A stretch of 64,000 bases of DNA. Origin: Urbifossiella limnaea (lineage in GTDB: Bacteria > Planctomycetota > Planctomycetia > Gemmatales > Gemmataceae). This document shows, one piece after another, positions 1-64,000 of this stretch. The number at the start of each line of letters is the position of its first letter. Positions within the stretch are counted from its first letter, which is position 1. Location of the stretch: the NCBI RefSeq assembly GCF_007747215.1, contig NZ_CP036273.1, forward strand, positions 6,060,322 through 6,124,321. Direction: 5' to 3'. Both the position numbers and the translations under genes were made by a program. The notes beneath the pieces are model-generated. The model ran no database searches, had not been told where the DNA came from, and worked only from the letters and a program-made list of their open reading frames with translations.

Positions 1-1490
1 GCACGTTCTCGGCGTCGGGCTCGTCGGCATTCCGGACGCTGCTGCGCACCCGCGCCCCGAACGGCTCCACCGCCTGGGGCGGCAGCGTCGCCTTCGACGC
101 CAACACGAACTGGTACTTCGGCACGAGCGCCGCCGGCATCGGCCGCACCCAGACCGACTTCTACTCCGTCGCCGTCCACGAGATCGGCCACGTCCTCGGC
201 GTCGGCACGTCGTCGCGCTGGACGGCGCAGATCAGCGGCGGCACCTTCGTCGGCCCGAACGCCGTCGCGGTGTACGGCGGGCCGGTGCCGCTGGCGTCGG
301 GCGGCGCCCACTGGCGCGACGGCGTCACCGTGAACGGCCAGCCTGCGAGCCTCGACCCGACCACGACCACCGGCACCCGCATCCCGTTCTCGGCGCTCGA
401 CTTCGCGGCGCTCGAAGACATCGGCTGGACGGTCGGCGACGGCACCACGACCACCCCGGTGACGACGCAAGCGACGACCCGCCCGTGGGCCGGCACCTGG
501 ACCTCGCTCGCCGGCCGCGACGTGGTCGTCCTCAGCGGCGTGACCGCCGGCACCGCCCGCGCCTTCGTGGCGAACGCGGCCGGCACCCTCACCGCGGTCG
601 GGCCGACGATCACGCCGTTCGTGGGCGGCTCGGTGGTGCGTGCCACGGTCGGCGACTTCAACGGCGACGGCACCGCCGACCTGGCGTTCGCCACCGGGCC
701 GGGTTCGACCGCGGCGGTGCGGATCCTGAACGGCCGGACCGGCGCCGACCTGGGCGGCCTGACGACGGTGCTGGACGGCTTCGGCGGCGGCGTGTACGTC
801 GCGGCCGGCGACCTGGACGGCGACGGCCGCGACGAGCTGGCCGTGTCCGCGGACGCCGGCGGCGGCACCCGCGTCACCGTTTTCCGCGTGGCGCGCACGC
901 TCACCGCGGCGGCCGACTTCATCGCGCTGGACGACCCGAACTTCCGCGGCGGCAGCCGGGTGGCGGTCGGCGACGTGAACCGCGACGGCACGGCCGACCT
1001 GGTGGTGGGGGCCGGCATCGGCGGCGGCCCGCGGGTGGCGGTGTACGCGGGCAAGTCGGTTCTGTCTGGCTCGCCGTCGCGGCTGATCCCCGACTTCTTC
1101 GCGCTCGACTCGTCGCTGCGGAGCGGCGTGTTCATCACGGCCGCGGACCTGGACGCGGACGGCTACGCGGACCTGGCCTACGGCACCGGCGACACCGGCG
1201 GCCCGCGGTTACGGATCGTGTCGGGGGCGGTACTGGTGGCGAACCCGGGCGTACGGGCCGACCAGTTGCCGGCGGTGGCCGACTTCTTCGCGTTCGACGA
1301 GACCGACCGGAGCGGCCTGCGGGTGGCCGCCCGCGACCTGACCGGCGACGGCCGCGCCGAGCTAGTGGTGGCGAGCGGCGCGAAGGCAGCGGCGCGGGTG
1401 CGGGTGCTGTCGCTCGCGGGCCTGGCGACGGCGCCGACGTTCGACCCGTTCAACGGCGTGGCGGCGCTGGACGGCGTGTACGTGGGCTGA
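1..1490 (+). CDS. Secreted metalloprotease-like protein with FG-GAP repeats (5' end outside window)
   Basis: The reading frame is already open at base 3, so the start lies upstream. A zinc-protease motif HEIGHVLGVG is encoded at 177-206. In matrixin-like peptidases (HExxHxxGxxH) a third histidine would follow, but here threonine is found. A later histidine in GGAHW (about 300-315) could replace it. The segment ending LDFAALEDIGW (about 397-427) resembles the end of matrixin-like catalytic domains. Five Asp-rich FG-GAP/VCBS-type repeats follow (near 649, 802, 967, 1141 and 1330), each of the type GDxNxDGxADL, expected to form a calcium-binding beta-propeller. The product is probably secreted. 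Substrate unknown. Catalytic activity is uncertain because of the unusual third ligand. Confidence 0.75.
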   Translation, partial: TFSASGSSAFRTLLRTRAPNGSTAWGGSVAFDANTNWYFGTSAAGIGRTQTDFYSVAVHEIGHVLGVGTSSRWTAQISGGTFVGPNAVAVYGGPVPLASGGAHWRDGVTVNGQPASLDPTTTTGTRIPFSALDFAALEDIGWTVGDGTTTTPVTTQATTRPWAGTWTSLAGRDVVVLSGVTAGTARAFVANAAGTLTAVGPTITPFVGGSVVRATVGDFNGDGTADLAFATGPGSTAAVRILNGRTGADLGGLTTVLDGFGGGVYVAAGDLDGDGRDELAVSADAGGGTRVTVFRVARTLTAAADFIALDDPNFRGGSRVAVGDVNRDGTADLVVGAGIGGGPRVAVYAGKSVLSGSPSRLIPDFFALDSSLRSGVFITAADLDADGYADLAYGTGDTGGPRLRIVSGAVLVANPGVRADQLPAVADFFAFDETDRSGLRVAARDLTGDGRAELVVASGAKAAARVRVLSLAGLATAPTFDPFNGVAALDGVYVG

Positions 1491-1563
1491 GGCCCGCGTC
1501 GTATCATGGCCGCAGGAGGTGGCCTGTGCCCGCTCACGACCGGACCGACACCGACACATTCGC

Positions 1564-1941
1564 ATGACCCGGGTCGCCGTCGTCCGCCGGTGGGTGCTCG
1601 GGCTGGCGTTCGTCGCCGCCGGGGTCAACCACTTCGTTCAGCCCGACTTCTACACCCGAATCATGCCGCCGTGGCTGCCGTGGCACGCGGAACTCGTGCT
1701 CCTCAGCGGCGTCGCCGAGGTCGCGCTCGGGTTGCTGGCGCTGCCGTCCCGCACCGCACCCGCCGCCGGGTGGGGGCTCGTCGCGCTCCTCGTCGCCGTC
1801 TTCCCGGCGAACGTCCACATGGCGCTGCACCCGGAGCTGTTCCCCGAGATTCCGGCGTGGGTGCTGCTGGCGCGGCTGCCGTTCCAGGGCGTGTTTATGT
1901 GGTGGGCGTACCGCTGGACGCGCCCCGCGGGGGGCACCTGA
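1564..1941 (+). CDS. DoxX-like small membrane protein
   Basis: This 125-residue protein has about four hydrophobic segments: an N-terminal one with the motif GLAFVAAGVNHF, then LVLLSGVAEVALGLLAL, then a Trp/Ala/Val-rich segment, and a C-terminal FQGVFMWW. The AGxxHF near the N-terminus and the GxxEVALG in helix 2 match the DoxX/DoxX-like membrane family, whose biochemical role is poorly defined. I chose ATG 1564 because translation from the earlier in-frame ATG at 1519 adds a polar segment in front of helix 1. Its TGA overlaps the ATG of the next gene by one base (TGATG at 1939-1943), which suggests translational coupling to the glycosyltransferase. Confidence 0.75.
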   Translation: MTRVAVVRRWVLGLAFVAAGVNHFVQPDFYTRIMPPWLPWHAELVLLSGVAEVALGLLALPSRTAPAAGWGLVALLVAVFPANVHMALHPELFPEIPAWVLLARLPFQGVFMWWAYRWTRPAGGT

Positions 1942-2906
1942 TGCGCGTGTCCGTCGCGCTCTGTACGTACAACGGCGAGCGGTTCCTACCGGCGCAGCTC
2001 GCCAGCATCCGCGGCCAGGACCGTCTGCCGGACGAACTCGTCGCCTGCGACGATGGCTCGACCGACCGCACCGTCGAGCTGCTGCGGGCGTTCGCGGCCG
2101 AGTCGCCGTTCCGCGTCCGCGTGGAGGTGAACCCGACGCGGCTCGGCTCGTCGGACAACTTCGCCCGTGCCGTGTCGCACTGCACCGGAAGCCTGATCGC
2201 GCTGTGCGACCAGGACGACGTGTGGCACCCCGACAAGCTCGCCACGCAGGAGGCGGCGCTGGCCGCGGACCCGGGGGCGAACTTCGCCTTCTCCGACGCC
2301 GACGTGGTGGACGAACACGGGGAGCCGCTCGGCTACACGCTGTGGCGGTCGATCGGCTTCGGGCGGCGCGAGCAGAAGCAGTTCGCGGCCGGCGAGGGGT
2401 TCGAGTGCCTGCTGCGCCGCTACCGCGTCACCGGGGCGACGCTGATGGTCCGCGCGGCGCTGCGCGAGCTGCTGCTGCCCGTGCCGCGGGGCTGGGTCCA
2501 CGACGCCTGGTTCGCGTTGGTTCTGTCGGCCGTCGGGCGCGGCATCCCGGTCGCGGAACCGCTCGTCCATTACCGCCGGCACGGGGGCCAGCAGGTCGGC
2601 GCGACGCTGCGGTCGGTCGGGGAGGAGTTCGACGCGGCGAGGCGGCTGACGGCCAACGGCTGCGACGCCGTCGCCGACCGGTACGCGGCGGCGCTGGCGC
2701 GGCTGGAAAAGTTGCCGGGGGTGTCGGCGGAGCGGCTGGAGTTGCTGGCGGGGAAGGTGGCGTTCCACCGCAAGCGGGCGTGGCTGCGGCGGCGGGCGTG
2801 GCTGCCGGCGCGGCTGCCGGGGGTGGTCGGGGAATTGCTGCGCGGGAACTACGGCCGCTACGCCCGCGGCGTGCTCGCCGCGGGGCAGGACGTGTTACTC
2901 CGCTGA
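1941..2906 (+). CDS. Glycosyltransferase family 2 (rhamnosyltransferase-like)
   Basis: The 321-residue protein begins directly with the GT-A nucleotide-sugar fold: SVALCTYNGERFLPAQL at residues 4-20, then DDGSTDRT, then LCDQDDVWHPDKL. Such DQDDVW motifs are typical of bacterial GT2 enzymes that transfer rhamnose or related sugars to cell-surface glycans. No membrane helix is seen, so it is probably cytoplasmic or peripheral. The C-terminal third is rich in Arg, Ala and Leu. The start overlaps the stop of the DoxX-like gene, and the end overlaps the convergent DUF6580 gene by 12 bases. The donor and acceptor cannot be read from the sequence. Confidence 0.88.
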   Translation: MRVSVALCTYNGERFLPAQLASIRGQDRLPDELVACDDGSTDRTVELLRAFAAESPFRVRVEVNPTRLGSSDNFARAVSHCTGSLIALCDQDDVWHPDKLATQEAALAADPGANFAFSDADVVDEHGEPLGYTLWRSIGFGRREQKQFAAGEGFECLLRRYRVTGATLMVRAALRELLLPVPRGWVHDAWFALVLSAVGRGIPVAEPLVHYRRHGGQQVGATLRSVGEEFDAARRLTANGCDAVADRYAAALARLEKLPGVSAERLELLAGKVAFHRKRAWLRRRAWLPARLPGVVGELLRGNYGRYARGVLAAGQDVLLR

Positions 2907-3524
2907 GTCGCGCACCGGCAGCGCCTCGCGGACCAGGTGCGGGGCGAGCTTCTCGGCCAGCGCCAGCCCGCCGAATAGCACGCCGCAGTAGAACAGGTCG
3001 CCGACCAGCGCCGTGCGGTAAAACGGCACCGCGGCGGCGTAGCACTCGACAAGGCCGTCCCACGTCGGGGCGTACATCGCCAGCGGGCCGCCGTACAGCG
3101 ACTCGCTCCACACGAACAGGTTCGTCACGCCGAAGAACAGCAGCGACCCGCCGACCGTCGCCAGCGTCACCGAGCCGACGCCGATGCGGCCGCGCAGCAG
3201 GAAGCCGAAGCCGGCCACGGCCGCGACCGTCAGGTAAATGATCGCCGTCCAGTGGTAGAAGCCGGTGCCGCCGGCGATCCAGCCGTCCAACACGCCGAGC
3301 TGCGTGCCGACGTGTAGGGCGGCGTCGCTGAGGAACATGGCCGCGACCGGCACCGCCAGCCCGAGCCACCACGGGCGGAGGGTGGCGGCGGCGAACAGGG
3401 CCAGCGCCGTCACCGGGGCGAAGTTCGGCGGGTGCGGCGCGAGGCGCGCCAGCCCCGCCAGAACCACGACCCCGGCCATCACCCCCACGCGGTAACCTGT
3501 CATCGGCGTCCCCGAAGCGAACAC
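2895..3524 (-). CDS. DUF6580 family membrane protein
   Basis: About 209 residues with five or six hydrophobic segments. The early motif HPPNFAPVTALALFAA, followed by WWLGLAVPVAAMFLSDAAL, is the signature I associate with DUF6580, a family of small integral membrane proteins with no assigned function and some resemblance to ECF-type substrate-binding components. A second ATG seven codons in (3503) is an equally plausible start. The 3' end overlaps the glycosyltransferase on the other strand by 12 bases. The upstream side (3525-3614) is a short divergent intergenic region shared with the radical SAM gene. Confidence 0.75.
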   Translation of the reverse strand: MFASGTPMTGYRVGVMAGVVVLAGLARLAPHPPNFAPVTALALFAAATLRPWWLGLAVPVAAMFLSDAALHVGTQLGVLDGWIAGGTGFYHWTAIIYLTVAAVAGFGFLLRGRIGVGSVTLATVGGSLLFFGVTNLFVWSESLYGGPLAMYAPTWDGLVECYAAAVPFYRTALVGDLFYCGVLFGGLALAEKLAPHLVREALPVRDSAE

Positions 3525-3614
3525 GAACGGTCGCGGCGCAGCCTCGCCTACTATTCATACCGTCGGCGGGCCGCTACGGTAACCCCGCCCGCCGCACCCG
3601 AAGGACTCGCACCC

Positions 3615-5432
3615 ATGTTGAACACCAAACTCCGCGACGCCGTACTCGGCGTCCTGCCGCGCGTCCTCAAGCCCGGCCAGTACATCGGCGGCGAGTTCAA
3701 CAGCGTCGTCAAGGACCACCGCCAGGTCCGCGGCACCCTTTGCCTGTCGTTCGCCGACGCCTACGAACTCGGCATGAGCCACCACGGGCTCCAGGTGCTG
3801 TACTCCATCATGAACCGCGACCCGCAGTGGGCCTGCGAGCGGGTCTTCACCCCGTGGCCCGACTTCGTCGCGCAGCTGAAGAAGCACGGCCTGCCGCTGT
3901 ACAGCCTCGAAACGTTCACGCCGCTGAGCGAGTTCGACGTGCTCGGCTTCAGCCTCCAGTACGAGGTCTGCTACACGAACATCCTGGGCATGCTCGACCT
4001 CGGCGGCGTGCCGCTGATGGCGGACGAACGCACACTCGACGACCCGCTGGTGATCTGCGGCGGCCCCGGGGCGCAGAACCCGGAGGTGCTGGCGCCGTTC
4101 GTGGACGTGTTCATCGTCGGCGACGGCGAGGAGAGCCTGCCGTGGCTGATGGACAAGTGGATGTCGCTGAAGGAGCGCGGCGGGCAGAGCCGGCACGACA
4201 TGATCGGCGAGCTGGTCGCCAGCGTGGCCGACGGCGGGTGGGCGCCGTGGGCGTACGCGCCGGCGTTCTACTCGCCCGAGTACAAGGCCGACGGCACGCT
4301 GGCCCGCCTCGCCCGCACCCGGTCCGACGTGCCGGCGCAAATCACCGCCTGCACCATCCGGCAAGACTTCGACGACATCCCGCTGCCGACGAAGCCGATC
4401 GTGTCGAACATCGCCACCACGCACGACCGCATCGCCATCGAGATCATGCGCGGCTGCCCGTGGCAGTGCCGGTTCTGCCAGAGCACCGTCATCAAGCGGC
4501 CGCTGCGCGTGCGAAGCGTGGACTGCATCGTGAACGCGGCGCTGGAGAGCTACCGGAACACGGGGTACAACGAGATCAGCCTGCTGTCGCTGAGTTCGAG
4601 CGACTACCCGCACTTCGAGGAACTGGTGACGCGGATGCACGAGGTGTTCCACCCGCTCGGGGTGAACGTGAGCGTGCCGAGCCTCCGCGTCAACCACCAG
4701 TGGCGCAGCCTGCCCAAACTCATCAAAGGCATCCGCACCCAGGGGCTGACGCTCGCCCCCGAGGTGGCGCGCGACGACATGCGCGACCAGATCCGCAAGC
4801 CGATCGACAACGCGGACCTGTTCGAGGGCTGCCGCGAGGCGTTCAAGCTCGGCTTCCGGCGGGTGAAGCTGTACTTCCTGTGCGGCCTGCCGGGCGAGCG
4901 GCCAGCGGATCTGGACGGCATCGTGGACCTGAGCGAGCAGATCAGCGACATCGGCCGGCAGGTGACGGGGCGGCACACGGACGTGGTGGCGAGCGTGTCG
5001 AACTTCGTGCCGAAGCCGCACACGCCGTACCAGTGGAACGGCATCCAGACGCGCGAGTACTTCCGCTGGGCGGGCGACTACATGCACCGCCGGAAGCGGC
5101 TCAAGAGCGTGAAGCTGAAGCAGCACAACATCGAGCGGAGCCTGTTGGAGGGCTTGCTGACGCGCGGCGACCGCCGCACGGCGCCGGTGCTGCTGGAGGC
5201 GTACCGCCGCGGCGCCGGCCTGGACGCGTGGGACGAGTGCTTCAAGCCGGGCCTGTGGTGGAAGGTGGTGGAGGACTTGGGGGTGGACTTCGCGTGGTAC
5301 GCACAGCGCCAGCGGCCGACGGACGAGGTACTGCCGTGGGACGTGATCAACGTGAAGAAGGGCCGGGCGTACCTGGAGAAGGAGCAGGCGCGGAGCGTGG
5401 TGCAGCTGGGGGTGATGGCCGAGGCGACGTGA
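3615..5432 (+). CDS. B12-binding-type radical SAM protein (TIGR03960-like)
   Basis: A 605-residue protein whose [4Fe-4S]/SAM motif CPWQCRFC has cysteines at residues 281, 285 and 288. The N-terminal part contains LCLSFADAYELGMSHHG and a cobalamin-domain-like segment ending ICGGPGAQNPEVLAPF and FIVGDGEESLPWL. This arrangement matches the TIGR03960 family of uncharacterised radical SAM proteins. In many bacteria this family is fused to, or next to, a DUF2344/TIGR03936 domain connected with tRNA modification. That part is absent here: the frame stops at 5432 and the next gene is unrelated. I chose ATG 3615 (MLNTKLRD) because upstream in-frame sequence is low-complexity. Reaction unknown. Confidence 0.88.
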   Translation: MLNTKLRDAVLGVLPRVLKPGQYIGGEFNSVVKDHRQVRGTLCLSFADAYELGMSHHGLQVLYSIMNRDPQWACERVFTPWPDFVAQLKKHGLPLYSLETFTPLSEFDVLGFSLQYEVCYTNILGMLDLGGVPLMADERTLDDPLVICGGPGAQNPEVLAPFVDVFIVGDGEESLPWLMDKWMSLKERGGQSRHDMIGELVASVADGGWAPWAYAPAFYSPEYKADGTLARLARTRSDVPAQITACTIRQDFDDIPLPTKPIVSNIATTHDRIAIEIMRGCPWQCRFCQSTVIKRPLRVRSVDCIVNAALESYRNTGYNEISLLSLSSSDYPHFEELVTRMHEVFHPLGVNVSVPSLRVNHQWRSLPKLIKGIRTQGLTLAPEVARDDMRDQIRKPIDNADLFEGCREAFKLGFRRVKLYFLCGLPGERPADLDGIVDLSEQISDIGRQVTGRHTDVVASVSNFVPKPHTPYQWNGIQTREYFRWAGDYMHRRKRLKSVKLKQHNIERSLLEGLLTRGDRRTAPVLLEAYRRGAGLDAWDECFKPGLWWKVVEDLGVDFAWYAQRQRPTDEVLPWDVINVKKGRAYLEKEQARSVVQLGVMAEAT

Positions 5433-5439
5433 GGGACCG

Positions 5440-6366
5440 ATGACCGACGAACCGGCCCTGCTCGCCGCCATCGCCGACCGCCCGGCCGACGATACCCCGC
5501 GGCTCGTATACGCCGACTGGCTCGACGACCACGGCGACTCGGACCGGGCCGAATTCATCCGCCTCAACGTCGAGATCGACCGGACGGCGGTTCTCGCCTG
5601 GCGGTACGGTGAACTCCGCACCCGCCTCCGGGCTCTGCGCCCGCGGATCGATGCCCCCTGGGCGAATCGGCTCGGCTACCAGCCGCGGCACCGCCCGCTG
5701 TTTGCCGCACTGCCCGAGTCCCGTGCCGACCGCTGGCGCCTGATCGAGGACTTCATCGAGGTCTGGCACCGACCGCTCGCCGACGCCGACGGTCACCCGG
5801 AAGCGGAGTTGCGTGCGGCCGAGGAGCGATTAGGGTTCAAACTCCCGGCGGCGCTGCGCGAGTGGCACGCCCTGTCGGGGCGGCGACACGACGTTTGGTC
5901 CCTTCAGGACCGTCTGAACTTCCCGAGCCGCACGGTCGTCACAGCGGGCGGCGAATTCCTCGTCGTCCGCACCGAGAACCAGAGCTGCGAGACGTGGGGC
6001 GTTCTGCTCGACGACATTCGCGCGGACGACCCGCCAGTCTGGGAGCTTGAGGCGGGCGTGATGGCGAGCCCGACGGTGAGCGCGTTCGCCTGCGTTGCTC
6101 TGCTCATGGAAGCGATTTGGTGCGGCACCGCATCCGCTTACGGTGAGGTGCCCGAAGACGTGATGTGGCGGTTGGAACACTCTGGGCTCAGCCGTGCCGA
6201 TCTCCCCGAGCGCTACTGGGTCGGTAGTCCCGTCCGGTTCTACGAGGGAACCGACCTCATCGTCGGCACGCATGACGGGTCGTGGGTTTATGCCGCGGCC
6301 CGTAGCCAAAAGGCACTTCAACAGCTCGACCCCGAGATCCTCCGGTGGCTGGAAGTTCAACCGTAA
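5440..6366 (+). CDS. TIGR02996 leader plus SMI1/KNR4 domain protein
   Basis: 308 residues. The first about 45 residues (MTDEPALLAAIADRPADDTP, then RLVYADWLDDHGD, then RAEFIRLNVEID) are the TIGR02996 domain, which is greatly expanded in Gemmata-type planctomycetes and usually leads repeat or variable domains. From about residue 125, EERLGFKLPAALREWHALSG begins a SMI1/KNR4-like domain, continuing to about residue 210 (FLVVRTENQSCETWGVLLDD). In other bacteria SMI1/KNR4 proteins are often immunity proteins of polymorphic toxin systems. No toxin gene is adjacent here, so that role is only a possibility. It starts 7 bases after the radical SAM stop. Confidence 0.82.
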   Translation: MTDEPALLAAIADRPADDTPRLVYADWLDDHGDSDRAEFIRLNVEIDRTAVLAWRYGELRTRLRALRPRIDAPWANRLGYQPRHRPLFAALPESRADRWRLIEDFIEVWHRPLADADGHPEAELRAAEERLGFKLPAALREWHALSGRRHDVWSLQDRLNFPSRTVVTAGGEFLVVRTENQSCETWGVLLDDIRADDPPVWELEAGVMASPTVSAFACVALLMEAIWCGTASAYGEVPEDVMWRLEHSGLSRADLPERYWVGSPVRFYEGTDLIVGTHDGSWVYAAARSQKALQQLDPEILRWLEVQP

Positions 6367-6425
6367 TCGCTCGGCGGCGTGCGACCGGTTGCCCTGCGGT
6401 ACACTACCACCAGGAGGCCCGCCCC

Positions 6426-7160
6426 ATGCCGCTGCGCGACCACTTCCACCCACCACTCGACGACCGCCGCTCGTGGGACGAACTCCACGGCATGTGGCCG
6501 GGAACGATCGTCCGGCTCCTCCGCCCGCGACTGCCCGAGGGTTACATCGTCGGGCCGAACGTGCATCTCGGGTCGCTGGTCGAAATCGACGTGGGGACGT
6601 TCGAGGACGACGAACTCCTTTTGGAAGCACCGGGCGCAGGAAACGGCGGCGTGGCGACGGCCGCGTGGGCGCCGCCCGCGCCGTCCGTCGCGGTCACCGT
6701 CGAGCCTCCGGGCGACACCTACGAGGTCCGCGTCTACGACCTCCGCCGCGCCCGCCAGCTCGTCGCCGCCGTCGAGATCGTCAGCCCGTCGAACAAGGAC
6801 CGCCCGGCTACCCGGGACAAGATCGTGAGCAAGTGCGCGGCGATGATGGGGGCCGGCGTTTCGGTCAGCATCGTGGACGTGGTCACGGACCGAAACGCGA
6901 ACCTGTACGCCGAGTTGATGGCGCGCCTCGGCGCCGACCCGGCGCTCGGTGCCAACCCGCCGGGGATTTACGCGGCGACCTGCCGCCTCCACCTGTCGCC
7001 GTCGGGCCAGCAGCGCACCCGGCTCCGCACGTGGTATCACCCGCTCGCGGTCGGGAAGCCGCTGCCGACGCTGCCGCTGTGGCTGTCCGAGCGGCTCGTC
7101 CTGCCGCTCGACCTGGAAGCCAGCTACGAGACGGCGTGCGCCGACCTCGGCATCGCGTGA
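6426..7160 (+). CDS. DUF4058 family protein
   Basis: A 244-residue protein beginning MPLRDHFHPPLDDRRSWDEL, the typical DUF4058 opening. It continues with VEIVSPSNKDRPATRDK, a conserved block reminiscent of PD-(D/E)XK-like Uma2 proteins. DUF4058 is found mainly in planctomycetes and cyanobacteria and has no established function. A strong ribosome-binding site AGGAGG at 6412-6417, eight bases before ATG 6426, fixes the start. I see no signal peptide or membrane segment, so it is probably cytoplasmic. It lies between a SMI1-type gene and a TerB-like gene in the same orientation, but with its own gap on each side. Confidence 0.85.
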   Translation: MPLRDHFHPPLDDRRSWDELHGMWPGTIVRLLRPRLPEGYIVGPNVHLGSLVEIDVGTFEDDELLLEAPGAGNGGVATAAWAPPAPSVAVTVEPPGDTYEVRVYDLRRARQLVAAVEIVSPSNKDRPATRDKIVSKCAAMMGAGVSVSIVDVVTDRNANLYAELMARLGADPALGANPPGIYAATCRLHLSPSGQQRTRLRTWYHPLAVGKPLPTLPLWLSERLVLPLDLEASYETACADLGIA

Positions 7161-7236
7161 CCGCCCGGTTCGCGCGTGCGGTCCGTCCCGCGGTCGGGTA
7201 TAACGGCGGCGTTGCCCATCGCAGAGGAGCCCGCCT

Positions 7237-7677
7237 ATGGGACTGTTCGACGACGCGTTCGGCGAGAGTAAGCCGGACAAACTCAACAAGGAGGTCGCCT
7301 TCCTCGGCATCCTCATGCTCGCCGACTACAGCGACGGCACCGTCAGCGACGACGAAATGCAGGGGTTCGTCACCGCCGTGTCGCGGATGAAGATGTACCG
7401 CGACCTGACGGGCGACCAGGTCAACCGCCTCATCGACCGCGGCAACAAGGTCATCCGCCAGAAGGGGCCGGAGGAGGCGCTCAAGCTGTTCGCCCAGGCG
7501 CTCCCGGAACCGCTCCACCGGGCGGTGTTCGCCAACGCCGTCAACCAGGTGCTGGCCGACGGCGTCGTCGAGGACGAGGAGAAGGAGTTCATCCAGAACC
7601 TCCGCCGCGCCCTCGGCCTCAGCGGCGACGACGCCAACATGATCGCCAAGGTCATCATGTGGAAGAACCAAGGCTAG
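7237..7677 (+). CDS. TerB-like (tellurite-resistance-type) protein
   Basis: A 146-residue, mostly helical acidic protein. Two segments look like the TerB metal-binding helices: MLADYSDGTVSDDEMQGF near residue 27 and NQVLADGVVEDEEKEFI near residue 107, each an xADGxVxxxE-type motif. TerB-like domains occur in stress and membrane-linked ter systems, but they also stand alone with unknown roles, as here. A GAGGAG-type ribosome-binding site lies at 7223-7229. The next small gene follows after 7 bases and overlaps the transglutaminase gene, so the three probably form one transcript. Confidence 0.75.
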   Translation: MGLFDDAFGESKPDKLNKEVAFLGILMLADYSDGTVSDDEMQGFVTAVSRMKMYRDLTGDQVNRLIDRGNKVIRQKGPEEALKLFAQALPEPLHRAVFANAVNQVLADGVVEDEEKEFIQNLRRALGLSGDDANMIAKVIMWKNQG

Positions 7678-7684
7678 CGCTCCC

Positions 7685-7891
7685 ATGTCCCGGTCCACGA
7701 AGCGGCTCCTCCTCGCCGGGCTGCTCCTCCTGGGGTTCCTCGCACTCTTGAACCCGGGCTACAGCTCGGCCTCCGTCGAGGGGCCGAACGGCGTCGTGCG
7801 GTCGGAGCGGTTCACGTTCGGGCCGAGCAGCCTGTTCGTGTACACCCGGGTCGTCGCCGACGACTCCACCGTCCAGATCGAGCACCGATGA
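7685..7891 (+). CDS. Small membrane-anchored or exported protein, unknown
   Basis: Only 68 residues. Residues 7-24 (RLLLAGLLLLGFLALLNP) form a hydrophobic signal or anchor, and the rest is a short polar, beta-prone tail (FTFGPSSLFVYTRVVADD). I do not recognise the family. I accept it as a gene because it starts 7 bases after the TerB-like stop and its TGA overlaps the ATG of the next gene (ATGA at 7888-7891), a typical coupled arrangement. Confidence 0.6.
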   Translation: MSRSTKRLLLAGLLLLGFLALLNPGYSSASVEGPNGVVRSERFTFGPSSLFVYTRVVADDSTVQIEHR

Positions 7892-8934
7892 CACACTCGC
7901 TGATCGTCGCCGCGGCCGCGACACTGGCCGTCGCCGCGCAGCCGGCCGCGCCGCCGCGCTACGCCGTCGAGGCGAAGGACGCCCGCCGCGTTACCGCGGT
8001 GCTGACGTACCACGTCAGCTGCCCCGAACTGAAGGCGAAGGAGTGGTACGTCTTCGCTGCCGCTGCCCCGGAGCTGCCGGGGCAGGCGAACGTGAAGACC
8101 ACGCTGTCCCCGGCCGGCACCACCGCGAAGGACCGCAGCCCGCTGGCCCGCGGGCTCGCCACGGCGCGCGTTCCCGCGAGCACCGCCGAGCTGAAGACGA
8201 CGCTGCCGATCCGCGTCACCTACGAGGCGACGCTGCGGGCGCGCACGCTCGTCGAACTGCCGGCGGCGGCGGCGCCGCCGAAGGTGGAGCCGCTGTCGGC
8301 CGCGGAGCGGAAGCTGTACCTGGCCGAACACGGCGACATCAACTTCGCGCACGACACGTTCCAGAAGTGGCTCCGCGACGAGGGGCTGGTGCGGGCGAAG
8401 GAGGACGACATCGCCTTCGCCCGCGCCGCCTTCCTGCGCGTCCGCGACACGATGAAGTACGCCTACGCCGCCGACCTGGACCGGCGGGCGTCGGCGGTGT
8501 GCGCCGCGGGCACGTCCGACTGCGGCGGGCTGGCGGCGCTGTACGCGGCGGTGCTGCGGGCGAACGGCATCCCGGCGCGGACGCTGTACGGCCGGTGGGC
8601 CACGTCCGCGGCCCAGGACGCGAAGCTGAGCGGGGTGGCGTACTACCAGTGGCACGTGAAGGCGGAATTCTACGCGGCCGGCGTCGGCTGGGTGCCGGCC
8701 GACCCCGGCGCGGCGGTGGAGCACGACCGCACGCCGGACGGGCTCCGCTACTTCGGCACCGACGCCGGCGACTTCCTGACGCTGCACGTCGAGTCGGCGC
8801 TGGGCGTGGAGGCGGGGCCGTTCGGGGCGCAGACGATCGCCAACCTTCAGACGCCGGCGTGGTGGGTCAGCGGCGGCGGTCGGGCGGAGCCGCGGCGGGC
8901 GACCGAGGGGTGGACGGTCGAGACGGTGAGGTGA
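7888..8934 (+). CDS. Exported transglutaminase-like domain protein
   Basis: 348 residues with a cleavable-looking signal peptide (residues 1-22, SLIVAAAATLAVAAQPAA). The transglutaminase-like core is visible in order: nucleophile cysteine in GTSDCGGLAALYAAVLRANG, histidine in YYQWHVKAEFY, and aspartate in WVPADPGAAV. All three catalytic residues are present, so it may act as a papain-like peptidase or amidase on extracytoplasmic peptides. An N-terminal beta-rich region of about 150 residues precedes it, as in many bacterial transglutaminase-like proteins. It is translationally coupled to the small gene upstream. Its 3' side is followed by the long inverted repeat at 8945-9096. Confidence 0.85.
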   Translation: MTHSLIVAAAATLAVAAQPAAPPRYAVEAKDARRVTAVLTYHVSCPELKAKEWYVFAAAAPELPGQANVKTTLSPAGTTAKDRSPLARGLATARVPASTAELKTTLPIRVTYEATLRARTLVELPAAAAPPKVEPLSAAERKLYLAEHGDINFAHDTFQKWLRDEGLVRAKEDDIAFARAAFLRVRDTMKYAYAADLDRRASAVCAAGTSDCGGLAALYAAVLRANGIPARTLYGRWATSAAQDAKLSGVAYYQWHVKAEFYAAGVGWVPADPGAAVEHDRTPDGLRYFGTDAGDFLTLHVESALGVEAGPFGAQTIANLQTPAWWVSGGGRAEPRRATEGWTVETVR

Positions 8935-8944
8935 CAGCCGGATG

Positions 8945-9096
8945 CCGGAGCCTCGAAGGGGCGGCGGCCAAACGCCCAGGGTGTCAACCCTGGGACACGT
9001 AGGCGGTGTCACGGGGGCGTGACCCCACGAACTCCATCACAGTCTGCCCGGGGCTGACGCCCTGGGCGTTTGGCTGCCGCCCCTTCGGGGCTCCGG
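8945..9096. repeat. 46-bp inverted repeat, likely RNA hairpin or terminator
   Basis: Arms at 8945-8990 and 9051-9096 are complementary at 42 of 46 positions. Three of the four differences leave G-U pairs in RNA. The loop is about 60 bases. It lies just after the transglutaminase stop and before the PSD1 gene on the same strand. A short inner hairpin (CAGGGTGTCAACCCTG) lies within the left arm. Confidence 0.8.
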
Positions 9097-9170
9097 ACAG
9101 CAGCGCCGCCGCTTCCCCCCGCCCGCCGCGTCGGGTAGACTCAATCCGTCCCCCCCGCCAGGCTCTCCTC

Positions 9171-12170
9171 ATGCCGCGCTACCCCCTTGCCGTCGCGCTC
9201 CTGCTCACCGCCACCGCCGCCCGCGCGGACGAGCCGGTCGAGTTCAACCGCGACGTGCGGCCGATCCTGTCCGACGCCTGCTTCAGCTGCCACGGGTTCG
9301 ACGGCAAGGCCCGCAAGGCCCGCCTCCGCCTCGACACCCCGGAAGGCGCCTTCCTGGAGCGCGACGGCACGCGGCCGATCAAGGCCGGTGACCCGAAGGC
9401 GAGCGAGGTGTGGGCGCGAATCACGTCGGCCGACCCCGACGCGGTCATGCCGCCGCCGCACACGAACAAGAAGCTGACGGCCGCGCAAAAGGACACGCTG
9501 AAGCGGTGGATCGAGCAGGGGGCGAAGTACCAAAAACACTGGGCGTTCGAGCCGGTTCGACGCGCCACCGTCCCGCTGGGTGCGCACCCGGTCGATGCGT
9601 TCCTGGCCGCGCGCATGGCGAAGGCCGGGCTAACGCCCGCCGCCGAAGCCGACCGCCCCACGCTGATCCGCCGCGTGTCGTTCGCCCTCACCGGCCTGCC
9701 GCCGTCGGTCGCGGAAGTCGATGCGTTCCTCGCCGACGCGGCACCGGGAGCCTACGAGCGGATGGTGGACCGCTACCTGGCGTCGCCGCGGTACGGCGAG
9801 GAGATGGCCCGCCACTGGCTCGACGTGGCCCGCTACGCCGACACGCACGGCCTCCACCTCGACAACGAGCGGGCACTGTGGGGCTACCGCGACTGGGTCG
9901 TCCGCGCGTTCAACCAGAACCTGCCGTTCGACCGGTTCACCGTCTGGCAGCTGGCCGGCGACCTGCTGCCGAGCCCGACGCCCGACCAGCTCGCGGCCAC
10001 CGGGTTCAACCGCTGCAACGTCACGACCGGCGAGGGCGGGTCGATCGACGCCGAGTGGGTCTACCGCAACGCCGTGGACCGCACCAGCACCGCGGCGCAG
10101 GCGTGGCTCGGCCTCACCGCCGGGTGCGCCGTGTGCCACGACCACAAGTTCGACCCGCTGTCGATGCGCGAGTTCTACGGGCTGTACGCCTTCTTCCTCA
10201 GCGCCGCCGACCCGGCGCTGGACGGCAACGTCAGCCTCGTGGGCCCGTTCGAACGACTGCCGACGGCCGAGCAAACCCGCACGCTGGAAGTCGCGAAGAC
10301 GGCCGAAGCCGAGGCGCGGGCGAAGCTCGACGCGGCCGCGGCGAAGGCCGAGTACAAGGAGCCCGCCGAGGGGAAGAAGGCGGTCCGTGACGTGCTGTTC
10401 GACGACGCCCTGCCGCAGTGGGCGACGGCGAGCAACACCACCCGCAACGCGACCGAGTGGGCGACCGACCCCGCATTCGGCACGAAGAGCGGCCGGCGCG
10501 TGCTGCGGCAGGCGAACTCGTTCTTCCACCAGGACGCGATCACGTTCCGCGTGCGGCCGCCGGTCGTGCCGAAGGACGGCACCTTCGAGGCGTGGGTGTA
10601 CCTCGACCCCAAACAACCCCCGACGGCGATCACGGTTCAGTTCGGCGGCGGCAAGCGCGTGGCGTGGGGGGCCGACGCCGGCGACAACACCGGATACGGC
10701 GGCGCGAAGCTCGGCAAGACGCGCGGCCCGCTGCCCAAGGCCGGCGCGTGGGCGAAGCTGACCGTGCCCGCGGCCGAGCTCGGCCTGACGGCCGGCAACG
10801 GCATCAGCACGCTGACGCTCCAGGAGTACGGCGGGGTCGCGTACTGGGACGACGTGGCGCTGGCCGGCGAGGTGAACCCGGCCACCGACCAGCTCGAATC
10901 GCAGGCCGCGTGGCTGAAGGGCTTCGGCGCGAAGAACCCGCCCGAGGTGCCGGCCGACGCGGCGAAGCGGACGGCGTTCTACCTGGCGAACGTGGCCCGG
11001 CCGTCCGGCGAGCTGGTGGCATTGCGTGCGACGTGGGAGCGAGCCCGCGCCGACCGCGAGGCCGCCGACGCGGCCATCCCGGCGACGCTCGTCTTCCGCG
11101 ACCTGGGGATGCCGCGCGAGGCGTTCGTGATGCAGCGCGGCCAGTACGACAAGCCCGGCGACAAGGTGACGCCCGGCGTGCCCGCGGTGCTGCCGCCGCT
11201 GAAGGCCGCCGGCCCGCGGCCGACTCGGCTCGACCTCGCCAACTGGCTCGTGGCGAAGGACCACCCCACGACGGCGCGGGTGCAGGTGAACCGCCTGTGG
11301 CAGCAACTGTTCGGCGTCGGGCTCGTGAAGACGAGCGGCGACTTCGGCTCCCAGGGCGAGCCGCCGAGCCACCCCGAACTGCTCGACTGGCTCGCCGCCG
11401 AGTTCGCCGTGACGTGGGACGTGAAGCAGCTGATGCGCCTGATGGTGACGAGCGCGGCGTTCAAGCGCGACGCGGCGCAGGGCGCCGCCGAGCGCGCGAA
11501 GGACCCCGAGAACCGCCTGCTGAGCCGCGGCCCGCGCTTCCGCCTCGACGCCGAGCAACTGCGCGACAACGCCCTGGCCGTGAGCGGCCTCCTGAACCTG
11601 GACGTGGGCGGCCGGGCGGTGCGGACGTACCAGCCGCCGAACATCTGGGAGCCGATCGGGTACGGCGACAGCAACACCCGCTACTACCTCCAGGACCACG
11701 GCGGCGCCCTGTACCGCCGCAGCCTGTACGTGTTCATCAAGCGGACGGCGCCGGCCCCGTTCCTGTCGAACTTCGACGCCCCGAACCGCGAGCAGCTGTG
11801 CGCCGTCCGCGACCGCACGAACACGCCGCTGCAGGCGCTCCAGCTGATGAACGACGTGCAGCACGTCGAGGCGGCGCGGGCGCTGGCGGAGCGCGTCCTC
11901 GCCGACGGCGGCGCGACGACCGAGGCGCGGCTGACGTACCTGTACCGCACGGTGCTGTCGCGCCGCCCGGACGCGGACGAGCTGAAGCTCGTGTCGGCGG
12001 CGCTGGACCGGCAGCGGGCGCTGTTCGCCGCCGACCCCGCCGCCGCCGGCCGGCTGGTGCGCGCCGGCGAGAGTGTGCCGCGCCGTGCCGCGGGCGATGT
12101 CGAAATCGCGGCGTGGACGATGGTGGCGAACCTGCTGCTGAACCTGGACGAGACGGTGATGCGGAACTGA
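9171..12170 (+). CDS. PSD1/DUF1553 and DUF1549 cytochrome-type protein
   Basis: 999 residues with a signal peptide (residues 1-19, ending ATAARAD). The PSCyt1-type haem-binding motif CFSCH is at residues 37-41. DUF1549 (PSCyt2) follows at about 140-340 with RHWLDVARYADTHG and a second CxxCH motif in CAVCHDHKFDP near residue 320. A beta-rich insertion (about 410-590, FEAWVYLDPKQPP) looks like a carbohydrate-binding jelly roll. The C-terminal DUF1553 (PSD1) spans about 680-950. These planctomycete-type proteins are exported. Their function is unproven, though they are often linked to degradation of sulfated polysaccharides. It probably pairs with the DUF1501 gene at 12670, separated from it by the GxxExxY cassette. 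Confidence 0.9.
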   Translation: MPRYPLAVALLLTATAARADEPVEFNRDVRPILSDACFSCHGFDGKARKARLRLDTPEGAFLERDGTRPIKAGDPKASEVWARITSADPDAVMPPPHTNKKLTAAQKDTLKRWIEQGAKYQKHWAFEPVRRATVPLGAHPVDAFLAARMAKAGLTPAAEADRPTLIRRVSFALTGLPPSVAEVDAFLADAAPGAYERMVDRYLASPRYGEEMARHWLDVARYADTHGLHLDNERALWGYRDWVVRAFNQNLPFDRFTVWQLAGDLLPSPTPDQLAATGFNRCNVTTGEGGSIDAEWVYRNAVDRTSTAAQAWLGLTAGCAVCHDHKFDPLSMREFYGLYAFFLSAADPALDGNVSLVGPFERLPTAEQTRTLEVAKTAEAEARAKLDAAAAKAEYKEPAEGKKAVRDVLFDDALPQWATASNTTRNATEWATDPAFGTKSGRRVLRQANSFFHQDAITFRVRPPVVPKDGTFEAWVYLDPKQPPTAITVQFGGGKRVAWGADAGDNTGYGGAKLGKTRGPLPKAGAWAKLTVPAAELGLTAGNGISTLTLQEYGGVAYWDDVALAGEVNPATDQLESQAAWLKGFGAKNPPEVPADAAKRTAFYLANVARPSGELVALRATWERARADREAADAAIPATLVFRDLGMPREAFVMQRGQYDKPGDKVTPGVPAVLPPLKAAGPRPTRLDLANWLVAKDHPTTARVQVNRLWQQLFGVGLVKTSGDFGSQGEPPSHPELLDWLAAEFAVTWDVKQLMRLMVTSAAFKRDAAQGAAERAKDPENRLLSRGPRFRLDAEQLRDNALAVSGLLNLDVGGRAVRTYQPPNIWEPIGYGDSNTRYYLQDHGGALYRRSLYVFIKRTAPAPFLSNFDAPNREQLCAVRDRTNTPLQALQLMNDVQHVEAARALAERVLADGGATTEARLTYLYRTVLSRRPDADELKLVSAALDRQRALFAADPAAAGRLVRAGESVPRRAAGDVEIAAWTMVANLLLNLDETVMRN

Positions 12171-12179
12171 GATCAGGAC

Positions 12180-12650
12180 GAAGAAAATGAACAGGATAAC
12201 AGGATGAACAGGATGACCGAGCAGTGCTCCACGACGCGCTGACCGGAAAGGTCATCGGGGTCGCGTACACCGTCTTCAACGAACTCGGGAGCGGGTTCCT
12301 GGAGTCCGTGTACGAGAAGGCCATGAAGTACGAACTTCTCGCCGCGGGGCACGAAGTGATGACCCAACATCCGATCACAGTACTGTACCGCGGGCAGGTC
12401 GTCGGAGAGTTCTTCGCCGACCTGTTCATCGACGGCCGGGTGATCGTCGAGTTGAAGGCCGTCCGCTCGCTCCAGCCCGTCCACGAGGCCCAACTCGTGA
12501 ACTACCTCAAGGCAACCGGCGTCGATGTCGGCATCCTCCTGAACTTTGCTGACACGAAGGTCGAAGTCCGACGCAAGCTCCGTGTACTACCCGAGGCGGA
12601 ACCCCCGGGTTTCTAATCCTGTTCATCCTGTTATCCTGTCCATTTTCTTC
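12180..12650. mobile_element. GxxExxY gene enclosed by 35-bp terminal inverted repeats
   Basis: The left arm 12180-12214 and right arm 12616-12650 are reverse complements at 34 of 35 positions. Only the GxxExxY gene lies between them: nine bases separate the left arm from the GTG, and the right arm starts on the last base of the stop codon. The core ACAGGATAACAGGATGAA recurs in the gene-less inverted repeat at 59581-59685. The unit sits between the two members of a PSD1/DUF1501 pair that are usually adjacent, which fits an insertion. I see no transposase gene and no obvious target-site duplication, so mobility is an inference. Confidence 0.5.
12224..12616 (+). CDS. GxxExxY family protein (TIGR04256)
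   Basis: 130 residues. The defining motif is [13 protein letters not shown] at about residues 24-36 (GxxExxY), followed by [19 protein letters not shown] and [13 protein letters not shown]. The D...ExK arrangement in the last two blocks resembles the PD-(D/E)XK nuclease core, and family members are annotated as possible nuclease-fold proteins with no proven role. The start is GTG at 12224, giving the usual family opening [12 protein letters not shown]. No ATG is in frame upstream before a stop at 12197-12199. The GC content of the flanks drops sharply compared with neighbouring genes. See the enclosing inverted-repeat element. Confidence 0.88.
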
Positions 12651-12669
12651 CTGCCACACGGCGACCGCC

Positions 12670-14109
12670 ATGCTCCTCGACCCCACCCGCCGCCAGTTCT
12701 TCGGCTCGACCGGCCTCCGCCTGGGGTCTACCGCGATGGCGTTGATGGCCGGCCGCGCCGCCGCGCAGCCCGCGGTGCGCGTCCACCCGCCGCTGCCGGG
12801 GCTGCCGCACCACGCCCCCACGGCGAAGGCCGTCATCTACTTGCACATGAACGGCGCCCCGAGCCAGCTCGACCTCCTCGACCACAAGCCGAAACTGATC
12901 GACCACTTCGACAAGGACTTGCCGGCGTCCGTCCGCATGGGCCAGCGCATCACCACCATGACCAGCGGCCAGGCCCGGCTGCCGGTCGCCCCGAGCATGT
13001 TCAAGTTCGGCCAGCACGGCCGCGCCGGGACGTGGTTCAGCGAACTGCTGCCGCACACCGCCCGCCACGCCGACGACATCGCCGTCGTGAAGAGCGTCCA
13101 CACCAACGCCATCAACCACGACCCGGCGTGTACGTTCGTGATGACCGGCAGCGAGGTGCCGGGCAAGCCGAGCCTCGGCAGCTGGCTCAGCTACGGCCTC
13201 GGCAGCGTCAGCAACGACCTGCCGGCGTTCGTCGTGCTGACGCCGTGGTGGACGAGCCGCGGCGCGGCCCAGGCGCTGTTCGCCCGCATGTGGTCGAACG
13301 GCTTCCTCCCCGGCAAGTACGCCGGCGTCGCGCTCCGCAGCGTCGGCGACCCGGTCCTGTACGTGCAGAACCCCGACGGCCTCGGCCGCGACGGCCGCCG
13401 CGCCATGCTCGACACCCTCGGCCAGCTCAACCAGCGCACCTTCGACCGCTACCACGACCCGGACACGCTCACGCGGATCGCCCAGTACGAGATGGCGTTC
13501 CGCATGCAGAGCAGCGTGCCCGATCTGACGGACCTGTCGAAGGAGACGCAGGAGACGCTCGACCTGTACGGCCCCGAGGTGAAGAAGCCCGGCAGCTTCG
13601 CCGCGAGCGCGCTGCTGGCCCGCCGCATGATCGAGCGCGGGGTGCGCGTGGTGCAGATTCTCCACCGCGGGTGGGACCAGCACGGCAACCTGCCGTCCGA
13701 GATTCGCAGCCAGTGCTTCGACACCGACCAGCCGACCGGGGCGCTCTTAACGGACCTGAAGCGGCGCGGCCTGCTGGACAGCACGCTGGTGGTGTGGGGC
13801 GGCGAGTTCGGGCGGACGGTGTACTGCCAGGGCGGGCTGTCGAAGACGAACTACGGCCGCGACCACCACCCGCGCAACTTCGCCATGTGGCTGGCCGGCG
13901 GCGGCGTGAAGGGCGGGCAGACCTACGGCGAGACGGACGACTTCAGCTACAGCGTGGCCGAGAACCCGGTCCACCTGAACGACCTGAACGCGACGGTGCT
14001 GCACTGCCTCGGCATCGACCACGGCCGGTTCACGTTCAAGTTCCAGGGGCTCGACCAGCGGCTCACCGGCGTCGAGGAGCAGCACGTCGTCCGGCCGCTG
14101 CTGAAGTAA
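12670..14109 (+). CDS. DUF1501 family protein, Tat-exported
   Basis: 479 residues. The N-terminus has a twin-arginine signal ([20 protein letters not shown]). DUF1501 belongs to the alkaline phosphatase/sulfatase-like fold group as I recall. Conserved blocks seen here are [10 protein letters not shown] at about residue 65, [10 protein letters not shown] at about 374 and [17 protein letters not shown] shortly after. The same blocks recur in the other four DUF1501 proteins of this window. Family members usually sit beside DUF1549/DUF1553 genes and are thought to act outside the cytoplasm on polysaccharide-derived substrates, but no reaction is established. Its partner is probably the PSD1 gene at 9171-12170. 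A perfect 21-bp hairpin follows the stop by one base. Confidence 0.9.
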
Positions 14110-14110
14110 T

Positions 14111-14160
14111 GTTGCCGCTTGCGGCTTCGCGTTGCCCAGCGCGAAGCCGCAAGCGGCAAC
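14111..14160. terminator. Perfect 21-bp hairpin between convergent genes
   Basis: Arms 14111-14131 and 14140-14160 are perfectly complementary with an 8-base loop. It lies between the stop of the DUF1501 gene and the stop of the convergent cyclase-fold gene, so it can serve both strands. There is no U-tract, so simple intrinsic termination is not certain. It shares the core GCCGCTTGCGGC with the hairpin at 43722-43775. Confidence 0.55.
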
Positions 14161-14165
14161 TCAAC

Positions 14166-15161
14166 TTATTCCCCGCACGCGGCCAGCGCCAGTACCGCGA
14201 ACGCCGAACCGGCGTTCGTGATGTAGTGCGCCCGGTCGGTGTTCAGGCTCCGCGTGTACCATCGGCCGCTCTCGCGCTGGTTGGCCCGCAGCCACGCCGC
14301 CCCGCGAGCCACCGCCGGGTCGGCCGCAGGCACACCCGCCTGCCGCAGCACGTACACCGCCAGCCCGGTCGCGTACCCGTCGCTGGCCGTCGCCTCGTTC
14401 GGCGACTTCGCCTCGTCGCGCCGCCGGTACTGCCCAAGTGCCGGCAGCGACCACCCGCCGTCCGCCCGCTGCGCCGCCCGCAGCTGCGCTACCACGCCCG
14501 CCTGCTGCCCCTTGTTCATGAGCCCGTCCACCTTCGTGCTCGCCCACAGCAGCATCGCCGCGTGGTGCAGGTCCGGCGCCGCGTTCTTCTCCAGGTAGCC
14601 GCGTAGCTTCGTCAACCCGGCCGTCGCGGCGTCGGTCTTGGCGTACCCGTCCGGCGCCAGCCCGACGGCCAGCGCCGCGAGCGTGACGCCGTAGTAGTCG
14701 TCGTGTTCCATCGGCGGCCAGTCGCACTTCAGCCAGTTCCACCCGCCGTCGGCCCGCTGGTCCTTCCACATCCGCGCGAGCGCGTCGCGGGTGGGTTGGG
14801 TCAGCTTGCCGGCGTGGGAGTCGGTCGCGGCCAGGCCGAGGGCGGTGCCGACGACGTAGGCCGGCCCGCGCGGCTTCGCACCCGCCGCCCACGCGGTCGC
14901 GTCGGCTTCGAAGAACTTGCGGACCTCTTTCCACCCGGCGTCGCCGGCGAGCTTCGGGCGGGCCATGAGGTACGGCAAGTTCGTGTGGCACGTCACGCAC
15001 TTTCGCTCGCGCGTCCAGCCCACGCCGACGCCGTCGAGGTACGCGGCGGCCTTCGCCGGCGAGTACGCCTTCGCCACCGGCTCGTCGGCCTTCGTGGGCT
15101 CGGGCGGGGGAAAGTCGGCCGGCGCGGCGACGGCCGCGGCGAGGAGGGCGGCGGGGATCAC
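14166..15161 (-). CDS. Exported squalene-cyclase-fold (alpha/alpha toroid) protein with CxxCH
   Basis: 331 residues starting at GTG 15161. A short signal sequence (IPAALLAAAVAAPAD) is followed at residues 55-59 by CVTCH, a c-type haem-attachment motif. The rest shows repeats typical of prenyltransferase/squalene-oxidase toroids: QRADGGWSLPALG, DQRADGGWNWLKC and GAAWLRANQRESGRWYTRSL, which are QW-like motifs. The catalytic DxDD motif of squalene-hopene cyclases is not seen, so it is more likely a haem-carrying structural or glycan-related protein than a triterpene cyclase. The GTG overlaps the TGA of the GT87 gene (GTGA at 15158-15161), indicating co-translation. Confidence 0.78.
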   Translation of the reverse strand: MIPAALLAAAVAAPADFPPPEPTKADEPVAKAYSPAKAAAYLDGVGVGWTRERKCVTCHTNLPYLMARPKLAGDAGWKEVRKFFEADATAWAAGAKPRGPAYVVGTALGLAATDSHAGKLTQPTRDALARMWKDQRADGGWNWLKCDWPPMEHDDYYGVTLAALAVGLAPDGYAKTDAATAGLTKLRGYLEKNAAPDLHHAAMLLWASTKVDGLMNKGQQAGVVAQLRAAQRADGGWSLPALGQYRRRDEAKSPNEATASDGYATGLAVYVLRQAGVPAADPAVARGAAWLRANQRESGRWYTRSLNTDRAHYITNAGSAFAVLALAACGE

Positions 15162-16540
15162 GGGAGAGCCTCCGGTGCGGAAGGAACGTGCGGGCGACTC
15201 CAGACGAGCCACCCGAGCCAGGCGGTTGTGGAGACGAGCGTAACCGATCGGGCGGCGAGAAGGAACAGGGTGGCGGGAATCGGCCCGGCCCAGGTGGCGG
15301 GCACGGTGGGGAGGTCGTCCCCGTACGTCCACCGGTAGAAGCACGGGAAGATGAGCGTGGTGAGCCCGCCGGCGAGGAGCACGAGCGCGGCCCACCACCG
15401 CTCGGCGCGCGACCGCAGCGGCAGCAGCGGCACGAGCGGCATGACCCAGTGGAGGTACTGCGGCGACCCGACCTTGTTCGCGGTGATGAACGCGAACCAC
15501 ACCAACAATGACGCGGCGACGACGTGCGGGACGAGGGCGGCGGTGGTGGGCCGCGTGTGAGACGCGCGCCAGAAGCCGCGCGCCATCAGTACAACGGTTA
15601 GCGGCACCGACAGCACCATGAGCCACTTCGCCAGCTCCGCCCCGCGGGCGGCGAGGGCGCCGGTCACGTTGAAGCTGCCGTACCCGGCGCCCACGTGGGC
15701 GCCGGGGTCGAGCAGGAACACCGGCCACGCGATCGGCGCTTCCAGCTGGAGGCCGCGGGCCGAGTGGTACGTCAGGTACTGGAACCCGCGTTCGCCGCCG
15801 CCGAACAGGTACGTCAGAGCCGGCCACGCCGCCAGCATCGCGCCGGCGATCAGCGCTTCGAGCACGACGCTTCGCCAGAACCGCCCCGGCCGCGCCGCCG
15901 CGGCCGCGAACACCCACGCCGGCAGCAGCAGCACCGGCACCAGCTTGTAGGCCGCGCCGAGCACCAGCACCGCGTACCCGAGTCGCGGCCGGCACGCGGT
16001 CAGCGCCCACACCGCCAGCAGCGCCACGAACGCAACCACCGGGTCCTGCCGGTCGAACAGGATCGCCCCGACCGACGCCGTCAGCAGCACGTACAGCGCC
16101 AGCCGGCCCACGCGCGCGGCGGTCGAGTCGTCCGGGTACACGCGCCGCGCGACAAGCCACACCAGCGCCAGCGACGCGGCATCAACGCCGAACAGGACGA
16201 GGCCGAGCGCCACCTCGTAGCGGTCGCCGGCCTCGCGTGCGGCGGCCGACTCCTCGGTGTACGGGGGGAGCGTCTTGTAGTACCGGGTCTGGACGAGGAG
16301 CGGCGCCCAGCCCGGCAGGCGGTCGGCGAGCCAGCCGGGGGCGACGCCGAACAGAACCGCGAGGTGCGGGTACTCGACGGTGCGGGTGCGGTACAGCTCG
16401 GCGACGCCGGTGGTGCGGGCGGCGTCGGCGTAGTCGCGGTAGAGGCGGTACTCGCCGGCCGTGGTGACCGCCCACAGCCCGGCGCGGACGAGGAGGAAGC
16501 CGACGACGAGGGCGGCGTACAGGGCGGCGGGCCGGGTCAT
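15158..16540 (-). CDS. GT87/DUF2029-like polytopic glycosyltransferase
   Basis: 460 residues with about ten hydrophobic helices throughout. The N-terminal part has RLYRDYADAARTTG and YRTRTVEYPHLAVLFGVAPG, which is the arrangement seen in DUF2029/GT87 polyprenyl-phosphate-mannose-dependent transferases, where acidic and Tyr-Pro-Pro/His motifs follow the first helix. Such enzymes add sugars from a lipid carrier on the outer face of the membrane. The acceptor is unknown. The gene starts 15 bases after the low-complexity secreted protein and overlaps the cyclase-fold gene by four bases, so it is central to a tightly packed operon. Confidence 0.8.
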   Translation of the reverse strand: MTRPAALYAALVVGFLLVRAGLWAVTTAGEYRLYRDYADAARTTGVAELYRTRTVEYPHLAVLFGVAPGWLADRLPGWAPLLVQTRYYKTLPPYTEESAAAREAGDRYEVALGLVLFGVDAASLALVWLVARRVYPDDSTAARVGRLALYVLLTASVGAILFDRQDPVVAFVALLAVWALTACRPRLGYAVLVLGAAYKLVPVLLLPAWVFAAAAARPGRFWRSVVLEALIAGAMLAAWPALTYLFGGGERGFQYLTYHSARGLQLEAPIAWPVFLLDPGAHVGAGYGSFNVTGALAARGAELAKWLMVLSVPLTVVLMARGFWRASHTRPTTAALVPHVVAASLLVWFAFITANKVGSPQYLHWVMPLVPLLPLRSRAERWWAALVLLAGGLTTLIFPCFYRWTYGDDLPTVPATWAGPIPATLFLLAARSVTLVSTTAWLGWLVWSRPHVPSAPEALP

Positions 16541-16555
16541 GCGGCCAGTGTACGG

Positions 16556-17431
16556 CTACCGCGGCGGCGCGGGCGGCCCGGCCGGGCTGCTCGACAGCGA
16601 CGAATAGTACTGCCGCAGCAGGCCCGCGTACCGCGGCATGAACTCCTCCCGATAGTGCTGCGTGAGTTGCACCCGCACCCGCTCCGGGAGGTGGCCCCAC
16701 ACTTCCTTCGCAACCACGTCCGCGATCGGCAGCTGCGGCTGCACCGGCGGCGGCGGTTGGTCGTTCTTCTTGTCGGCGGCCGCCTGCGCGACGCCGGCCG
16801 GGTCCTTCGGCGTTCCCGCCTTCGCCGTCTGCGTGGGGGTCATCGGCTGCTTGTCGGCGCCCTTCCCGCCCTGCGCCATGCCGCCGGGTTCCTTGCCGTC
16901 CTTCGGCGCGCCGGCGCGCGGCCGCCGGCCGCTCGCCTGGCCTTCCTTCTGCCCCATTCCGCCCGTCGGCTCCGTGCCGCCCGTCGGTTGCTTGCCGCCG
17001 GCGTTGCCCTTGCCGTCGCCCTTCTGTTCCTTCTGACCGCCGCCCTTCCCCATGTCCGACTTCGCGTCCGACTTGTCGTTCCCCTTGTCGCTCTTGCCGT
17101 CGTTCTTGTCCTGCTTGTTCATGTCGCTCGAACCGCCGCCGTCTTTGGGCGGCGAGTCGGGCGGGTTCAGCAGCGCGTCGATGTCCTTGAGGATGCCGGC
17201 CTGGGTGGCGCGGGTGCCGTCGCCGGCGTCGGCCGCGGCGAGCTTGTCGCTGGCCTGCTTGGCGCCGGCGATAATGCGCTCCACGACGGCGGCGGGGTCT
17301 TCGGCGGGGGCCGGGTCGCGGGAGCCGTCGGGCCGGACCTCGCGCGGCGGCGGGGCGACCGGCAGCGGGTCGGCCGCGACCGCGGGGACGCCCAGCGCGG
17401 CGAACACGAACAGCGCGGCGGGGCGGGTCAC
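16556..17431 (-). CDS. Exported Lys/Gly/Asp-rich low-complexity protein
   Basis: 291 residues starting at GTG 17431, which overlaps the TGA of the DUF4175-like gene (GTGA at 17428-17431). Residues 1-22 form a signal peptide (ALFVFAALGVPAVAAD). A helical segment (about 50-90) is followed by a long disordered Lys/Asp/Gly/Gln/Met-rich region (about 90-220) and a folded C-terminal motif: VAKEVWGHLPERVRVQL, then HYREEFMPRYAGLLRQYYSSL. I recall similar C-termini in planctomycete genes beside DUF4175-like genes, but no function is known. The disordered middle may bind a polyanion or a partner. Confidence 0.72.
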   Translation of the reverse strand: MTRPAALFVFAALGVPAVAADPLPVAPPPREVRPDGSRDPAPAEDPAAVVERIIAGAKQASDKLAAADAGDGTRATQAGILKDIDALLNPPDSPPKDGGGSSDMNKQDKNDGKSDKGNDKSDAKSDMGKGGGQKEQKGDGKGNAGGKQPTGGTEPTGGMGQKEGQASGRRPRAGAPKDGKEPGGMAQGGKGADKQPMTPTQTAKAGTPKDPAGVAQAAADKKNDQPPPPVQPQLPIADVVAKEVWGHLPERVRVQLTQHYREEFMPRYAGLLRQYYSSLSSSPAGPPAPPR

Positions 17432-20400
17432 GGCATCTCCTCCGGGGTGCGGCGGAACTCGGCGGCGAGTCCCGCGAACAGCTCCGCCAGCCGCCGCTGC
17501 GCGGCCTCGATCTCGGCCAACTCTTCGCGGGCGTCGTCCGACAGCGCCGCCGGGTCGGGGTTGGCCTTGGCGAACGCGGCCGTCCGCTCGTTCAGCTCGT
17601 TCTGCAGCGCCCGCAGCGCCCGCAACTGCGCCAGCGGCGGAATCGCGTCCGCGTTCCCCGCCGGCATCGGCATCGGCATCGGCATACCCGTCGGCGGCGT
17701 GCCCGTCGGCATCGGCGCGCGGCCGGCCTTCGGCTGATCCTCTTTCAGCGCCTCCAGCACCTGTTCGAGCCGCCGCACGGCGACGCCCATCGGGCGCGCC
17801 ACGCGGTCGTGGTTGGCCTTCTCCAGGGCCGGGTCGAACGCCGCGTCGGGGTCGGCGTCGAGCGCGTCCTGGCGGCGGGCCTTCGCCTTGTCGCCGGCCT
17901 TGTCCATCGCGTCGGCGGCGTCGTTGACGATGCGGGCGAACACGGCCAGCTGCGCGAACTCGCGGTCGGCCAGCCCGCGAACCTCGCCCGCCAGCGCCCG
18001 CTCGCGGTCCTCCAGCTCGGACAGGCTCGCCAGCAGCGGCCGGGTCCACGCCTTCCCCTTCAGCACCGCCTCTTGCACCCGGCCGGCCTCCGTTATCGCC
18101 GCCTTCTGACGGTCGAGCAGTGCCGTCACCTGCGCCGCGAGGCGGCGGCGCGTCTCGTCGGCCAGCCGCTCCTCGGCGCGGGCCGTCTGCCCGTCGAGGC
18201 GGTCGCGGGCGTCGTCGAGCTTGGCCGTGGCGTCGCGCTGGGCCGCGGTCGGGTCGGCGCCGTTCTCCAGGGAATCGCGGGCGGCCTCCATCTTCTCCAG
18301 CGCGGCGCGGGCGTCCTTCGCCGCGTCGTCGGCCCGGTCGCGGGTCAGCCGCTGCACCAGGTCGCGCGTCTGCTCGGCGAGCTTCTGCTGCTCCGGGGCG
18401 AGGCGGCGCAGTTCGTCGCCGCGCTTGGTCGCGTCGGGGACGCGGGCGGCCTCGGCGGCGCGCTTCTGCAAGTCGTCCTGCGCCGCGGCGGTGGCGTCGG
18501 CCTGGTCGGCGTCGGCGCGCTGCCGGCGCGACAGTTCGGGCACGTTCTCCGGCTGCTGTTCGGCGAGCCCGTTGGCGAAGCGGTCGAGCCGCGCGGCCGC
18601 GGAGCGGTCCTTCGCACCAGCTTCGCCCTGACGGTTCTCGCGGGCCGCGACCGCGGCCTGGCGCAGCTCGTCGGGCACCGCCTGCCCGCCGGCGGCTGCC
18701 ACGGCCGCGCGAATCGCCGCGGCCTCTGCGGCAGCGCGGGTCGACGCTGCGGTCGCGTCGGCGGCGTCGAGCCGCGCCTGCTCGGCCTTCGCCGCCGCCG
18801 CCGACCGCGCCTCGCTCCCCTGCGGAAGCATCCCGGCCTTGGCGTCGAGCGCACTCGCGTCGGCCTCCTTCGACGCGGCGGCGGCCTTCGCGGCGGCGGC
18901 GGCCTGGTCCTTCTCGGCGGCGAGGTTGCGGGCCTTCCCCAGCAGTGCCCCGGCCTGGTCGGCGAGGCGGTCGAGCCGGGCGGCGGCGCGGTCGAGTTCG
19001 GCCCGCTGCTCCGGCGTCAGCGCGTCGGCGGCCTTCCCCGGGGGAACGCGGTCCGGCAGCCGGTCGGCGGTGTCGGCCTCGCGGAGAACGGTGTCGCGCA
19101 GCTGCCGGGCGTCGCCGCGCAGCTCGGCGGCGCCGCCCCACTGGTTCAGCAGGTCGATCAGGTCCGTCAGCGTGTCCTCGACGCCGCGCTGGTGCCGCGC
19201 GGCGCGGGCCAGCGGCTGAGTCGGCGGCTGCCGCAGCGCCTCGGCGATCTGGTCGCGTGCCCCCGCCAGGTGCCGATCGACGGCGGCCGCGTCCTGCCCC
19301 TCGGCGGGGCGCAGCAAGCCGGCCGCGGCCGCGAGCCGGTCGGTCGCCGGCGACTTCGGCAGGCCGTTGGAGCGGGCCAAATCGTCGAGCAGTTCCACCT
19401 TCTGCCGCAGGCCGGCGACGCCGTTCCTCACGTGATCCTGGGCGTTGCCGGCGGCGAGGAGCTTCTCGCGGTCGGCCGGCCCGAGCGAGCCGTCGGCCTG
19501 CGGGCGGACGGCGGCGCGGTCGGTCGCCTCGCGCTGCTCCTCGCGCACCCGTTGGGCCGCACGCCGTAGCTCGGCGAGCCGGCGGTGGATGAACCCGTCC
19601 ACAGCCTCGGGCGAACCGACGCGGATGACGACCCACCCACCCGTCGGCTCGACCTCGGCCTCCTCCGGGTCCGTCGCCGCGGCCACCTCGGTGCGGCTGC
19701 GGCCGGGTTCCTTTAGCACCGTCACCGTGTCCCAGTCGTCGGCCGCGGCGCGGAGGTAGAGCACGTCGCCGGCGCGAACGGGAGTGCCGTCGTCGCGGAG
19801 GAAGCGGCTCAGGTTCAGCACGAACGCGGCGTCGTACTCCGGCGGCTGGGGCGGCAGGTTCGCCAGCGCCGCCCCGACCGCCGCGGGCAGGGCGCGGCTC
19901 GTCGGCTCGTAGTCGGCCAGCGGGACGGTGCGGATCCGGCCCGCGGCGCCGACGCGGTATTCGAGGAACGTTCGCCGCAGGCCGTACACGCGGTCGGTGG
20001 CGAGCACGTCCACGCGGAGGTTGGCGGTCGGCACGAGCCGCGTGGGGTCGCGGCCGGGGGCGGGCCGCAGCAGGCTGACATTCGGCGCCGGGTCGGGCGT
20101 CAGGCGGATCTCCAGCAGGCGCACGCCAGTGAGGCCGGTCGGGTCTGTCAGCCGCAGGGCGTACATCCCGGAGAACGCCGGCGTGAACTCGGCCCACATC
20201 ACGCGGCCGTCGCCGGAGAGCGCGAGTGGCACGTCGTCGCCGAGGGCGTCGGCGAGCAAGGCGCTGCCGGCGGCGCCGAGCGAATCGAGGCGGCCCAGGT
20301 GCGCGAGCGGCGCGGCGCGCTCGACGGCGGACCGGTCGCCCTGGAACGCCAGCACGGCGCGGCCGAGTGGCACGTCGGCGGCGGCGCGGAGGCGGACCGT

Positions 20401-21462
20401 CGTCCCCGCCGGCACCTCGACCACGGCGGCGCCGTCGGGCAACTCGGTCAGGCGCTGGCCGGTGTATTCGGGCGGCGTGACGTGCAACTGCGGCGACGGT
20501 CGGCCGTCGAGCGGCACGAGCCGCGGCGGCGGCACCACCGCGACGTGGAGCCAGCCGGTGTCGCCGTCGCCGGCGGTGACGCGGAAGTCGAAGTCGTGGT
20601 TCAGCCGCGCCGGCTCGACGCGGGCGCTGACCACGGCCAGCGGGCCGACCGGGCTCACGCCTTGCGGGATCGAGCCGGGCGTGCGCGGGTCGGCGGCGGT
20701 GAGCGGGTACGCTTCGTCGAACTCCTCGCCGGAGTGGAGTCGGAACGCGACGTGGGCGCGGTCCGGCAGCACGCCGCGGACGACGAACTGGAACTCGAAC
20801 GGGTCGGGCTTCGGCAGCCGGGAGGGGAACTCGGACGGGGTCACGAGTTCGATCCGCGTGCGCGCCGGCCACGGGTGCGGGCCGAACGGGTCGGCGAAGC
20901 GGACGGCGGCGGTGGCGGCGCGGTCCGTGTCCACGAGCGCCGCGGGGACGGCCGCGAGCAGCGCCGCGGCGCAGAAGGCGAGTGCCTTCATCGCCCGCGA
21001 GCGTGGGACGATGGCGCCGAGGTCGTGATTGCCGCTGACGCGCTCGGCCCGGCGGACGGCGGCGTGGCGGAGGCGGCGCGACACGCCGCGGTCGTCGGCG
21101 TCTTCGAGGAAGGCGACGGCCGACGCGAGGGCGTCGTTCAGCTTCGGGTGGCGGGCTTCGAGCGCGAGCGCCACGGACAGCGCGTCGGTGCGGAGGCGGA
21201 GGGCGGCGCGGAGGCGGCGGACGAGGATTCCGCCCGCGGCGAGCGTGGCCACGAGCGCGAACCCGCGGGCGAGCGGCGGCAGGTGCCAGCGGGCGTCGGC
21301 GGCGCCGACCACCGCCAGCGCCGCGGCGACGGTGCCGACCAGCGCCAGCGCCGCGGCCCCGGCGGCGGCCCGGCGGCGGGCGCGGCCGAGCGCCGCGAGG
21401 CGGTCGGGCAGCCGCACCGGGCCGCGGCTGGGGTGCGTCGGCGGCTGGAGGATCAAGGCCAT
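17428..21462 (-). CDS. DUF4175-like giant membrane-anchored coiled-coil protein
   Basis: 1344 residues. Two N-terminal membrane helices lie at about residues 33-55 and 65-85, and a third (ALAFCAAALLAAVPAALV) near 160. Then comes an extracytoplasmic beta-rich region of roughly 400 residues with several Ig-like motifs. From about residue 600 to 1250 the chain is very rich in Ala, Arg, Asp, Glu and Gln, with heptad-like coiled coils. This fits DUF4175-type proteins, which in planctomycetes and alphaproteobacteria often lie in MoxR/VWA operons. No MoxR or VWA gene is in this window. It could form a periplasmic stalk or scaffold. Assignment to DUF4175 is by architecture and recall only. Confidence 0.62.
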   Translation of the reverse strand: MALILQPPTHPSRGPVRLPDRLAALGRARRRAAAGAAALALVGTVAAALAVVGAADARWHLPPLARGFALVATLAAGGILVRRLRAALRLRTDALSVALALEARHPKLNDALASAVAFLEDADDRGVSRRLRHAAVRRAERVSGNHDLGAIVPRSRAMKALAFCAAALLAAVPAALVDTDRAATAAVRFADPFGPHPWPARTRIELVTPSEFPSRLPKPDPFEFQFVVRGVLPDRAHVAFRLHSGEEFDEAYPLTAADPRTPGSIPQGVSPVGPLAVVSARVEPARLNHDFDFRVTAGDGDTGWLHVAVVPPPRLVPLDGRPSPQLHVTPPEYTGQRLTELPDGAAVVEVPAGTTVRLRAAADVPLGRAVLAFQGDRSAVERAAPLAHLGRLDSLGAAGSALLADALGDDVPLALSGDGRVMWAEFTPAFSGMYALRLTDPTGLTGVRLLEIRLTPDPAPNVSLLRPAPGRDPTRLVPTANLRVDVLATDRVYGLRRTFLEYRVGAAGRIRTVPLADYEPTSRALPAAVGAALANLPPQPPEYDAAFVLNLSRFLRDDGTPVRAGDVLYLRAAADDWDTVTVLKEPGRSRTEVAAATDPEEAEVEPTGGWVVIRVGSPEAVDGFIHRRLAELRRAAQRVREEQREATDRAAVRPQADGSLGPADREKLLAAGNAQDHVRNGVAGLRQKVELLDDLARSNGLPKSPATDRLAAAAGLLRPAEGQDAAAVDRHLAGARDQIAEALRQPPTQPLARAARHQRGVEDTLTDLIDLLNQWGGAAELRGDARQLRDTVLREADTADRLPDRVPPGKAADALTPEQRAELDRAAARLDRLADQAGALLGKARNLAAEKDQAAAAAKAAAASKEADASALDAKAGMLPQGSEARSAAAAKAEQARLDAADATAASTRAAAEAAAIRAAVAAAGGQAVPDELRQAAVAARENRQGEAGAKDRSAAARLDRFANGLAEQQPENVPELSRRQRADADQADATAAAQDDLQKRAAEAARVPDATKRGDELRRLAPEQQKLAEQTRDLVQRLTRDRADDAAKDARAALEKMEAARDSLENGADPTAAQRDATAKLDDARDRLDGQTARAEERLADETRRRLAAQVTALLDRQKAAITEAGRVQEAVLKGKAWTRPLLASLSELEDRERALAGEVRGLADREFAQLAVFARIVNDAADAMDKAGDKAKARRQDALDADPDAAFDPALEKANHDRVARPMGVAVRRLEQVLEALKEDQPKAGRAPMPTGTPPTGMPMPMPMPAGNADAIPPLAQLRALRALQNELNERTAAFAKANPDPAALSDDAREELAEIEAAQRRLAELFAGLAAEFRRTPEEMP

Positions 21463-21470
21463 TCCGGGTC

Positions 21471-21550
21471 AAGGATGAAGGATGAAGGATGAAGGATGAA
21501 CCGGAGCAGCCGGTTCGGCCTTCATCCTTCATCCTTCATCCTTCATCCTT
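21471..21550. repeat. GGATGAA heptamer inverted repeat (four copies per arm)
   Basis: The left arm (21473-21500) holds four tandem GGATGAA heptamers and the right arm (21521-21548) four TTCATCC heptamers. The loop itself holds a 7-bp stem (GAACCGG/CCGGTTC, 21498-21516). It lies between the stop of the zinc-ribbon gene and the start of the DUF4175-like gene, both on the - strand. It is related in style to the GGGGTGAA repeats at 37.7, 38.2 and 56.3 kb. Confidence 0.85.
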
Positions 21551-21558
21551 TCTCGAAG

Positions 21559-22650
21559 CTACTTCCGCGCCCACGCCGTGCGCGGGATGTCGATCGCCAC
21601 GCGGCCGACGCCGCCGGCGCGGGTCGCGTCCAGGGTCAGCGTCAGTGGGCCGTCCGCGGTCGTGTCGGGGCGGCTGAACACGAGCGACTCCAGCGCCGGC
21701 GGCCCGCCGGGCGGCAGCGGTTGTGCGAACTCGGTGAACCACTCGCGGCCGGCGTCCGCGGGGTAGATGGCGTGCCCGAGCACGCCGCCGGCCGCGTACT
21801 TCAGCGTGCACTCGCCGGTCGCCACCGGCTGCCACCGGCGGTACGTCAGGTTCGCCTTCCCCGTGTTCTCCACCTCCACCCACACCACGAAGTACGACTC
21901 CGGCGACAGGAAGTTCCGCTTCCGCGCCACCAGCGGCACCTTCGACTCGGCCACGCCTACCACCCGGATGCGCACGTCGCCGGCCTTCTCCCACTTCGAC
22001 TCCCAGCTCTTCGGCGGCGGCGGGAACGGCGACGGCGGCCGCTCCACCACCGTCGGCGGCTTCGGCGCCGGCTCGGGCGGCTTCGGTGCGGGTTCCGGCG
22101 TCTTCGGCGCGGGCTCCGGAACGGGCGTTGGTTCCGGCGTCTTCGGCGCCGGCTCCGGCGGCGTCGGATCCGGCATCTTCGGCTCGGGCTCGACCGGCAC
22201 CGGGACCGTCTTCGGCTTCACGCTCGATTTCGACGGCTCGGGTTCCGGCTCTGGTGTCTTGGGCGTTACTTTCGGTTCGGGTGCGGGGGCCGGCGGGTTC
22301 GCCTTCGCGGCGGCAACTTCCGTCGGCTTGGGGGCGGGGTCGCGGAGGAGGTAGATCGCCAACCCCCCGGCCGTGACGACGCCGACGCCGAGAATGCCGA
22401 CGACGGCGAGGACGAGCGGCAGCACCGACGGCGCGGCTGGCTCGGCGCCGGGAGGCCGGGGCCGGCGGTCGGGGTGCGGGGTCGGCGCCGACCGCCGGGC
22501 GGGCGGTGGCGGCGCGGCGTCGTCCAGCGACAGCACGGCGGCGACGTTCGGGCCGCGGCAGCCGGGGCACTGCGTGGCGCGCTCGGTACCCCGCGGGAGC
22601 CACTGGTAGCTACAGTCCCGGCAGTAGTACCGCGGGCGATCGGCCATCAC
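21559..22650 (-). CDS. Zinc-ribbon, single-pass membrane protein with Pro/Glu linker
   Basis: 363 residues. An N-terminal zinc ribbon has CxxC pairs at Cys10/13 and Cys28/31. One membrane helix follows at about residues 77-100 (VLAVVGILGVGVVTAGGLAI). A long linker of PEPAPKTPEP-type repeats (about 110-200) could span the periplasm, and the last about 130 residues form a beta-sandwich-like domain resembling DUF4352-type extracellular domains (SYFVVWVEVENTGKANLTYR). The zinc ribbon would be cytoplasmic and the sandwich outside. Function unknown. The start may be ATG 22650 or the adjacent ATG 22647. It heads the run of - strand genes leading to the GT87 gene. Confidence 0.72.
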   Translation of the reverse strand: MMADRPRYYCRDCSYQWLPRGTERATQCPGCRGPNVAAVLSLDDAAPPPPARRSAPTPHPDRRPRPPGAEPAAPSVLPLVLAVVGILGVGVVTAGGLAIYLLRDPAPKPTEVAAAKANPPAPAPEPKVTPKTPEPEPEPSKSSVKPKTVPVPVEPEPKMPDPTPPEPAPKTPEPTPVPEPAPKTPEPAPKPPEPAPKPPTVVERPPSPFPPPPKSWESKWEKAGDVRIRVVGVAESKVPLVARKRNFLSPESYFVVWVEVENTGKANLTYRRWQPVATGECTLKYAAGGVLGHAIYPADAGREWFTEFAQPLPPGGPPALESLVFSRPDTTADGPLTLTLDATRAGGVGRVAIDIPRTAWARK

Positions 22651-22746
22651 TCCTCCCCCTTCGGGTGGCGAAGTGTTATTGTCCCCGACCGCGGGCCGCG
22701 GTCAAGGCCGGCGGGCCGCCGTGACGCCGGTGTTACACGGCGGCCA

Positions 22747-25023
22747 CTACCGCCCCAGGTGCCGGGCCAGGAACGCGAACGTGCCGCGGCTGAACACCCG
22801 GTGCCCGCCCACCTGGTACTCGATCTCCGTCCGCGTCGGAAGCTTGAGCCGGTTGGCGTACAGGTAGCGGACCTTCGCGTACTCGTAGCTCACCATCTCG
22901 TCGGTGCCGACGCCGTCGTCGTGGCCACGCTCCACCATGAACGGCCGCGGCGCGATCAGGTACGCCATCTCGGCGTAGTTGAACGTGTTCCCCAAATCAA
23001 ACTCGTACATCTCGTACTCGCCCGTCCACATGTAGCTGCGGTCCAGGTCCACCGACACGTTCTTGCCGACCCACTCGTTGAAGTCGCCGGAGCAGATCGA
23101 CAGGCAGTAGCGCATCTCGACCGCCGGCACCCGCATCGCCGTCTTGCCGCCGTAGCTCAGGCCGTAGAACGCGATGCGGGTGTGGTCCACGTACGGCAGC
23201 GTGACGAGCCAGTCGATGGTGCGCTGGTGCTGGCGGATGATGAAGCTGAACAGCGACAGCTTCAGCGGGTTAGCCTTCCGCTGGAGCTGGCGGAACGTGT
23301 TCTGGCCGATGTACGGGTTCTGCGGCGCGTACACGATGTAACCCTGCTCCACGAGCCGCCGCGAAAAGTGGTCGTAGACGGGGCTCTTCTCCACGTCGAT
23401 GGTGTGCCGCGGCGTGCCTTCGAGGCCGTGCTGGCACACCACGACGGGCCGCTTCTCGCCGGCCTTCAGGTCCTTCGGCAGAAGCAGGATGCCGAGCGCG
23501 AACACGTCGTCGTACACGTCGAGCACGACCTCGTGGCCGGTGAACTTCTCCTCGTCGTACACCTGCCGCGTCCGCGGGTTCAGCGGCATCGTCGGCTCCG
23601 GCAGCTTGCCGATGACCTCGCTGTGGAAGTACTCGCGGAGCTGGTCGCTCGACTTCTGCCACGTCTCGGGGGTGGTGGCGTCGGCCTTGGCCCAGACGCC
23701 GCGGCGCACGGCCTCGCTGTCGCGCCACAGCTTCTGCGTGAACACCACCAGTTGGTCGAACTGCCGCTTGTGCCGCTTCGCCACCTCGATCGGCGGCAAC
23801 GGGCTCGCCTTCGTGTACTGCGGCACGTTGTCGGTGTGGACGCCGAGCACCATCGACAGCACGTGCGCGTCGCCTTCGAGGAGGTTGCCGTTGTTCAGCG
23901 CCCGCGCCCGCCGCATCTCAGCCAGGTACGGTTCCACGTCGGGCGGGGCGAGCTTGCCGGGGGCCGCGCCGCCGCGGCCGGCGGCGGGCGGCAGTGGTCC
24001 TGGCCACGACGGCCACGCCAGGAACGGGTGGAGCGCCTTCCCGTCACCCACCGGGTCGGTCTGCGGCTCGACCGGCAGGAAGCGACCCGCCATCATCAGG
24101 TTCAACTCGGCGGTGCCGAACTCGGTCAGCTGGCCCCAGACGTTGCGGTCGAGCGGGCGGTCCCACGTCGTCTCGGCCGGCACGATGTCGCCGAGCGGGG
24201 CGACGAACTTGATGCGCGGGTCGAGCGCGCCGGCGAAGCGGGCCAGGTACGCGCCTTCGCCGTGGCCGTACAGCGCGACGCGCTTCCCGGCGTCGCCGGG
24301 GGTGTTCGCCGTGAGCCAGTCCACGCCGGCGAGAATCTTCTGCACCTCGTAGCCGGGCATGGTGCGGCCCATCTCGTAGGCCATGCGGTGGACGAACTCG
24401 CGGTGCGGCTGGTTCGTCTGCCGGTTCAGCTTCGGGTTCCCCGAGTGGTTGTCGTTGCGGTCGATCAGCACCGGCACCAGCACGCGGAACTGGTGGGCGA
24501 TGCTGGGGGCGATCTGCACCGTCACCGGCACGCCGGGAACGAGGCCGCACACCTGTTCCGGCGTCCAGCCGGCGTGCGGCACCACGACCGCGACGCCCTT
24601 CGCCTTCCCCTTCGGCTCCAGCAGCAGCCCCTCGGCGTCCACCCCGGGCAGCGCCGCCCAGCGGACGTTGAACACGCGGAAGGCGTCCGATTCGGCGACG
24701 AGCGCGGAGGCGGTCGGGCTGCTGACGAACTCGAGCCGCGGTTCGAGGCGCTGGTCGACGACGCCGAGGTACTTGCGCAGCCGCTCGCGGTTCGGCTCGA
24801 CGGACTTCTCGAAGTCGTCCTGGCTGTCGAAGTTCGGCTTCCAGCGGGCGGCGCGCTGCTTCGCCGAGTCGGCGGTGGCGCGGTCGAGGTACTTGTGGAG
24901 GCCGGCGACCATCTTCTTGGCCAGGTCGTCGGTGTCGGTGAGCGGCTTCGTGTTGGGCAGTTCGGCCGCGGGCGCGGCGGAGGCAGCACCGAGGAGCAAG
25001 AGGGTGGGGAGGAGGTGTTTCAT
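22747..25023 (-). CDS. Exported two-unit alpha/beta hydrolase (acetylxylan-esterase-like)
   Basis: 758 residues with a signal peptide (HLLPTLLLLGAASAAPAAEL). Two alpha/beta-hydrolase units occur in tandem. The N-terminal unit (about 130-330) has VAVVVPHAGWTPEQV and VALYGHGEGAYLARFAG, where the GxSxG serine is replaced by glycine. The C-terminal unit (about 470-758) has RPVVVCQHGLEGTPR and IAFYGLSYGGKTAM, with an intact GLSYGG nucleophile elbow and a plausible late histidine in VERGHDDGVG. The C-terminal unit should therefore be the active esterase, with the N-terminal unit a structural or binding pseudo-domain. The likely substrate is an acetylated polysaccharide, by family resemblance only. 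Confidence 0.8.
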   Translation of the reverse strand: MKHLLPTLLLLGAASAAPAAELPNTKPLTDTDDLAKKMVAGLHKYLDRATADSAKQRAARWKPNFDSQDDFEKSVEPNRERLRKYLGVVDQRLEPRLEFVSSPTASALVAESDAFRVFNVRWAALPGVDAEGLLLEPKGKAKGVAVVVPHAGWTPEQVCGLVPGVPVTVQIAPSIAHQFRVLVPVLIDRNDNHSGNPKLNRQTNQPHREFVHRMAYEMGRTMPGYEVQKILAGVDWLTANTPGDAGKRVALYGHGEGAYLARFAGALDPRIKFVAPLGDIVPAETTWDRPLDRNVWGQLTEFGTAELNLMMAGRFLPVEPQTDPVGDGKALHPFLAWPSWPGPLPPAAGRGGAAPGKLAPPDVEPYLAEMRRARALNNGNLLEGDAHVLSMVLGVHTDNVPQYTKASPLPPIEVAKRHKRQFDQLVVFTQKLWRDSEAVRRGVWAKADATTPETWQKSSDQLREYFHSEVIGKLPEPTMPLNPRTRQVYDEEKFTGHEVVLDVYDDVFALGILLLPKDLKAGEKRPVVVCQHGLEGTPRHTIDVEKSPVYDHFSRRLVEQGYIVYAPQNPYIGQNTFRQLQRKANPLKLSLFSFIIRQHQRTIDWLVTLPYVDHTRIAFYGLSYGGKTAMRVPAVEMRYCLSICSGDFNEWVGKNVSVDLDRSYMWTGEYEMYEFDLGNTFNYAEMAYLIAPRPFMVERGHDDGVGTDEMVSYEYAKVRYLYANRLKLPTRTEIEYQVGGHRVFSRGTFAFLARHLGR

Positions 25024-25069
25024 GGGTGGGGTGCGAAAGGGGAAAGGTGGTTGGCTTGGCGCCGTAGGC

Positions 25070-25187
25070 CGCCCGGGGTTTCCACCCCGGGCTAAACACG
25101 GCCGCCTCTCCGGGGCTCAAAACCCTGGCTCGGGGCTTCAGCCCCGGCGGGGCGTTCGTCCATAGCCCGGGGTGGAAACCCCGGGCG
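25070..25187. repeat. Perfect 25-bp inverted repeat with inner hairpin
   Basis: Arms 25070-25094 and 25163-25187 are perfectly complementary. The 68-base loop holds a smaller hairpin (CGGGGCTTCAGCCCCG). It lies between the DUF1501 stop (25211) and the hydrolase start (25023), both on the - strand. Confidence 0.85.
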
Positions 25188-25210
25188 ACGTCCGCGGTGT
25201 CACGGGTGCG

Positions 25211-26296
25211 TCAGAACAATTCCGTCACCGGCCGCGCCGGGTACACCGCTACGGGCGCCCCGTCCGGCCCCGGCATGGTCGCGCTGCCCGGCACGCCGAG
25301 GGCGTGGAACACCGTCGCCACCAGTTCCGGCGGCGTGACGGGGCGGTCGGCGGGTTCGCTGCCGGTGGCGTCGGAGCGGCCGACCACGCGACCACCCTTC
25401 ACCCCGCCGCCGGCGACGAGCGCCGTCCAGCAGCCGGCCCAGTGGTCGCGCCCGCCGTTGGCGTTGAGCCGCGGAGTGCGGCCGAACTCGCCGACGGCGA
25501 CAACCAGCGTCGTGTCGAGGAGGCCGCGGTCGTCCAGGTCGGTCAGCAGCGCGGAGAACGCGGCGTCGAACGACGGGGCGACGGTGGCGCGGTAGTCGTC
25601 GAGGGTGGTGTTCAGCGAGCCGCGGTCGGCGTGGCAGTCCCAGGAAGGGGCGTCGAACACAGTCGGGAACTGGTTGATCGTGACGAACCGGGCGCCATTG
25701 AAGACCACGTAGGCTGCGAAATGGCACGCATCACGGAACGTGGACGCCCTGCCGTCCTCGCACAAGGGCACGTCGAGGAATCCACGGTCCTGCCCGTGGC
25801 CGACGCGGATGCCGGTGTCGATGTCGTGTCCGGGCATTCTCCACCAAGCGAGGCCGTTGTCGCGCCGTCCGCTCAAGTGTGCCACCACCGCTCCCGTGTT
25901 CGGCCACGCGGGGCCGTCGCGGAACAGGCGGCCGGTGTTGTTCAGCTGCAAGCCCGCCTCGTGGATCGGCGGCGCGTCGTGGTGCATCGAGCGGATCAGG
26001 CTGAACTTGTCCGCCAGCCCCGCGAGCTTCGGGAACAGCTCGCTCAGGTACACGCCGGGAACGCGCGTCGGGATCGGGGCGAACGGGCCGCGCACCTCCG
26101 CGGCGGCGTGCGGCTTCGGGTCGAACGTGTCGAGGTGGCTCGGGCCGCCGACGAGGTTGATGAAGATGCACGCCTTCGCGCTGCCGGCGGGGGTGAGCGG
26201 CGCGGCGAGCCCCGGGTGTAAGCCCGTGGTTCCCACGACGGCCGCGCCGGCGGCGGCGGTGCGGAGGAAGTCGCGGCGGGTGGGGTCGGTCGGCAT
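25211..26296 (-). CDS. DUF1501 family protein, Tat-exported (short form)
   Basis: 361 residues, about 80-120 shorter than the other DUF1501 proteins here. The N-terminus is a clear Tat signal (TRRDFLRTAAAGAAVVGTTG). Conserved blocks are SHLDTFDPKP near residue 52, VVAVGEFGRTPRL near 264 and GRDHWAGCWTALVAGGG after it. The shortening affects the middle, between the GxxL-Ser motif region and the second half. No DUF1549/DUF1553 gene is directly adjacent: its neighbours are a thioredoxin-like gene upstream and the two-unit hydrolase downstream. Function is unproven, as for the family. Confidence 0.87.
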   Translation of the reverse strand: MPTDPTRRDFLRTAAAGAAVVGTTGLHPGLAAPLTPAGSAKACIFINLVGGPSHLDTFDPKPHAAAEVRGPFAPIPTRVPGVYLSELFPKLAGLADKFSLIRSMHHDAPPIHEAGLQLNNTGRLFRDGPAWPNTGAVVAHLSGRRDNGLAWWRMPGHDIDTGIRVGHGQDRGFLDVPLCEDGRASTFRDACHFAAYVVFNGARFVTINQFPTVFDAPSWDCHADRGSLNTTLDDYRATVAPSFDAAFSALLTDLDDRGLLDTTLVVAVGEFGRTPRLNANGGRDHWAGCWTALVAGGGVKGGRVVGRSDATGSEPADRPVTPPELVATVFHALGVPGSATMPGPDGAPVAVYPARPVTELF

Positions 26297-26365
26297 GGGG
26301 TGGCCCCGGCGGGTGGGAACGGCCCCATCCTACCCGCCCGCCGGCCGGATGCAACCACACAGCGG

Positions 26366-26926
26366 TCAGTCGCCGTGCGCCCGCCGCAGACGTGGGGACA
26401 GGCGCAGAATCCACTGCACCCGCTCGAACTCGTCCAGCCAGTCCTGCACCACCTGCGCCGCCACCGGGTCCGACTTCGACACCAGCCCCGTGGCGCAGCT
26501 CTCGCCGGCGAGCTGGGCCGCAAGTGCGCGGTAGCGGGCCAGCGTGCGCTCGCCGTAGCGGGCCACCTCGAAGCCGTCTTCGGAGAAGAACACCGCCACC
26601 GGCACGCGGTTGCCGCCGTTCACCTGCAGCGCCTGCTGCACGTCGGCGTGCTCGTCGCGGTCCAGGTAGCGGACCTTCAGTACCGGCGCCGCCTCGGCGA
26701 ACCGGTCGAACGCCGGGCACTGGGCGACGCAGTCGCCGCACCAGGCCCCGGCCAGCACCAGCACGTTCGTCTCGCGCGTGAACCGGCCGAGCAGTTGCTT
26801 TTGGGCGTCGGTCAGCGTGATGGCCGCGTGCGCCGCGGCCCAGCGCGCCCTGTCGGAGGCGCTGCCGTAGGCGTCCAGAAACGCGGGAAGCGGCAGGGCG
26901 TCGGCGAACGACTCGAACAGGTTCAT
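26366..26926 (-). CDS. Thioredoxin-fold protein with CGDC motif
   Basis: 186 residues from ATG 26926. The segment VLVLAGAWCGDCVAQCPAF carries the redox motif CxxC (CGDC), and NGGNRVPVAVFFSEDGFEV holds the cis-proline of a thioredoxin fold. There is no signal peptide, so it is probably cytoplasmic. A GTG at 26950 that overlaps the TGA of the upstream gene is an alternative start, adding eight residues. The extension is Pro/Arg-rich and I think ATG 26926 is more likely. The family resembles thioredoxin-like proteins with WCGDC that may reduce or sense thiols. Partner unknown. Confidence 0.8.
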   Translation of the reverse strand: MNLFESFADALPLPAFLDAYGSASDRARWAAAHAAITLTDAQKQLLGRFTRETNVLVLAGAWCGDCVAQCPAFDRFAEAAPVLKVRYLDRDEHADVQQALQVNGGNRVPVAVFFSEDGFEVARYGERTLARYRALAAQLAGESCATGLVSKSDPVAAQVVQDWLDEFERVQWILRLSPRLRRAHGD

Positions 26927-26946
26927 GGCGGGTTTCCGGGGCGAAG

Positions 26947-29013
26947 TCACTTCTTGTCCTTGTCCTTCTTCGGCTCAGCCTTCTTCGGCTCGGCCTTCTT
27001 CGGCTCCACGATGTCCGCCACGACCGGCGGCGGCGTCACCGCGTAGTCCTTGCCGCCCACCTTCGTCGTCGCCCGGATCACCAGGGGCGCCGGGCCGAGC
27101 GGAACGTCCGCGGCCGTCGTCACCGCCAGGTCGCCCTTCGTGGCCCCCTTCGCCAGCGAGCCCTTCGGCGCGATCGTCACCTTCGCCGGGGCGAACAGCG
27201 GGGCCAGGGCGATGTCGCCGTCGGCCTCCTTCTCGCGCTTCGCCTCGACCAGCAGCTTGCCCCCCTTCCCCTTCTCCAGGCTCGCCGGGTCGAGCTTCAA
27301 CGCCACCGCGAACGGCGCCTTCTCCACCACCGCCACCGCACAGCCGTCCAGGAACTCGTGCGGCGGGTTCGACATGCCGCCGAACGTCGTCTTCACCAGG
27401 TCGGTCAGCTGACCGTACCGCACCACGTCGCCGGCGGTCGCCTTCACGCGGAAGGCCAGCGGCCCCGGCTTCGCCCCGGCCTTCACCAGCAGCGGCACGA
27501 ACGCCTGCGTGGCGCCCGCCGGCAGCGTCACCTTGCCGCTCAGGTCGGGGCCGCCGTCGATGCTCAGTTCCACCGGCCCGGCGTATCCGTTCAGGCGCGC
27601 CACGTTCGTCACCGCGACCGCCGTGCCGCCGCCGGCGGGGGCTTCGTAGCGGTCCAGCGCCAGCGTCACCGCCACGTCCGGCCCGGCCGGCACCACGGAG
27701 AGGTGGTACACCTCGTTCGGGCCGAACAAGTAGTTCAGGTGCTCGCAGGCGACGACGTAGTCGCCGTCGGCCGGCGGCGTGAACTCGAACCGCGTCGGCA
27801 CCGCGGCCGGGTTGCTCTTGGCGAGCTCGGCCCCCTTCGCGTCGAGCACCCGCACCAGCACCTCGGTCGGGGCATTCACCTCGTACGTGAGCGCGGCGAT
27901 CACCAGCTTCTGCCCCTTCTTCCCGGCGATCTTGAAGTGGTCCGTGTCGCCCTTGCTGCCGAACTTCGCCGACACGCCGCCCGGCACCGGCAGCGGGTTG
28001 GCCTTCGCCGGCTCGTTGTTCGGCTCCGCCTCCACGCCCTCCGGATTGCGGCTGACCATCACCGGCACCGGCCAGCCGCTCGGGCCGCCGGCGCGCTTCG
28101 GCGCCGCGTTCACGCCCGCGGCGGTCATCGGCACCTTCAGCGTCACGGGCGGCAGGTCCTCGGTGCCGGGGCCGGCGAAGCCGACCTTCGCGTCCTTGCC
28201 GCGCTCCACGGCCAGCGGGAACGCCGTCGTGGCGCCGGGGAAGTCGCCGATGCGGAGGCGGTAGAAGAAGTCGGCGCCGCCGCGGTACGTCGTGTCGCGG
28301 ACCTCGACGAGCACCTCGCCGGCGGCCGGGAACGTGTGCGTCAGCCGGGCGTCGGCCTGGAGGCCGGGCGTGTCGTCGGCGTACTTGTCGATCAGCTCGC
28401 GCTTCGTGGCCCCGTCGTGCAGCACGACGATGGGGTCGAGAGGCGAGCCGATGCGGCGGGCCAGCACCTCGAACGTCAGCCGCTGGCCGGCGCTCACCTT
28501 CAGCTTGAAGAAGTCGGAAACCTCCGCGTCGGTGCGGCCGAGCACGACGCACGGGGCGGTCACCGGCTGGGCCGTGTCCTTACTGCGGTTCGCGTCGGTC
28601 TCGGCGACCGCCGGCAGGTCGTCCACCACGAACGGCCGCAGGTTGGAGACGCCGTGCTTCGTGGCCGCCCGCAGGCCGTACAGCCCGACCGCGGCGTCGG
28701 CCGGCAGCGTCACCTTCACCTTCACCTTGCCGGCGTCGGCCTTCGCGTCGGGAACGACCTCGGCCTTCGCGCCGGGGCAGGAAATGCTGACGCCGGTGGC
28801 GTCGGCAAGGTTGCCGCCGGGGAGGGTGAGTTCGGCCGTGTCGCCGGGCTTGGCGCCGAGGTTGGCGGCGCTCGTCAGGCTCGGCGCCTGCGGGGCGGGC
28901 GGCACGACGAGCGGTTTCGGCTGGCCGGTCGCGGTGGGGTTGCCCCCGAAGACGACGAGGAGCCCGAACCCGGTGGCGAAGGCGGCGAACGCCCAAACGG
29001 GGCGGCGGGACAT
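26947..29013 (-). CDS. Exported protein with pre-peptidase (PPC) domains
   Basis: 688 residues from ATG 29013. An N-terminal hydrophobic segment (VWAFAAFATGFGLLVVFGG) acts as signal or anchor. A TIG/Ig-like domain (about 60-135) is followed by a pre-peptidase C-terminal-type domain (about 150-270: DFFKLKVSAGQRLTFEVLA, then ADARLTHTFPAAGEVLVEV) and a second one (about 340-430: DHFKIAGKKGQKLVIAALTY). The C-terminal tail is a Lys/Glu/Pro-rich repeat (PKKAEPKK). No protease catalytic residues are seen. Such proteins are common in planctomycetes with no known function. The longer upstream open frame to 29115 is rejected because it encodes Arg/Pro-rich sequence before the signal. Confidence 0.7.
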   Translation of the reverse strand: MSRRPVWAFAAFATGFGLLVVFGGNPTATGQPKPLVVPPAPQAPSLTSAANLGAKPGDTAELTLPGGNLADATGVSISCPGAKAEVVPDAKADAGKVKVKVTLPADAAVGLYGLRAATKHGVSNLRPFVVDDLPAVAETDANRSKDTAQPVTAPCVVLGRTDAEVSDFFKLKVSAGQRLTFEVLARRIGSPLDPIVVLHDGATKRELIDKYADDTPGLQADARLTHTFPAAGEVLVEVRDTTYRGGADFFYRLRIGDFPGATTAFPLAVERGKDAKVGFAGPGTEDLPPVTLKVPMTAAGVNAAPKRAGGPSGWPVPVMVSRNPEGVEAEPNNEPAKANPLPVPGGVSAKFGSKGDTDHFKIAGKKGQKLVIAALTYEVNAPTEVLVRVLDAKGAELAKSNPAAVPTRFEFTPPADGDYVVACEHLNYLFGPNEVYHLSVVPAGPDVAVTLALDRYEAPAGGGTAVAVTNVARLNGYAGPVELSIDGGPDLSGKVTLPAGATQAFVPLLVKAGAKPGPLAFRVKATAGDVVRYGQLTDLVKTTFGGMSNPPHEFLDGCAVAVVEKAPFAVALKLDPASLEKGKGGKLLVEAKREKEADGDIALAPLFAPAKVTIAPKGSLAKGATKGDLAVTTAADVPLGPAPLVIRATTKVGGKDYAVTPPPVVADIVEPKKAEPKKAEPKKDKDKK

Positions 29014-29144
29014 GGCGGACCTCGGGAGAAGCGTGAACCGGCGGGATGCGGCGATGATACCGCGGCACCGGCCCGGAGGCGAGGGGTAGCGTACTCCGGT
29101 TCCTCGGGGTAGCATCGGGGGTGCCCCCGTCCCCCGGGCCTGCC

Positions 29145-31478
29145 ATGCTCCGCCTCCTGCCGCTGCTCGCGCTCGTGTCCGCCGAGCCGCCCGCGCTGCC
29201 GCCGGCCAGCGCCGCGAAGGTCGATTTCGACCGCGACGTGCGGCCGATCCTGGCGGCGCACTGCGTCGGCTGTCACGGCCCCGACAAGCAGAAGGGCGGC
29301 TTCCGCCTCGACGACCGCAAGAGCCTGTTGGATGGCGGCAACGGCGGCGCCGCGGTCGTGGTCGGCAAGAGCGCCGAGAGCCGGCTGATTCACGCCGTCG
29401 CGGGGGTGGGTGCGGACGCGAAGATGCCGCCGGGGAAGAACGCGCCGCTGACCGCGGCGCAGGTCGGCGTCCTGCGGGCGTGGATCGACGGCGGCGCGCC
29501 GTGGGCCGGCGGCGCGGTGGCGGCGCAGGCGTCCGGCCCCCCGCGCCCGACGCACTGGGCGTTCGTCCGCCCGACCCGGCCGGCCGTGCCGGGGATCGCG
29601 CCGAACCCGATCGACGCCTTCATTCTCGCGCGGCTGCGGCGGGACGGGCTGACGCCGAACCCCGAAGCCGACCGCGCCACGTTGCTGCGCCGCGTCACGT
29701 TTGACCTCACCGGCCTGCCGCCGACGCCCGACGAGCTCGCCGCCTTCCTCGCAGACGCCACGCCGGAAGCGTACCTGACCGTCGTGAACCGCCTCCTGGC
29801 GTCACCGCACTTCGGCGAGCGCTGGGGCCGGCACTGGCTCGACCTCGCCCGCTACGCCGACAGTGACGGCTACGAGAAGGACACCGGCCGGCCCTTCGCG
29901 TGGCGTTACCGCGACTACGTCATCCGGGCGTTCAACGCCGACCTGCCCTACGACCGCTTCACCGTGGAGCAGCTGGCCGGCGACCTGCTGCCGGCCCCGA
30001 CGCAGGAGCAGCGGATCGCCACCGGCTTCCACCGGAACACGCTGACGAACAAGGAGGGCGGGGCCGACCCGGAGGAGTTCCGCGTCGCCGCGTGCGTGGA
30101 CCGCGTGAACACGACCGCGACCGTGTGGCTCGGCCTCACCGTCGGCTGCGCCCAGTGCCACGACCACAAGTACGACGCGATCAGCCAGCGCGAGTTCTAC
30201 CAGCTGCTGGCGTTCTTCAACTCGGACCGCGAGGCCGACATCCCCGCCCCGCTCCCCGGCGAGGAGGAGACGCTGAAGCCTCGCCGCGCGGCGTTCGACG
30301 CCGAAGCTGCGAAGCTGACGGCGGCCGTGGCCGAGGGCAAGGCGAAGAACCTCCCCGCGGCCGAGCTGGCGAAGCGGCAGAAGGCGGCGGCCGACCACGC
30401 CAAGAAGGCGCCGGCCCCGACGCCGGCGATGACGCTCGCCCTCGGCCCGCCGCGGCCGACGCACGTGATGATCCGCGGCGACTTCTTGCGGAAGGGCGTG
30501 CGCGTCGAGCCGGGGCACTTGTCGGCGGTCGGCGGCGGCGCGGGCGCGACGCGGCTCGACCTGGCGCGGTGGCTCGTGGCCGCGGAGAACCCGCTGACGG
30601 CCCGCGTGGCGGTGAACTGGGTGTGGGGCAAGCTGTTCGGCCGCGGGTTGGTCGGCACTCCCGAGGACTTCGGCGTTCAAGGCGAGCGGCCGACGCACCC
30701 CGAATTGCTCGACTGGCTGGCGTGCGAATTCGTGGCGCCCGCGAAGGGCGAGGCGTGGTCCCTCAAGGCGCTGATTCGCACGGTCGTGCTGAGCGCCGCC
30801 TACAAGCGCTCCGCGGCGGTGACGCCGGAGCTGGCCGCCCGCGACCCGCTGAACCGCCTCCTGGCGCGGCAGTCGCGGCTGCGCCTCGAGGCGGAGCTCG
30901 TGCGCGACAACGCCCTCGCCGTGAGCGGCCTGCTGACGCGAACGGTCGGCGGGCCGTCGGTGCGGCCGCCGCAGCCGGCCGGCATCTCGGAGCTGACCTA
31001 CGCCAACTCCGCCCGCTGGGTCGAGAGCACCGGCCCCGACCGCTACCGCCGCGGGCTGTACACGTGGTACCAGCGCACGAGCCCGTACCCGCAGCTGACG
31101 ACGTTCGACGCCGCCGACGGGGCCGTCTGCACCGTGAAGCGCGAGCGCTCGAACACGCCGCTGCAGGCGCTGACGGTGCTCAACGACCCGGTGTTCGTGG
31201 AGGCGGCGCAGGCGTTCGGGAAGCGCATCCTGACGGAGACGCCGGGCCGGAGCGACGCCGAGCGGGTGACGCACGCGGTGCGGCTGGCGCTGGGCCGCGC
31301 GCCGACCGACGCCGAACGCACGCGGCTGCTGCGGCTGCTGGCCGAGGCGCGGCCGGCGGCCGCGGCGCGGGTGGTGGGCGCGTACCAACCCGCGGGCGTG
31401 CCGCCGGTCGACGCGGCCGCCTGGGTGCTGGTGGCGCGGGCGCTGCTGAACCTCGACGAGTTCGTCACCCGGGGCTGA
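29145..31478 (+). CDS. PSD1/DUF1553 and DUF1549 cytochrome-type protein
   Basis: 777 residues with a signal peptide and PSCyt1 motif CVGCH at residues 40-44. DUF1549 follows with RHWLDLARYADSDGYEKD and a second haem-type motif CAQCHDHKYDA near residue 336. DUF1553 begins near 470 (LDLARWLVAAENPLTARVAV) and ends LLNLDEFVTRG. It lacks the carbohydrate-binding-like insertion of the 9171 gene, hence the shorter length. ATG 29145 is preferred over GTG 29121, which would add eight Pro/Ser residues. No DUF1501 gene lies next to it: the next gene on the + strand encodes a small secreted-type protein. Confidence 0.88.
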   Translation: MLRLLPLLALVSAEPPALPPASAAKVDFDRDVRPILAAHCVGCHGPDKQKGGFRLDDRKSLLDGGNGGAAVVVGKSAESRLIHAVAGVGADAKMPPGKNAPLTAAQVGVLRAWIDGGAPWAGGAVAAQASGPPRPTHWAFVRPTRPAVPGIAPNPIDAFILARLRRDGLTPNPEADRATLLRRVTFDLTGLPPTPDELAAFLADATPEAYLTVVNRLLASPHFGERWGRHWLDLARYADSDGYEKDTGRPFAWRYRDYVIRAFNADLPYDRFTVEQLAGDLLPAPTQEQRIATGFHRNTLTNKEGGADPEEFRVAACVDRVNTTATVWLGLTVGCAQCHDHKYDAISQREFYQLLAFFNSDREADIPAPLPGEEETLKPRRAAFDAEAAKLTAAVAEGKAKNLPAAELAKRQKAAADHAKKAPAPTPAMTLALGPPRPTHVMIRGDFLRKGVRVEPGHLSAVGGGAGATRLDLARWLVAAENPLTARVAVNWVWGKLFGRGLVGTPEDFGVQGERPTHPELLDWLACEFVAPAKGEAWSLKALIRTVVLSAAYKRSAAVTPELAARDPLNRLLARQSRLRLEAELVRDNALAVSGLLTRTVGGPSVRPPQPAGISELTYANSARWVESTGPDRYRRGLYTWYQRTSPYPQLTTFDAADGAVCTVKRERSNTPLQALTVLNDPVFVEAAQAFGKRILTETPGRSDAERVTHAVRLALGRAPTDAERTRLLRLLAEARPAAAARVVGAYQPAGVPPVDAAAWVLVARALLNLDEFVTRG

Positions 31479-31636
31479 CCGCGTCAGCCGGGCCCGGCCG
31501 CCGGCCGAAAAAATTATCGGCCCGCGCCGGATTTCATGTCCGGTATTTCTCCCCAATCTCGATTGACACGTCAGCCCCGGCGGGCGCGGCTCCGCAGGCC
31601 GACGACCGGGTCCCACCCACCGACCCCCCCACTCCC

Positions 31637-32065
31637 ATGCTCTGGCTACGCAGGGCCGCGCGCCCCCGGCCCGTCGTCCGCACCCGCCTGCGGCTCGAAT
31701 GGTTGTCCGACCGCATCACCCCGAGCGGGTACGACACCGACCTCGGCTTCGGCAGCGGCCTCGCCGGCAGTCCGGTCCTCGTCGCCCCGCAAATCGTGGA
31801 TTTCGTCGGCGTCGAGACGGGCCTCGGGTGGTACCGGTTCACCGGCCGCGTCACCAGCTCGGCGACGGTCGGCGGGCTGACGGTTACCTTGGGCGGCATC
31901 CCGGCGCTGGAGGGGAAGACGGCCACGACCCTGGCCGACGGGACGTTCAGCCTCCTGGTGGCCGTGCAGACCAACGGCAACGACTGCGGCACGGCGTCGG
32001 CCCAGACGACAGCCGACGGCCTGGCGTCGAACATCGCCTACTACGAGATCAACCCGAGCTCGTGA
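31637..32065 (+). CDS. Small protein with planctomycete LExLxxR N-terminal motif
   Basis: 142 residues. The N-terminus (RTRLRLEWLSDRITPSG) matches the LExLExRxxPS-type motif found at the start of many large planctomycete extracellular proteins. The rest is a beta-rich domain (RFTGRVTSSATVGGLTVTLG, then TATTLADGTFSLLVAV) resembling a carboxypeptidase-regulatory or Ig-like fold. It has no classical signal peptide: the Arg-rich N-terminus with the motif may be a specialised export or anchoring signal. It lies 158 bases after the PSD1 stop, with no obvious operon link. Confidence 0.68.
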   Translation: MLWLRRAARPRPVVRTRLRLEWLSDRITPSGYDTDLGFGSGLAGSPVLVAPQIVDFVGVETGLGWYRFTGRVTSSATVGGLTVTLGGIPALEGKTATTLADGTFSLLVAVQTNGNDCGTASAQTTADGLASNIAYYEINPSS

Positions 32066-32093
32066 CCCGGCTCACACACCCGAGGTACAACCC

Positions 32094-32327
32094 ATGGCGA
32101 GCGACGGGGCGGCGGTACTGCCGCTGGTGCGGGCGGCGATGGCGCGCGGCGAGGGGCCGCCGGCGGTCCGCGAATGGGTGCGGGCGCAGGGCGAGTCCGC
32201 CCGCAGCCGCTGGACGCGGGCCGACGAAACCCGCGCCCGGGAGCTGGCGGCGAAACTGGCCGGCCGGCTGGCCGCCCACCGCCGGGCCGGCGCCGACACC
32301 TACTGTGCGCCGGCCACCGTCGGCTGA
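32094..32327 (+). CDS. Small hypothetical protein
   Basis: 77 residues, Ala/Arg-rich and mostly helical. It starts 28 bases after the preceding gene with a modest GAGG ribosome-binding-like site about eight bases before the ATG, and stops one base before the end of the convergent DUF1501 gene. I do not recognise it. Such Ala/Arg-rich open frames arise by chance in DNA this GC-rich, so I hold it at low confidence. Confidence 0.35.
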   Translation: MASDGAAVLPLVRAAMARGEGPPAVREWVRAQGESARSRWTRADETRARELAAKLAGRLAAHRRAGADTYCAPATVG

Positions 32328-32328
32328 C

Positions 32329-33723
32329 TCACGCCAGCGCGGCCTCGATCACCTCGCCGGCGTTGTCGGTCAGCCGCTCGTTCCGGCCGTTGTGGCGGAA
32401 CGTCAGCCGCAGGTGGTTCAGCCCGAGCAGGTGCAGGATCGTGGCGTGCACGTCGTGGACGTGCGCCTTCCCCTCGGCCGCGCGGAGGCCGATCGGGTCG
32501 GTCGCGCCGAGCACCGTGCCGCCCTTCACGCCGCCGCCCGCGAGCCACATGCAGAACCCGTGCGGGTTGTGGTCGCGGCCGTTCGTCCCCTCGCTCATCG
32601 GCGTCCGCCCGAACTCGCCGCCCCACACCACCAGCGTGTCCGTCAGCAGCCCGCGCCGCTTGAGGTCCGTCAGCAGGCCCGCGACCGGCCTGTCGCTGGC
32701 GAGCGCGAGCCGCGAGTGGTTCCCTTCCAGGTCGGAGTGACCGTCCCAGCCGTTGGTGTCGCCGCTGTACAGCTGCACGAACCGCACCCCGCGCTCGACC
32801 ATCCGCCGGGCCAGCAGGCAGCGCGTGCCGAACTCCGCCGTCTCCGGCCGGTCCACGCCGTACAGCCGCTTCGTCTCGTCGGTCTCCTTCGACAGGTCCA
32901 CCACCTCGGGGGCGTGGGCCTGCATGCGGAACGCCAGCTCGTAAGCGGCGACGCGGGCGGCGAGCTCCGTGTCGTGCGGCCGGGCGGCGGCGTGGGCGCG
33001 GTTCGCCTCGCCGACGAAGTCGAGGGTGCGCCGCTGCTGCGCGTCTGGGACCGGCGACGTGAGGTGCGCCACCGGCTGCGCCCCGCCGCGGACGAGGGTG
33101 CCCTGGAACGCGGCGGGGAGGTAGCCGTTGCCCCAGGCGGGGGCGCCGCCCTTCGGCCAGCCGCCGGGGTCGGGGAGCACCACGAACGCCGGCATGTTGC
33201 GGTTCTCGGTGCCGAGGCCGTAGCTGGCCCACGCCCCGAGGCTCGGCCGGCCCATCAGGATGGAGCCGGTGTTCATCAGGTACACCGACTCCGGGTGCGT
33301 CACGCTGTCGCCGTGGCAGCCGCGGAGGAGGCAGATGTCGTCCACGCACGCGCCGACGTGCGGGAACCAGTCGGACACCTCGATGCCGCTCTGGCCGTAC
33401 TTCTGGAACGTGCGCCGGGAGGCGAGGAGGCGGTTGCGATCGACGCCGCGGCGCGTCTTGACGGGGCCGTAGCTGGCCGGCAGCGGCTGGCCGTGGAGGC
33501 GCGTGAGTTCGGGCTTGGGGTCGAATGTGTCGACGTGGCTCGGCCCGCCGGACATGAACAGGAAGATGACGCGCTTGGCCGTGGGCTCGTGGTGCGGCCG
33601 CTTCGGCGCGAGCGGGTCGGGGGCGTCGGCGGCCGCGTCGTCGGCGAGCATCGCGGCGAGGGCCAGGGCGCCGAAGCCGCCGCCGGCGGATCGCAGCATG
33701 TCGCGGCGGGAGAGCGGGGGCAT
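32329..33723 (-). CDS. DUF1501 family protein, Tat-exported
   Basis: 464 residues from ATG 33723. The N-terminus has SRRDMLRSAGGGFGALALAAM, a Tat-type signal. Conserved blocks are SHVDTFDPKP near residue 60, [27 protein letters not shown] and GRDHNPHGFCMWLAGGG. It is the partner of the DUF1549/DUF1553 gene upstream on the same strand (33822-35882), with a 23-bp perfect hairpin between them. The conserved DGH/HxxHP-type residues suggest a metal site as in the alkaline phosphatase-like group, but activity is unproven. Confidence 0.9.
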   Translation of the reverse strand: MPPLSRRDMLRSAGGGFGALALAAMLADDAAADAPDPLAPKRPHHEPTAKRVIFLFMSGGPSHVDTFDPKPELTRLHGQPLPASYGPVKTRRGVDRNRLLASRRTFQKYGQSGIEVSDWFPHVGACVDDICLLRGCHGDSVTHPESVYLMNTGSILMGRPSLGAWASYGLGTENRNMPAFVVLPDPGGWPKGGAPAWGNGYLPAAFQGTLVRGGAQPVAHLTSPVPDAQQRRTLDFVGEANRAHAAARPHDTELAARVAAYELAFRMQAHAPEVVDLSKETDETKRLYGVDRPETAEFGTRCLLARRMVERGVRFVQLYSGDTNGWDGHSDLEGNHSRLALASDRPVAGLLTDLKRRGLLTDTLVVWGGEFGRTPMSEGTNGRDHNPHGFCMWLAGGGVKGGTVLGATDPIGLRAAEGKAHVHDVHATILHLLGLNHLRLTFRHNGRNERLTDNAGEVIEAALA

Positions 33724-33748
33724 CGGAAGGCCTTTCGGCGTCGGTTCA

Positions 33749-33816
33749 GCGTTAGGCCGGGGCGCAAGCCCAGTTGGGGTTGCGAAACCAACGGGGCTTG
33801 CGCCCCGGCCTAACGC
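33749..33816. repeat. Perfect 23-bp inverted repeat inside a PSD1/DUF1501 pair
   Basis: Arms 33749-33771 and 33794-33816 are perfectly complementary. The loop can pair further (GTTGG/CCAAC). It lies between the DUF1549/DUF1553 stop (33822) and the DUF1501 start (33723), both on the - strand. Confidence 0.85.
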
Positions 33817-33821
33817 CGACT

Positions 33822-35882
33822 TCAATCCAGGTACATGAACTCGTTCAGGTTGAACAGCGCCCGGCACAGCTCCGTCAGCGGCGACTCGCGGAGGAACGCC
33901 GCGGCCCGCGCCTGCTCCGGGTCCGCCGGCGCACGTCCCAGCACCAGCCGGTACGCCCGCGCCACCCGCGCCGCGTCGGTGTCGGCCTCGCGGGTCACGC
34001 GGGCGGCCAGGGCTTTCGCGGCGGCCACGGCTTCGGCCGAGTTCAGCAGCGCCAGCGCCTGCGGGGCGGTGGTGCTGCGCTCGCGCTTCGGGCAGCTGTT
34101 GTTGCTGTCCGGCAGGTCGAACGCCTCCAGGAACGGGTCGCGCAGGTTGCGGCGGGCGAACAGGTACACGCTCCGCCGCGTGTGCTCGGCCGCGTCCGCC
34201 GTCACCGGCACCGGCCGCGACCCGCCCGCGGCGCGGGCCAGCTCCGGCAGGACGACGCCAGGGCCGCCGGCCTTCGGGTTCAGCCGGCCGCTCGCCGCCA
34301 GCATCGCGTCGCGCACCGCCTCGCCTTCGAGCCGCAACCGGTTCATCCGCGAGAACAGGCGGTTCTCGGGGTCGATGCGTGCCGCGTCGGCGCTCACCGC
34401 CGTGGACTGCTGGTACGTCTCCGACAGGAGCATGAGCCGGTGCGTCCGCTTCAGCGTCCAGCCGCCGTCGGCCAGCTCGCACGCCAGCCAGTCGAGCAGT
34501 TCGGGGTGCGTGGGGGCGGAACCGCGGGTGCCGAAGTCGCTGGCGGTGGCGACGATGCCGCGGCCGAAGTGGTGCTGCCACAGCCGGTTCACGATCACCC
34601 GGGCTGTCAGCGGGTTGTCGGCGGACGCCACCCACTTCGCCAGCCCCAGCCGACCGCCCTTCCCCTCGCCGCCGCCGAGCGCCGTGGGAAAGCCGGCGAG
34701 CACCTCCGCACCCTTGTTGCCGAGTTCGCCGCGCTCCAGCACGAACGTCTTCGGCGGCGCCCCCGGGCGGTCGGTCAGGCCGAGCGCCACCGGCCGCGGC
34801 GGCGGCCTGGGGAACGACTTCAGCTTCGCCCGCAGCGCGTCGGCCCGCACCTTCTCGTCCGCTGTCAGCGCCTTCGCCACGTCCGCGTCGGTGACGCGCA
34901 CCTTGGCCGCCGTCTCGGCGACGAGTTCGAGCTGTCCGCCGGTGCGCTGCTCGGCCGGCGTGCGGTGCGCGGCCTGGGCGTCGGCCGACAGCTTCGCGAG
35001 CTTCGCGTCGAAGAGCTTCTGCCGCGGCGGCCCCTCGACGGCCTCCAGGGCGGCGACCGTGTCCTTCGTGCGCTCGCGGTAGCGGGCCTCCGCTTCGGCG
35101 GCGGCGCGGTCGTCGGCGGGCGTGCCGACGGGCACGTCGGTGCGGAAGGCGGCGGCGGCGAAGAACGCCTGGAAGCGGAAGTAGTCGGCCTGCGGGACCG
35201 GCTCGAACTTGTGGTCGTGGCAGCGGGCGCAGGTGAGCGTCAGGCCGAGGAAGGCGAGCGCCGCCGTGTCGGTCATGTCGTTCAGCGTGTTGAGCCGCCG
35301 CTGGGCCTGGTCGGAGGCGTCGGTCATGTCCGGGCCGAGGAGGTTGAACCCGGTGGCGACGCGGGCCGCGGGGTCGGTCGGGTTCGACACGTCGCCGGCC
35401 AGTTGCTCGGCGACGAACCGCGTGTACGGCACGTCGGCGTTCAGCGCCCGGATGACGTAGTCGCGGTAGCGCCAGGCGTCGGGCCGCGGCTCGTCGAACT
35501 CGTACCCGTTGGTGTCGGCGTAGCGGGCGAGGTCGAGCCAGTGCCGGCCCCAGCGCTCGCCGTAGTGCGGCGACGCCAGGAGGCGGTCGATCACCTTCGC
35601 CCAGGCGTCGGGGGCCGGGTCGCGGACGAACGCGTCGATCTCGTCCGGCGTCGGCGGCAGGCCGGTGAGGTCGAACGTGACGCGGCGGAGCAACTGCTCG
35701 GGCGTGGCCCGCAGGGCGGGCGTCAGCTTCGCGGCGGAGAGCCTGGCGCGGACGAAGGCGTCGACGGGGTTGGCGGCGCCCGCGGGGACCGGCGGGCGGG
35801 CGGGCCGGGTGAACGCCCAGTGGTCGCCGCGCGCCGGAGCGGCGAGGAGGAGTACGAGGGTGGGGAGGAGGAGGAGGCGCAT
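33822..35882 (-). CDS. DUF1549/DUF1553 protein lacking the PSCyt1 domain
   Basis: 686 residues from ATG 35882, with a signal peptide (RLLLLPTLVLLLAAPARG). Unlike the other three PSD1 proteins here, mature sequence starts almost at once with DUF1549 (DHWAFTRPARPPVP, then NPVDAFVRARLS). There is no N-terminal CxxCH. The internal motif CARCHDHKFEP (near residue 216) remains. DUF1553 occupies about residues 400-670, ending CRALFNLNEFMYLD. The first haem-binding module is therefore absent, either by loss or because a separate protein supplies it. It is followed by a DUF1501 gene in the same direction. Confidence 0.87.
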   Translation of the reverse strand: MRLLLLPTLVLLLAAPARGDHWAFTRPARPPVPAGAANPVDAFVRARLSAAKLTPALRATPEQLLRRVTFDLTGLPPTPDEIDAFVRDPAPDAWAKVIDRLLASPHYGERWGRHWLDLARYADTNGYEFDEPRPDAWRYRDYVIRALNADVPYTRFVAEQLAGDVSNPTDPAARVATGFNLLGPDMTDASDQAQRRLNTLNDMTDTAALAFLGLTLTCARCHDHKFEPVPQADYFRFQAFFAAAAFRTDVPVGTPADDRAAAEAEARYRERTKDTVAALEAVEGPPRQKLFDAKLAKLSADAQAAHRTPAEQRTGGQLELVAETAAKVRVTDADVAKALTADEKVRADALRAKLKSFPRPPPRPVALGLTDRPGAPPKTFVLERGELGNKGAEVLAGFPTALGGGEGKGGRLGLAKWVASADNPLTARVIVNRLWQHHFGRGIVATASDFGTRGSAPTHPELLDWLACELADGGWTLKRTHRLMLLSETYQQSTAVSADAARIDPENRLFSRMNRLRLEGEAVRDAMLAASGRLNPKAGGPGVVLPELARAAGGSRPVPVTADAAEHTRRSVYLFARRNLRDPFLEAFDLPDSNNSCPKRERSTTAPQALALLNSAEAVAAAKALAARVTREADTDAARVARAYRLVLGRAPADPEQARAAAFLRESPLTELCRALFNLNEFMYLD

Positions 35883-35946
35883 CGCGGGCCGCGTGGGGGT
35901 GGCTTTGAGTGTCGCGGACGCGGCGGCGGGTGTCAACGCCGCACGG

Positions 35947-36552
35947 TCAGCCGTCCGGCAACTCGACGGCCGGCCCGTCGCCGACGCGTGCGGCCACCTT
36001 CGCCCCGCCGGCGTGCCGGAACGCCACCCCCGCCGCGGGGCTGACGAGCCACCCGTCCGCGCCCGGGGCGATCGGCTGGTACGCCGGGCCGGCCGCGAGG
36101 GCGTACAGCTCCGGGGCGCGGGTGTCGCGGTCGAACACCCACACCTCGGGCACGCCGAGCGCGGCGTAGAACGGGAACTTGTCGTACGTCTCGTCGCGCG
36201 GCGACCGCACCTCGACGACCACGAGGGGGGCGCCGGCCATGTACTCGGTCTTGTCGATGTACAGCCGGTCCTTGCTCACAAGCACCACGTCCGGGATGCG
36301 GAAGTTCAGCGTCCAGCGGTCCTCGTCCTCGGGTGTCGTCAGGTTGACTTCGTGGCGGACGAGGGCCCCCTGCGGCTTAGCCCACTCCCACTTGAGGTAC
36401 GACGCCAGGTCGAGGACGAAGTCCTGGTGAAGCCCGTTCGGCATCGGTGGCATGTGCAGCACCCCCTCCCAGACTTCGTCCCACTGGGCGGCCTCCGAGT
36501 TCTTCCGCTCGGCGAGCCAGTGCTTCGGCAGGTCGGCGATCACCGCCCGCAT
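35947..36552 (-). CDS. Uma2 family PD-(D/E)XK protein
   Basis: 201 residues from ATG 36552. The Uma2 core is visible: WEGVLHMPPMPNGLHQ near the start, RIPDVVLVSKDRLY with the catalytic aspartate, VVVEVRSPRDETYDKF with the glutamate and lysine, then YAALGVPEVWVFDRDT. The restriction-endonuclease-like active site (D, ExR/K) appears intact. Uma2 proteins are often expanded in planctomycetes and cyanobacteria. Their biological role is unknown. It lies 64 bases after the aroC gene stops on the same strand. Confidence 0.86.
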   Translation of the reverse strand: MRAVIADLPKHWLAERKNSEAAQWDEVWEGVLHMPPMPNGLHQDFVLDLASYLKWEWAKPQGALVRHEVNLTTPEDEDRWTLNFRIPDVVLVSKDRLYIDKTEYMAGAPLVVVEVRSPRDETYDKFPFYAALGVPEVWVFDRDTRAPELYALAAGPAYQPIAPGADGWLVSPAAGVAFRHAGGAKVAARVGDGPAVELPDG

Positions 36553-36611
36553 GGCGGCCCCTCCTCGGGTCACAGGTCCACGTCGCGCACCACGATGATA
36601 CGCGACTTCCT

Positions 36612-37694
36612 TCACACCCGTGCCGCCCGGGTGCGCAGCAGGTGGTCGGCCAGCACCAGCGCCACCATCGCCTCGCCCATCGGCACGAACCGCGGCAGCA
36701 GGCACGGGTCGTGGCGGCCCTTCACCAGAATCTCCGTCGGCTCGCCGGCCCGGGTCACGGTCCGCTGCGCCCGCGGGATCGAGCTCGTCGGCTTGATCGC
36801 CACCCGGCACACCACCGGCTCGCCGGACGAGATGCCGCCGAGCATCCCGCCGTGGCGGTTCGTCTCGGTGTGGACGCGCGGCGGGCCGGGGGCGAATACG
36901 TCGTTGTGCTCGCTGCCGCGCATGCCGGCCACGGCGAACCCCGCCCCGTACTCGAACGCCGTCACCGCCGGCAGCGACAGCAGCGCCTTGCCCAGGTCGG
37001 CCTTCAGCTTGTCGAACACGGGCTCGCCCAGGCCCGCCGGCACGCCCGTCGCCACCAACTCGCACACGCCGCCGATCGAGTCGCGGTCCTTGCGCACGGA
37101 GTCGATGAGGTCCTCCATCCGCGCCGCGGCTTCGGGCACCGGGCAGCGCGTCGGGCTCGCCTCCACCTGCTCCAGCGTCACGGCCGTGGGGTCGGCGATG
37201 TCCGCGGTCACGTCGCCGACGCGGGTGACGTAGCCGAGCACGGCGACGCCGCTGCGAGCCAAGAGCTTTTTGGCGACGGCCCCGGCGGCGACGCGGCACA
37301 CCGTCTCGCGGGCGCTGCTGCGGCCGCCGCCGCGGTAGTCGCGGAAGCCGTAGCGGGCGTCGAACGTGTAGTCGGCGTGGCCGGGGCGGTACTTTTCGGC
37401 GATGTCGCCGTAGTCGCCGCTGCGCTGGTCGGCGTTGCGGAACAGGAGGCCGATGGGGGTGCCGTCCGTCTTGCCGTCGAAGACGCCGGACAGGATTTCC
37501 GGGGCGTCGGCCTCGTCGCGCTGGGTGGTGAGCTTGCTCTGCCCGGGGCGGCGGCGGGCGAGGTCGGGGAGCAGGTCGTCGACCGAAAGGGGGAGGCCGG
37601 CGGGGCAGCCGTCGATGATGCAGACGTAGCCGGGGCCGTGGCTGACCCCGGCGGTGGTGACGCGGAACAGGGTGCCGAACGTGTTGCCTGCCAT
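36612..37694 (-). CDS. aroC: Chorismate synthase
   Basis: 360 residues, the normal length of the family. It converts 5-enolpyruvylshikimate 3-phosphate to chorismate using reduced FMN, the last step of the shikimate pathway. Diagnostic blocks are [20 protein letters not shown] near the start, GPGHADYTF-like [34 protein letters not shown], and [16 protein letters not shown] chose ATG 37694 (MAGNTFG): the open frame upstream runs through the GGGGTGAA repeat and encodes a repetitive Pro/Phe/His sequence that cannot be native. It is the only clear core biosynthetic gene in this part of the window. Confidence 0.96.
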
Positions 37695-37709
37695 GCGGTG
37701 ATTGTAGAT

Positions 37710-37793
37710 GAAGGGGTGAAAGGGTGAGGGGGTGAATGGGTGAGAAGAACAACTCCTCGTCACCCCCTCACCCCCTCACCCGTCCACCCCTTC
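37710..37793. repeat. GGGGTGAA-type inverted repeat before aroC
   Basis: Arms 37710-37742 and 37761-37793 pair at about 29 of 33 positions and are built of GGTGA-based short repeats. It lies between the Hsp20 stop (37799) and the aroC start (37694), both on the - strand. The same family is at 38244-38325 and 56314-56403. Confidence 0.8.
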
Positions 37794-37798
37794 ACCCG

Positions 37799-38185
37799 TT
37801 ACCCGCGGACGGCGATCTTGCGGGGCTTGACCGCCTCGATCTTCGGCAGGCGGACGGTCAGAACGCCGTTCTTCAGGTCGGCCTCGATCCGGTCGGCGGC
37901 GACCGTGTCGGTGACCGAGAAGACGCGGTGGAAGTTGGCCCCGCCGTACTCGCCGAGCAGCGCCCGGCGCTTCCCCTCGGCGGCGGTCCGGCGGCCGTGG
38001 ACGGTCAACTCGCCCTGCTCGAAGCGGACGTCCACGTCGCCCGGGCGAACGCCGGGGAGGTCGGCCAGCAGCAGGAACTCGTTCTCGGTCTCAAGCACGT
38101 CCACCCGGGGGGCGACGGTCGCGGCCCGGGCGTCGTCGGCGGCCGCGGCGGGGGCCCCGTTCGACTTCAGCGCGAGATCGGACAT
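37799..38185 (-). CDS. Hsp20/alpha-crystallin small heat-shock protein
   Basis: 128 residues from ATG 38185. The alpha-crystallin domain runs from about residue 30 (PRVDVLETENEFLLLADLPG) to the end, with the family motif KNGVLTVRLPK close to the C-terminus. It should act as an ATP-independent holdase chaperone forming oligomers. The C-terminal extension is short (IEAVKPRKIAVRG) with the IxV/I-like motif represented by IAV. It follows a second Hsp20 gene in the same direction, separated by a GGGGTGAA-type hairpin. The two share about the same length but differ in the N-terminal arm. Confidence 0.93.
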   Translation of the reverse strand: MSDLALKSNGAPAAAADDARAATVAPRVDVLETENEFLLLADLPGVRPGDVDVRFEQGELTVHGRRTAAEGKRRALLGEYGGANFHRVFSVTDTVAADRIEADLKNGVLTVRLPKIEAVKPRKIAVRG

Positions 38186-38243
38186 GGACGTTCTCCTGTG
38201 GGTTAAGTGGCTGGATGGTCGTGTTCGTGATTCGCACCCCGTC

Positions 38244-38325
38244 AAGGGGTGAAGGGGTGAGCTGGTGAAGGGCGACGAAGGGGCCACCTTCTCACCCCGT
38301 CACCCGCGCACCCCTTCACCCTTCA
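38244..38325. repeat. GGGGTGAA-type imperfect inverted repeat between hsp20 genes
   Basis: The left side 38244-38282 and right side 38286-38325 hold GGGGTGAA/TTCACCCC-type repeats that pair imperfectly. It lies between the stop of the upstream Hsp20 gene (38333) and the start of the downstream one (38185). Confidence 0.7.
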
Positions 38326-38332
38326 TCTTCCC

Positions 38333-38773
38333 TTACTGCCCGGCCTTGACCTGGACCTTGCGGGGCTTGGCGGCCTCGTGCTTCGGCAGGGTCAGCTTGA
38401 GCACGCCGTCGGCGTACACGGCCTCGACCTTGTCGGCGTCCACGAGGGCCGGCAGCGTCACGGCCCGGGTGAACCGGCCGGCCGGTCGCTCCTGGCGGAC
38501 CCACACCGCGCCGTGGATCTCGGGGGCGGCGCGCTCGCCCTGGATGGTCAGCTGGTTCCCCTCGGTCACGGTCACGTCGAGGGCGGCGGGGTCGAGCCCC
38601 GGCAGGTCGGCCTCGACGTACAGGGCGTGGTCGTCCTCCCACACGTTCAGCGGCGGGCCGCCGGGGGCGGTGGCGGCGAACGGGTTGACGCGGCCGAACA
38701 ACCGGGCCACCTCATCCTGAACGGTCGTCACTTCGTTAAACAGGGCGTTGAACGGGTTGCGAACGCGGTTCAT
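38333..38773 (-). CDS. Hsp20/alpha-crystallin small heat-shock protein
   Basis: 146 residues from ATG 38773. The N-terminal arm (MNRVRNPFNALFNEVTTVQD) resembles that of classical bacterial Hsp20 proteins. The alpha-crystallin domain (about 45-140) contains DDHALYVEADLPGLDPAALD and the signature ADGVLKLTLPKHE. It has a 17-residue longer N-terminal arm than its tandem neighbour, so the two may form mixed oligomers or serve different clients. The 226 bases between this start and the kinase stop (38774-38999) hold no gene I can support. They are the likely promoter region of the hsp20 pair. Confidence 0.94.
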   Translation of the reverse strand: MNRVRNPFNALFNEVTTVQDEVARLFGRVNPFAATAPGGPPLNVWEDDHALYVEADLPGLDPAALDVTVTEGNQLTIQGERAAPEIHGAVWVRQERPAGRFTRAVTLPALVDADKVEAVYADGVLKLTLPKHEAAKPRKVQVKAGQ

Positions 38774-38999
38774 GAGCGTCCTCGGGTGGTGGGTAGCGGG
38801 GGTGACCCGCGGCTCGCACCCCTAGAGGGGGACGCGCGGCCGAAGGATTCTCGAAAAAGTCGCCCGGCGGGCGGATTTCTTCCACGCCACCGCCGGGATT
38901 CGGTCTGACAATCTTTTGTGGCATCGACTCAATGCGTGCCTCGACCCCCCGGGGGGGTCGGCGGCACACAATGACCGCGGCCGAAACGACCGGGCCGGG

Positions 39000-41120
39000 T
39001 TACCCCGACTCCCCGGTCGGGGCGGTGCCGGGGGTGTTGGTGCCGGGGGGGAGTCCGGCCCAGCGGCGGAGCAACTGGGTGACGCGGGTAGGCGGGGCGC
39101 CGTCGGCCACGGCTACGAGCCCGGCCCACATCAGTAACACGGTCGCCAGCACGACGACGAACGCCACGCCCGCCCCGAGCGCGATCCGCCCGCGCAGGTC
39201 GGCCACCGGGTGAAGCACTTCCGACCGCCGCTCCTGTACCAGCACCACGAACCCCGGATCGACCTCGGCCCCGCCCTCCCCCCGCACCCGCACCCGCTCC
39301 GCCGCCGCCAGCCACGAGCCCGAATACGCCCCGCCGGCCGGGTCGGCGTAGTCGGACCACACGGCGTCGCCGCCGGCGTCGGCCCGGTTCACGACCGCGT
39401 CGGCGTAGTACAGCGGCAGCTGCTCCTTGCCGCTCGGGTGGTACTGCTCCAGGTACGGGTGCCGCAGCAGCAGCCCCCGCCGGCCCGTCGCGTCCGGCCG
39501 GGTGTCCACCAACACCACGAAGCGGTCCCGGCCCGCTTCGAGGCGCGTCTGGCCGCGCAGGTCGAGCGTCAGCCCCAGCACGCCGAGCGGGTCGCCGCCG
39601 GGGTCGGCGTGCGGCCACACCGGCACGCTGAACGCGACCGTCCAGTACTCGTCGTCCCGCTCCGCCTTCCGCCGGAAGGCCATCGACCGGTGCGGCGCCC
39701 GGATAACGGCCGGCGGCGGGCCGGTGCGCTCGGCGAAGTCCTTGCCGAGGCCGTGGAAGTAGTCGCGGAAGCCGCGGTACTTCATCCGGTGGTCCGGGAA
39801 CGGCGGGGCGGTGCCGTACTGGACGCCGTCGGCGGCGTCGGCGAACCAGAGGCCGCTGCGGTCGCCGAGTTGCGCGTCGTACTTCGCCTTCCGCTTCGCG
39901 AGCCAGGCGTCGAGCGCGTCGCCGCCGTTGACCGCGCGGAACTCGCCGGCCGGGGCCGCGAGCCACTGCCGCAGCGCCGGGTCGCGGGCCTCGGTCTCCA
40001 GCACCTGCCAGCGGTACTGTACCTGGAGCGCGAGCCGCTCCGCGGCCGACTTCGCGGCGAACCGGTTCCCCTCCAGCGCCCGCTGCACCACCTCCTCGGT
40101 GGCGGTCGAGACGGCGTCGCGGAACAGGACGGCGCCAATGCCGCCGATGAGCACCAGCAGCACGGCGAAGCCCAGCGCCGTGACGGCGAGCATCGGCCGG
40201 CGGACGCGGCGGAGCCGCCAGGCGTCCAGCGCGGTGACGACGGCCTGCGGGTTCGGGTAGCGCCGGGCCGGGTCGGCGGCGAGGCACTTGTCGAGGACCG
40301 CGGCGAGGCCGGCGTCGACGCCGGGCACGGCGCGGTGCCCCTTCGGCGGCGGTGCCGTGCGGATGAGTGTGCGGTACGCGTCGAGTTGGGCGGGGAGCTC
40401 GCCGGACGCGGGGAGGGTGCCGGCGGTCGGGTCGTCGCGGTGCGGCGGGCTGCCGGTGAGCGTCCGGTACAGGACGGCGCCGAGGGCGTACACGTCCCAC
40501 CGGGCGTCCGGCGCGGCGCCGAGGTCGGCCTGCTCCGGGGCCATGTAGAACAGCGTGCCGAGCGCCGGGGCGACCTCGGTGGCGAGCCGGGCCTGGCCGA
40601 AGTCGGCGAGCCGCGGCCGGCGGTCGTGGTCGAGCAGGACGTTCGCCGGCTTCAGGTCGCAGTGGAGGACGCCCTTGTCGTGGGCGTAGACGAGGGCGAG
40701 CGCGATCTCGCGGAACATCGTCACCGCCTGGCCCACGGGCAGCGGCCCGCCGCGGAGCAGGTCCTCGAGCGAGCCGTTCTCCAAATACTCCATGACGTAG
40801 TACGGCGGGTCCGAGTCCCAGCCGACGCGGAGCAGCTGGACGACGTGCCGGCTGTTGAACAGGTAGCGGAGCTTCTCGACCTCGCGGGCCAGTGCGGCCC
40901 AGTCGGTGCCGCCGCGGCGGGTGTAGAACTTGACGGCGACCTTGCGGCCGCTGTTGCTGTCCACGCCGACCCACACCTCGCCGTAGGCGCCGCGGCCGAG
41001 GTAGGTGAGGCGCTCGTACCCCGGAACGGGCGCCGGCGGCCGACCCCCGCGGGCGCTCAGGGCGCGGGCCTCCTCGCGGTCGGCGACGTCCATCACGGGC
41101 GTGGGCGGGTCGTCGGGCAT
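39000..41120 (-). CDS. Transmembrane Ser/Thr kinase with extracytoplasmic sensor region
   Basis: 706 residues. The cytoplasmic kinase domain (about 35-300) has the glycine loop LGRGAYGEV at 41-49, the ATP lysine in VAVK (Lys64), the catalytic loop HCDLKPANVLL near residue 152, and DFGQA near 172. The arginine of the usual HRD motif is a cysteine here, making it a non-RD type kinase that may not need activation-loop phosphorylation. One membrane helix is at about 311-335 and a second at about 643-670. Between them lies an extracytoplasmic Cache-like region of about 300 residues. The C-terminus (about 35 residues) is cytoplasmic. The ligand and substrates are unknown. Confidence 0.9.
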   Translation of the reverse strand: MPDDPPTPVMDVADREEARALSARGGRPPAPVPGYERLTYLGRGAYGEVWVGVDSNSGRKVAVKFYTRRGGTDWAALAREVEKLRYLFNSRHVVQLLRVGWDSDPPYYVMEYLENGSLEDLLRGGPLPVGQAVTMFREIALALVYAHDKGVLHCDLKPANVLLDHDRRPRLADFGQARLATEVAPALGTLFYMAPEQADLGAAPDARWDVYALGAVLYRTLTGSPPHRDDPTAGTLPASGELPAQLDAYRTLIRTAPPPKGHRAVPGVDAGLAAVLDKCLAADPARRYPNPQAVVTALDAWRLRRVRRPMLAVTALGFAVLLVLIGGIGAVLFRDAVSTATEEVVQRALEGNRFAAKSAAERLALQVQYRWQVLETEARDPALRQWLAAPAGEFRAVNGGDALDAWLAKRKAKYDAQLGDRSGLWFADAADGVQYGTAPPFPDHRMKYRGFRDYFHGLGKDFAERTGPPPAVIRAPHRSMAFRRKAERDDEYWTVAFSVPVWPHADPGGDPLGVLGLTLDLRGQTRLEAGRDRFVVLVDTRPDATGRRGLLLRHPYLEQYHPSGKEQLPLYYADAVVNRADAGGDAVWSDYADPAGGAYSGSWLAAAERVRVRGEGGAEVDPGFVVLVQERRSEVLHPVADLRGRIALGAGVAFVVVLATVLLMWAGLVAVADGAPPTRVTQLLRRWAGLPPGTNTPGTAPTGESG

Positions 41121-41181
41121 CCTGCCATTATCGCCGATCGGCCGGTAGAATCACCGGACCCGTTCCGCCCGGAGCCCGCAC

Positions 41182-42069
41182 ATGCCCCTCTCCCGCCGCG
41201 CCTTCCTTGGCACCGCAGCCGCGACGCTCGCCACCCCGGGCCTCGCCCAGCCGCCGAAGGCGAAGAAGCTCGTCCTCATGGCCGGCACCCCGAGCCACGG
41301 CCCCGGCGACCACGAGTTCAACGCCGGCGTGCAACTGCTGGCCAACTGCCTCAAGGACGTTCGTGGCCTCGAAACCGTCGTGTTCCGCAACGGCTACCCG
41401 GCCGACGACAGCATCCTCGACACCGCCGACGGCATCCTCTGCTTCGCCGACGGCGGCGCCGGCCACCCGCTCGTCCGCGAGCGCCGCCTGACGCGCATCG
41501 ACGCGCTGATGCGGAAGGGCGTCGGCCTGATGTGCGCGCACTACGGCGTGGAGGTGCCGCGCGACCTGGGCGGCCCCGAGTTCCAGCGCTGGATCGGCGG
41601 GTACTACGAGAGCGGCTTCTCCTGCAACCCGATGTGGCGGCCGGAGTTTTCGGAGTTCCCGCGGCACCCGATCGCCAACGGGGTGCGGCCGTTCGCCGTC
41701 CGCGACGAGTGGTACTTCAACATGCGGTTCCGCGACAACATGCAGGGCGTCACGCCGATCCTGTCGGCGAAGCCGTCGGACGAGGTGCGCGACGGCCCGT
41801 ACGTGTACCCGCGTGGCCCGTACCCGCACATCCAGGCCGCGAAGGGCCGCGCCGAGACGATGATGTGGGCGGTCGAGCGGCCGGACGGCGGCCGCGGCGT
41901 CGGCTTCACCGGCGGCCACTTCCACCGCAACTGGGCGACCGACGACTTCCGCAAGGTCGTGCTCAACGCCTTGGTCTGGCTGGTGAAGCTGGACGTGCCC
42001 GCGGAAGGGGTCGTGTCGCGGGTGACGGAGGCGGAGATGATGGCGAACCTCGACCCGAAGAAGAAGTAG
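41182..42069 (+). CDS. ThuA-like (glutamine amidotransferase-fold) exported protein
   Basis: 295 residues with a Tat-like signal (SRRAFLGTAAATLATPGLAQ). The ThuA fold is indicated by KKLVLMAGTPSHGPGDHEF, then GLMCAHYGVEVP and GVGFTGGHFHRNW. ThuA-type proteins have the class I amidotransferase-like fold without its catalytic cysteine, and in planctomycetes they are often exported and tied to sugar metabolism. This copy starts 61 bases from the divergent kinase gene, so the two promoters share 41121-41181. The M28 peptidase gene follows 30 bases after its stop. Confidence 0.87.
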   Translation: MPLSRRAFLGTAAATLATPGLAQPPKAKKLVLMAGTPSHGPGDHEFNAGVQLLANCLKDVRGLETVVFRNGYPADDSILDTADGILCFADGGAGHPLVRERRLTRIDALMRKGVGLMCAHYGVEVPRDLGGPEFQRWIGGYYESGFSCNPMWRPEFSEFPRHPIANGVRPFAVRDEWYFNMRFRDNMQGVTPILSAKPSDEVRDGPYVYPRGPYPHIQAAKGRAETMMWAVERPDGGRGVGFTGGHFHRNWATDDFRKVVLNALVWLVKLDVPAEGVVSRVTEAEMMANLDPKKK

Positions 42070-42099
42070 CCCGATCGCTCTCACACCCAGGAACCTGCC

Positions 42100-43713
42100 G
42101 TGCCCTACCGCGCCTTCGTACTCCTCGCCGTCGCCGCGCTCCCCGCCGTCGCCGCCGACCCGCCGGGCCTCTCGCCCGACCGCATAAAGGCCGACGTCGT
42201 CACCCTCGCGTCCGACCGGTTCGAGGGCCGCGCCCCCGGCACCCGCGGCGAAGACCTCACCACCGACTTCCTCGCCGACGAGTTCAAGAAGGCCGGTGCC
42301 GCCCCTGCGGGCGCCGACGGCACTTACTTCCAGCCGGTGCCGCTGGTGAAGGTCGCCACCAGCCCCAAGAGCACGCTCCGCGCCACGAAGGGCGGCCAGG
42401 CCCTCGACCTGCGCCCGGACGAAGACTGGTCCGGCACCAGCCACCTGCAAACGGAACTGGCCGAGTTCGAGGCCGAGGCCGTGTTCGTCGGCCACGGCAT
42501 CACCGCCCCGGAGTTCGGCTGGGACGATTACGCCGGCGTGGACGTGAAGGACCGCGTCGTGGTGTGTTTCACGAACGAGCCGCCGTCCACCGACCCGGCG
42601 TTCTTCGGCGGCCCGGCGCTGACGTACTACGGCCGCTGGACGTTCAAGTACGAGGAGGCGCTGCGCCGCGGGGCGAAGGCGTGTTACATCATCCACACCG
42701 ACGCCACCGCGGGGTACCCGTACTCCGTCGTCCGCCCGCTGGAGGGGGCGCAGCTGAAGCGCGAGCCCGGCAAGCCGGCGCTGACCTTCGCCGGGTGGCT
42801 GAGCCGCGGCGCCGGCGAGAAGCTGCTGGCGATGGCCGGCAAGACCGTCGAGGCGGCGCTGAAGGAGGCCGACGCGAAGGGCTTCAAGGCGTACCCGCTC
42901 GGCGTCACGCTGAAGGCCAGCATCCCCACCCGCGTCGACAACATCCACAGCAAGAACGTCGTGGCGAAGGTGGAGGGGAGCGACCCGACGCTGAAGGACG
43001 AGGCGGTCCTGTTCACGGCGCACTGGGACCACCTGGGCGTCGGCCGGGCCGTGGTCGGCGACGCCATCTACAACGGCGCCGCCGACAACGCTACCGGCAC
43101 CGCGCTGCTGCTGGAGCTGGCCCGCGCCTGGGCGAAGCAGAGCCCGCGGCCGAAGCGGTCCGCCCTGTTCCTGTCCGTGACCGCGGAGGAGAAGGGGCTG
43201 CTCGGCTCGAAGTATTACGCGGCCCACCCCGTCGTGCCGCTCGGCAAGACGGCGCTGAACCTGAACTTCGACATGATCCTGCCGCTGGGCGTGCCCGAGT
43301 CGTTAGTCGTGACCGGCGCCGACCGCACGACCGCGTGGCCGGCGGTGCAGGCGGCGGCGAAGCGGCACGGGCTCGAAATCGAGGCCGACCAGCGGGCGCA
43401 CCTCGGCATCTTCTACCGGTCCGACCACTTCTCGCTGGCGCGGGCGGGGGTGCCGGCGTTCTCGGTCGGCGGCGGCATGAAGCTGAAGGGGAAGCCGCCC
43501 GAGGTCGCGCGGGAGGCGTACAAGCGGTTCAACGACGGGGCGTACCACTCGCCGCAGGACGAGGTACGGCCCGAGTGGGACTTCAGCGGCTTCCCGGTGC
43601 TCGGCGGGTTCGCGCTCGACGTGGCGCGAGCTGTCGCGGATGCCGACCGGCTGCCGACGTGGAACCCCGGCGACGAGTTCCGCCCGGCTCGCGAGCGGAG
43701 CGGGGTGAAGTAG
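42100..43713 (+). CDS. Exported M28-family zinc aminopeptidase with PA domain
   Basis: 537 residues from GTG 42100, with a signal peptide (AFVLLAVAALPAVAAD). A PA-like insert (about 110-260) precedes the M28 domain. The two-zinc ligands can be read in order: His in TAHWDHLG, Asp in NGAADNATG, Glu-Glu in VTAEEKGLLGS, Asp in LNLNFDM, and His in RSDHFSLARAG. All are present, so it should be an active aminopeptidase or carboxypeptidase of the extracytoplasmic space. The gene probably shares a transcript with the ThuA gene. A 25-bp perfect hairpin follows nine bases after the stop. Confidence 0.9.
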   Translation: MPYRAFVLLAVAALPAVAADPPGLSPDRIKADVVTLASDRFEGRAPGTRGEDLTTDFLADEFKKAGAAPAGADGTYFQPVPLVKVATSPKSTLRATKGGQALDLRPDEDWSGTSHLQTELAEFEAEAVFVGHGITAPEFGWDDYAGVDVKDRVVVCFTNEPPSTDPAFFGGPALTYYGRWTFKYEEALRRGAKACYIIHTDATAGYPYSVVRPLEGAQLKREPGKPALTFAGWLSRGAGEKLLAMAGKTVEAALKEADAKGFKAYPLGVTLKASIPTRVDNIHSKNVVAKVEGSDPTLKDEAVLFTAHWDHLGVGRAVVGDAIYNGAADNATGTALLLELARAWAKQSPRPKRSALFLSVTAEEKGLLGSKYYAAHPVVPLGKTALNLNFDMILPLGVPESLVVTGADRTTAWPAVQAAAKRHGLEIEADQRAHLGIFYRSDHFSLARAGVPAFSVGGGMKLKGKPPEVAREAYKRFNDGAYHSPQDEVRPEWDFSGFPVLGGFALDVARAVADADRLPTWNPGDEFRPARERSGVK

Positions 43714-43721
43714 CGTCGTTG

Positions 43722-43775
43722 TTCGGCCGCTTGCGGCGCAGCGGCGTTATCGCCGCTGCGCCGCAAGCGGCCGAA
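43722..43775. terminator. Perfect 25-bp hairpin with 4-base loop between convergent genes
   Basis: Arms 43722-43746 and 43751-43775 are perfectly complementary around a TTAT loop. It separates the stop of the M28 gene (43713) from that of the convergent DUF1501 gene (43779). Its core GCCGCTTGCGGC is shared with the hairpin at 14111-14160, also between convergent genes. Confidence 0.6.
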
Positions 43776-43778
43776 GGC

Positions 43779-45113
43779 TTACCCGAGCAACTCGGCCACC
43801 GGCACCCCCGTACTGGCCGGGCGCGTGAACCCGTCGGGGCTCAGCCGCGTCGCCGGGTCGATGCCGAGCGCCGCGTACAGCGTCGCGGCGAAATCCTCGG
43901 GCGACACCGGGGCGTCCTTCACGTAAGCGGCGTGGGCGTCGCTCGCGCCGTACACCGCGCCGCCGCGAATCCCACCGCCCGCCAACATCGCCGAGTAGCA
44001 GCGCGGCCAGTGGTCGCGGCCCGGCACGCGGGAGCCGCCGGGCGTGACCCGCGGCGTCCGCCCGAACTCGCCCACCAGCACCACCAACGTGTCGTCCAGC
44101 AGCCCGCGCATTTCCAGGTCGTCGAGCAGCGCCGCCACGGCGTTGTCGCAGCGCGGCAGGGCGAAGCCGAGACCGTTCCAGCCGTCCTCGAAGATGCCGA
44201 CACCGCCGTTGCCGTGCATGTCCCACGTCTCGATGCTCTGAAACTTCTCGCCCGCCTTCAGCCCGCACCACGCCACCACGCCGACGAGCCGCGTCCCCGC
44301 CTCGATCAGCCGGCGCGCCAGCAGGAGGTTCTGCCCCAGCGGGTTCCGACCGTAGCGGTCGCGGACCTTCGCCGGCTCGCGCTCCAGGTCGAACGCGGCG
44401 CGCACGCCGGGGCCGGTGAGCACGTCGAACGCCCGTCGCTGCTCCGGCCGCAGCGGGTTGTCGCGGTCGAGCCGCTCCAGCAACTCGCGCCGCGACGCCA
44501 GCCGGCTTCCCGCCAGGGTCGGGTCGGCGTCGAAGGCGGTGACGCGGTAGCCGGGCGTGGCGAGGTTGTCGTCGTGGCTCGTGCCGACGAGCACCGGCGC
44601 GACCGACGACCCGAGGAAGCCGCCGGTGAGGTAGGTGGGGTCGGGCGGGGCGGCGCCGCCGCCGAACTTCTGGAGCCACACGTAGGGCGGCACCGCGGCG
44701 GCGGTCGGCTTCAACTTCGCCACCACCGACCCGAACGCCGGCGCGTCGGCGGCCGGAACGGTGGCGCCGGCGAGCAGCATCTTGTTGGCGCGGTCGTGGA
44801 CGGGTTCGCCGTGCGTCATGCTGCGGACGACGGCGAAGCGGTCGGCGCGCGCCGCGAGTTGCGGCATCAGCTCGCCGACGCGGAAGCCGGGGACGGCGGT
44901 CGGGACGGCGCGGTACGGGCCGCGCAGCTCGGCGGGGGCGTTCGGCTTCGGGTCCCACGAGTCGAGCTGGCTGAGGCCGCCGTACTGGTAGACGAACACG
45001 CACGACTTCGGCCGCCGGGCCGGGGCAGCGAGCAGCGCCGGGAGGCCGAGCCCGAGCGGCAGCACGGCGCCGGCGTGGAGGAGGTCGCGGCGGGTGGGGC
45101 GGAACGAGTTCAC
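43779..45113 (-). CDS. DUF1501 family protein
   Basis: 444 residues from GTG 45113. The N-terminus has TRRDLLHAGAVLPLGLGLPAL, a Tat-like signal. Conserved blocks are SQLDSWDPKP, VVLVGEFGRTPRV and GRDHWPRCYSAMLAGGG. As in the other copies, a Ser/Asp/His-rich metal-binding-like pattern is kept. No DUF1549/DUF1553 gene is near: the neighbours are a convergent M28 peptidase and a divergent MTEAEW-type gene. An in-frame extension to 45176 is rejected because the Tat motif would then lie over 20 residues in. Confidence 0.88.
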   Translation of the reverse strand: MNSFRPTRRDLLHAGAVLPLGLGLPALLAAPARRPKSCVFVYQYGGLSQLDSWDPKPNAPAELRGPYRAVPTAVPGFRVGELMPQLAARADRFAVVRSMTHGEPVHDRANKMLLAGATVPAADAPAFGSVVAKLKPTAAAVPPYVWLQKFGGGAAPPDPTYLTGGFLGSSVAPVLVGTSHDDNLATPGYRVTAFDADPTLAGSRLASRRELLERLDRDNPLRPEQRRAFDVLTGPGVRAAFDLEREPAKVRDRYGRNPLGQNLLLARRLIEAGTRLVGVVAWCGLKAGEKFQSIETWDMHGNGGVGIFEDGWNGLGFALPRCDNAVAALLDDLEMRGLLDDTLVVLVGEFGRTPRVTPGGSRVPGRDHWPRCYSAMLAGGGIRGGAVYGASDAHAAYVKDAPVSPEDFAATLYAALGIDPATRLSPDGFTRPASTGVPVAELLG

Positions 45114-45199
45114 GACGGGACCACGGGGCGGTTCGGCGGGTAGAGTGAGTGTACCGCGGCGGGTACTGATCCGCACGCGGTTTCCGCACGGGGGCGGCG

Positions 45200-45832
45200 A
45201 TGACCGAGGCCGAGTGGGCGGCGTGCCACGACCCGCGCCAGTTGCTCGACTACCACCGGATGAAGCGCGACCCGCGCAGGCTGCGGTTGCTGGCCGTCGC
45301 GTGCGCCCGGCTCATCCCGCCGACCGCGCTCCCGCCGCAACTCGGCCCGGTGATCGACGTGGCCGAGCGCTTCGCCGACGGCACCGCCCCCCGGGCCGAA
45401 TTCCTCGCCGCCCGCCGGCTCGTCCGCGCCGCGGGCCGACGGACCAGCGAGTACACGCTGGCACACCGGGTGCTCGGGTGGCTGGCCGACGACTCGCTGG
45501 AGGGACAGTCGATGGCGATCACCGTGACCCGCGACCTGTCCGGTCCGGGCGGTGCGGCGGCCGAGTGCGACCTGACCCGCTGCGCGTTCGGCAACCCGTT
45601 CCGCACGATCACGTTCGACCCGGTGTGGCGGACGGAGGCGGTCGTCGGCCTGGCGACCGGCGTCGCCGCCGATCGCGCCTTCGACCGGCTCCCGGTGCTA
45701 GCCGACGCGCTGGAGGACGCCGGCTGCGCCGACGCGGACGTACTCGGCCACTGCCGCGGCCCGGGGCCCCACGCGCTCTGCTGCTGGGTGGTGGACGGGG
45801 TGTTGGGGAAGTCGGCTCAGTCGGGGACGTAG
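45200..45832 (+). CDS. MTEAEW-type Gemmata protein, function unknown
   Basis: 210 residues. The N-terminus (MTEAEWAACHDPRQLLDY, then RLRLLAVACARLIPP) and the C-terminus (FGNPFRTITFDP, then AFDRLPVLADALEDAGC, ending HALCCWVVDGVLGK) match, from memory, a protein type present in many copies in Gemmata and relatives. Its central region varies. No enzyme motif is seen. The family often lies near TIGR02996 and SMI1-like genes, one of which is in this window at 5440. Its 3' end overlaps the convergent zinc-ribbon gene by 16 bases. Confidence 0.75.
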   Translation: MTEAEWAACHDPRQLLDYHRMKRDPRRLRLLAVACARLIPPTALPPQLGPVIDVAERFADGTAPRAEFLAARRLVRAAGRRTSEYTLAHRVLGWLADDSLEGQSMAITVTRDLSGPGGAAAECDLTRCAFGNPFRTITFDPVWRTEAVVGLATGVAADRAFDRLPVLADALEDAGCADADVLGHCRGPGPHALCCWVVDGVLGKSAQSGT

Positions 45833-46122
45833 CCGGGGCGGTCGGGGTCGGGTTCCAGGCGGCGGATCACGTCGCCCTCGACCACGACGCGCACGAAGAA
45901 GTCGCGGCCGCACGCCGGGCACTCGGCGTAGCCGTCGCCGACGGCGTTCCCGCCCGGCGGCCGCTCCGACGGCATCGCGGGGTGGTTCCACGGGTACGGA
46001 TCGCCGACACGCAGCGTCCGCGCCTCGTGGACGTACCCGAGCCGCACCTCGACGGCGGCCTCGACCCGCCGGCCGCAGCGCGGGCACGTCACACCGCCGC
46101 AAACGACGTTGAACAGGCCCAC
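45817..46122 (-). CDS. Small zinc-ribbon protein
   Basis: 101 residues. Two CxxC pairs, CPRCGRR near residue 14 and CPACGRD near 69, could hold one zinc ion (a split zinc ribbon). Between them is a Pro/Asp-rich segment. I do not recognise a named family. The 16-base antisense overlap with the preceding gene is the same 3' overlap style as two other convergent pairs in this window, and CxxC spacing supports real coding. It is probably cytoplasmic. Confidence 0.68.
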   Translation of the reverse strand: MGLFNVVCGGVTCPRCGRRVEAAVEVRLGYVHEARTLRVGDPYPWNHPAMPSERPPGGNAVGDGYAECPACGRDFFVRVVVEGDVIRRLEPDPDRPGYVPD

Positions 46123-46192
46123 CGCCGCCCCCCGTCTTGGTTTCCCTAGCGCCGTTTCGCTCTACTGTAACCGGCACCCGCGGAGCCGACAC

Positions 46193-47161
46193 ATGCGGAT
46201 CGACGTCCACGTCCACATCCTTGCCACGCTGCCGGGGCACGGGGTGATGTCCCACTACCTCCGCCGCCGGCCAAACGTCGCCGCCATCCGCCTCCGCCTC
46301 GGCATCCCGCTCCGCGGCTCCGACGCGAAGGTCGAGCGTGCCTGCGAGGACGTGCTCGTCCGCGCGCTCGCCGGCTGCCCCGAACTCGACGCCGGCGTCG
46401 GCCTCGCGTTCGACGCCATCTACACCGACGACGGCCGCCGCGACGACGCCCGCACGCACCTGTACGTGGCGAACGAGTACGCCGCGGAGCTGGCCCGCAA
46501 GCACCGGAAGATTCTGTTCGGGGCGTCCGTCCACCCGTACCGGCCCGACGCGCTCGCGGAGCTGGAGCGGTGTGTCGCCGCCGGCGCCGTGCTGCTGAAG
46601 TGGCTGCCGCTGGTGCAGGGGATGAACCCGGCGTCGGAGAAGTGCTTCGCCTTCTACGAGGCGCTGGCCCACCACAAGCTGCCGCTGCTGTGCCACACCG
46701 GCGGCGAACTCGCGCTGCCGCAGGACTTCCCGAACTACGCCTCGCCCGAGCTGTTGGAGCCGGCGCTGAAGCGCGGCGTCACGGTCATCGCGGCGCACTG
46801 CGGCACGCGGTCGCACCCGTGGGACACCGACCACCTGGCGGCGTTCTGCCGGATAGCGAAGGAACACGAGCACTTCTACGGCGACACCGCGGCGCTGAAC
46901 TCGCCGAACCGCTCGTACGCCATCCCCACCATCCTCGGCGACGACGCAGTGCGGCGGAAGCTGGTCCACGGCAGCGACTGGCCGATCCCGTCGCTGGCGA
47001 CGTTCCGGGCCGGCGTGTTCACCGCGCTGAAGCTGCTGCTGACCGAGGGGAACTGGCTCCGCCGCGACGTGCTGGTGAAACACGCCTGCGGGTTCGACGA
47101 CGCCTACTTCGCCCGCGCCGGCACGCTCCTGCGACTGCCCGCTGTCACTCCGCCAGGGTGA
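46193..47161 (+). CDS. Amidohydrolase family 2 protein
   Basis: 322 residues from ATG 46193. It starts with IDVHVHILATLPGHG, the metal-binding DxHxH strand of the amidohydrolase TIM barrel. Further metal or catalytic positions are KWLPLVQGMN (Lys), LLCHTGGE, VIAAHCG and LVHGSDWPIPS with its aspartate. Members of this PF04909-type family hydrolyse or decarboxylate small organic acids. The substrate cannot be named. There is no signal peptide. The gene overlaps the convergent oxidoreductase gene by 17 bases. Confidence 0.87.
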   Translation: MRIDVHVHILATLPGHGVMSHYLRRRPNVAAIRLRLGIPLRGSDAKVERACEDVLVRALAGCPELDAGVGLAFDAIYTDDGRRDDARTHLYVANEYAAELARKHRKILFGASVHPYRPDALAELERCVAAGAVLLKWLPLVQGMNPASEKCFAFYEALAHHKLPLLCHTGGELALPQDFPNYASPELLEPALKRGVTVIAAHCGTRSHPWDTDHLAAFCRIAKEHEHFYGDTAALNSPNRSYAIPTILGDDAVRRKLVHGSDWPIPSLATFRAGVFTALKLLLTEGNWLRRDVLVKHACGFDDAYFARAGTLLRLPAVTPPG

Positions 47162-48206
47162 CGACGCGGCCGGTGCGGTTGCTCTCGTACACGGCACAGA
47201 TCAGATCGACGGCCCGCTTCCCCTCCCGGCCGTCCACCTGCGGGGCGCGGTTGTCGCGGATCGCGGCCACGAAGTCGGCCAGTTGGCGGCGGTGCCCCTC
47301 GTGGCTGATCGCCTTCGGGTCGGCCGCACCGCCGCTCGCCCCCACCTTCGCCGCGAACCGCTCCTTCACCGCCGCGTCGTCGGCCGTGCCCGGCGTGAAG
47401 TCCCACTTCAGCACGTCCTCCTGCTCGATCACCGCCGAGCCCTTGTCGCCGTGGACGGCGATCTGCTTCGGGTAGCCGGGGTGGACGCTGGTGGTGGCCG
47501 TCAGCACGCCGAGAGCGCCGCTGCGGAAGCGGATGGCGGCGACGGCCGTGTCCTCCACCTCGATACGCTCGTGGGCGAGCGTCGCGGTCAGCCCGCACAC
47601 GCTGGCCGCCGGCCCCATCAGCCACAGGAGGAGATCGACGTTGTGGATCGCCTGGTTCATCAGCGCCCCGCCGCCGTCGAGCGCCTGCGTGCCCTTCCAG
47701 CCGCCGTCGTCGTAGTACGCCTGGCTGCGCCACCACTTGTTGCTCGCCTCGCCGAGCGTCAGCCGGCCGAACTTGCCGGCATCCACCGCGGCCTTCAGCG
47801 TCACGTTCGCGTCGGCGAACCGGCTCGGGAAGATGGTGCAGAGCTTGACCGCGTGCCGGTCGCACGCCTCGATGATGCGCTCGCAGCGCGGCCCCGTGAT
47901 TTCCAGCGGCTTCTCGACGACGACGTGCTTCCCCGCGGCCGCGGCCGCGAGCGCCGGCTCCAGGTGCGCCCCGCTCGGCGTCGTGATGACGACCACATCC
48001 ACTCCCGGGGCGCGAACGGCTTCCTCGACGGTGGCGAACACGGGGCACGGCGGCGTGCCGGTCTCGGTGAGGAGTGCCAGGGCGTTGGCCGGGGTGCGGC
48101 TGACGAGGCCGGCGACGCGGGCGCCGGGGATTTCGGCGAGGGCGCGGGCGTGGAACCGGGCGATCATCCCGCAGCCGACGAGGGCGAAGCCGAGGGGCGC
48201 GGACAT
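47145..48206 (-). CDS. Gfo/Idh/MocA family oxidoreductase
   Basis: 353 residues. The N-terminal Rossmann fold opens with GFALVGCGMIARFHARAL (GxGxxA), and VVVEKPLEITG carries the conserved EKP motif whose lysine binds NAD(P) and substrate. The C-terminal alpha/beta domain has GGGALMNQAIHNVDLLLWLMG, with the conserved GG...HxxD pattern. It should oxidise a sugar or cyclitol with NAD(P). There is no Tat signal, so it is cytoplasmic, unlike many planctomycete family members. LOG lies upstream on the same strand, with a 40-base gap. Confidence 0.93.
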   Translation of the reverse strand: MSAPLGFALVGCGMIARFHARALAEIPGARVAGLVSRTPANALALLTETGTPPCPVFATVEEAVRAPGVDVVVITTPSGAHLEPALAAAAAGKHVVVEKPLEITGPRCERIIEACDRHAVKLCTIFPSRFADANVTLKAAVDAGKFGRLTLGEASNKWWRSQAYYDDGGWKGTQALDGGGALMNQAIHNVDLLLWLMGPAASVCGLTATLAHERIEVEDTAVAAIRFRSGALGVLTATTSVHPGYPKQIAVHGDKGSAVIEQEDVLKWDFTPGTADDAAVKERFAAKVGASGGAADPKAISHEGHRRQLADFVAAIRDNRAPQVDGREGKRAVDLICAVYESNRTGRVVTLAE

Positions 48207-48246
48207 GCGGCGTCTCCGGGTGGGAGCGGGAATTGTAGCGGGCGTC

Positions 48247-48834
48247 TCACGGCGGCGGCGGCGCGTCGTCCCACTTCCGCACCGCGGCCGGCGGCGTGAA
48301 CGCGGCCAGCCGGTCGAGCAGCTCGGGTACTGTGTCCGCGACGATGACCAGCTCGCGGTGCTTCGGCTTGAGCAGCCCGGCGGCCACGACCTGATCCAGC
48401 CACGCGAGGAGCGGCGTGAAGAAGCCGGCGACGTTCAGCAGCGCGACCGGCTTGGCGTGGATGCGGAGCTGCGCCCACGTCAGAATCTCGAACAGCTCGT
48501 CGAGCGTGCCGAACCCGCCGGGCAGCGCGACGAAGGCGTCGGCGCGGTCGGCCATGAGCGCCTTGCGGGCGTGCATCGACTCCACCACGATCAGCTCGGT
48601 CGCCTCGTCGAACGCGATCTCTTTCGCGGAGAGCGCCCGCGGAATGACGCCGACGACGGTGCCGCCCGCGCCGAGCGCCGCGCTGGCGACGGCGCCCATC
48701 AGCCCGACGCGGCCGCCGCCGTAGACCAGCGCCAGTTTCCGGCGCGCCAGTTCGGTGCCGACCTCGTGCGCGGCCGCGGCGAAGGCGGGGTTCGCGCCGG
48801 TCGCGGAGCCGCAGAACACGCACACGCTCGTCAT
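48247..48834 (-). CDS. LOG family phosphoribohydrolase-like protein
   Basis: 195 residues from ATG 48834. Motifs SVCVFCGSATGANPAF, YGGGRVGLMGAVASAAL and the signature PGGFGTLDELFEILTWAQL identify the LOG family, which cleaves nucleoside 5-monophosphates (cytokinin-type or AMP) to base and ribose 5-phosphate. The catalytic Arg (MHARKAL) and Glu (TLDE) residues are in place. It starts eight bases after the stop of the PSD1 gene on the same strand, so the two may share a transcript. Confidence 0.93.
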   Translation of the reverse strand: MTSVCVFCGSATGANPAFAAAAHEVGTELARRKLALVYGGGRVGLMGAVASAALGAGGTVVGVIPRALSAKEIAFDEATELIVVESMHARKALMADRADAFVALPGGFGTLDELFEILTWAQLRIHAKPVALLNVAGFFTPLLAWLDQVVAAGLLKPKHRELVIVADTVPELLDRLAAFTPPAAVRKWDDAPPPP

Positions 48835-48842
48835 CACGGCCC

Positions 48843-51776
48843 TCAGCCCACGGTCAGGAATTCGTTGGCGTTGAACAGCGCCCGTGCCAGCGCCGGCAGC
48901 CCCGCGGCCCGCACCAGCCGCTCCGCGGACGCGCGCTCGGCGGCGGTCGGCTCGCGGCCGAACGCCAGCACCCACGCCCGGCCCACCTGCTTCCCCACGT
49001 CGCCGGGCGCCTCGCGCTCCAGCCGCGCGGCCAGGGCGTCGGCCGTGCGCAGCGCGAACGCCCCGTTCCACAGCGCCAGCGCCTGCAGCGGCGTCGTCGT
49101 CACCGCCCGCCGCGGCGCCGCACTCGCCGGGTCGGGGCAGTCCAGCACCTCCAGCAGGCCCGGGTTGCCGCCGCGCGGCAGGAAGCGGTACACGCTCCGC
49201 CGCCGGGCCTCCGGCGTCTCCGGGTCGAACGGGTCGAAGTACGCCGTGCCGTTGAAATTCCGCTCGCGGTAGTCGCTGAACCCCTGCCCGCCGAGCGTGC
49301 GGTCGAGCAGACCGGCCGCGCTCAGCATCGCGTCGCGGACCGCCTCGCCCTCCAGCCGCCGCGGCTTCATCCGCCACAGCAGGCGGTTGTCCGCGTCCAC
49401 CTTCACGCAGTCGGCGCGCGGCAGCGACGCCTGGCGGTACGTCTCACTCGTGACGATCAGCCGGTGGACGTGCTTGAGCGAGAACCCCTTCGCGGCGAAC
49501 TCGGCGGCGAGCCAGTCGAGCAACTCGGGGTGCGTCGGGCGGCCGCCGTTGAACCCGAAGTCGCTCGGCGTCTCGACCAGCCCGGTGCCGAAGTGGTGGT
49601 GCCACAGCCGGTTCACCGCCACGCGGGCGAACAGCGGGTTCTTCGGCGACGCCACCCACTCCGCGAGCGCCTTGCGCCGCGCGGCGTCGGGCGCGTCGGG
49701 GGCGAGGCCGAAGTCGGCGGGGAGGCCGCGGACTGCGGGCAGCGCCGCGGGCGCGACGGTCTCGCGCGGCGTGGTCACGTCGCCGCGGGCCAGGACGCGG
49801 GTGACGCCGGCCGGCTGGACGACGTTGGCATAAACCTTGACGCCGAGCCGCGACCGCAGCGCCGCCTCGGCGGCCGACAGTTCGCGCAGCCGCTCCTTCG
49901 CACGCTCGCGCCGGTCGCGGTCCGCGGGCGACAGCTTCTCCCGAATGACTGCTTCCGGAACGAGCGCCGGCCCGCCGGCGAACGACGTGGCGACACCGGC
50001 CGCGGTCAGTGCCCGGTCGTACAGCCGGGCGGCAACGACGGTGGCGGCGAGCATCTTGTTCCCGCCGACCGGCCCGTGCCGCATACCGAACACCACCTCG
50101 GCCTTGCCGGCGTCGAACGGCTGCGGGCCGCTCGACTTGAACGCCGCGCCGTAGGGCCGGCCGTTGCGGTAGCCGGTGACGGTGCCGTCCTCCGCGACGG
50201 TGATGGCGACGTGAACCGCGTCCTTCTCGGCGTCCGTTTCGAGCGGCCCGGCGAAGGACTTCGTGCGGCGGAAGCCGTCGCTCCCGACCATCCACTTCGC
50301 CGGCTCCTGCTCACCGAACACGATCGCGTCGAAGACCCCGCCGTCGGGGGTCTGCACGCTGACGACGCCCCCACCGCGCTGGGTCAGGCCGTCGAGCTTC
50401 ACCCAGACTTCGAGCGTCTTGGCCCGCAGCGGCGCGGCCAGCGGGGCGGTGCGGAGGTAACCGGTCTTGCCGTCGAAGGTCGCCCCCGCGGCGGTCAGCC
50501 GCACCCCGCCGACGGCCTTCGCGTGGAGGCTCCCCACGAGGTCGCTCGGCCCCGTGCGGAAGTCCCAGGCCGCGACCGGCTCCGGCCCGCCGGCCGCGGC
50601 GCGGACCGGCGCCTCGATCGCCGCCAGTTCCGCGCGCACGGCCGCGGCGTCGCGCGTCAGCTTGTTCAGCGCCTCGGTCGCGGCCCGGTCCGGGAGGGTG
50701 CGCTCGCCGTGGCCCACGCCCGCCAGCAGCGCGGCGAAGCGGTAGTAGTCGGTCTGGCTGACGGGGTCGAACTTGTGGTCGTGGCAGCGGGCGCAGTTCA
50801 GCGTCAGCCCCAGGAACGTCTGACCGACGGCGCCGACCAGGTCTTCGATCTCGTCCTGCCGGGCGGCGGCGCGCATGGCGTCGGTGCCGACCACGGTGTT
50901 GTGGACGCCGGCCACGAGGAAGCCGGTGGCCGCGACCGCGTCGGGGTCGTCGGGGTGGAACACGTCGCCGGCGAGCTGGAGGCGCACGAACCGGTCGTAG
51001 GGCATGTCGGCGTTCAGGGCGCGGATCACCCAGTCGCGGTACGGCCAGGCGTGCGGCCGGCGGGTGTTCCGCTCGAAGCCGTCGGTCTCGCCGTACCGCA
51101 CCACGTCGAGCCAGTGCCGCGCCCACCGCTCGCCGTAGGCCGGCGACGCGAGCAGCCGCGCCACCACCTTCTCGTACGCGTCCGGCGCCGCGTCGCGGCG
51201 AAAGGCGTCGAGCTCGTCGGGCGTCGGCGGCAGGCCGGTGAGGTCGAACGTGACGCGGCGCAGGAGCGTGAGCGGGTCCGCGGGCGGCGACGGTGACAGC
51301 CGCTTGTCGCGGAGCTTCGCCCGTACGAATTCGTCGATCGGGTTGGGCGCGTCCGGCTGCCGGCCGCTCCGCCCCCGCGGCGGTTGCAGCGCCCACCAGT
51401 CGTAGCCGGCGCGGGCCGCGGTGGTGACGCGGAACGGGTCGATCGGGTCGGTGCCCCACCTCGCACCGGCCTCGATCCACTCCTTCAGGACCGCCTTCTC
51501 GGCGGCGGGCAGCCCCTTCTTCGGCGGCATCTCGCCGGCCGCGACGCGCTCCCACAGCGCACTGTCCTTCAGCTTCCCGGGCACCACGGCGCCGTCCTTG
51601 CCGACCACGGCGTCGCGGCGGGACAGGTCGAGGCCGCCCTTGGCGTTCGCGCCCTTGTGGCAGTCGAGGCAGCGCGCCGCCAGCAGCGGCGCGACCGCCG
51701 CGTCGAAGTCGGGCGGGTCGGCGGCGGCGTGCTGGGCGATGACGGCGACGGCGACGAGCGCCGACAGGCGGGGCAT
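48843..51776 (-). CDS. PSD1/DUF1553 and DUF1549 protein with LamG-like insertion
   Basis: 977 residues from ATG 51776 with a signal peptide. PSCyt1 motif CLDCH is at residues 36-40. DUF1549 follows (NPIDEFVRAKLRDKR, RHWLDVVRYGETDGFERN) with CARCHDHKFDP near residue 327. An inserted concanavalin/LamG-like domain (about 420-610; KTLEVWVKLDGLTQRGGGVV, then FDAIVFGEQ) probably binds a glycan. DUF1553 spans about 680-960. The insertion is unlike the one in the 9171 gene. The next DUF1501 gene is far away (about 3.7 kb), so this copy is unpaired locally. Confidence 0.88.
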   Translation of the reverse strand: MPRLSALVAVAVIAQHAAADPPDFDAAVAPLLAARCLDCHKGANAKGGLDLSRRDAVVGKDGAVVPGKLKDSALWERVAAGEMPPKKGLPAAEKAVLKEWIEAGARWGTDPIDPFRVTTAARAGYDWWALQPPRGRSGRQPDAPNPIDEFVRAKLRDKRLSPSPPADPLTLLRRVTFDLTGLPPTPDELDAFRRDAAPDAYEKVVARLLASPAYGERWARHWLDVVRYGETDGFERNTRRPHAWPYRDWVIRALNADMPYDRFVRLQLAGDVFHPDDPDAVAATGFLVAGVHNTVVGTDAMRAAARQDEIEDLVGAVGQTFLGLTLNCARCHDHKFDPVSQTDYYRFAALLAGVGHGERTLPDRAATEALNKLTRDAAAVRAELAAIEAPVRAAAGGPEPVAAWDFRTGPSDLVGSLHAKAVGGVRLTAAGATFDGKTGYLRTAPLAAPLRAKTLEVWVKLDGLTQRGGGVVSVQTPDGGVFDAIVFGEQEPAKWMVGSDGFRRTKSFAGPLETDAEKDAVHVAITVAEDGTVTGYRNGRPYGAAFKSSGPQPFDAGKAEVVFGMRHGPVGGNKMLAATVVAARLYDRALTAAGVATSFAGGPALVPEAVIREKLSPADRDRRERAKERLRELSAAEAALRSRLGVKVYANVVQPAGVTRVLARGDVTTPRETVAPAALPAVRGLPADFGLAPDAPDAARRKALAEWVASPKNPLFARVAVNRLWHHHFGTGLVETPSDFGFNGGRPTHPELLDWLAAEFAAKGFSLKHVHRLIVTSETYRQASLPRADCVKVDADNRLLWRMKPRRLEGEAVRDAMLSAAGLLDRTLGGQGFSDYRERNFNGTAYFDPFDPETPEARRRSVYRFLPRGGNPGLLEVLDCPDPASAAPRRAVTTTPLQALALWNGAFALRTADALAARLEREAPGDVGKQVGRAWVLAFGREPTAAERASAERLVRAAGLPALARALFNANEFLTVG

Positions 51777-51939
51777 GGCGGAGTCTCGGGAGGGCACGGC
51801 CATTGTCCGCGCCGGCGGCGGGCGGGGCAAGCCGGCTGAATCCGCTTGACACCGGACCGACGCGGCGAGACACTCAACCCAACAGACGACTCGCCGCCTG
51901 CATTACTTCTACCATCAACTCCTCTCCGGAGGCTGACCC

Positions 51940-52362
51940 ATGCCCCGGTTGTTCGTCGCGCTCGTGTCCGCCCTCGTCGTCGTCGGCTGCGGGAGCAGCG
52001 ACGGTAAGGAGGCCGTGTCCGGTGCCATCACCCTGAAGGCGAAGGCGTTCCCCGACGGCGGCCTCGTCACGTTCGAGCCGCTGGAGAACCAGGGGACCGC
52101 GGCCCCGTCGGTCGTCACCGGCGGCAAGTACGACATTCCCCGGCAGAACGGCCTGAAGCCCGGCCGGTACCGCGTCTGGATGACCGCCGGCGACGGCAAG
52201 ACGGCCGTGAACCCGGTCGACTCCGACCAGCCGCCCGGCCCCGGCGGCGGCGCCAACATCGTCTCCAAGGACGTGGTCCCCGCCGCGTGGGGCCGCGACT
52301 CCAAGCAGGAAGTCACCGTCAAGGCCGGCGGCCCCAACGTCTTCAACTTCGACATCCCGTGA
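51940..52362 (+). CDS. Lipoprotein with carboxypeptidase-regulatory-like domain
   Basis: 140 residues. The signal ends in a lipobox ALVVVGC with lipidated Cys17. The mature chain is a small beta-sandwich ([37 protein letters not shown]), like those often placed next to DUF1559 genes in planctomycetes. The DUF1559 gene starts 64 bases downstream on the same strand, so they are probably co-expressed and both located at the envelope. Function unknown. Confidence 0.8.
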
Positions 52363-52426
52363 CCTCGCCCGTGCCTCATCTCTGTCCCTTGCCTCTCATC
52401 CCAGGTCGTTTCGTGAGGAGTGTGCC

Positions 52427-53482
52427 ATGCGTCCTCGTTCCCGTACCGGGTTCACGCTGATCGAACTGCTGGTCGTCATCGCCATCATCGCCATCCTGAT
52501 CGGCCTGCTGCTGCCGGCCGTGCAGAAGGTCCGCGAGGCGGCCGCCCGCGCCAAGTGCACCAACAACATCAAGCAGATCTCGCTGGCCAACATGGCCTAC
52601 GAGAGCTCCAACGGCACCTTCCTGCCGGGCGTCAGCCGCACCGGGTGCTGCTGGGGGACGTGGATGGTCCCCATCCTGCCGTACATGGAACAGCAGGCCA
52701 TGTTCGCCGGGTACTCGAACTTCGGCGGGCTGGACAACGGCGGCGGCACGCCGGCCACGTCCAACAGCCGGTACGCCGGCGGGGCCAACCTCACGAACGT
52801 GAGCAGCCGGACGCTGACCACGCTCACCTGCCCGAGCGACACGCCGCGGAAGATCGGGTCGATCTCGCTCCACAACTACGTCCTGAACGCCGGCAACACC
52901 AACCTATACCAGGTGAATCAGCCGACCGGCTGCACCGGCGGGACGACGACCGCGGCGACCGGGTGCGTGCAGTTCGGCGGCGCCCCGTTCGGGTGGTACG
53001 AGGACCCGGCGACACTGGCCGCCGGCGCCGACTCGTCGCCGGTGGACTACGCCGGCGGGAACGCCGCGAACGGCAAGTCCGGGCAGCCGCGGAAGATCAC
53101 GGCCATCACCGACGGGACGAGCAACACGCTGTGCGTCTCGGAGGTGATCCAGGGGCGGACGTCGGGGGACTACCGCGGGTTCTCGTGGTGGGGCGGCGGG
53201 GCGGGGTTCACGACTTTTCAGACGCCGAACCACGCCAGCGCCCCCGACGTGATGACCGGGGCCGGCTGTGTCAACGACCTGACCGGCCAGCCGCGGATGC
53301 CGTGTACCACGTCCTCGACGAGCTCGCTGGCGCGGATGCAACTGGCGCGAAGCCAGCACACGGGCGGGGTCGTCGCCGGGATGTGCGACGGGAGCGTCCG
53401 GTTCGTGCGCGACTCGGTCGACCTGGCGGCGTGGCGGGCGGCCGGCACGTCGATGGGTGCCGAGACGATCCCGCTGAACTGA
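52427..53482 (+). CDS. DUF1559 pseudopilin-like protein with H-X9-DG tail
   Basis: 351 residues. The prepilin motif is complete: cleavage after Gly8, then [20 protein letters not shown] with Glu13 at position +5. DUF1559 follows ([20 protein letters not shown]) and the C-terminal processing-associated signature [12 protein letters not shown] matches H-X9-DG exactly near residue 305. Such proteins are massively expanded in planctomycetes and may form type II secretion-like pseudopili. A GAGGAG ribosome-binding site at 52415-52420 sets ATG 52427. No type II secretion gene is in the window. Confidence 0.94.
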
Positions 53483-53497
53483 GGCGCGCCCGGCGAG

Positions 53498-53540
53498 CCG
53501 GGGGCGTGAGCGCCCAGCGAGCCGGGGCGTGAGCCCCCGG
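53498..53540. terminator. GC-rich hairpin and direct repeat after the DUF1559 gene
   Basis: An 8-bp stem CCGGGGGC/GCCCCCGG (53498-53505 and 53533-53540) encloses a near-repeat of GCGAGCCGGGGCGTGAG. It is 16 bases after the DUF1559 stop. A T-rich stretch (GTTTCG) follows, so it may terminate the transcript. Confidence 0.45.
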
Positions 53541-53620
53541 TTTCGACAAAGTCGGGAGCAGTGGACGTGTACGCCGGCCCCCCGGCGCGACGTCGGCGGC
53601 GGGCAGTACGGGTTCGTCGG

Positions 53621-54124
53621 TCAGGTCGCGGGGTCGAGAATGAGCTGCGTGTAGGCCACGTCGAGCCAGCGGCCGAACTTGTGGCCGACTTCGCGGAGCA
53701 CGCCGATTTGGCGGAACCCGAACGCCGCCTGAAGCGCCAGGCTGGCCGTGTGCTCGGTACAGGTGCCGCCGACGATGGTGTGCAGGCCGGCGGCGCGGCC
53801 GCGGACGATGAGGTCGGCGAGCAGCGTGCGGCCGACGCCGCGGCGGTGGTGGTCGGGGTGGACGTACACCGACGCCTCGGCCGTGCGGGCGTAGGCGCAG
53901 CGCGAGTTCCACGCGGACAGCGCCGCCCAGCCGACGACGGCCCCGTCGAACTCGGCCACGGTGACGGGGTGGGTGGGGCCGCGGCGCCGGAACCACGCGA
54001 GCCGCTCGGCCTCCGTGTCGGGTTCGAGCTGGAACGTGCAGGTGGAGTGCGCGACGTAGTGGTTGTAGATGGCGCGAACGGCGGCGAGGTCGGCCTCGGC
54101 GGCGGGGCGGACGAGTACGGACAC
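53621..54124 (-). CDS. GNAT N-acetyltransferase (phosphinothricin acetyltransferase-like)
   Basis: 167 residues. The GNAT fold is seen in LVRPAAEADLAAVRAIYNHY, VVGWAALSAWNSRCAYARTA, and the acetyl-CoA loop VYVHPDHHRRGVGRTLLADL, followed by GTCTEHTASLALQAAFGF. This order and the motif ARTAEASVYVHP resemble the PAT/BAR-type acetyltransferases that acetylate small amines such as methionine sulfoximine. The exact substrate is unknown. It is a cytoplasmic single gene 95 bases after the end of the beta-propeller gene in transcription order. Confidence 0.87.
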   Translation of the reverse strand: MSVLVRPAAEADLAAVRAIYNHYVAHSTCTFQLEPDTEAERLAWFRRRGPTHPVTVAEFDGAVVGWAALSAWNSRCAYARTAEASVYVHPDHHRRGVGRTLLADLIVRGRAAGLHTIVGGTCTEHTASLALQAAFGFRQIGVLREVGHKFGRWLDVAYTQLILDPAT

Positions 54125-54219
54125 GGCGGTCTCCGGCGGCGATGCCTCAGGCTACCGGCCGCGGGGAGGAGTGTCAAACTCCCCTCGCGGGGCCGGTTCC
54201 AGCCGGCGTCGGCCCCGTG

Positions 54220-55446
54220 TCACTCGCCCAGGCAGTACAGGAACTCCTCGCGCTTGCCGCCGGCCTTCACCGCCACGCGGGTGTAGACGCGGCCGCCGCA
54301 CACCGCCGGCGTCGTCAACACCTCGTCGCCCAGTTTCGACTCGCCGATTTGCTCGAAGCCCGCCGGGTCGGCCTTGAACACCGTCGTCTTCCCCGCCTCG
54401 TTCGTGGCGTACACCCGGTCGCCCGCCAGCACCGGCGACGAACTGAACGTGCCGTTCAGCTTCTCGCGCCACCGCTCGGCGCCGGTGTCGCAGCGCCAGC
54501 ACGCCGCCGCGCCGTCGTCCAGCACCGCGTACAGGTGGCCGTCCTTCACCAGCATCGACGGCACGTACACCCGCGTCTTGGTCTCCCACGCCACCCTGCC
54601 GCTGCCGTCCGCGGCCACCGCCGAGACGTGGTTCTTCGGGTAGCCGCCGCTCGTGAACACGAGCTTGCCGTCGGTCACCGGCGAGGTCACGCACTCGGTG
54701 GTGCTCCCCTTCGTCTCCCACAGCCGGCTGCCGCTCAGCGGGTCGAAGCCGGACACGAGGTCACACCCGGTCAGCACGAGCTGGTCCTTGCCGGCGACGT
54801 TCAGCACGATGGGCGAGGCGTAGTTCGGCAGCTTGGGCCGCTCCTGCTTCCACACGAACGCGCCGGTGGCGCGGTCGAGCCCGGCCACGACCCCGCCGCC
54901 CTTGTTGTCGGCGGTCACGAGCAGCAGGTGCTTGTAGACGGCCGGCGACGAGCCGAAGCCCTGGTGGAGCACGTAGGGGCTCACGACCGTCTGCCACAGG
55001 TGCTTGCCGTCGAGGCCGAGGGCCGTGGCGGTGATCGTCTTGCCGTGCATGAACGTGACGTAGACGCGTTCGCCGTCGCAGCACGGCGTGGTCGAGGCGA
55101 ACGAACTCTTGGCGTTGCCGTTGGTCTGCTCGAAGCCGCCCTTGTGGACGACCGTCTTCCACAGCTGCTTGCCAGTGGCGCGGTCGAAGCACAGCACCGA
55201 TTGCAGCTGCGCCTCCGGCTCCGCGGCGGTGAGGAACACGCGGTCGCCGGCGACGGCCGGCGAGCCGTGGCCGCGGCCGGGGACGGGTGCCTTCCAGCGC
55301 ACGTTCTTCGTCTCGGACCAGGTGAGCGGCGGGAGCGGGCCGGGCGGGGCGACGCCGTCGCGGGTGGGGCCGCGCCACATGGGCCAGTCGGCGGCGGCGA
55401 CGGGTACGGCCGCGAGGAGGGCGAGGGCGAGCGCGAGGCGGGACAT
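54220..55446 (-). CDS. Exported PQQ-type beta-propeller protein
   Basis: 408 residues with a signal peptide (LALALALLAAVPVAAADW). WPMWRGPTRDGVAPPG at the mature N-terminus is the common opening of planctomycete PQQ-like propellers. Repeats such as CFDRATGKQLWKTVV, GLDRATGAFVWKQE and CWRCDTGAERWREKL are the PQQ-repeat Trp/Gly motifs, giving about seven blades. No PQQ-dehydrogenase catalytic residues are clear, so binding or scaffold function is more likely than enzymatic. A perfect 26-bp hairpin separates it from phoB. Confidence 0.88.
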   Translation of the reverse strand: MSRLALALALLAAVPVAAADWPMWRGPTRDGVAPPGPLPPLTWSETKNVRWKAPVPGRGHGSPAVAGDRVFLTAAEPEAQLQSVLCFDRATGKQLWKTVVHKGGFEQTNGNAKSSFASTTPCCDGERVYVTFMHGKTITATALGLDGKHLWQTVVSPYVLHQGFGSSPAVYKHLLLVTADNKGGGVVAGLDRATGAFVWKQERPKLPNYASPIVLNVAGKDQLVLTGCDLVSGFDPLSGSRLWETKGSTTECVTSPVTDGKLVFTSGGYPKNHVSAVAADGSGRVAWETKTRVYVPSMLVKDGHLYAVLDDGAAACWRCDTGAERWREKLNGTFSSSPVLAGDRVYATNEAGKTTVFKADPAGFEQIGESKLGDEVLTTPAVCGGRVYTRVAVKAGGKREEFLYCLGE

Positions 55447-55488
55447 GGGACGGCTCCGGGGGAGGCCGTCTGTTATATCGCGCCTTCC

Positions 55489-55556
55489 GAGCCGGCCCCG
55501 TCAGGGGTCGGAGCGTCCGGCGCCCGACAGGCTCCGACCCCTGACGGGGCCGGCTC
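55489..55556. terminator. Perfect 26-bp hairpin at the end of phoB
   Basis: Arms 55489-55514 and 55531-55556 are perfectly complementary with a 16-base loop. The outer edge overlaps the phoB stop codon by two bases. It is a strong RNA hairpin marking the end of the pstB-phoU-phoB transcript, upstream of the PQQ gene. Confidence 0.65.
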
Positions 55557-56259
55557 AGGGGGCCACCGCCTCGCGGAACCGGTAGCCGACGCCGCGGACC
55601 GTCTCGATCAGCTCGGCCGCGCCGCCGGCCTTCGTCAGCTTCTGGCGCAGCGTCTTCACGTGCACGTCGATGGTGCGCTCCAGCACGATCGACCCCTCGC
55701 CGATGGCCGCGTCCATGAGCTGGTGGCGGTTGAACGCCCGCCCCGGCTGCCGCAGCATGCACAGCAGCAGCTTGAACTCGGTCGGCGTCAGGTCCACCGG
55801 CTCGTCGCCGACGGTGACCCGGTGGCGGACGCGGTCGATCTTCACGCCCTCGTGCTCGACCACGTCGGCGGCCTCGCCCGGCCCCTCGCTGCGGCGCAGC
55901 ACCGCCTTCACCCGCTGGAGCAGCACCTTGTTGCTGAACGGCTTGGTGACGTAGTCGTCGGCCCCGCGGGCGAAGCCCTCCACCTGGTCGGTCTCCTCCG
56001 ACCGGGCGGTGAGCATGATGATGGGGATGTCCTTGGTGCGCTCGCCGCCGCGCAGCTCGCGGCACACGTCGAGGCCGCTCATCCCCGGCAGCATGACGTC
56101 GAGAAGGATCACGTCGGGCAGCAGCGCCTGCGCCTTCCGCAGCCCCTCCGCGCCGTCGTGGACGACGACCGCCTCGAAGCCCTCGCGGGTGAAGTACCAC
56201 GACAGCGTCTGTGTCAGCCCCCGTTCGTCCTCGACGATCAGGATGCGCGGCTGGCCCAT
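55555..56259 (-). CDS. phoB: PhoB-like OmpR-family response regulator
   Basis: 234 residues from ATG 56259. Receiver domain: acidic pocket Glu10/Asp11, phosphoacceptor Asp54 in VILLDVMLPG, Thr84 and Lys106 (YVTKPF). The winged-helix DNA-binding domain (about 135-230) has VDLTPTEFKLLLCML and RTIDVHVKTLRQKL and ends VRGVGYRF. The position after pstB and phoU supports control of the phosphate regulon. No phoR-type histidine kinase is present in the window, so its partner must be elsewhere. The longer upstream frame is rejected because it translates the GGGGTGAA repeat. Confidence 0.92.
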   Translation of the reverse strand: MGQPRILIVEDERGLTQTLSWYFTREGFEAVVVHDGAEGLRKAQALLPDVILLDVMLPGMSGLDVCRELRGGERTKDIPIIMLTARSEETDQVEGFARGADDYVTKPFSNKVLLQRVKAVLRRSEGPGEAADVVEHEGVKIDRVRHRVTVGDEPVDLTPTEFKLLLCMLRQPGRAFNRHQLMDAAIGEGSIVLERTIDVHVKTLRQKLTKAGGAAELIETVRGVGYRFREAVAP

Positions 56260-56313
56260 GCTTACCCTCGTTGCGAAACTTGGCTGTCGGCCCCGGACGG
56301 CCGCTGGTTTCGC

Positions 56314-56403
56314 ATGAAGGAGTGAGGGGGTGAAGGGGTGAAGGGGTGACGACCCGGCGTTTCTCGTCACCCCTTCACCCCTTCACCCCCCTCACCCCTT
56401 CAT
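56314..56403. repeat. GGGGTGAA-type inverted repeat between phoU and phoB
   Basis: Arms 56314-56351 and 56365-56403 pair almost completely (one mismatch and one bulge in 38-39 bases). The right arm contains the phoU stop codon (56400-56402). phoB starts at 56259, so the hairpin lies within the operon, between two co-directional genes. Confidence 0.88.
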
Positions 56404-57104
56404 GACTCCCGCATCGACTCCGGCCGGTGCCGGATCACGTCGCCGTCCACGAGGTAGACCACGTCCTCGGCGATGTTGGTGGCGTGGTCGGCGATCCGCT
56501 CCAGGTGCCGCACGGCGCTGAACAGCGAGACCCCGGGCTCCACCAGCGCCGGGTCGGCCTTCATCTTGGCGATCAGGTCGCGGATCATCTCGGCGTGCAT
56601 CCGGTCCACCTGGTCGTCCATCCGCACCACCCGCCGGGCCTGCTTCGCGTCCAGGTTCACGAACGCGTCGAGCGCCTCGCGCACCATCGCCGTGGCGGTG
56701 TCGGTCATGCCCACCAGCTTCTCGGACAGCGTCACCCCGTCGGCGGCCGGCGGCCCGGCGGTGAGGACGTCCGGCAGCCCGGCCAGCGCCTCGGCCCGCT
56801 CGGCGATGTCCACCGCGAGGTCGCCCATCCGCTCCAGGTCGGTGGTGACCATGAACGTGGTGGCGATCCGCCGCAGGTCGATGGCCACCGGCTGGTGCAG
56901 CGCCTGGATCTTCAGGCACTCCTCGTAGATGCCGTTCTCCAGCACGTCCACGGCCTCGTCGCCGGCGATGACCTCGGCGGCGAGGGCGCGGTCGCGGGCC
57001 TGCAGCGCCTTGAGCGCCGCGTAGATGGCCTCCTCCACGCGCGCCGCCATGCCGGTGACGCGCCGCTGGAGGTCGTCGAGGTCGCGGGTGAGGTGCTTGC
57101 CCAT
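56400..57104 (-). CDS. phoU: Phosphate transport system regulator PhoU
   Basis: 234 residues with two PhoU repeats. Metal-binding-type helices are DLERMGDLAVDIAERA in the first repeat and HLERIADHATNIAEDVVY in the second. PhoU restrains phosphate uptake and the PhoR/PhoB signal when phosphate is plentiful. It lies downstream of pstB and upstream of phoB on the - strand. Length matches the family. The last codons fall in the right arm of the GGGGTGAA hairpin. Confidence 0.95.
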   Translation of the reverse strand: MGKHLTRDLDDLQRRVTGMAARVEEAIYAALKALQARDRALAAEVIAGDEAVDVLENGIYEECLKIQALHQPVAIDLRRIATTFMVTTDLERMGDLAVDIAERAEALAGLPDVLTAGPPAADGVTLSEKLVGMTDTATAMVREALDAFVNLDAKQARRVVRMDDQVDRMHAEMIRDLIAKMKADPALVEPGVSLFSAVRHLERIADHATNIAEDVVYLVDGDVIRHRPESMRES

Positions 57105-57105
57105 C

Positions 57106-57209
57106 GTTTGTTGTCAGTCGCAATTGGTAATTTGGGTTCGACTGTCGTTCGCCGTGGGCCGAGCTCGGAACGCCTCCGACGCGCGTTCCCAAATTCCAAC
57201 GGACAACAA
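57106..57209. repeat. Imperfect inverted repeat between pstB and phoU
   Basis: GTTTGTTGTC (57106-57115) pairs with GACAACAAAC (57200-57209), and AATTTGGG (57129-57136) with CCCAAATT (57186-57193). The 117-base gap is notably A/T-rich for this genome. It lies between the pstB stop and the phoU start. Confidence 0.55.
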
Positions 57210-57221
57210 ACAAATTCCCAA

Positions 57222-58052
<831 letters not shown>

Positions 58053-58165
58053 AGCGCGGCTCCGGCGCGTGGGAAGGTCGCCGTTTGTTTTACCCCCCGA
58101 TTGTGAAGATTGCGAGAAGGGGCGGGGAAGGGTGCGGGTACGCGGCACAGCCACGAGCGGCGAAA

Positions 58166-59560
58166 TCAGAAGAGCTCGCGCACCGGTTCGCCGCCGTGCG
58201 GCAGCAGATTCAGCACGCGCCCGCTCGCGTCCGTGTAGGTCGCGTCGAGCGGCACGCCGAAGTGGCGGTACACGGTCGCCGCCAGGTCGCCGGGCGACAC
58301 CGGCCGCGTCGCAATCTGCCCGCCGTCCTTGTCGCTGCTGCCGATCACCTGGGCGTGCCGCAGCCCGCCGCCGGCCAGCAGCATCGACATCACGTAGGGC
58401 CAGTGGTTGCGGCCGTCGGTGCTCCCCTGGGTGCCGAGTTGCGGGGTGCGGCCGAACTCGCCCATCGCCAGCACCAGCGTCTGGTCGAGCAGCCCGCGCT
58501 GCTCCAGGTCGGCGACCAGCGTCGTGATGAGGTGGTCGAACAGCGGCAGCAGCGGGCCGAGCCCCTTACTGATGCCGCCGTAGGGCGGGATGTTGTCGCC
58601 GTGCGTGTCCCACGTGCCCGACGCCGTGTGATAACTCAGGTCGAGGGTCACGAACGACACACCGGCTTCGACCAACCGGCGGGCGAGCAGCGCTTGCTGA
58701 CACCACAGGTGCTTGCCGTAGCGGTCGCGGGTGGCGGCGGGTTCGTGGTTCAGGTCCAGCGCGGCACGGACGCGGCCGCCGGTCAGCATCCCGAGCGCCT
58801 GCCGGCCGTACTTGTCGAACCCGTCCATCGCGCCGGTGCGGTCGATGTCGGCGCGGAGGCGGTCGAAGGTGCCGAGGAGGGCGCGGCGGTCGGTGAGGCG
58901 GTCGGCGGGCACGTCGGTCGGCAGCTCGAACAGGCCGCCGTCGCTGACGCGGCCGGTGTCCTTCCCGACCAGGTCGTAGACGGGGAGCTTCGCAGCGGTG
59001 TTGGCGAGGAACGGGTCGTACTGCCGGCCGAGGTAGCCGCCGAAGGCGAGGTGGCTGCGCGACCGCATGAACGCGGCGGTGGCGGGCACGTCGGGCCGGT
59101 TCGGGCCGCGGAACTTCGCCACCAGCGAGCCGACCGCGGGGTAGTGGCGCGCCTCCGGGTTGGTGCGCGGCTCGGCCAGGAGGTTGGCCGTCTGCATCAC
59201 CGTGTTCGGCTCGTGGTTGCTGTGCCGGCAGTCCACGGAGCGGATCACGGTGTAACGGTCGAGCTGCGCCGCGAGCTTCGGCAGGTGCTCGCAGACGAGG
59301 ACGCCGGGGAGGCGGGTGCGGGTGACGCCGAACGGCCCGCGGTTCTCGGGCGGCCGGTCGGGCTTGGGGTCGAGGGTGTCGATCTGGCTCGGCCCGCCGG
59401 CCATCCACAGGAGGATCACGGACTTGGCGCGGTTGCCGCGGCCGGCGTCTTGAGCGCGGAGGAGGTTCGGGAGCGACAGCCCGCCGACGCCGCCGAGGGC
59501 GGCCTGGAGGAGGCCGCGGCGGGTGGGGTGGAACGCGCCGAAGGCGTGGGCGTGCGGCAT
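58166..59560 (-). CDS. DUF1501 family protein
   Basis: 464 residues from ATG 59560. The N-terminus [20 protein letters not shown] is a Tat-like signal. Conserved blocks are [22 protein letters not shown] and [17 protein letters not shown] (Asn replaces Asp of the usual GRDH). It ends a - strand cluster with DUF1592-type, ADP-ribosylglycohydrolase and DUF1552 genes. The 44-bp inverted repeat 59581-59685 separates it from DUF1552. Its role is unproven as for the family. Confidence 0.9.
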
Positions 59561-59580
59561 GGTAGATTTCTGAAGCCGAG

Positions 59581-59685
59581 TTTTGACAGGATAACAGGAT
59601 GAAGCAGGATGGAAGACAAAGACAGAAATCAATTTAAAAGTTGTCTTTGTCTTCCATCCTGCTTCATCCTGTTATCCTGTCAAAA
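59581..59685. repeat. Perfect 44-bp inverted repeat with AT-rich loop (ACAGGATAACAGGATGAA family)
   Basis: Arms 59581-59624 and 59642-59685 are perfectly complementary, with a 17-base A/T-rich loop. The core ACAGGATAACAGGATGAA is shared with the repeats flanking the GxxExxY gene at 12180-12650. It lies between the DUF1552 stop and the DUF1501 start. The base composition is far from that of the surrounding genes. Confidence 0.92.
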
Positions 59686-59694
59686 ATCATGTGA

Positions 59695-60999
59695 TTAGAT
59701 TTCCGTCAGCTTCTCGGTCGAGTCGCCGAACGCCGGCAGCCGCACGCCCGCCTTCTCCAGCAGCGACAGGTACAGGCTGCACATCTTGCGGTTCGGCTTG
59801 CCGAGGTAGTCGAGGATGCGGCCGGTGCGGATCTGGCCGCCGCCCTTGCCCAGCAGCACCACCGGCAGCTGGTCGTTGTTGTGGCCGCCGGTCATCATGC
59901 TCGACGCGAACAGGATCATGCTGTTGTCCAGCAGCGTGCGGTTGCCTTCCTGCACGGCGTCGAGCTTCTGCGCGATGTACGCCAGCTGCTGCACGAAGAA
60001 CTGGTTCACCTTCAGCCAGTCGGCGTTGTCGGTGTGGCTCAGCAGGTGGTGGATCATGTAGTCCACGCCGAGGTGCGGGAACCGCAGCGACGAGTGGTCG
60101 TTGTTCAGCTTCAGCGTACACACGCGCGTGGTGTCGGTGCGGAACGCCAGCACCAGGATGTCGCACATCAGCCGCATGTGCTGGTCGATGTCCTGCGGCA
60201 CGCCGCCGGCCGGCCGCGGCACGTCCGGCTTCTCCAACGTCGGCCGCCAGCCCTGCAAGCGCCCGGCCTGCCCGGCGCCGGCGATGCGCTGCTCCACGTC
60301 GCGGACGCTCGCCAGGTACTCGTCCAGCCGGCGGCGGTCGGCGGTGCTGACGTTCCGCTGCAAGCCTCGCGCGTCCTCCAGCACGGCGTCGAGGACGCTG
60401 CGGTCGGCGCGGCCCACGTCGTCGCGGAACAGGCGGTCGAAGGCCAGCGCGGGGTACAGCTCCAGCGGCGTGGGGGCGGTGGCCGAGCTCCACGAGATGT
60501 GGGAGCTGTAGATCATCGAGTAGTTCTTGTGGATGGCCGCGATCGGCGGCTCGCACCCGAGCACGAGGCTCGGCACCTTCGTGAGCCCGCGGGTGCGCTC
60601 GGCGAGGAGTTGGTCGCAGCTGATGCCGGAGCGGACCTCCCCGCCGGGGGCCAGATGCGCGCCGGTGAGGAGGTTGCCGGTCTGGCAGCTGTGGATGCCG
60701 CCGATCAGCGCCTCCTGGTTGTACAGGCCGCGGATGAAGTTCAGCTTCTGGCGGTGCGGCACGAGCGGCTCGAGCACCTTGCCGAACTCGAGGCCGCGGC
60801 CCTCGTCCTTGGCCCACCACTCGGTGCGGTGGAAGCCGTTGCCGCAGAACAGCGCGGCGAATCGCACCGGCGGCTCGGACGACCCGCGAGCCGGGGCGCC
60901 GTCGTCGCCCCAGACGGGGGACGATTCGAGCCACGGCAGGGCCATCGACACGCCGACGCCGCGAAGGAACGTCCGCCGGGAGAGGGGTTGCACGGGCAT
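59695..60999 (-). CDS. DUF1552 family protein, Tat-exported
   Basis: 434 residues from ATG 60999. The Tat signal LSRRTFLRGVGVSMALPWLE is the typical DUF1552 opening. Conserved segments are RFAALFCGNGFH, SGISCDQLLAERT and ILFASSMMTGGHNNDQLPVVLLG. DUF1552 is related in gene context to DUF1501 and is usually found beside DUF1592/DUF1588-type genes in planctomycetes and other environmental bacteria. Its function is unknown. Here its DUF1592-type partner is one gene further upstream, with the ADP-ribosylglycohydrolase gene between them. Confidence 0.92.
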   Translation of the reverse strand: MPVQPLSRRTFLRGVGVSMALPWLESSPVWGDDGAPARGSSEPPVRFAALFCGNGFHRTEWWAKDEGRGLEFGKVLEPLVPHRQKLNFIRGLYNQEALIGGIHSCQTGNLLTGAHLAPGGEVRSGISCDQLLAERTRGLTKVPSLVLGCEPPIAAIHKNYSMIYSSHISWSSATAPTPLELYPALAFDRLFRDDVGRADRSVLDAVLEDARGLQRNVSTADRRRLDEYLASVRDVEQRIAGAGQAGRLQGWRPTLEKPDVPRPAGGVPQDIDQHMRLMCDILVLAFRTDTTRVCTLKLNNDHSSLRFPHLGVDYMIHHLLSHTDNADWLKVNQFFVQQLAYIAQKLDAVQEGNRTLLDNSMILFASSMMTGGHNNDQLPVVLLGKGGGQIRTGRILDYLGKPNRKMCSLYLSLLEKAGVRLPAFGDSTEKLTEI

Positions 61000-61037
61000 T
61001 TGGGGCGCTCCTGAAGAATCACGTGCGTGGAACCGAA

Positions 61038-62030
61038 TCAGCCGCGCGCGGCGGCGAGCCGCCGGCCGAGGTCGTGGAGGTCGGCCGAGCGCTCGAGGCC
61101 CCGCCGCCACGCTTCCGGGATGGCGCCGAGCCCGAGCCGAGCGCCCAGAAACCCGCCGGCCAGCGTGGCGACGGTGTCGGAGTCGCCGTCCGTGTTCGCC
61201 GCCATAAGCACGGCGTCGCGGAACGAGTCCGGCGCGCGGCAGCCGCAATACAGGGCCGCGAAGACCGCCTCCTCCGCGACCCACCCCTCGCCGAGGGCTA
61301 CCGCCGACCGGTCGCGGCGGACCAACACCTCGTCCGGCTCGCGGGCGAGGGCCGCGTCGAACCGGCCGGCGATCTCGTCGAAGTCCGGGCTCCGCCCGCC
61401 GCACCGGCGGCGAACCTCGTCAGCAACGGCAACCGGCGGCACGTCCCGCACGAGCAGCCACGCGGCGAGCGCCGTCGCCGCTGCCGCCTCGCGGGCGGCC
61501 GGGTGGTGGTGGGTGATGTCGGCCTGCTGCCGGGCCACCTCCGCCGCCTCGTCCGGGTCGGCGTAGTACAGGCCGACCGGGACGACCCGCATGTTCGCCC
61601 CGGCCCCCTTCGACCCCTCAACGCCCGACGCCGTGCGCGGCACCCCGTCGCGGAGCCGCTCGCAGGCGGTCGACGTCGCCTCCCCCGGGGCGCGGTTGTT
61701 GTCCGGGGAGAAGCACCACCCCACGAACCGCCGGGCCATGTCGTCGAGCAGGGCGTCCCGCGGGCCGCGGCCACCGGCGACCAGCGCCTCGGCGACGCAC
61801 ACGCTCATCTGCGTGTCGTCGGTGAACGTCCCCGGCGGGTGATCCGGCCCGAGGATGTACGGCCGGGTGAAGTGTGGGTCCTTCACCCGGACGAAGTCGG
61901 TGATCCCGTCCGGGCCGAGCTCCCGCCGTACCTGCGCGACGGTCCGGAACTCGTGCGGGTAGCCCAGCGCGTCGCCGACCGCCAGGCCGACGATCGCGCC
62001 CGCTACCCGGTCGGCCACGGATTCGCCCAC
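61038..62030 (-). CDS. ADP-ribosylglycohydrolase family protein
   Basis: 330 residues from GTG 62030. The two magnesium sites of the family are visible: FTDDTQMSVCVAEALV (TDDT) near residue 70 and NTDGDSDTVATLAGGFLGA near the C-terminus. Early AGAIVGLAVGDALGYP is also typical. It should remove ADP-ribose from modified proteins or nucleotides, acting in the cytoplasm. A GGAGG site five bases upstream supports the GTG start. The gene lies 11 bases after the DUF1592-type stop and 38 bases before the DUF1552 start, that is, inside an otherwise exported-protein cluster. Confidence 0.92.
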   Translation of the reverse strand: MGESVADRVAGAIVGLAVGDALGYPHEFRTVAQVRRELGPDGITDFVRVKDPHFTRPYILGPDHPPGTFTDDTQMSVCVAEALVAGGRGPRDALLDDMARRFVGWCFSPDNNRAPGEATSTACERLRDGVPRTASGVEGSKGAGANMRVVPVGLYYADPDEAAEVARQQADITHHHPAAREAAAATALAAWLLVRDVPPVAVADEVRRRCGGRSPDFDEIAGRFDAALAREPDEVLVRRDRSAVALGEGWVAEEAVFAALYCGCRAPDSFRDAVLMAANTDGDSDTVATLAGGFLGARLGLGAIPEAWRRGLERSADLHDLGRRLAAARG

Positions 62031-62035
62031 GGCCG

Positions 62036-62040
62036 CCTCC
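62036..62040 (-). promoter_or_regulatory. Ribosome-binding site fixing a GTG start
   Basis: GGAGG on the - strand, five bases before GTG 62030 of the ADP-ribosylglycohydrolase gene. It lies immediately after the TAA of the preceding gene and supports this non-ATG start. Confidence 0.7.
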
Positions 62041-62041
62041 G

Positions 62042-64000
62042 TTACTCCGCGTCGCGGCCGCGGACCATGCGGAACTGCGGGCTGCGCACGATCGTCTGTA
62101 CCGCCGCGGTCACGCTGCCGTTGTTGCGGTTCAGCTCGGCCACCATCTCGTCCAGCAGCGACGAGTCGGACAGCGTCACGGCCCTTCCCAGAGCATACCC
62201 CAGAAGGCGGCGACAGAATAGCCGCACCACCACGTCGCGCTTCCGCGTCAGCAGGTACGTCCGCAAGCCGTCGATGCCGTCGAACGCGGTGCCGTCGCGG
62301 AGCGTGGCGCGCGTGTCCACCGCGAGGCCGCCCAAATCCTTCTCGCGCAGCCGGCCGATGGCGTCGTACTTCTCCAGCGCGAAGCCGAACGGGTCGATGC
62401 GGACGTGGCACGTCGCGCAGCTCGCGTCCTTGGCGTGGCGCTCCACCTGCTGCCGCATCGTGAGCTTGTCGGCGCCCTCCGTCTCGGGCAGTTGGGGCAC
62501 GTTCGCCGGCGGCCGCGGCAGCTTCTCGCCGAGCAGCGTTTCGACCACCCAGTTGCCGCGGAGCACCGGGCTCGTCCGCGACGCGCCGCTCTGCCGCGCC
62601 TGCACGCTGGCGAACCCCAGGATGCCGCCGCGGCCGTACTTCTTCACGCCGTCGATGCGGCGGAACTCGGGGCCGGTCACGCCGGGGATGCCGTAGTGCT
62701 TCGCCAGCGTGTCGTTCACGAAGGTGTGGTCCGCGTCCAGGATGCTCGTGACGGGGCGGCCGGCGCGGAAGAAGTCGTCGAAGAAGCGGATCGACTCCTC
62801 GTAGATGGCGCCGCGCAGCTTGGCGTCGAACGTCGGGAACAGCGTCTCGTTCTTCTCCTTCAGCTCGTCGAAGCCGCGGACGTGAAGCCACTGCGTGCCG
62901 AACTCGATCGCCAGCGCCCGCACGCGGTCGTCTTGCAGCATCCGCTCGGCCGACGCCGCCAGGATTGCGGGGTCGCGCAAGCGGCCGAGGGCGGCGAGTT
63001 CGCGCAACTGCTCGTCAGGCTGGCTGGCCCACAGGAAGTAGCTGAGGCGCGACGCCAGCTCCCAGTCGGACACCGGGCCGGCCGCCTTCCCCGGCGGCGC
63101 CGCCTCGACGCGGAACAGGAACGCCGGCGACACCAGCACCCGCGCCAGCACGCCGCGGAACGCCTCGTCGTGCCCGGCCCCCTTCTCGCGGACGGTGCGG
63201 TAGAGCGTCAGCAGCCCCGCCTTCTCGTTCTCCGCGAGCGGCCGGCGGTAGGCGCGGCCGGCGAACGCCAGCAGCGCGTCGAGTTGCTTCGGCGCGGCCG
63301 CGGCCTCGTCCGCGAGGAAGGCGTCATTCTTGGCCTGAAACGCAGGCTTCAGGCCGACGAAGAACGTCTCCATCGCCTTCGGCTGGTCCTGCGTCACGAA
63401 CCCGATGAACTGCGGCAGGTAGTTGTTCTCCGCGACCGCCTGCCGGCTCACGAAGCGGTGCTCGGTCCACAGGTGGTCGAGCTGCTTCGCCTGCTCGTCG
63501 CTCAGGAACAAGCGCCGCAGAGGCTCGTCCTCGCGGTGGAACATGCGGAGCGACACCACCTCGTCGGTCGGCACCACGTTCGGGAACGCGACGTACAGCG
63601 GGAACACGGCGCGGAAGGCGTCGTTGCCGGCCTTCAACTTCGCGTAGCCGGCGCCGGTCGGCGACGCGAGCACGGGGCCGGTCCAGCTCGTCGGCGGGGC
63701 GGTGCCGGCCTGCACCTGGATCACGCGGTCGCCGAGCGGCCCGTTCGCCTTGGCGTCCACCACGAACTCGCGCCCCGCGAGCAGCGCCGCCGGAAGGCGG
63801 ATGGTGGTGCCGAACGACAGCAGCACGTCGCCCTTGAACGCCGCCCGCGACAGCCCGAACGGCGGCGCGGCGGGCCGCGGCGCCGTGATCCGCGCGAGAT
63901 CGACGCCTACGAACAGCGGGCCTTCGGGCACGACGAGCTTGTCGTACAGAACGCGGTCGGGGCTCTTGGCGTCGGCCGGGCGCGGGCCGGACAGCAGCGC
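62042..64000 (-). CDS. DUF1592/DUF1588/DUF1585 cytochrome-type protein (5' end outside window)
   Basis: At least 652 residues: the frame is still open at 64000, so the start lies beyond the window. Visible domains are DUF1587-like (REFVVDAKANGPLGDR), DUF1595-like (LLAFAGRAYRRPLAENEK), DUF1592 (LSYFLWASQPDEQLREL), DUF1588 (YGRGGILGFASVQARQS, then CATCHVRIDPFGFALEKYD) and DUF1585 (GRAVTLSDSSLLDEMV). The CATCH motif is a haem-attachment site near the C-terminus. Full-length members carry another CxxCH domain at the N-terminus, not visible here. It is an exported planctomycete-type protein, usually paired with DUF1552. Confidence 0.93.
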   Translation of the reverse strand, partial: ALLSGPRPADAKSPDRVLYDKLVVPEGPLFVGVDLARITAPRPAAPPFGLSRAAFKGDVLLSFGTTIRLPAALLAGREFVVDAKANGPLGDRVIQVQAGTAPPTSWTGPVLASPTGAGYAKLKAGNDAFRAVFPLYVAFPNVVPTDEVVSLRMFHREDEPLRRLFLSDEQAKQLDHLWTEHRFVSRQAVAENNYLPQFIGFVTQDQPKAMETFFVGLKPAFQAKNDAFLADEAAAAPKQLDALLAFAGRAYRRPLAENEKAGLLTLYRTVREKGAGHDEAFRGVLARVLVSPAFLFRVEAAPPGKAAGPVSDWELASRLSYFLWASQPDEQLRELAALGRLRDPAILAASAERMLQDDRVRALAIEFGTQWLHVRGFDELKEKNETLFPTFDAKLRGAIYEESIRFFDDFFRAGRPVTSILDADHTFVNDTLAKHYGIPGVTGPEFRRIDGVKKYGRGGILGFASVQARQSGASRTSPVLRGNWVVETLLGEKLPRPPANVPQLPETEGADKLTMRQQVERHAKDASCATCHVRIDPFGFALEKYDAIGRLREKDLGGLAVDTRATLRDGTAFDGIDGLRTYLLTRKRDVVVRLFCRRLLGYALGRAVTLSDSSLLDEMVAELNRNNGSVTAAVQTIVRSPQFRMVRGRDAE

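Follow-up and report, generated by a model that had tools for sequence, protein, structure and literature searches.

Closest described systems

Tandems of an enzyme and a pseudoenzyme are known in principle. Receptor phosphatases, for example, join an active domain (D1) and an inactive one (D2), so that a single chain likewise pairs a live and a dead version of one fold, although the fold, the organisms and the function are different. For tandem alpha/beta-hydrolase esterases with one dead unit, no description was found among the titles and abstract openings of the open-access literature searched. Within that literature, and as far as it shows, the family described here, a carbohydrate-esterase-like family that crosses phyla and carries a fixed dead repeat, is new, and so is a second family with the mirror-image arrangement.

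The acetyl xylan esterases of CE7 (AXE1) have GxSQGG as their family motif. Their fold resembles that of the protein under study (Z about 20-21), and weak AXE1 matches occur in 28 of 65 C-terminal halves of the family. However, this protein has GLSYGG, with a Tyr after the Ser, and reaches 16.8 bits with AXE1 against a cut-off of 21, which rules out CE7 membership. The nearest solved folds are those of two putative acetyl xylan esterases from Bacteroides, BF1801 (3nuz) and BVU_4111 (3g8y). They are nearest to the N-terminal half modelled alone (Z 24.8, 299 aligned, rmsd 4.0 for 3nuz; Z 24.4, 302 aligned, rmsd 4.0 for 3g8y) and tied as nearest to the full-chain model (Z 30.1, with 326 aligned and rmsd 3.8, and Z 30.0, respectively). 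Both differ from the tandem protein in being single-unit chains, with 12-18% identity.

CE15 glucuronoyl esterases such as OtCE15A belong to the secreted-type serine esterases, have a Ser-His-acid triad, and match the full-chain model with a Z of about 27, mainly via residues 432-758 in the C-terminal half. A conserved Arg directly follows their Ser, Arg268 in OtCE15A (PMC6937553). In the family described here that position is Tyr624 in all 140 readable rows, which excludes membership in CE15; none of the solved CE15 chains listed has a dead repeat. The pectin methylesterase BT1017 (6goc) resembles the whole model with a Z of 26.9 and the N-terminal half with a Z of 20.9. Its description reports a GXSXGG motif, an Asp and a His in loops after late strands, and a metal site formed by two Cys and two His close to the active site (PMC7939467). 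The motif and the placement of Asp and His are shared with the C-terminal half of the tandem protein. Contrary to the latter, BT1017 has as its extra part a small alpha/beta cap together with a DUF3826 region instead of a second hydrolase unit, and 6goc was, despite its fold score, not among the matches of the C-half profile search at E 0.01. The best reading of the protein is an esterase of this CE7/CE15/BT1017-like clan.

The tandem hydrolase of Urbifossiella limnaea

The window analysed is a stretch of 64,000 nucleotides of the U. limnaea genome, and the features of the gene studied are collected in Table 1. Its open reading frame starts with ATG. The protein is apparently exported, as its first 20 residues resemble a Sec signal peptide by eye and by hydropathy, with the peak at LLPTLLLLGAAS. 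Pfam and NCBIfam models gave weak generic hydrolase matches only. The sole model above its threshold was that of dienelactone hydrolase (DLH, PF01738; cut-off 21), on which the whole protein scores 23.1 bits, the best stretch lying in the C-terminal half. That half alone scores 20.6 bits with PF01738, next to a gathering score of 21, and the N-terminal half gave no match to this model at E 0.01.

Table 1. Features of the tandem hydrolase gene, in window coordinates
Feature	Residues	Position	Strand	Basis or remark
Whole gene, tandem alpha/beta hydrolase	758 aa	22747..25023	-	Open reading frame
Probable Sec signal peptide	1-20	24964..25023	-	Inspection, hydropathy peak, low pLDDT in residues 1-15
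N-terminal dead hydrolase unit	33-395	23839..24927	-	Predicted fold, homology to C-half
Conserved N-half insert and helix	186-230	24334..24468	-	Invariant R189, R208, R213
Degenerate nucleophile elbow GHGEGA	253-258	24250..24267	-	Gly255 at Ser position; Glu256 conserved
C-terminal live hydrolase unit with helical lead-in	412-758	22750..23790	-	Family alignment, fold model
Intact nucleophile elbow GLSYGG, Ser623	621-626	23146..23163	-	Sequence, family conservation
Likely catalytic acid	Asp703	22915..22917	-	After seventh core strand in model; 138/138 readable rows
Likely catalytic base	His741	22801..22803	-	After last strand in model; 138/138 readable rows

Two homologous units in one chain

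The two halves were compared as family profiles, built from an N-half and a C-half alignment of 65 rows each. In hhalign these profiles match over 293 columns with a probability of 99.2% and an E-value of 6e-20. The match takes in the helical lead-ins, so each half is a whole copy of the unit. The elbow regions read LYGHGEGAYLA in the N-terminal unit (residues 251-261) and FYGLSYGGK in the C-terminal one (619-627), and GHGEG (253-257) falls in register with GLSYG (621-625). This register identifies GHGEG as a nucleophile elbow, and a chance motif can be discarded since the string is, in addition, a signature of the family. Both the sequence and the hhalign register thus bear out the initial annotation, which had placed GHGEG at the serine position of the first unit and an intact GLSYGG in the second.

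An AlphaFold2 model of the full chain, run on the 65-row alignment, has a mean pLDDT of 90.4 and a pTM of 0.92; the N-terminal half modelled alone has values of 84.9 and 0.85. Both were also compared with known structures using Foldseek. A different fold for the N-terminal half, the outcome that the initial annotation had regarded as fatal to its proposal, is ruled out by this separate model and its fold matches, in which the half has the alpha/beta-hydrolase fold. Both halves are homologous and, in the models, both are predicted to adopt that fold.

Loss and retention of the catalytic residues

The catalytic residues were followed in 142 distinct tandem homologues: 104 from a first set, plus 21 and 17 added. 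Rows of the first set with fewer than 650 aa or 400 bits were excluded, as were added rows below the profile threshold or sharing an identical 60-residue stretch with an earlier row. In the C-terminal half, Ser623 is kept in 140 of 140 readable rows, and Asp703 and His741 in 138 of 138 each. This half carries the serine-esterase signature in its sequence, with a GxSxGG elbow and an acid and a His in the expected order. The N-terminal half, on the other hand, fails at all three triad positions. The nucleophile position holds Gly in 129 homologues, Ala in six, His in three, and Thr, Asn, Glu and Ser in one each; no residue of this unit aligns with Asp703, and no conserved His stands where one is expected (column 387, for instance, is mostly Ala, Glu or Arg). 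Judged by sequence, the N-terminal half is a pseudoenzyme and the C-terminal half the only one with catalytic residues. The proposal of a natural fusion of enzyme and pseudoenzyme within a single chain, made in the initial annotation, is thereby upheld: the halves are homologous, and the triad is gone from one and kept in the other.

The same annotation had suggested searching for homologues with both serines. Only one of the 142 has a Ser in its N-terminal elbow (L253:1372-3720(+), with GNSDGA), and the rest of its N-terminal site is absent. Because its sisters L100 and L103 have GNGDGA and it lacks both D150 and E319, the simplest reading is a single reversal. In a tree of 56 rows the N-terminal halves form one clade (support 100/100) and the C-terminal halves another (100/99), with single-unit relatives falling outside both; nearly all of the 18 single-unit rows have a GxSxG-type Ser (L154 showed no match to the motif). 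A recent decay confined to one genome can be ruled out, since the Ser is missing from 141 of the 142 homologues and the N- and C-terminal halves make up a single clade each. The loss of the N-terminal site is an old, family-wide feature rather than a defect of this gene.

The residue after the nucleophile position is Glu in 127 homologues, Asp in 13, and Gly and Gln in one each, which leaves an acid at position 256 in 140 of the 142 rows. His207, in the insert, is found in 125. Both are unusual for a dead site, and might indicate an enzyme with displaced chemistry that uses, for example, Glu256 together with His207. However, His207 is absent from 17 of the 142 rows, two of them with a gap there, and we know of no alpha/beta hydrolase in which the residue after the nucleophile acts as the catalyst, which makes this explanation highly improbable.

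Selection on the dead half

The N-terminal half is the less alike of the two in 5221 of 5356 pairs, and its dN is 1.3-9.5 times higher in 14 chosen pairs, as rough counts with dS partly saturated. The divergence is most extreme in the Gemmata clade, to which the window belongs and where L037 and L038 share 92% identity in the C-terminal half and 52% in the N-terminal one. The window protein itself lacks the consensus residues D150, D152, R283, E289 and D304, and in this lineage the constraint on the dead half may be relaxed. Residues 203-229 are still conserved in this fast-evolving clade.

Within the dead half, conservation reaches 2.95 bits in the oxyanion loop, 2.90 in the elbow, and 2.91 in the insert and helix (186-230), compared with 1.95 in the strands. 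The segment 186-230 accounts for 44 of 350 scored positions and contains 15 of the 40 most conserved residues of the half; its Arg189, Arg208 and Arg213 are present in 142 of 142 rows. Selection acting on the face of the former active site accounts for this pattern better than selection for the fold as such.

The dead half could be a mere folding or stability scaffold left by the duplication, with no part at either active site, and its faster evolution, very fast in the Gemmata clade, is what such a role would produce. This is nevertheless distinctly unlikely, given that conservation peaks in the insert and in the loops of the former active site instead of the core strands, and that a dead and a live half, one of each, have been retained over several phyla. 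The main rival to the reading favoured below, in line with the glycan-binding or regulatory role suggested in the initial annotation, is that the dead half binds a glycan or other ligand, or acts allosterically; its old pocket would bind the substrate sugar or the product and not cleave it. The old active-site loops, which rank with the best-conserved segments of the half, as well as the acid at 256 and the three arginines, speak for it. The five consensus residues missing from the window protein speak against it, and no aromatic platform for a sugar was identified; on balance, binding is a rather unlikely function.

Proposed role of the dead half

The pairing of one live and one dead half is conserved over several bacterial phyla, for which reason the dead half probably has a useful job other than catalysis. 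Slightly favoured overall is an exported esterase of glycan esters in which the dead repeat serves the live unit as a fixed partner, packed against it and shaping its cleft. According to this proposal, a duplicated alpha/beta-hydrolase unit would have given rise to a serine esterase, probably acting on an ester-decorated polysaccharide. Catalysis would be performed by the C-terminal copy through Ser623, Asp703 and His741, with ordinary serine-esterase chemistry. The N-terminal copy would have dropped its nucleophile (Ser to Gly), acid and His before the family came to occupy several phyla, keeping the fold as well as its former active-site loops and the insert 186-230, with the conserved charged residues D150, E256, E319, R189, R208 and R213. 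As a permanent intramolecular partner packed on the live unit, it may complete or shape the substrate cleft, in substitution for the partner of a homodimer.

The nearest folds of the C-terminal half are acetyl xylan, glucuronoyl and pectin methyl esterases. Their targets are the acetyl, glucuronoyl or methyl esters found on polysaccharides, from which we infer a glycan ester as the likeliest substrate. Among 50 alignments of the full model to single-domain esterases, five begin at residues 194-213 of the N-terminal half, a weak hint from the model that this stretch may adjoin the live unit. On the contrary, the faster evolution of the N-terminal half and the consensus residues missing from the window protein count against a fixed partner and would fit a loosely constrained scaffold, or an ongoing decay in the clade of the window. 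The lack of a conserved gene neighborhood pointing to a pathway also counts against it.

The fusion of live and dead copies makes the job of a pseudoenzyme testable within a single chain, and the family supplies well over 100 natural versions with a fixed dead half. Another consequence is that counts of hydrolase domains in these genomes overstate the number of active esterases.

Distribution and genetic neighborhood

The U. limnaea genome holds one full-length copy among five matches. In a draw of 294 genomes from its phylum, 33 gave matches at E 1e-10, six of them through weak single-unit matches only, compared with 52 of 59 close relatives. Matches are found in 70 of 84 genomes from the phylum of the Poribacteria genome G296 (69 without one weak match, G791), in eight of 240 from that of G294 (Verrucomicrobia), and in eight of 247 from that of G295 (Acidobacteria), a few of these last being weak. 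The gene is thus near-universal in Poribacteria and in close relatives, and sparse elsewhere. Taxa were tallied for 80 loci among the confirmed relatives listed, which number at least 589. The 79 full-length rows obtained comprise 23 from Planctomycetota, 19 from Poribacteria, 15 from Verrucomicrobiota, 11 from Acidobacteriota, and 11 from other groups.

Poribacteria are sponge symbionts. A study of sponge microbiomes reports that CE7 and CE15 are enriched in sponge-associated lineages, and that glycoside hydrolases and carbohydrate esterases are enriched in Poribacteria among others (PMC8163846). A host phylum in which the gene is near-universal and a lineage with a fast-changing dead half provide useful material for further work.

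The genetic neighborhood was sampled at 34 loci, where 136 open reading frames were chosen, 134 of them aligned and 76 scanned for families. No shared partner was found at these loci; the commonest families, DUF1501 and GFO/IDH/MocA, appear in three of the 76 scanned neighbors, and a conserved operon or pathway is unsupported. Certain homologues have additional domains: in L007 the tandem hydrolase is fused behind a ThuA domain and a cytochrome c, and in L254 it is joined to a cytochrome c.

A mirror-image family in the same genome

Outside the window, the same genome encodes a second tandem hydrolase (G000:C1:7723431-7725644; L264; L004:802-3015; P0002 type). Like the first it consists of two homologous units, one of them live, but here the order is reversed, with the live unit (GASGGG) ahead of the dead one (GEGPAG). 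Across 39 aligned relatives, Ser is present in unit 1 of 38 and in unit 2 of none (Gly in 36, Ala in two, Arg in one). Of 59 relatives, 57 gave matches to this protein at E up to 1e-20, certain of these matches covering just one unit. In L166:2065-4191(-) the first unit has an Asp for the Ser (GLDGGS), so that neither unit carries a serine.

The dead and live units of both families, four kinds in total, are homologous by hhalign. In the tree, the dead clades of the two families lie apart, which goes against one shared origin, although joining them is not rejected by an AU test (p 0.0586). Two independent losses of the Ser are favored, not proven. The mirror family represents a second instance of the live/dead design. 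It might be that the dead half is a repurposed site, in which a new charged motif (GYGEGG with D150, E319 and invariant arginines) became fixed after the triad was lost and now reads a ligand or completes the cleft of the live unit, and that this arose twice, in mirror image, in the same lineages. This proposal is speculative and on the whole unlikely; if true, enzyme/pseudoenzyme tandems would be a standard but unrecognized way of building carbohydrate esterases in Planctomycetota and Poribacteria.

Repeats near the gene

Just upstream of the gene, a 22-base near-palindrome is found twice in opposite orientations, at window positions 25071-25092 (-) and 25165-25186 (+). These are its only copies in the window, with none expected, and the element may be a mobile intergenic repeat. 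Another intergenic region of the window, 21469-21552, has two facing blocks of the 7-base tandem repeat TTCATCC on opposite strands, with seven matches where none are expected.

Follow-up and report, generated by a model that had tools for sequence, protein, structure and literature searches.

The hairpin at positions 59,581 to 59,685 of the window (the whole stretch of 64,000 nucleotides that was analysed) represents a recently formed member of a palindromic repeat family that is mobile and is kept at the 3' ends of genes. Our best explanation, to which we assign a probability of about one half, sees in it a non-autonomous member of a MITE/REPIN-like repeat that is young and restricted to the genus and on which the resident GxxExxY protein probably acts. 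The evidence comes from the copies of the family in the analysed genome (G000, 7.80 Mb), their counterparts in five congeners (G001 to G005), and the genes found inside inverted repeats across Planctomycetia.

The hairpin and its gene-less family

The hairpin comprises 105 bases, and its arms are exact reverse complements over 44 bp around 17 bases, just as the first-pass annotation had described; the repeat finder extended the arms to 47 bp with one mismatch (59578-59624 and 59642-59688). The RNA fold of the hairpin was -83.3 kcal/mol vs -28 +/- 3.7 in shuffled sequences (z = -14.9), and Markov-shuffled windows gave one to three inverted repeats with arms of 14-21, none of which resembled it. 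A search of Rfam with the hairpin returned sub-threshold matches only, mostly microRNA-shaped. The features of the hairpin, its neighbours (genes were called by a simple codon-usage caller written for this analysis) and the related cassette at 12 kb are as follows.

59577..59689, no strand: probable full element; in 43 aligned copies, conservation across the family and pairing between the arms stop about 8-9 nt beyond the core
59581..59624, + strand: left arm of the hairpin, 44 bp, perfect
59625..59641, no strand: loop of the hairpin, 17 nt, GAAATCAATTTAAAAGT
59642..59685, - strand: right arm of the hairpin, exact reverse complement of the left arm
59695..60999, - strand: upstream gene, DUF1552/HXXSHH, with its stop codon 9-10 nt ahead of the hairpin
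58166..59560, - strand: downstream gene, DUF1501, with its start codon about 20 nt past the hairpin
12180..12214, + strand: left arm of the GxxExxY cassette, same family as the hairpin
12224..12616, + strand: GxxExxY gene, probable coding member of the family (TIGR04256, 5e-40; PF13366 PDDEXK_3, 5e-40)
12616..12650, - strand: right arm of the GxxExxY cassette, same family as the hairpin

Four copies of the core ACAGGATAACAGGATGAA are present in the window, two at the hairpin and two at the 12-kb cassette, with none expected by chance, which bears out the earlier assignment of the two loci to one repeat family (hereafter the ACAGGAT family). The genome-wide count and classification that had been proposed gave 47 matches in G000 at three or fewer mismatches, nearly all as facing pairs 53-77 bp apart, which resolve to about 24 hairpins without a gene and a single pair that encloses one, namely the cassette; the core is thus neither unique to the two loci nor unpaired elsewhere. 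The family splits into subfamilies, among them a 95-nt type with GGAAGACAAAGACAG inner arms, which includes the present copy, and a type of 78 nt whose inner arms read ACCGAACC.

An independent pattern count found 22 family hairpins in G000, 51 in G001 and 8 in G005, and no match in G002, G003 or G004. The family copies in G002, G004 and G005 were decayed, and G003 had no exact core match. Outside the genus set, exact hairpins were found in only three assemblies of the public genome collection (a Gemmataceae MAG, a Planctomycetia MAG and one labelled 'Bacterium'). When 43 copies were searched for a target-site duplication, no end position showed a convincing direct-repeat excess; the intergenic regions were too diverged for a base-exact comparison with empty sites. 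An informal look at the aligned flanks of the family copies noticed no GTAG or CGTC tag at one end.

The proposed comparison of arm divergence showed that the arms of a copy resemble each other more than they resemble those of other copies. In G000, the arms differed at 2.0 of 34 bases within a copy vs 8.0 of 34 between copies, and in G001 arm identity was 88% vs 55%. Six copy-private changes were present on both arms and 11 on one arm (5 vs 7 without one misregistered copy). The private changes on both arms far exceed the expectation from independent mutation and suggest that one arm was copied from the other, presumably at the DNA level, or that a new hairpin was formed from one arm. The first-pass annotation had read the perfect arms as a sign of recent formation or active correction. 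Active correction is possible in view of the several both-arm changes, although one-arm changes are at least as frequent, and recent formation agrees with the comparison of congeners described below. Homogenisation spreading from the arms into the flanks was considered and rejected, because it appeared in a few G001 copies only (p = 0.02 in G001) and was not significant in G000.

Placement and turnover at gene ends

The family copies of G000 and G001 lie between codirectional genes in 27 cases, convergent genes in 10 and divergent genes in 4, with one copy inside a gene, and the median distance from the stop codon to the hairpin is about 11 nt. A census of hairpins of all families in an 864-kb sample (11% of G000) gave a similar picture, with 57 codirectional, 15 convergent, 4 divergent and 4 genic hairpins; the median start was 7 nt past the stop codon, 55 of 57 were closer to the stop than to the start, and divergent spaces were depleted (4 hairpins in 109 spaces vs 72 in 297 other spaces; Fisher P = 3e-7).

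This extreme closeness to stop codons, together with the occurrence of hairpins in tight convergent pairs, is what would be seen if the hairpins served the host as a selected terminator, a protector of mRNA 3' ends or an RNase III site, and if the families changed by gene conversion between hairpins. We consider this reading unlikely. Since there is no T-tract behind them (23% T behind 87 hairpin sides), the hairpins are not canonical intrinsic terminators; the T-run after a GC-rich stem that marks such terminators was lacking on both counts, with arms of 41% GC and TTTT at only 3 of the 87 sides. The excess of G-U over A-C in transcript orientation, the sign of selection on the RNA, was not significant (20 vs 13). 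The decay of the arms in G002 and G005 also speaks against a maintained function.

Orthologous gene ends in the five congeners, compared for genes about 65-91% identical, bear on both readings. A hairpin of the same sequence was shared in none of the comparisons, a different hairpin was present in 14, a hairpin was found in G000 only in 19 and in the relative only in 9, and 37 had none. The absence of shared same-family hairpins indicates that the repeat turns over fast, and it has no explanation in the hairpin-biased choice of some relative loci; the compared slots share none of these insertions, which supports the recent formation mentioned above. At the slot of the present hairpin, G001 carries a CACAGAGTCACAGAG hairpin and G003 a CGCAGATG hairpin. 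In favour of a host function, hairpin-bearing ends in G000 more often had a hairpin in the relatives as well (14 of 33 vs 9 of 46 elsewhere, P = 0.04, with relative loci partly chosen for their hairpins), a co-occupancy that is suggestive; against it, the congener had no hairpin at 19 of the 33 occupied slots.

At one gene end of G001 (L317, between the orthologs of L039 3069 and 3183), the slot holds about 1.3 kb of extra sequence, and the G000 slot holds only a hairpin.

GxxExxY and four-helix-bundle genes inside inverted repeats

The 12-kb gene is a clear member of the GxxExxY family, and its protein contains, as read by eye, a stretch of the PD-(D/E)XK kind; no solved structure matched it by sequence. 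The papers found on GxxExxY described no role for the family and were not seen to link it to palindromic repeats. The outer arms of the cassette match the gene-less copies, and the inner-arm sequence of the latter (GGAAGACAAAGACAG or ACCGAACCAAG) is absent from the cassette arms. The GxxExxY cassettes with ACAGGAT arms in G000, G001 and G004 occupy one orthologous locus, so no movement of the cassette itself has been observed. At this locus (12224-12616; L309, L337), G000 and G001 are 88% identical in the upstream neighbour gene and 60% in GxxExxY; the unit has been inherited in place, with a fast-changing protein.

Both genomes in which the ACAGGAT family is abundant and intact, G000 and G001, have the cassette. 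No ACAGGAT cassette was found in G002, G003 or G005, and there the family is decayed, rare or absent; G004 combines the cassette with hardly any intact gene-less copies. In Planctomycetia as a whole, GxxExxY genes were enclosed by inverted repeats of short units at 39 of 52 loci (22 of 32, including three G000 genes, and then 17 of 20 fresh loci), compared with 2-7% in a mispaired control. All three GxxExxY genes of G000 lie in inverted repeats, of three different families. A strict 9-nt period of the GxxExxY arms failed, holding at 2 of 17 fresh loci, where spacing was mostly 8-11. The genes of the four-helix-bundle protein known from 23S rRNA intervening sequences (IVS) were likewise found in inverted repeats at 33 of 50 loci (19 of 30, then 14 of 20), including six of the seven in G000, and their arms consist of 7-8-nt repeat units, which held in all 14 fresh loci.

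Seven of the nine repeat-bound cassettes in G000 had cognate gene-less hairpins in the 11% genome sample, and shuffled sequences gave none. The GxxExxY protein tree required 9 changes of arm family vs 15.6 when shuffled; we did not accept this as proof of recognition, because the signal, although real, partly reflects vertical inheritance at one locus.

Other hairpins in the window belong to further families. A perfect 30-bp hairpin of AAGGATG units (21471-21550) has arms matching the four-helix-bundle cassette at G000:C1:6188277, and three hairpins of GGGGTGAA units (37709-37794, 38247-38321 and 56326-56390) have their match in the arms of another such cassette, at G000:C1:212460. Short GC-rich hairpins (CCGCTTGCGGC) with many copies in the genome lie between convergent stop codons at 14111-14160 and 43722-43775.

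Possible movers of the gene-less copies

REP elements are short dispersed intergenic palindromes located between codirectional and convergent genes, with multiple families per genome (PMC3733652), and the ACAGGAT family resembles them in its many extragenic palindrome copies and in this placement. It could therefore be a REP-like passenger that some unrelated enzyme of the host (a RAYT/Y1 transposase or another IS) mobilises, with GxxExxY itself a passenger inside such hairpins. G000 does encode Y1 (HUH) transposases (three matches, one strong), the class of the RAYTs that usually partner REP elements, and the RAYT loci of G000 and G002 have GC-rich hairpins on their flanks. However, the ACAGGAT palindrome flanked no RAYT gene at the six Y1 loci scanned, and the hairpins neighbouring these genes were of other, GC-rich families; G003 has the most Y1 genes (11) and yet lacks an exact core match. 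GxxExxY, by contrast, lies within ACAGGAT-family arms in three species. The ACAGGAT family also differs from REP/REPIN-RAYT systems in its arms of 44 bp made of short repeated units and in having its coding partner inside the hairpin. An unrelated mover thus appears improbable to us. At L313 1887-2087 and at L311 1137-1254 and 1900-1977, Y1/RAYT genes are flanked by GC-rich hairpins (GGCCGAAGGCCTG.., CCCAGGGTTTCACCCTGGG), and together these are probably the true REP-RAYT system of the genus.

In Coxiella, the IVS forms a hairpin whose stem measures 28 bp and whose loop holds an S23p (four-helix-bundle) ORF, with heptameric GACAGAT repeats beside the ORF (PMC4990558). The ACAGGAT family is like it in forming hairpins that may or may not contain a small ORF in their loop. 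The same protein family occurs here in hairpins of 7-8-nt units (the 33 of 50 loci above), with gene-less partners. An IVS-like selfish hairpin at the RNA level, which would be tolerated thanks to removal or trimming by RNase III and would spread as RNA or cDNA, is nevertheless very unlikely for the present family. The loop of the 95-nt copies occurs in both orientations relative to transcription, and the partner of the family is GxxExxY (TIGR04256), not the IVS protein. Moreover, the ACAGGAT hairpins lie between or behind protein-coding genes instead of in a 23S rRNA helix, and the 17-nt loop of the present hairpin has no S23p ORF.

The suggestion of the first-pass annotation that the hairpin is a simple deletion derivative of the cassette is scarcely credible: apart from the common outer arms, the cassette lacks the inner arms of the gene-less copies, which form several subfamilies and outnumber it by about 24 to 1, and it stays at one orthologous site in three species.

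MITEs and the Rickettsia palindromic elements are non-autonomous palindromic repeats without an ORF. The ACAGGAT hairpins share all three properties, although neither a transposase with matching ends nor a target duplication, the mark of a MITE derived from a DDE transposon, was found for the family. Four observations weigh against the mobile repeat served by GxxExxY that we prefer: the cassette keeps one orthologous site, G004 has hardly any intact gene-less copies, no target duplication is seen, and private changes fall on one arm at least as often as on both. For this mobile repeat, the following course may be proposed. New gene-less copies would arise from other family copies, and we infer that GxxExxY moves them in trans. 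The resident cassette, with GxxExxY in the same arms, would be the probable source of the acting PD-(D/E)XK nuclease-like enzyme, which may nick or cleave the palindrome, probably in an extruded or single-stranded form, and copying across the arms would then equalise them. The copies that persist would mostly be those within a few bases past a stop codon, a position at which a hairpin in the transcript may be tolerated or even useful as a 3'-end structure. Over distances no greater than those within a genus, they would disappear or give way to hairpins from other families.

These results show that palindromes can rewrite gene 3' ends fast within one genus. GxxExxY, an annotated family, gains a genomic context and a tie to dispersed gene-less hairpins, as does the IVS protein family, for which the question of mobility has stood for decades (PMC4990558). 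We tentatively suggest, while regarding it as somewhat doubtful, that there are two widespread classes of mobile palindromes, one with GxxExxY nuclease-like proteins as its cognate enzymes and the other, separately, with four-helix-bundle IVS proteins, and that both send gene-less hairpins to gene 3' ends. If this is true, the two classes would be transposase-independent counterparts of REP-RAYT systems, and the 23S rRNA intervening sequences would be a special case of the second.
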